NCBI GenBank assembly: GCA_009602725.1
Contig: WELB01000402.1
Coordinates: 1 to 23,571, forward strand
Source of the DNA: Spirogloea muscicola
Taxonomy: Eukaryota > Streptophyta > Zygnematophyceae > Spirogloeales > Spirogloeaceae
Direction: 5' to 3'
DNA length: 23,571 nucleotides
The notes beneath the pieces were generated by a model. The model saw only the letters and a list, made by a program, of their open reading frames with translations. It ran no database searches and was not told the origin of the DNA. This document shows positions 1 through 23,571 of this stretch, one piece after another. A program made the translations under genes and the position numbers. Numbering within the stretch: the stretch's first letter is position 1; every line of letters begins with the position of its first letter.

Positions 1-102
1 GGGGGGGAGACAAGGGGAAGGCAGCCCGTTCCGGTTCCGAGCGGAAGATGGGCAAGGTCCGCCGAAGCACGGCGATTGCTGCTAGGGGCCAGCGAGAGAA
101 AG

Positions 103-151
103 GCGCGCGGGGCGCATGAAATGAAAAGGGAGGCCAATTCAAGCCAATACA
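103..151 (+). repeat. 49-bp dispersed repeat, copy 1
   Basis: This segment is identical over 49 bases to 4065-4113. It begins with GCGCGCGGGGCGCATG and ends with CAAGCCAATACA. The flanks differ: a CCAGCCC motif follows this copy directly. Exact identity over 4 kb of otherwise diverged DNA suggests a recent transposition or conversion event. It has no coding content. Confidence 0.85.
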
Positions 152-229
152 CAGCCAGCCCAGAAAGAGAGTCGCCCCGCATGCGGACATGGGCTACGAG
201 GGACTGAGGTGTTAGGGCGATGGGGGGAT

Positions 230-466
230 CTCATGACCACGAGTTCGCACTACAAACCTGGCAAGCTTAAAGCAGCTTCTCGGTGGGACATATTCAAGGG
301 GGATCGCGATCTCATGCCCTTTCCTTTCCTTTCCAAGCGGGCGATGACCTCATGACCACGAGTTCGCACTACAAACTTGACAAGCTAAAGCAGCTTCTCG
401 GTGGGACATGTTCAAGGGGGATCGCGATCTCATGCCCTTTCCTTTCCTTTCCAAGCGGGCGATGAC
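230..466 (+). repeat. Tandem duplication, two units of 119 and 118 bp
   Basis: Unit one is 230-348 and unit two 349-466. They differ by a few substitutions and one deleted T (GCTTAAAG against GCTAAAG). Each unit ends with a CCTTTCCTTTCC run followed by AAGCGGGCGATGAC. Both carry an ATGACCACGAGTTCGCAC start, but the single-base deletion puts the units in different frames, so conserved coding is unlikely. Confidence 0.9.
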
Positions 467-719
467 AGGCCAGCCCAACGCAGACCTGACCCGAGCAGCC
501 ACCGGGGCAGCCCTTGACCAGCGGCACCCCGGGCGCCCCCTTTGGGCACGCTGCTTCTTCACGTCAGCTCGTGCGACTTCCTACTGCTGACACGGGGGTA
601 ACGGAAGGGCCCTGTTTGCCCAGCCTGCGGCTGTGCATCGTTTAGGTGCACTCTAGATTCCTCTGTATGCACATCTGCATGCCACTTGATTCGTTCACAC
701 GTCTTCGGATTTGAGGGTG

Positions 720-731
720 TAGGGTTTAGGG
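720..731 (+). promoter_or_regulatory. Telobox-like motif
   Basis: TAGGGTTTAGGG is the reverse complement of the plant telobox core AAACCCTA plus a second partial repeat. It lies about 375 nt before the LSM2 ATG. In land plants teloboxes sit in promoters of translation and RNA-processing genes. A role here is inferred from position only. Confidence 0.35.
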
Positions 732-785
732 CTGGTAGAAGGGTTTACTGGCGGCCATCCTTGGTGACTCCTACGAGTCGTGCGT

Positions 786-880
786 GCTATCCGCTTTCCA
801 TCCTCTCTGACCTTGTCATTCTTTTGTAAGCTGGCCCTTCGCAGCCCTCGCCCCATTCGGACGAGCTCTTCCTCTCTGAT
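786..880 (+). repeat. Dispersed hairpin repeat, copy A
   Basis: A degenerate member of a family found also near 3652, 8755, 20358, 20655, 20838 and 20961. Shared signs are CATTCTTTT followed by a GCTGGCCC arm, a short spacer, an AGCC arm (831-847), then TCGCC and CTTCCTCT. The stem is imperfect in this copy. Confidence 0.55.
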
Positions 881-940
881 GGCGAGCTGCTTCTCTTTCG
901 CCGCCGGCCCTAAACATTAGCAACAGCGTTCGGCTTCCCC

Positions 941-970
941 GGGTTTAGGGTTCAGGGTTCCTTAGGGTTC
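941..970 (+). promoter_or_regulatory. Degenerate telomere-type repeats in the LSM2 promoter
   Basis: GGGTTTAGGGTTCAGGGTTC runs into CTTAGGGTTC, that is three to four degenerate TTTAGGG units ending about 135 nt before the LSM2 start codon. This is too short and degenerate to be a chromosome end. It may be an interstitial telomere relic or a telobox-type promoter element. Confidence 0.4.
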
Positions 971-1105
971 CTTTGCCCCCGCACGCCGCCTTCCGCTCGC
1001 CTCCCTGCTTGCCGGGCGTCGCCGCTCCGCCCGCCCCCTCCGGGCCCGCGCGCCATGGCTCGCTAGCCCGGGGTGCCCTGCCCTTGCTCCCTCGCCCCCC
1101 CCACC

Positions 1106-1719
1106 ATGGTACGCGGCACCCACACCTGCTTCCCTCCTCTTCCTCCCGCACCCCTGCTACCATTAACGCGCCATCCATCCACCGGCGCCTTCCTTGACCC
1201 TTCCCCCCGACCGCCTCCCACTGCAGCTCTTCTTCTCCTACTTCAAGGAGCTGGTGGGCAAGCAGGTCACAGTGGAGCTCAAGAACGACCTCGCCATCTC
1301 CGGCATCTTGCACTCGGTCGACCAGTACCTCAACATAAAGCTCGAGAACACGCGCGTCGTTGACGAGGCCAAGTACCCTCACATGGTAGCCTCGACTCTG
1401 CCCCTCTTAGCAACCCCGTTCCGTCCCTCCCTGCCCCTTGGACGGCATCGTGCTCTCCCGCTTTGCCCCGGAGCTCACCTCCAGGGCCTGCCCTCATGCG
1501 CTGCCTGGCTCTCTCGCTCGCTGCCCAACTGTGGCTCGCTTCGCGACGAGGCCCGCACTGCGTGCTTATAGCGCGCTGCGGCCTTGGATTCTTTTGCAGC
1601 TGTCGGTGAAGAACTGCTTCATCCGTGGCTCCGTCGTGCGCTATGTCCTCCTCCCTCCTGACGGTGTCGACATCGACATCCTGCACGACGCCACTCGCCG
1701 CGAGGCTCGTGGAGCCTGA
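1106..1719 (+). CDS. LSM2: U6 snRNA-associated Sm-like protein LSm2
   Basis: LSm2 is a subunit of the LSm1-7 ring (cytoplasmic mRNA decapping) and the LSm2-8 ring (nuclear U6 snRNA binding and splicing). The exons are 1106-1108, 1227-1385 and 1600-1719, giving 93 aa, the usual family length. Exon 1 is just the ATG in a CACCATG context, followed at once by the donor GTACGC; the intron ends CTGCAG and exon 2 begins LFFSYFKELVGK, the known LSm2 N-terminus. Sm motif 1 spans about residues 12-43 (VTVELKNDLAISG to VDQYLNIKLEN). Sm motif 2 lies in exon 3 and includes NCFIRGSVVRYV. The protein ends HDATRREARGA, typical of LSm2. All junctions are GT-AG and phase 0. Intron lengths are 118 and 214 nt. 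Telobox-like repeats lie upstream. The assignment is very secure. Confidence 0.96.
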
Positions 1720-3651
1720 GCGCCAACTGAGCAACTCTTCGCCTCCGGCCTATCATAGATGCACTTCCTTGTCTTCTAGTTACCTTGGATGTGCCATAAG
1801 ACATTGGAGGTGCGCTTGGGTGGCCTCCTGTCCGAGGATGGCAGACGTTTGAGCTGGTTGAGTCCAAGTGGCGTCTGCATTGCCTTGCTCCCCCTTGCTG
1901 GCGGGACAGCATTTCTTGGACTTGGCAACATGGATGTGGACTCACCTACAGCAGGCGGCCATCTGTGCCAGCACATGGAAACGGTTGGCATAGAGGCCTG
2001 TTGTCATGGGGAGGGGCTTAGGCGCCACAAGTAGTGCATCAGGTTGCACAGCTGACCTAGAGCATGGCTCTTAGTGGAAGGGGGCAAAGGGGGAGTGCAG
2101 GCGAGGCCGCTGGCTCGCCTTCTTGACCCTACGCAATCCACATTATCCTCGTTTGGCCGTACTCTAGCCAGCCATAGCAGCTGGTGAGGCTGGGGTCAAG
2201 GCCCAGCCAAAAGCCAGCAGGTGCATAGGACGGGCTCAACATGGGACAACATATGAGATTGATGCCAAGCAAGCAAGGGCACAGCTACTCTGTGGGACTA
2301 AGATGGGGCCCCCAGGCGTCCGGTTTTGTCAGCAGCTGCAGTATAAGGCCGCCCAAAAGAGAGATGTTGACGTTCTTGCTTGGCAAGCCTGCTGCAATTT
2401 TCTTGTCTGGCTGGCTTTGGGTGGGCCTGTTCAGGCTGCCAGAACCGGAGGTCAACTATGTTCGGTATAACTAGTAGACACAGCTTGGCAGTCGCCCCCT
2501 TCAAGTGGAAGGAGAACCTGTGGATTGTGCAGCCTTCTGGCAGGAGTCAGCTCACAATATGACAGAAAGTATCATGCTTGCAACTTCGGCGTAAGCTCAA
2601 TCTCGTTGCAGAAGACGTAAACGGAGAAGTCTCCTACTAACTGATTCATAAATGACAAGCAGCACCCTAGTGCTGGTCAACTATCACTCTGGTGCTTGGG
2701 TGCTGGTTCTCCGGTCAGGGCCGTGATGCGGGGCGAAATCGAAGCGGCTATGATGTTGTTTGTTGACATCTCACTCCCTTGCCGACCTTGCCTGGGGAGT
2801 GGGGGGGGCGATGATGTTGCATGGCAATAATGTTCATGACATTGCTTTGACCTGCATGCATTTGAATGCAGGATTGTGCCAACCAATAATATCAATCTCC
2901 CAAAGTGTTGGGCACACCAAAGCAACTGGGGACTCGTCTTCAAGATGTGAACCAACGGTGAAAACGGGGCGTGCGGAGACACTCCATACTGAACCAGGCT
3001 GAGCACTTGGTATTGGTGTGACTTGGTGTGACCCAAGGACGTTGTACTTGGCCACATAGGCCTTCCACCACTCAACACACTTACCACTTGATCCAGAGGA
3101 GCCAGAAAACGTAGAGACCACTCAGGGTGCCTGCTCAGAGACCCCTAGTCAGCAGCAGCAAGTGGAAGCAAGTAGCAGCAAGAAAGGAATGGCCACGCCT
3201 AGGGGGTGAAGCGGCAGCCAGGGCTCGACCGCATGACGGTGCGAGGCATGTGCCAGAGAGCGCTGCAGGCGACTGGAAAGTTGCATTCGACAAACCAAGT
3301 CATAAGAGCCTGTGGCGTGAATTTTGCCTGCTCCCCTTGGTGACGTTTGGACACAGCGCGCCTTGCAAGCTGGTGAAAGAGGTCAAGCCACCGGAGCCCA
3401 AAACGCCGTGGTCACAATGGCAAGGAGAACGAGTCCATCCTCAGTGGGATAATTTGCATGCTTGACTACCTTGTTTGCAGCGTTTCCTGGCTCTAGCCAT
3501 ATATCAGCATGCTGGGCGCGCTCTAAGCCGGGCAACACTGGCTTCCATTATTGTGTTCCCGTCTTACCCAAATTAGGTCGTCAGATCTGCATGTGCTCAC
3601 TCGTGGATACTAGAGTTTCCCTTCAGAGAACGGGCTAGCCCATTGAGGATA

Positions 3652-3720
3652 GGGGCTGGAAAAGCCAGCCCAATAAAGAAGGAACAAAGTACGGCCAGGG
3701 GAAGGGGGCCAGGGGAAGCG
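3652..3720 (-). repeat. Dispersed hairpin repeat, copy G
   Basis: A perfect 7-bp stem GGGCTGG/CCAGCCC (3653-3659 and 3665-3671) has the loop AAAAG and is followed by AATAAAGAAGGAACAAAGTACG and two GGCCAGGGGAAG blocks. Read on the minus strand it matches 20961-21026 closely, sharing CCCCTGGCCCC, CGTACTTTGTTC and GGGCTGGCTTTTCC. It is therefore an inverted copy of that element, with one internal CTTCCCCTGGCC duplication. Confidence 0.75.
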
Positions 3721-4064
3721 CTAAGAAAGACAAGCACAACAAGAAACAAAGCAGCTACGTATTACTCAGTGACCCCTGCTAAGCAGCCTCAGGTCAGAGA
3801 AGCTAGGCTCCTGGAAGTGGTCCCCTGGCCAGAGCCTTCGGAGTTCCCCCTCTCGCTCTCTTGCCAAGGGCCCAAGGGGCCGGAAAGAAATTGGCTCTCA
3901 CAAAAGGGGGCATGGGCTGTGAACAGCCAGCCCGAAGGTGTTTGTTCGGAAGGTCCCAAGTGGCCAAAAAGCGCTCTATCAACAAGCTTTCCCGGTAGGA
4001 TGGTTACTCATTTGAGCTCCAGTGAGGAGCCGCAAATCAGAAGACTAGGAAAAGAAAAGGAAAA

Positions 4065-4113
4065 GCGCGCGGGGCGCATGAAATGAAAAGGGAGGCCAAT
4101 TCAAGCCAATACA
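4065..4113 (+). repeat. 49-bp dispersed repeat, copy 2
   Basis: Identical to 103-151. It is preceded by an A/G-rich run (AGGAAAAGAAAAGGAAAA) and ends about 230 nt before the proposed start codon of the radical SAM gene, so it may lie in that gene's promoter or 5' untranslated region. Confidence 0.85.
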
Positions 4114-4344
4114 GAGTTCAAGCAGAGGCGAGTGCAAACTGAACAAGGCTACATACAAGCGCAAACCACGCAGGAAAGCAGGCGACGATCACGGATGGCT
4201 GCTCAGCAACCTCAGGTGGGTCAGGTGGGTCAGGAAGACGCCCTCGGCATGCGCTCGGCCAGCTCCCCCCCGCCGCAGCCCCGCCCCGCTGGTGGCCGAC
4301 CTAGTTCACTTGGCCTCGTGCCTACACCCGCAACTCCCCCTGCC

Positions 4345-7300
4345 ATGGCGGCCGCCACCGCCCCGCCTGCGCCGCCGCCACCGCGGCTGCCGGCGCCACC
4401 GCGCTCCTTGCGCGGCTCTGCGGCCTCGTCCCGCCTCGGCGCTCCCCTCCTCGCTCGCCAGGGCACTCCCGTCGCCTGCACCACCTCCGCGACGCGCTCC
4501 AAGCCCCCCCGCAAGCGCAGCTCCTCGTCCTCGTCCCCCTCTGGCGGCCGGTCAGATTCCTGCCCGCCCTCTCAATGAATTGCAGCTGGCACCCTTCGCA
4601 GGACGCCTTTGTCCGGGCCGCTCGCATGGTGTTGGTGTCCTAGGTGCTCTAGGTGTCCTATGCTCAGGGCTCCGGGCATTAGGGTTTCTGCCTCCAAAGG
4701 CAGGTGCCTTTGGCACCTCCGACGAGCTTCTCGAGCAAGGCCCCCCGATGTTGGAAGTCGATTTGTCAGTACCTGCCATGTCCTCTGCTGCGGTCGTGCT
4801 ACTTCTGTCATTGCAGTCCCACTCATTGTGCAGTTGTGCAGCCCGACCTTGAGCCCTGGAGGCCCAGGGGTAGCTGCAACCTCCGGGCTAACACTGTCAC
4901 GCTCCGCTGATGCTGCAGCCCGCTGCCATCAGACGACCAGCAGCATCATGGCAAGCTCGCTGCCATGCGGACATTCTCCCAGGACGAGAAGTTAACCTTC
5001 ACGCCTGCAGCAGCAGAGTATGCAAGCCACCTCCTTGCCTGCAACTAACTGGCACTTCCTGCTCTGTCAGCATAAAACGACTCCTCTCTGAGAGCTCAAA
5101 CAGGAGCCGATCGCATTCCTGGTTGGAGCTGCGTAGACAAGCCTCCTTGGCAGATAAGCCAGGGTGCACAATGCAACAGCTCAGGGGTTTCAGTTGATTT
5201 TCAGACAATAGGCAGGTCTAGGATATAGGGCTCAGGATTTTCTGTTCACTACTTAAGCATAGGATGACAAATTTCAAACTTCGCTGTTCGCTGTCTTGAA
5301 TCAGGCCTTGGCCTGGTGCTGTGCACGTGCAATGCCTTCATTGTTCTGTCTGCAAGCTCCTGAAGATAGCTGCTGACTACTGCAACTAGGACCACGTCTT
5401 GCAATGTGCTTGCTGTATCAATCCTCTTGGCCTTGACTTGTGGCAGGAAGGATGCTCTCAGGTGCATCTATGCATACCCCAACGAGTACAGCGTTGGTAT
5501 CTGCAGTCTCGGCTATCAACTTGTGTGGTCCTGGCTCTCGGGTAAGCTTCTTCGTCCCCGATAACAAGGTCCTCCTTTATGGTATCACCATCCCGACGCC
5601 TTTGCATCTCTTCCATGCCATTGGTGGCTCTTGTCTTGCAAAGGAGTTGCACCCCTCACGGCTGCTTGCTTGCTGTCCAGTCAGGACGGATGTCCATGTG
5701 GCCCGGCTCTTCACAGATGCTTCAGAACCAATCATGAGAAACCCGGACTTGATTGGCTTTTGCTTTTCCTGGGAGCTTGACTATGCCCACATCTTGGCAA
5801 TGCTCGAAGAACAAGGTCTCTCGCTCAGGTGGTTAACACGGCAGAGCTTTCCCTAAGTATGCGGCTAATCGGGCGGGGGGAGTCAGATTTGGGAGCTTTG
5901 ATTGCCTTACAGGCTTGATGTACTCATCATCAAGTCTGCTGCGTGCACAAGTGTACTGGAGTCGATTAGAAGCTCCCTTATCCGCTTCACTGTGCCTGTT
6001 CCCAGGTCTGAGCAAAGGGCTGACTGGGAGCCGATTGTCTTTGGTGGGGGCCCGGTGCTGACAGCAAATCCAGAGCCTTATGCAGACTTTTTTGACGTTG
6101 TGCTGCTTGGTGATGGAGAGGATTTGCTGGACGCTTTCATCCAGGTCTCTGTCTAGCTCTTCATGCTCGCTGCAGGAGCCAATGCTTGCCCAAGAACGGT
6201 CAAGCTTATTGGCTCTTGCTTGGGCCTGCAGGCTTTCCAGTCAGTACGAGGATCTTCTGGCTCAAGAAGGGATCGACTGACAGCCTTAACTCAGGTAAGC
6301 AGTCAGCTTAAAATGATGCGCATGCACTTTGCAGTCTCCTTATCTCGAAGATGTTGTGGGCTTGCACGCCTGGCTACTAAGGGCACGCCATTGTGTGTTT
6401 AAAGCTGTCGGTAGACTGCTGCATAGAGGTCCAGTGGCTCCCCTGCATGCTATGCAAGGGTGCTCAGCCTGCAGGAGTATGAAACTCAGCCGTGGCCACG
6501 TCAGCCTTGGCCGTTTTTGCTGTTGAGAGCCAAGTATCACGCTGTTGGAAGTCGACCGCCTGCTCCACCGGTCGCAGGTTCCAGGGGTATATGTACCTGC
6601 ACTATATGAGGTGGAGTACCAGTCCCTGGATGGCCCAATCTCTTCCATCTCACCCATCAGCGACACGGTGCCAGCCTGGGTCACAAAACAGACATACCGT
6701 GGCAATAAGCTGGCCGTATCATCTGTTGTGACTCAACGGATGGCTTGGGAGAATATCTTCATGGTGGAGGTATGAGAGACAACACCCCCATGCTCAAGTA
6801 TCACCTCTGCCTCAGTTGTTCGACATGTTGTACTCCTGGTCTTACAAGGATTGTTTTGCGCGAATGAGCTTACATGTCTGTGCATCCGCTCAAGGAGCTC
6901 TTATCCAGGTTGCATGTTGCACCTCCTCCAGGTGGTCCGGAGCTGTCCAGAGATGTGCCGTTTCTGCTTGGCAAGCTATGTGACCCTGCCCTTCCGCTCG
7001 GCGTCTGTCCAGGACTCTCTGTTACCTTCTATTGAAGAGGGCATGCAGGTGAGGAAGACTTCTGACGCAAATCATAGATAAACCTGCAGATTGCACTTCT
7101 CTTGTGATCCGCTGCGCAGGAGAGCGCACTTTAGCATAGCTTGTGGTGATACAAGGAATACTAGGCATGATGCTGAGTGCAGGCAATGATGCGGCCATGC
7201 AGCTGACAGATAGGATAGGACTCCTGGGTGCATCAGTAACGCAACACCCGCACTTTGATGAGCTCTTGGACTTTATGCTTCGGCCAGCACTAGAACACAT

Positions 7301-8605
7301 CCGTCTCAGGTATGTGGACAAACTGTGCTCATGCAAAGTGGCTGGCCTGCGCTTGGCGAGTTTGTTCTTCACGGAGTTGTCCTTCCATTGACTTGGAGCG
7401 CGTCATTTTGCAGCATAGCTTCAGTCAGGACAAACACAGTCACGGAGAAGTTGGCAGCAGCGCTGGCAAAACGTGGTACCAAGTCATTGACGGTGGCGGT
7501 CGAGAGCGGCTCTGATCGTATGCGCAGCATTGTCAATAAGAAGGTGATTGCTGTGCCTGATAGGCATCCGACTGTTGCTCACTGCTCGCTCCGAAGTGGG
7601 CATCCATCTGCCAGAGCAGCCAGCTTACTGGCTTAGATACTGGCTTCTCTTCAGTTTGTGAAGCGAAAGAGCTGTCATGTTGGTGCTGAACTTGCAGCTA
7701 TCATCAGAGGAAATTCGAGAGGCAGTTGTGCAAGCGCAAGCTGGCGGACTGGAAGGCTTCAAGCTCTACGGCATGGTTGGCCTTCCCGGAGAGGTGCACA
7801 TCTCAGCTAGTCATGTCCCCAGTGGACATCACGAGCAAGACTAGTGAAAGGCAATTGATGGGCCTTGATGTGCACACTGGCAGCACATGGAGGATGTGGA
7901 GGAGACTGTCGCAATGATGCAGAGGTTGCAAGAGGCCGCACCACACCTCAAGCTCACCTTGGGCTGCTCTACCTTCGTCCCAAAGGCAAGCAATAACCTG
8001 ATGTTAAAGCCTGCCATGCAAGGTCAAGCTCATGTGTGCACATCCTGCCTCTAGCACGACTTCAATGCTTGTTCACAGCAAGAATCTCACTTCCACAGAG
8101 TGGCGACGGTGGGCACAGGCTCATACACCCTTTCAGTGGTACGGTTTGAGCAAGGACGGGGAGTCCAGGCTGGAGTACTTGGACAAGGAGATGCGGCGCC
8201 TCTCCGTGGACTTCCGGCCCGAAAGCTACAAGTGGAGTATCATCCAAGCACTGCTCTCGAGGGGCGATAGGCGGCTCGGTCGCCTCCTGGAGCAAGTCCG
8301 CTTGTTTGGCGACAGCAAAGGAAGTTTCAGGCGAGCTTTCAAGGAGCTCCGTGGCCAGCTGCCGCCTTTGGAGTACTATGTGCACCGCCAGGTAAGCAAG
8401 CTACCTCTGCTCTGGAGTGACTTGGCAAGCCATACACTGTACAGTGAATGAGGCTTCCATTATGCACATGAGCTGATAATTACTGCTCTTTGTTGTCACG
8501 CAGTGCGCAATTGGAGAGGAGATCCTACCATGGTCTCATTTGCATGGGCCGCTACCAGAAACCACACTAGTTAGGCATGCCAGAGAGGCGGCTGCGCTCT
8601 TCTGA
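4345..8605 (+). CDS. Plastid-targeted radical SAM protein, B12-binding-type (cyanobacterial family)
   Basis: Thirteen exons give 589 aa: 4345-4550, 5447-5541, 5681-5828, 6006-6144, 6232-6294, 6578-6769, 6932-7048, 7203-7309, 7414-7543, 7698-7793, 7884-7985, 8119-8391, 8504-8605; phases agree throughout. The start is GCCATGGCG. Residues 1-68 are rich in Ala, Pro, Ser and Arg without acidic residues, like a chloroplast transit peptide. From about 70 (YAYPNEYSVGICSLGYQLVW) comes the N-terminal B12-binding-like domain, with GGGPVLTANPEP at 163-174. The radical SAM cluster motif CPEMCRFC is at 286-293 and should bind a 4Fe-4S cluster. VAVESGSDR, YGMVGLPGE and CSTFVPKAHTPFQW follow the family order; the end is PWSHLHGPLPETTL. 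The substrate is unknown to me. Intron 11 (7986-8118) has a GC donor. Intron 1 (896 nt) is unusually long, so an extra short exon there or a different first exon is possible. Family assignment is firm; plastid location is inferred. Confidence 0.9.
4680..4687 (+). promoter_or_regulatory. Telobox-like motif in intron 1
   Basis: TAGGGTTT occurs just inside the long first intron of the radical SAM gene, about 130 nt after its donor. It could be an intronic regulatory element, or this intron could be partly promoter or 5' untranslated region if the first exon is mis-modelled. A single 8-base match is weak evidence. Confidence 0.2.
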
Positions 8606-10189
8606 GGCGGCTGCCCTCACACTTCTTGCATCTGCATGCCGGTCGCGCTTTGGCTGCAGCCTCTGGGTATGGACAGGGACCTGCTACCCAAAGACTTGTT
8701 CGCTGACCTGCGGCTGCTCAACAGGGGGTATTGAGCACCCAGTGGCCACTTGATTCGCTTTGTGCTTCAGCGCTTCTCTGGCCCCTTCGGACTTCTACCA
8801 TTCTTTCTCTGGGCTGGCCCATTACAGCCATCGCCCTATACGGACAGAGTCTTCCTCTCGTCTGAGACATGCTTTACCATGTAACAGTGCCACATGGTTA
8901 TGCTTGTACTGTCTTCGAAGATACATTGTGTCCAAGTAGCCACAGAGTGGCCCTCTCTTGCAGGCTGTGTGCCTGAGAGGGTTCTGCATGATCTCCAGTT
9001 GTGAGGCTTTTCTCAGTGTCTGGTCAGGTTGGGACAAATGTTGCTGCACACTCTGGCCGAACGGGCTCCAGGAACACATACCAGTGTGGGAGGCGTGCAT
9101 GGCACTCAGTTGCAAGTTGATGAGTACTTAAATGCTGCAGCAGATATGCGCGCAGAGAACGTGGACTATCACAATCACGGATACATCATCCGCTGTCAAT
9201 GCGCAGCAACATCTTGAAACTGCTGTGCCACATTCGCCAAGGCAGGCCAGTCAGACGAAGTCTCAAAGCAAAGATGAGGAAAGGTCATGCTCAGCTCCAA
9301 TTGCACTTCATGTCCCTGGTTAACTGTACAGAGTGGTCCAAGAAGCAGGCCAATCTACAGGAGCTTGCCGGGGGCATGGGCCTGCTCAGGCGGGACAGTC
9401 TTGCCCGTCTTTTAGCGCTTCCATGTACTTGCGGCAGCGCACTGCCGCTCGTCGGACTACTCACGGGTCCCATCGAGCAAGAACCTCAAGAGCGCAGATA
9501 GTTGACCAGACATTGAAGCCCTCCGTGGAACTGGTGATGCTGTTTGCCTGCAGCTCTATCTAGGCGCAACCCGTGTGGCCCGTGCGTTGTAGCGCAGCTG
9601 CCAGCAAAGTCACAGAGCAACTTTGTCCTTGTGCTGGATGGGCAGTGGCAAGACGTCTGGCCACTACAGAAGGCATCCAAAGCAGCCCCAGATCATGGGA
9701 AGAAGCAGCTGCAGTGCCAGCAGCACACACACCAGGTCCATCTAGAACCAAGGCGGAGGTGAGCTAGGCACCGAGGCTGTGCTGGGTGGCGAACAAGCCA
9801 GCGAGGTTGGTATGGGAGCCAGCAGGTACGAGCAGGGGCCAGGTAGTGGACCAGGTCCTGGGCTGGGAACTTGGCACAAACTCGCCAATAACCGCGAGGG
9901 AGGGTAGAGGTTGACAAGGCCCCAGAAGATGGCAGGTGGCATGCATTAAGTAGGGCAGTGGCGCCACCATGCTGCCCTTAAGCCCCAAGATTGGTTAGGA
10001 AGCAGGACCAGAGCCGGCTCTTGCTCCGACGGCGTGCCTCGGCGTGCTCACTAGTAAAGCCCACTGTTGCCATCGGGGCGCTGGCAGTCGGCCTGCCCAA
10101 GCCGGCCAACAGTTGTACACATGCCGCTTGCAGACCAGATGCTTGTCTGTTGCGACCTGACTGTGTTGGTCACCACAGTTGCCGCACCA
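8606..10189. other. Convergent intergenic region, radical SAM gene to DRG1
   Basis: The two flanking genes converge here, so both 3' untranslated regions lie in these 1.6 kb. A hairpin-repeat copy occupies about 8755-8860. TGTAA, the usual green-algal polyadenylation signal, occurs at 8879-8883, about 275 nt after the radical SAM stop codon. Open frames at 9029-9217 and 9199-9501 show no family signature. Confidence 0.55.
8755..8860 (+). repeat. Dispersed hairpin repeat, copy B
   Basis: CTGGCCCCTTCGGACTTCTA and CCATTCTTTCTCTGGGCTGG lead into an imperfect hairpin (GGGCTGG at 8811-8817, ACAGCC at 8825-8830), then ATCGCC and GTCTTCCTCT. It aligns with the copies near 786 and 20961. Confidence 0.65.
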
Positions 10190-12985
10190 TTAAATACGCT
10201 TCACAATCTGCACCACATCCTCGTCCGCCAGCTCGTGCTCCTGCCAGGCAGCCAATCTCCCCCCATCTCAGTCACGAGTCAACCGCATGAAGCACCGGCA
10301 GCGAATGAGTGTTGAGACGCGAGGACCTACCTTGCCTACCCGCTGCGGCTTGTGCTTTGCACTGGAACCCCACACCAGCGCGCTGTGCCACACCCACAGG
10401 CAAGCCCAACAGGCAGGCTCAGTCAGTGTCACGTGACAAAAGTTTCTAGGTAATGTTGTGCCCACAACATGCACACCATGGTTGCACTAGCTGAGTACTG
10501 CCGCGAGCCCGCCAGGCTCAGCAGGCCAAAAGTGTGCCACTCACTATTTGAGCTGCTTTGCCATGTCCTTGTGGATGCGGACGCAGAAATCTTCCACCGT
10601 GCACTTGTGTGCCGGCAGGATGACCTGCAAGCGGCAACAGGGAGGCGCAAGGAGCGGCACTGACTTAGAGGGGAGCTTGTCTTGAGCACCCAAAGATGCC
10701 ACATGATCGCCATCAGCCCAAAGCCTCCTGTCAGCAGATTCTTTGTTGCAGTGAGGGACGCGAGCGCAAGGACCAGCCTGTGCACGCCGTTCATGTCAAT
10801 ACCTGTAAGCAGGCAAGCAAGCCTGGGCGTGGTCGAGCCCCACTGGCGGCTCGTTCAGTCCTCAAAGGGTTCAGGGTCTAGGGTCGTCATACGTACCGGG
10901 TCATCATAATCAGGATTAACGCCCCGCGGCTTCGTATACACCCGAATGAGGTCGAGGTACTCCCACACCTTCTCCAGCAGACCATCAAGGTTCCACTCCA
11001 AGTGGGCACTGTAGCCAACCATGCCATCATCAGAGCTCCTGGACCCCTCAGACTTGCCCACTCTGTCGCACGTGACTTAGCCCAGCCTCACACTGAAGAG
11101 GGAGGTGTATGGGAGACTTACGCAGTGGGCCGGCATGCTGACTTGCAGACTGAATATGATTGAATCGCTTACAATTGCTAACAAGCAGAGGTCGCCGACT
11201 GCAAGGAGGTAGAGGAGGCAGAGGCGCCGCACCTGACGGGGCAGTAGTGGGGCAACCGGTCCAGGACCTCCAGCTCCTCCACAGTGATCTGGTCAATCTT
11301 GTTCACGGCGTAGACACACGGTATGTACACGCGATTGCCCTCGATCACGTCAATCAAGTCGTCTACATTCGCATCGTAACGAAGGCTTATGTCGGCATTG
11401 TGTATCCTGTACTCGCCACAGATGGTCTTGCAGGTGTCCAAGTCGAGGTAGGTCGGCGTGATCGTGGAAGACAGGCTGATGCCGCCTTTTTCTTTCCGCC
11501 TGAATGTCAGGTTAGGCGGCTGTTGATTGAGCCTGCGGGTGGGACAGGTTGAGTGGTCAGCTGGATAGCTGGCGGCACAGCCCAACTGCAGGCAGCTCCC
11601 GGAACAGCTGGGACCTCGTGAATGAAACCCTGGTTGACCTGTGAAACCACCGTGACTGTGAGCATTTCTGCACCAGAGTTGGACACACGGATGCACCTGA
11701 TGCCAAAGCCTTCGAGCTCCTTCTCAATCAGGCGCTTGTGAGTGATGGGCTTGATGGCGTCGAGCACGATGATGATGCAGTTGCAGGTCCGGGCAGTGGA
11801 GATGACCTGCAAGCAGACAGCAGGGCAGCACCATGAAGGGCGCCCGGAGGGGGTGGGAGAGGGTTTTACGGTCGGCAGGGCAGCAGTCCTCGTGGCATGG
11901 TGCTGCGAGCAAGTCACGAGCACAGCAATCTCGCCCATGCAAGCCCCACCTGCCGACCCCGACCCTTGCCGTCCTTGGCACCTTCAATGATTCCAGGCAG
12001 ATCGAGTAGCTGTGCCACACAAACACCCAGCAGTGCAGTCACGACCAGCAAGTCGCCAGTCCGACACGAGTAGCTCGCCAGCTCGCCATCACGTGTCAGA
12101 GATTGCGGGGACACATTGTTTGATGCAGGTGTACATGCAAGCGTCCGCGGAGCGAGAACAGCAGCAAAGCAACACCTGTGCTGCACCTGGATCTTTGCTC
12201 CTCGGTAGCGGATGACTCCTGGAACACAGGTGAGCGTCGTGAACTCGTACGAGGCCACCTGCACGACGACCGGTATGACATCTCATCGGTCGCTTCGGTC
12301 GCGGCACTCGCTCAACTCCCTCCCCACCTTACCTTGACGGCAAGAGCAGCTGGCAGCGCTAGGGGCACACTGTGAAGCGGCTTTGAGGATGGACAGGGCG
12401 AGCAGGGTGTGGGAGTGGAGGGGAGAGTAGGGCCGGCAGGCTCGCCTCGGAGAAGGTGCCGGTGAGCTTGTTGAGCAGGGTGGACTTGCCGACGGAGGGG
12501 AAGCCCACGAGGCCGACGCGCGAGTCCCCGCTCTTGGTCACGTCGAACCCCGCGCCCTCGCCAGCCTTGCCGCCCGAGGAAGGCGCCAGGATCTCGCGGC
12601 GCAGCTTCGCCAGCTTGGCCTGCAGCGAGACGCGTGCGACGCTCGGAGTCTCGTGAGCTGCCGGGTGGGCTCTGTGGGCTCGGAGGCAGCCCAAGGGTGC
12701 GCGGCACAGCGGCGGGGCTCCGAGGCAGGGGTGAGCACGGTGGCGGGACCTTGAGCAGGCCGAGGTGGTTGGACGTCGCCTTGTTCTTCTGCGTCTTGGC
12801 CATCTGCGCGCAGGCAGCCGGTGGCGCTGGGAGCTCGCGCCTGGCGGCACGGCGAGCTGCTCCCGCGCGAGCGGCTGCTCGCAGCGCGCGGGCCGGCGCA
12901 GGCGGCGGGCCGGAAGCCTGCAGGAGGCCCGCAGGAGCCGCACCTCGTCCTCGATGTCCTTGATTTTCTGCATGACGGTAGCCAT
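10190..12985 (-). CDS. DRG1: Developmentally regulated GTP-binding protein, DRG1 type
   Basis: DRG1 is a conserved cytosolic Obg-HflX-related GTPase linked to translating ribosomes and usually partnered by a DFRP protein. Eleven exons, in coding order 12985-12944, 12803-12750, 12619-12446, 12258-12187, 12009-11950, 11806-11697, 11532-11233, 11008-10897, 10624-10545, 10382-10331 and 10240-10190, give 368 aa, the family's normal length. The N-terminus [14 protein letters not shown] leads into an ARTQKNKAT-like helix. G1 GFPSVGKS is at 71-78, G3 DLPG at 117-120, G4 NKID at 248-251 and G5 SAH at 271-273. [11 protein letters not shown] marks the DRG1 rather than the DRG2 branch. The C-terminal TGS domain holds [17 protein letters not shown] and ends [16 protein letters not shown]. 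Introns are 90-272 nt. Intron 3 (12445-12259) starts with GC. The start codon overlaps that of the divergent ATP synthase gene; the second ATG, at 12973, is an alternative. Confidence 0.95.
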
Positions 12986-12986
12986 G
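12983..12986. other. Overlapping start codons of DRG1 and ATP synthase d
   Basis: The palindrome CCATGG (12982-12987) contains the minus-strand ATG of DRG1 (12985-12983) and the plus-strand ATG of ATP synthase subunit d (12984-12986). If both are used, there is no intergenic promoter between the coding regions: each gene's 5' untranslated region and promoter must lie in the other's coding or intron DNA, or in unseen upstream exons. Confidence 0.7.
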
Positions 12987-14277
12987 GCGGCGGCGGGGGC
13001 GGCGACGGCGGCGGCGGAGGCGGAGGCGGAGGCGGCGGCGGCGGCNCTTCGCGCCGCGACGCGCACCGCCGCGGCGGCGGCGGCGCGCCTGGACTGGGAC
13101 CTGCTGGGCAAGGTGGTCACCTCCGACGACGGCCGCCGCGAGCTCGCCGCCCTGCGCCGCGCGCTCGCCGAGGCCAACGACGCTCTCCAGTCCAAGTTTG
13201 CCGCCGTGAGCAGCCCCCCCCCATGCTCGCGCGCGCCGCCTTCCCCTCGCAGGCCGGCGCCTCTGACGCCCGCGCCGCGCCGGCGGCCGTGGCGCGCGCG
13301 CAGAAGCCGGTGTCGATCGACTGGAAGGCGTGCCGCGAGAAGCTCAACCCCAAGGTCGTCGACATCTTCCACAAGGCCTTCGACGGTCAGCTGCGCCCTG
13401 CGGTCGCCCACCGCCGCCGGGCTGCTTCCACCAGGCGGCCTCACGGCGCTCCCCGCTCCACCCTTGCTTCCTGCATGCTTTGGGCGCCGCTGCCCTCTCC
13501 CGTGCTCCCGAAGGCCCCCCCTGCGCAAGATCACACCATCCGCTGGTGAAGCATTCTGCCACTCCCGGAAGCAGCTGCAGGCGCAACCCTACTGAAGCAG
13601 TTTTCTGCCGCCGCTGCCTCCAGGCCTCCAGATCCCCGACTTCGAGGACAACCTCAGCGGCGAGTACAAGAAGAAGCATGAGGAGCTGGTGAGACCCGAC
13701 GGACCGTCCTCGTGCCGCGGACCCACGTGCAAGTGCATGGCTGCTTGCTGTAGACATGCGCTCGCTGTGACGTGTTTCGGGTCCCTCCTGTGCACTCGAC
13801 TTGGGTCAGACGCCCGCAGCTGAAGCCTCCATGCCGGGGCGTGCTCCAGATGGTCAAGGCCACCGAAGCTGAGGAGTTCTCCAAGAAAGAAACCGTCAGG
13901 TTGCAGGCGGAGCTCGACAAGGTCAGGCAGACTAAGGTATGCACCCTCCCAAAGAGTATCCCCCTGGCGGGACATGCAATGCATTTGGTGATCGGAGCTC
14001 ACTGCCAATCGCGAAACACTGCCAGGCAGTGCACAAGTCTGCTTAGTTGTTCAATGAGTCCTGTTCTTTTGTGCCTCAGCTTCCTGGATGTGCCTTCTCC
14101 AGTTGTCAGCTTGAGTCAGCTCTCATGGATGGAAGCTATCTCGGCTTGCACCACTTGCCGCTGTGCGCCGAGCAGGAGGCCATCAAGGACATGACGGTGG
14201 ATGAGTACCTCGCTAAGAACCCCAACATCAGGGCCAAGATTGACAAGGAAATTGAGGAGCACAATTGGGGATACTAG
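12984..14277 (+). CDS. ATPQ: Mitochondrial ATP synthase subunit d
   Basis: Subunit d is part of the peripheral stalk of mitochondrial F1Fo ATP synthase. The exons are 12984-13205, 13304-13385, 13624-13688, 13850-13936 and 14176-14277, giving 185 aa; plant subunit d is near 168. The conserved core starts at [11 protein letters not shown] and continues [49 protein letters not shown] and a charged coiled-coil-like stretch. It ends [11 protein letters not shown] and IEEHNWGY, the signature C-terminus of the plant protein. The first 37 or so residues are almost all Ala, Glu, Arg and Thr, encoded by a GCG/GAG microsatellite. They include the ambiguous base 13046, which falls in the third position of a GCN codon and so still reads Ala. 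For exon 2 I prefer the acceptor at 13303 (98-nt intron) over 13252 (47 nt), because it restores the family's spacing between KF and IDW. Confidence 0.93.
12987..13095 (+). repeat. GCG/GAG low-complexity repeat
   Basis: A run of GCG, GAG and GGC triplets encodes the Ala/Glu-rich leader of ATP synthase subunit d. It contains the ambiguous base at 13046. Length errors in assembly are plausible in such DNA, although the reading frame is intact on both sides. Confidence 0.8.
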
Positions 14278-16794
14278 TGCGCTGGGGCTGCCACTTGACG
14301 AGGCATTGTCAAATGCTGCTTGCTCTCTGCGTGCCCTTGTTGCATCAGATACCTGGAGTCAGACCGGCACATAATGTATAACCACTGGCATATATATATG
14401 CATGGAGTATGGGTCGCATGTTCTTCCAACTCTGAATCTTTGACCCGCGCTGGCTGAAGCTTCGGACTACGTGTGCGTTTGCACCACACCCACTTTCTCT
14501 GGTCCATTCCCTTCTAGCTTTGGCCTCATACGGTTGGACGAACGGGGTTGGACGTGGGGAACCTGCACTAGAGACGAGCTGCGGAGGGTCTCCTATATGG
14601 TTCAATGCTGATTCCAGACACAGTCACAGGCTGTCCACCCATAGTAACCGAACTTGTGACAGCCGTAATTGCAGCACTTTCAAGGACAGACAATGCCTGT
14701 GCTGCCAAATGCGTGCAGAGGATTGTATCTGACTGTCATGCGGGCTGGTGTCTGAGATTTCTTACATAATAGCTCATCTGCCAAGATTCATAAGCCACTG
14801 CCTGGCCTTCTTCAAGTGCTGAGGTGCAAGGGAAGGCACCATATCCCAGTCAACAATGAGCGGCTGTGATTTTTTAGCAGCCTTGACTCACATGCCTCAA
14901 GTACTCCATTGGCAGCCAATAGGTGCAAGCCAAGTCAGTTCTTGATGTTGGCGAAGCCAAGACTCCCACCTGCTCAGACAGGGCATGCTATTGTCAACAG
15001 CAGCTGCTCAACATACAGATGTGGGAGATTTGGCCCTCGTCTCCATTTCCCTGGGACTCCTCCGTCAGGGCGGCTGCAACCTCAATGACTAATGTGGATC
15101 AGCGATGGTTGTGAAGCAGCTAACAAGGGTGCACAATCTGACCAGCCGTTTCGTGATGGTGCCAACAGCACATGCTTAAGACACACATGTGGCCCAGGCA
15201 AGAACAAAGACCAAACGGCCAACTGAAGGATTGTAATTCCGTCATTGCAGTATCCACAGCATTGGCTGCACTACAATGTTGACACTTGATATGGTAGGGG
15301 GTTCACGAGTCGTTCTCTGTGCGTGTTACTCATGGTCTCTACAATGTGGGTACCAATCCGTCCGACAGGATGCCAAACCACTGTGCGAGGATCTCGAGAC
15401 AAGTCCTGGATTAGGCCCTATTACCAACTCACAGGGTCGGCCCTTTTATGGTGCACCAAGTTGCACCGTGCCAGAAGAAACCGCCATTTGAAATGTCTAT
15501 TGTAATAAGAGTGCACCGGCACGCTTTGAAACACTGGGCTGTCAGCTGCATGCTGTTGTTCTGAGTCGTTGCGGTGTTGGGATGCACAGAAGTTGCTGTT
15601 CCAGTCCATCTTGGCGGCCCATGCAGGTGCAACGATCATGGTAAGCTTAGCTTCATTGAAGCGCTCTCTATTGTAGGGATTGGTCACAGGCCGGCACAAC
15701 ATAAACACCAGCAAACTCGATGCTGCCTGCTAAGGGAGCCAGACTTCTAACCCCCTCAGCAAGAACCGCTCTTTCTCTCACTAGCCAACGCATCTGCCAG
15801 TCAACACGGTCGGCAACGAAGGGTTGTTGGACTTATGGCGTGGACTGTTCGGTGGCCCCTCCCTCCCATGCCAAACCCGATGGATGTAAGACTTGACGGC
15901 TCACCACGAACTTCTTGGTCCTGCACCTGCCCAAGCCCGTCGTCCGCCACGGGCAACTGGATGTGGCGGTGTGCTGACAGGCTGAACAGCTGCCTTGTTT
16001 TAGAGGGCGACCCACGCGCATAGCACAACTCCGTCATTTTGCTAGGTGATAGGCGTAGCGAAGGTGCTCACACCTGAAGGAGGAGCTCCTGCTCGAATTA
16101 GCTTACAGCGGCTATCTGAGGGCCTCGCGCTGTCTACAACCTAAGTGAAAGTGGATTATGTCAGAATTGCGGGACGTGCCAATCTGTGCTTGATATGCCA
16201 AATGCGGCGCCAACGGATTTACATGCAGTGAGTCCGTCGAAGCCAGAGGCCCAGGTTTGAGCTCTCACACGTGTTGTCCAGGTTGCCATGGCACTAAAGA
16301 CTTGGCCATCCCGAATGTGGATGCTGTGGACTCTTGAGAGAAAGCGAAAGAAAGTACTAGCAGTGGTACTGCAACGTCCTGATAGTGCTCCCTGAGGCGT
16401 TCAATACCTGAATGTCGATGCTCGAGAAGAATCAATCCTGGGGCTTCCGATACCCTGCAAGCTTCCCCAACCACACTTCCCACCCATCTGCCCCTGTACG
16501 GTTGTCCTTTCATGTTCCAAGATTCTCCCCTTCACGTCGTGTAGACTGCATATCTGCTCGGCTGACACGGGCTATTGACATCAGAGTGCAGTTGACATTG
16601 CGTATAACAGCACCACATCAAGTAGGTACGAGGAATACCAGAAGCTGAAGCCGTTCGCTGACTCAGTGATCTGCTCTTTGCACGGGCTGTGGTGTCCAAT
16701 ATGTTTACGAAGTCATGTGTGCTCGACAATGAGCCGAGCTGCAGAGTCGCGAGCACGGTATCCACCTAGGCCGGCAACTCAATGAGTCCCGTAA
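14278..16794. other. Convergent intergenic region, ATP synthase d to DGK
   Basis: These 2.5 kb lie between two converging genes and hold their 3' untranslated regions. I found no open frame with a recognisable family, no tRNA-like B box, no hairpin-repeat copy and no other strong repeat. The base composition is visibly less GC-rich than the exons. I see nothing else to annotate. Confidence 0.55.
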
Positions 16795-19700
16795 CTATCC
16801 TTTGAGGACGCGGGACTTCGCCAAAGCGACCATCTGGGACTGCTCAGAGGACCTTGTAACCTGGATCACAGTGGGCTGGCCAGGTTGTCTCGCCAGCGGT
16901 TGCTGCCAGGGCTCCCCGTCTATCTGCAGGTATGCACGCTTTCGCACCTCCCCGTGCAGCTCAAATCGCACAGCCCTAGCCTGTGGCCACAGTCAAGACG
17001 GTGTCACCAGCCCCTGTCCATCTCGCTTGCTGAAATGCAAGTCCTTGAGTAGGTCCACAAACGAGTACGTGACCACAGAGCGTGGGCGATACGGTCTGCG
17101 ACAGGGCAACTTGCAGGCATTGGGTACACTACAACTTGAGGCAGGTCAAGCGGAGCACGGTGAGGTAGGCGTGTGATGAGGACCTGCGCAAGGCGGGTAG
17201 CATGCGTCCACTTCCACATCACCACAACAGTGTGCCAGCCGCCTCGCAAGCCCACCAGCTCTAGAAGCCCATCATTGACCCGAGCTTCCACCCAGCTGTT
17301 CTGCGCAATCAGCGGCCAACCTCCATAACCGTCAAGTCCTCCGGCATGAAAGACTGCCTGATGTGCGAGCCTGGAGTCGGACCCTTGCACAAGCAGAGTG
17401 CAGCAAGCCGAGCACCCAGGCGGCAGCAGTGCCAGTACTTTGTCGAGCTGCTTAGTGTGGGGCTTGCCCCAGGGGTCCCGACCGCCAGCATAGCTCTGGA
17501 GATTCAAGATGATGACGGAGCGGAACCTGGCAAACAAGTAGGGGAGACAACATCAGCTGCTGTGCAACACACCACTGCATCACATGCTACTGGCAGGCAT
17601 CTAATGCTCTGACGGCGTGCACATGTGGACTGCGGATTGTAAAATTGTGGATTGCGGCCATGACTTCCGACTGTGTGTGCGTATGTCGTCCGAGCGAGAC
17701 TCCCTAGTGTGATCCTTGGGTCGGGTTGGGTTGGGTTGGTGCCAGTGCGTGTGCTACTCTCAAGCATACCATGGTTGCTTAGGTCCCAACGGAGGGCTAT
17801 ACACACGACATAGAGGAGGCGGTTGTCACATACGTTGGCGGCAGGAAGAGCTCTTCCCACGGGCCTCCATCTGCCTTCTGTATGGTGATGCGGACTACTG
17901 TCGCCAGGCCTCTGCGGGAAGTAAGGTTGAGGACAAGCCACTGCTGTCAGGCCACTGCCTCCCACAGCTTGAGCTTCTCGTAAAGGGACCTGCAGGTGAT
18001 GCAGGTCCCGCAGGTGATGCAGGAGAAGGGGATGGCATGGAAGGCGCTTGTGTGCCTGGCACGCGGATGGGTCGAACATGGGGTGCAGAACCAGCCCTGC
18101 CCGCATCCATAGCAGGTGTAGATCATCTGAAGAGCAAGACCAGTGTGGGGGAACACTCCTTACGATCAGGAAATCAGCGTGAACTGAGAGGGCATCAGAT
18201 GCAGGCCTCAACCTTCCAGCTGGTTGTCAAAGGAGGCAAGCGAGAAGACCAGGGCAGCCGGGGCGGCGATAAAATCTGTACCTGATTGGCGATGGGCCCC
18301 CGCGCCAGCCATGGCTTCAATTCACGCAGATGATGGAAACCGTAAGTGACCTGAGCATCCATGCCTGCAAAGGGCCGCCGTTGATCGTCTTGTCAGGCTC
18401 GTCGCTCGAGGCTGCAAGGTGTCGCTCCTGGGCTGAAAGGACAGGCCAGGTTTGCAGGCAGGAGAGGATGGCTCTCTGGGGGCCTTGCGAGTGCAGTCTA
18501 CCAAGCCGCCTTGCCCAGGAATCATTCATGGCTGTTGGGATGCGACGGCCGCACCAATGCTCATGTAGTTCCAGAAGGAGCCCACAAACTCGTCCTTCTC
18601 GGCATCCTTACCATTCTGTGACAAGCAACAAGAGCACGAGGTGGCCACCAGCAACACGGCCATGTGAGCCTCCCAAGAAATTGACCTCGTAAGCAGTCGC
18701 TGTTGTGCATCAGCACCGCATGCAGGACGAGATCAAAGTGGGCTGCTAGGCATGTGCTGCGAGTGCTTGGCTTCTTCCTACCCTCGAGCATTCTGAGCAA
18801 GTGGGAGCTCAGCGCGGCTGCCTGACAGCTACGTCTGCAGGGCTGTGCACGCATCCTCGACACAAGGGTACAGATGGATGATATGCTGTGCTGGGAGCTG
18901 GCGAGCGCACAAGGTGTGTGGAGGGGGCCACGCTACACACCTCCTCGGCCTCCACCGGCACATGGTGCTGCGCATGCATGGCGTGTGGCAGCTTCAGAGG
19001 TGCCCCTCGCGCCTCCTCCGGCGGCAGCACAAGGACCTGCCAGCTGCTCCTCCCGGCGGCCCGGCCCTTCGCCAGCAGGATGAGCCACCCGGTCGCCAGT
19101 GGGGCCGTAGACTCGCGAGCAGGCTGCCTGCTCGCCTGTCGAGGCTTGCAAAGGAGAGCGAGCTGCTGGCCAGGCCCTCACCTGTCCAGGGGCACCTCCG
19201 CAGCCTCCGCCGCGGCGAGCAGCCGCTTCCGGACCACCTTCTGCTCGGCCGAGGGGAAGCCCCCTCCCTGCAGTCGCAGCAGATGCGGCCGGGCGGGAGC
19301 CGCATCGGGCCAGTGCAGGCGACACAGGCTAGGCAGTCACCGGGGAGGTGTGGGCGGGCTTGCACGGGCTCTGCTGCGGGCAACGCTGCAGCCAGAGCGC
19401 GGCAGGCGCGCGCCGCCGCACCCAGCCGAAGGACCGGGACAGGTCGTTGCCGGTGCCCAGCGGGATGGCGGCGCAGGGCAGCCGCGGCAGGCCGGGGACG
19501 AGCGCGCGCACGGAGGTGACCGAGGCCAGGACCCAGCCCAGCGTGCCGTCGCCTCCTGCCACCTGCCAGCGAAGCGAGGCGGGAGCAGGGCGTGACTGGC
19601 ACCCGGCGTGGTCGCGGCAGCCTGGCTCCGCGCAGCGAGCTCGGGAGCCACCATGGCGCCCCCAGGCCGAGCGATCCGAGCGCCGGCTGCGGGCTGGTAC

Positions 19701-19941
19701 CGGCAGCAGCAGCGGGGGGGCTGCGCACCAGCAAGCGGAGGTTGCGGAGGACGGCGTCGGCGCAGGCGTCGCCCGCGGCGGCCAGGCGGAGGAGGCAGCG
19801 GGCCGCGTGCTCGAGCACGTCCGTGGGCTTGCTCTCGGCCAGGTCGTACACCTGGGCACGCGCGCGCTCACCGGGCGGCTGCGGCCTGATCTGGAGCGGC
19901 GGTGGCGGCGGCGGCGGCGGCGGCGGCGCGGCGGCAAGCAT
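16795..19941 (-). CDS. Diacylglycerol kinase, plant type (5' end uncertain)
   Basis: The enzyme phosphorylates diacylglycerol to phosphatidic acid in lipid signalling. Eleven exons, in coding order 19941-19729, 19562-19422, 19267-19182, 19043-18941, 18615-18555, 18364-18282, 18126-17990, 17911-17834, 17526-17439, 17300-17184 and 16980-16795, give 430 aa with consistent phases. The catalytic domain has the ATP-site motif GGDGTLGW at 74-81, then PLGTGNDLSRSFGWGGGFP. The accessory domain shows LDSW, FWNYMSIGMDAQVTYGFH, YGCGQGWFCTPC, VIILNLQSYAGGRDPWG, VNDGLLELVG and RFELHGEVRKRAYLQIDGEPW. All are hallmarks of plant DGKs. No C1 zinc finger was found. Oddities: a polyproline run near residues 6-15; no clear FINSKSGGR motif, which should precede QVYDL; and a Cys-rich insert CITCGTCITC in exon 7 made by an 18-bp duplication. 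The true first exon is probably upstream of 19941, near the ambiguous base 20164. Confidence 0.92.
17986..18021 (-). repeat. 18-bp tandem duplication in DGK exon 7
   Basis: Two 18-bp units (17986-18003 and 18004-18021) differ at two bases. On the coding strand they read CITCGT and CITC plus AGGTCC. The second unit contains the exon 7 donor (AG|GTCC), while the first has GGGACC there and no GT. The duplication is in frame and gives a CxxCxxCxxC string. Confidence 0.8.
19896..19936 (-). repeat. GGC microsatellite encoding polyproline
   Basis: A GGC/GGT run on the plus strand reads as about ten consecutive prolines in the DGK frame, directly after the first in-frame ATG (19941). Its length is likely variable, and it makes the 5' model of DGK uncertain. 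Confidence 0.75.
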
Positions 19942-20200
19942 CCCCTCTGCCGGCGACGACGAGGTGCTGCTGGCTTTGGCGCCCGGGCGACGCCCGGACG
20001 AAATTGAGGTTATGAATGCCTACCTGTGGGCGCAGCCTGAGCTGCGCGCCGGCAAGGCTGATGCTCTCGACTGGCCCGCTCGCTCGCAGGTCGCCTCGCC
20101 AGCGGACTCGCTACTGTTGGCGAGCTCAATTGGGCTTCCCGGAGTCGGCCGTCGGCCGTCGGCNGGCGGGCGGAGGCGGCGCGGCGGCCATGCCGGCGAG
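19942..20200 (-). other. Possible N-terminal coding region of DGK
   Basis: The frame of exon 1 stays open upstream to about 20019 and reads AFITSISSGRRPGA, which partly resembles the FINSKSGGRxG motif expected at this place but lacks its Asn and Lys. A TAG just upstream (20022-20020) could be the end of an acceptor. An ATG in GGCATGGCC context lies at 20191-20189 beside the ambiguous base 20164, but its frame meets TGA before any good donor. The region is not resolvable by eye. Confidence 0.35.
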
Positions 20201-20357
20201 CGCGGCTACCGTGTCATGCCTGGCTTTGGCTTTGGCTTAGCCGCCCTGCATTGCTACTGTTTCCTGTGCGCGTGCCCTCTCTCCGCGGCTGCCCGGGGCT
20301 GGAGCTGGTTTGCGCGCGCGCGCGCCCATTCGCAGAAGAGAAGTGCGCGCCCATAGA

Positions 20358-20735
20358 GAAGAGGGGCTGGCAAAGCCAGCCCAAAAAAGAATGGACAGTG
20401 TCCAAAGCCAAATGAAGAGGAGCCGGAAAGCGGACTACACTACAAAACACTGCAGAACACAGAGACGATGCAGAGGGAAGCTCAGTACCCACGAGTGAGC
20501 AACATCAGGTCTGAGTAGCTCGCTGCAGGGAAAGAGGCACTCCGCCGAGACCCAGAGGCGACGGCCATAGCACGGCCTGCTCGCGTGTGGACGGCGTGGG
20601 CAAGGGAATATTGAAGCGATTCGCAGAAGCCACGTAGAGTAGTAGTTCCGTGTTTCTGCACATTCCCCACCCTTGCGGACCTTGTTGGGAGGCATTCTTT
20701 TGGGGCTGGCCTCTTCCAGCCATCGCCTTCATTTA
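20358..20735. mobile_element. Short terminal-inverted-repeat element 1 (MITE-like)
   Basis: The left end carries a perfect hairpin GGGCTGGC-AAA-GCCAGCCC (20364-20382) followed by AAAAAAGAATGGACAGTGTCC. The right end is its inverse, GGCATTCTTTTGGGGCTGGC then CTCTTCCAGCC (about 20685-20721). The ends thus form inverted repeats of about 30 bp, each with its own hairpin, around some 300 bp of non-coding DNA. I see no transposase. Target-site duplications are not evident by eye. Confidence 0.55.
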
Positions 20736-20835
20736 GAAGAATCATTCGAGGGGCTCATCGTTTCGTCTGTGTGGGGCGAGGGACAGAAGTGCGCGAGAGG
20801 CTGTGCAAACTGGACAAACAGCGGAAAAAGTGAAT

Positions 20836-21030
20836 TGAAGGGCCAGCCCAAAGACGAGTGGACATGGTCCGGAGGGGCCGGGAAGCGCGGAACCAGGGAG
20901 CCGAGCAAGCGGCGAGGGCTGAATGTCAGCTGCTTACTCTCTTCTTGTGCTTGTTTTCCCTGGTGCTTCCCCTGGCCCCTTCTCGTACTTTGTTCATTCC
21001 TTTCGGGGCTGGCTTTTCCCAGCCCCTTTC
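20836..21030. mobile_element. Short terminal-inverted-repeat element 2
   Basis: The left end is AAGGGCCAGCCCAAAGACGA followed by GTGGACATGGTCC. The right end is CATTCCTTTCGGGGCTGG with TTTT and CCAGCCCC (hairpin 21005-21026). It belongs to the same family as element 1 and is only about 100 bp away. The right end matches the inverted copy at 3652-3720 very closely. It is non-coding, and both elements sit upstream of DGK. Confidence 0.55.
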
Positions 21031-21821
21031 CTCAATGGGCGAGCCCTTCTCTGTAATGTCAGCCCGGTCAGCAGCACGCCGAGGCCGCCCGCCCACGGCC
21101 AGACACGGGAGTGGCAGCTCCGAGCCCCTCCGCCGCCAACCAGAACTCGCCCAGCTCCCTGATGCCCGGGGGCGCCGGGCCCGCCACCGCTGCTCCAAGC
21201 GGCGGGGCGTGGCCCGCTCCTAGGCGGGCCCAGCTTGCCCACGCCCCCCCACCAACTATCCTCCAGTCTGTTCACTTTCCGTTTATCCTTTCCTCCGCGC
21301 TGTGGCCGCGTTGCAGCGAGCTAAGGCCCATACCCTGCACCACAATGCTGAGCTCTGGTTGGTGGCAGGGGGGACTCGGAGCTGCCGTCCGGTGCCTGTG
21401 CATCGATCAGTGACCTCGGCGTTCTGACATGAGGGTATTGGGCGGGTTGGTACGGCAGCGGGGCGGCTTACATTGCAGGTGCGCTTGCCTCTGTACTTGG
21501 CCGCTCCAGCCCCCCTGTCACTCGTGTAGACACTTATCCTCCCAGCCTGGCCAGGCCTGAATTGACGCTGGTGGGCCGCCACCAGGCGAGAGAGGAGGAT
21601 GCTGGCCCTCTCGAGGCCTAGCCAGCGGCTCGGTTCCGCGACGGCCTCTGCCCGTCAAACGGCTCAGGAGCCCACAGGCGTGCCGTCACATTGCTCGGGC
21701 GAGCCTCGCGTCCACCCCATGCAGCAAACGACATTCTTGTGCTCGCATTGCAACCCGTTCCCCGCGCTCCACAAGCCTCCAGCAAAGATGGGCCAGGCAA
21801 TCCGAAACAAGGGCCTCCCCC
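21031..21821. other. Intergenic region upstream of DGK and downstream of the WD40 gene
   Basis: GC-rich DNA between two minus-strand genes. It should hold the WD40 3' untranslated region; TTACA at 21469-21473 reads TGTAA on the minus strand, about 350 nt after the WD40 stop, and could be its polyadenylation signal. One minus-strand open segment, 21654-21472, looks protein-like but unassigned. No other feature is supported. Confidence 0.45.
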
Positions 21822-23571
21822 TCACGACCGCAGCTCGTGCAGGCCAATGGTGAGGTCAGAGGAGATGGACATGAGGAGCGGCAAGGTGGGGTGCCACACG
21901 GCGCGCACCACGCGCTTCTGGTGGGCGTCAATCGTTAGCGCCGGCGCCCGACCGAGCTGGCGGATGTCAAAGACGTGGATCTGCGGGTCTGGCGAACCGA
22001 CGGCGACGAGGCGCCCGCACGGCGACCACGACGCCTTGATGAGGCCCGACTGCTCGTCCGAGGTCGCCTGCTCGAAGCCAAACCAGTGCAGCTCCCGTGG
22101 CGACCGCGCGTCCCACAGCCGCAGCTGCTGCCCGAGCGTGCCAATCTGCACAAGAAGGAGGTTGGCATCGAGCGCATTCGGCCGGCAGGCGATGGCCTTG
22201 CTGTCGAATGTGAGCTTGAAGGCCTGCTGCCCGTGCTCGGCATCCCAACCGATCACCCTCTTGTCGAGGCCCGCAGACACCACGACGCCTCGTCGCGGCA
22301 TGCCGTCCACGTCCGTCACCGCCGATGTGTGGGCGTGGCGGTGCAGCAGCCTGGGGACCGGCTGCGAGGCCTGCCGGCTGCACTCCCACAGGACCACGGC
22401 GTGATCGCAGCCGCCCGTCGTGAACAGCCGTCCATCGCCCCACGGCAGGAACGCCACCCTGTTGATGATGCCCTTGTCGTGGGGTGCACCCTCCAGCGTC
22501 CTCGCGCCCTCGCATTTTGGCGAGTTTGTGACGACCGCAGCCTGCCAGTCTCCAGGGGCTGCGTTGTACACGGCCACGAGGGCGGCGCCATCGGGCCGCC
22601 ACGCCAGGTCCTGAGGGAAGGAGCGCTTGGGCGTCTCGCAGTTGATCGAGTGCCTCAGCTCCACGTGCTCCCCCCTGCCCCTGATCTTCCACAGCTTGAC
22701 GCGGCCGTCAAGCGCGCTGGTTGCGCACTCGGTGCCGTCGCTGGGATTGATGAGGAGGGTGCGCAACTTGCGCTGGTGCTGGGACGCGACGAACCGGCTC
22801 CCCACCCGCCGCAAGTGCCGCTGAACCCCAGCCGCCACGCAGCCAATGCGGTCCTCGTGCACCAGCGCTGTTGGGGAGAAGCTTGGGTGCAGGTTGCCAG
22901 CGGCGCTGCCGCCGGCCCTCTTCCCTCCTCCTGCTGAGGAGTCTGTTCTGCAGGAGCTAACACTGCCGTCGCGCTGCCTTGGCACGTCAGCCGGTGCCTG
23001 CTTCCGCCCACTGCCGCAGCTACAGGGATCCCCGTGGAGAATCCTAGGAACGCCCCTGTCGTCTGTGAACGTGGCCCTTGTCGCGCATCTGCTGCAGACC
23101 TGGTCCCGCCTGCTCCGGCCTGAGCTTTCGGTGCGTCCTCTGTGGTCAGCCTCCAAGCCATCTTCGGCACCGCCGTTGCCGCCATCGTCCCCGCCGCGGT
23201 CGTCGTCATCGTCGTTGTCGAGAACCTCGAAGCGCCGGTGCCCATTGGCGTGGCCGTTGGGCCTGCCATCGGGTGCGGCGGGCTGAGGACGCCTCCGTGG
23301 CGATCCCCGGCCTTCCGGAGAGATGTGCGGGGGCTGGCGGCCTGGGTGGGAGGCACCCGCCTGCTCCGGCTCCCGGCGAGCGGCAGTGGAGGCGTCAGGG
23401 CGGGCGGGGCTTCGGCGAGAGCGCGAGGCCGCCTGCCGGGCTGCGGGGTCGCTGCACGTCGTCTCCTCCTTGACCTGGGCCCGCTGCGTTCGCGGCTGTG
23501 GGGTCGGCGGCGGCGCAGGCCGGGCGGCGCCATCGACGGCGGCGGCGACCACAGCGGGTCGCCCTGCGCGG
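21822..23571 (-). CDS. WD40-repeat protein, 5' partial
   Basis: The frame is open from the window edge to TGA at 21824-21822, over 580 codons with no visible intron, unlike its intron-rich neighbours. No in-frame ATG occurs before the middle of the propeller, so the true start lies outside the window or in spliced upstream exons. Numbering from 23552, residues 1-150 are low-complexity and rich in Arg, Pro and Ala with an acidic run NDDDDD near 113. A small Cys cluster, CSRC then GVPRILHGDPCSCGSGRK (153-184), follows. From about 265 come WD40 blades ending VKLWKI, AVVLWEC, RVIGWDAE, LRLWDAR, IHVFDIR and IGLHEL. This layout fits a plant-lineage family of uncharacterised transducin/WD40 proteins (from memory). 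It is presumably a scaffold. Part of the N-terminal open stretch could be intron, since GC-rich DNA has few stops. Confidence 0.85.
   Translation of the reverse strand, partial: RAGRPAVVAAAVDGAARPAPPPTPQPRTQRAQVKEETTCSDPAARQAASRSRRSPARPDASTAARREPEQAGASHPGRQPPHISPEGRGSPRRRPQPAAPDGRPNGHANGHRRFEVLDNDDDDDRGGDDGGNGGAEDGLEADHRGRTESSGRSRRDQVCSRCATRATFTDDRGVPRILHGDPCSCGSGRKQAPADVPRQRDGSVSSCRTDSSAGGGKRAGGSAAGNLHPSFSPTALVHEDRIGCVAAGVQRHLRRVGSRFVASQHQRKLRTLLINPSDGTECATSALDGRVKLWKIRGRGEHVELRHSINCETPKRSFPQDLAWRPDGAALVAVYNAAPGDWQAAVVTNSPKCEGARTLEGAPHDKGIINRVAFLPWGDGRLFTTGGCDHAVVLWECSRQASQPVPRLLHRHAHTSAVTDVDGMPRRGVVVSAGLDKRVIGWDAEHGQQAFKLTFDSKAIACRPNALDANLLLVQIGTLGQQLRLWDARSPRELHWFGFEQATSDEQSGLIKASWSPCGRLVAVGSPDPQIHVFDIRQLGRAPALTIDAHQKRVVRAVWHPTLPLLMSISSDLTIGLHELRS

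Follow-up and report, generated by a model that had tools for sequence, protein, structure and literature searches.

Gene content of the window

The window, by which we mean the whole stretch of 23,571 nucleotides that was analysed, carries multi-exon genes and is thus eukaryotic. It holds a real head-to-head pair, composed of a gene for a DRG1-type GTPase on the minus strand and a gene for subunit d of the mitochondrial ATP synthase on the plus strand (Table 1). The original prediction had proposed both gene identities and their arrangement, and these hold: the DRG1 assignment by alignment to yeast Rbg1, and the subunit d assignment by a match to the protein family PF05873.

Table 1. Features of the divergent gene pair, with positions counted from the first base of the window
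Feature	Position	Strand	Remarks
DRG1-type GTPase gene, multi-exon	10190-12985	minus	extent traced by located conserved peptides
DRG1 exon 1, followed by a GT donor	12944-12985	minus	first 90 residues compared with yeast Rbg1
CCATGG palindrome	12982-12987	both	minus ATG 12985-12983, plus ATG 12984-12986
GGC triplet array, 20 copies	12986-13045		93% G+C, T-free on the plus strand
N	13046		undetermined base, directly 3' of the GGC array
Subunit d first exon, portion beyond the N	13047-13205	plus	LDW from 13089; GTGAGC donor
Subunit d remaining exons, to the stop after EEHNWGY	13304-14277	plus	placed peptides; PF05873

With its exons joined by hand, the first 90 residues of the DRG1 protein align to residues 1-90 of yeast Rbg1 (2.2e-32), and both the conserved N-terminal block and the G1 motif are present. 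In a search of genome contigs, 80 of 161 related loci were retained among the matches listed; by record title all 80 were archaeal, and in 67 of these 80 the match started at query residue 1-4. Since the Rbg1 alignment runs from residue 1 and the archaeal matches from residue 1-4, the predicted DRG1 start at 12985 is well supported. The start context is strong (GCCGCCATGG), and the GGC array, seen from the minus strand, forms a GCC-rich leader ahead of it. The next DRG1 exon begins at 12803, after an AG, while the lower limit of the gene is given by the stop codon after VVQIVKRI, with the peptides of the C-terminal exons located. After exon 3, at 12436-12445, the sequence seems to read GCGAGC in place of a GT donor, which may mark a GC-AG intron.

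The subunit d protein, joined by hand from the exons downstream of the N, matches PF05873 at 5.9e-14 (52.6 bits versus a gathering cut-off of 27) and covers positions 7-143 of the 154-position profile. Its peptides were placed at 13304, 13626-13688, 13850-13936 and 14176-14274. In an ungapped alignment, 63 of 158 residues of the core are identical to those of the subunit d of a plant. The core can be reached from the palindrome only through N13046.

A Pfam scan of 12 proteins or frames also recognised an LSM domain in the frame 1167-1571, a diacylglycerol kinase domain in the frame 19329-20009 and a WD40-repeat protein on the minus strand at 21822-23570, whose frame runs past the end of the window. 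Exon-like pieces lie on the plus strand at 5437-8451; a Radical_SAM_N2 match in 5437-5856 is weak (2.2e-05, under the family cut-off), and the scan gave no such match in the plus-strand pieces 7262-7636 and 8008-8451. At 230-466, a 118-base unit occurs in two head-to-tail copies with 96% matches, and a bacterial-code scan of the window found 0 tRNA genes. The recognised genes of the window are spread out and have several introns; genome compaction leaves no sign among them, and there is thus no hint of compaction of the microsporidian type.

Two ATGs in one palindrome

The original prediction stated that each gene of the pair has its best start in the same six bases, so that the two coding regions would overlap by two bases with no spacer between them. 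The CCATGG palindrome is indeed there, and the DRG1 half of the statement stands, as does the position given for the next in-frame DRG1 ATG (12973). The subunit d half does not stand equally: the plus-strand ATG at 12984 shares the reading frame of the core only if N13046 represents one base, or a multiple of three plus one, and a subunit d start at this ATG, and with it the two-base overlap, is not established. We did find, as predicted, that no in-frame plus-strand ATG lies between 12987 and the subunit d core.

Two further in-frame ATGs on the plus strand, at 12954 and 12972, had been omitted. The reading frame stays free of stops as far back as 12735, and subunit d might start at either of them with a longer overlap, or else in an upstream exon. 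By contrast to the ATG at 12984, which has the best context of the three (G at -3 and +4), both of these ATGs stand in weak start contexts, and an overlap from either would run through DRG1 exon 1. The AGs between the palindrome and the core, by eye, sit in a purine-rich GGC/GAG repeat and make poor acceptors for an upstream exon. A start upstream of the palindrome is therefore an unlikely solution.

How much weight can the ATG at 12984 bear? Because the DRG1 start on the minus strand is preceded by a C, a plus-strand ATG at this position is automatic, and by chance it would fall into the reading frame of subunit d in about one case in three. A second CATG at 12971, inside DRG1 exon 1, has the same two-strand property as the CATG at 12983, with open-frame lengths of 207 and 204 codons compared to 203 and 208 codons at 12983. 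The window contains 139 CATG sites, of which 40 are open on both strands for at least 20 codons and 14 for at least 40 codons; only 3 of the 139, 12983 among them, are open on both strands for at least 74 codons. Two long open frames at 12983 are thus unusual within the window, with most of the open length stemming from the flanking G+C-rich exon sequence. The 60 bases from 12986 to 13045 hold no T on the plus strand, where a stop codon is consequently impossible in any frame, so that the openness of the array is uninformative; a shuffle test on it is uninformative as well, since the stretch holds no T.

Taken at face value, the printed sequence would give subunit d a start at 12984 and an N-terminal extension rich in Ala and Glu; the two coding regions would share two bases and the leader of each mRNA would be antisense to the other gene. 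The favourable context of 12984, the lack of an ATG nearer to the core and an ORF that is in frame if the N is one base all agree with such an overlap. However, the N is then required to be one base, a triplet repeat must encode a 17-residue extension over the plant protein, and the recognised genes of the window show no sign of compaction. On balance we consider a genuine overlap doubtful, if conceivable. Equal doubt attaches to what it would entail, namely two nuclear housekeeping genes that share a two-base start overlap, each with its core promoter inside the first exon of the other, with no evident compaction.

The expected start of subunit d and the N at 13046

The length of the N-terminus in relatives of subunit d indicates where a start should be sought. 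In the proposed ORF, 35 residues precede the LDW motif, compared to 18 residues ahead of the same motif in the plant sequence, whose Met, in the ungapped alignment, lines up with position 13035, the 18th codon of that ORF. The 15 matched PDB sequences have about 6-19 residues before (I/L)DW, as read from table offsets taken ungapped, and the five printed PDB alignments have 9-10. The subunit d start would accordingly be expected at about 13032-13071, around the N, and this interval contains no in-frame ATG. The proposed N-terminal extension also holds three Glu, residues that are unusual for a mitochondrial targeting N-terminus. Ahead of the N, Ala is encoded by GCG in 14 of 14 complete codons, while the 16 Ala codons that follow it in the exon comprise 8 GCC, 7 GCG and 1 GCT; such a contrast is expected of any triplet repeat, coding or not.

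The same interval does contain an in-frame ACG at 13059, and a non-AUG start downstream of the N, for example at this codon, would satisfy the N-terminal lengths of the relatives. It has no direct support, however, and non-AUG starts are rare among abundant housekeeping proteins, which leaves this solution improbable.

The window contains two Ns, at 13046 and 20164, and each directly follows the end of a tandem array identified by TRF (13045 and 20163, respectively). The score threshold was 40, which the array at 20144-20163 reaches exactly. That array has a 7-base unit and lies upstream of the minus-strand diacylglycerol kinase-like frame. A crude, post hoc estimate, which counts 13 TRF rows as 13 array ends, puts the chance of both Ns following arrays at about 3e-7. 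At N13046, the triplet period fits 14 of the 15 bases before the N versus 7 of the 15 after it, a comparison that carries no background rate; at N20164, the corresponding fits are 13/15 and 10/15, making it the weaker case.

Contigs that end in repeats would produce such a pattern at array ends. Some scaffolders may put a single N in place of a negative gap. The Meraculous report attributes negative gaps to contig overlaps that are repetitive or of insufficient length (PMC3158087). We probed both Ns for a suffix-prefix overlap and found none that was convincing: across N13046 there was no exact match of 3-40 bases, and the best ungapped match reached 58% over 38 bases. A literature search found no paper on single-N negative gaps combining all the terms sought. 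Against a lost sequence, N13046 might instead stand for just one base, left uncertain by a GGC-linked miscall, in which case the ORF is in frame; Illumina miscalls after GGC motifs have been reported, with the qualification from the same source that GGC alone is no reliable predictor (PMC3622629).

Since the expected start surrounds the N without an in-frame ATG, a start codon lost or misjoined at the N is the simplest account. Lost sequence near 13046 had been listed in the original prediction as one alternative, and it fits better than the shared start, given the N-terminal lengths of the relatives and the position of both Ns after tandem arrays. We favour, with a probability of roughly 55%, an ordinary divergent housekeeping pair whose sequence was lost or wrongly joined at N13046, at the expense of the subunit d start and perhaps of some intergenic DNA. 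The shared start probably stems from the interrupted sequence or its assembly, not from biology. In such a pair, DRG1 would begin at 12985 behind its GCC-rich leader, the GGC array would break off abruptly at N13046, where the subunit d start would have been lost or misjoined, and the plus-strand ATG at 12984 would be what DRG1's own CCATGG automatically yields on the opposite strand. The two genes would then most likely share a short G+C-rich bidirectional promoter.

Relatives and known systems

Searches for relatives of either gene contributed little on the pair itself. For subunit d, 31 pattern-matching stretches in genome contigs and 7 in viral contigs yielded 0 confirmed relatives each. 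For DRG1, none of 70 stretches in viral contigs was confirmed, and the relatives in genome contigs, being all archaeal, are uninformative on the gene pair. In the literature, our search found no paper joining DRG1, ATP5H and bidirectional, and no paper on overlapping divergent start codons with three of the four phrases sought.

The locus carries a caution for annotation. A start codon set in CCATGG always yields an ATG on the opposite strand, and no stop can interrupt any frame of a T-free GGC repeat; together, these properties can make divergent genes seem to have a common start wherever a gap separates them. Should the overlap be real, it would offer a clean test of two promoters working inside each other's first exons.

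Taken singly, the two proteins resemble their known counterparts to different degrees. DRG1 shows nothing unusual in its first 90 residues, across all of which yeast Rbg1 aligns. Subunit d is alike in its PF05873 core, but its proposed N-terminus, read across the N, would have 35 residues before LDW versus about 6-19 in the matched PDB sequences. As regards their arrangement, overlapping transcripts are described for microsporidia (PMC3629993), and a real overlap would share with them mRNA leaders that run over the neighbouring gene; in contrast to those compacted genomes, the recognised genes of the window are spread out and have several introns. Another likeness is to the head-to-head, bidirectional-promoter pairs of plants and animals, in which two divergent housekeeping genes have their 5' ends close together. 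One usual definition sets this distance at less than 1 kb (PMC4035068), and divergent genes arranged head to head are reported to be highly represented in Arabidopsis (PMC2772851) and abundant in maize (PMC4035068). The pair described here differs from them in having zero intergenic DNA as printed, which is probably owing to the N.
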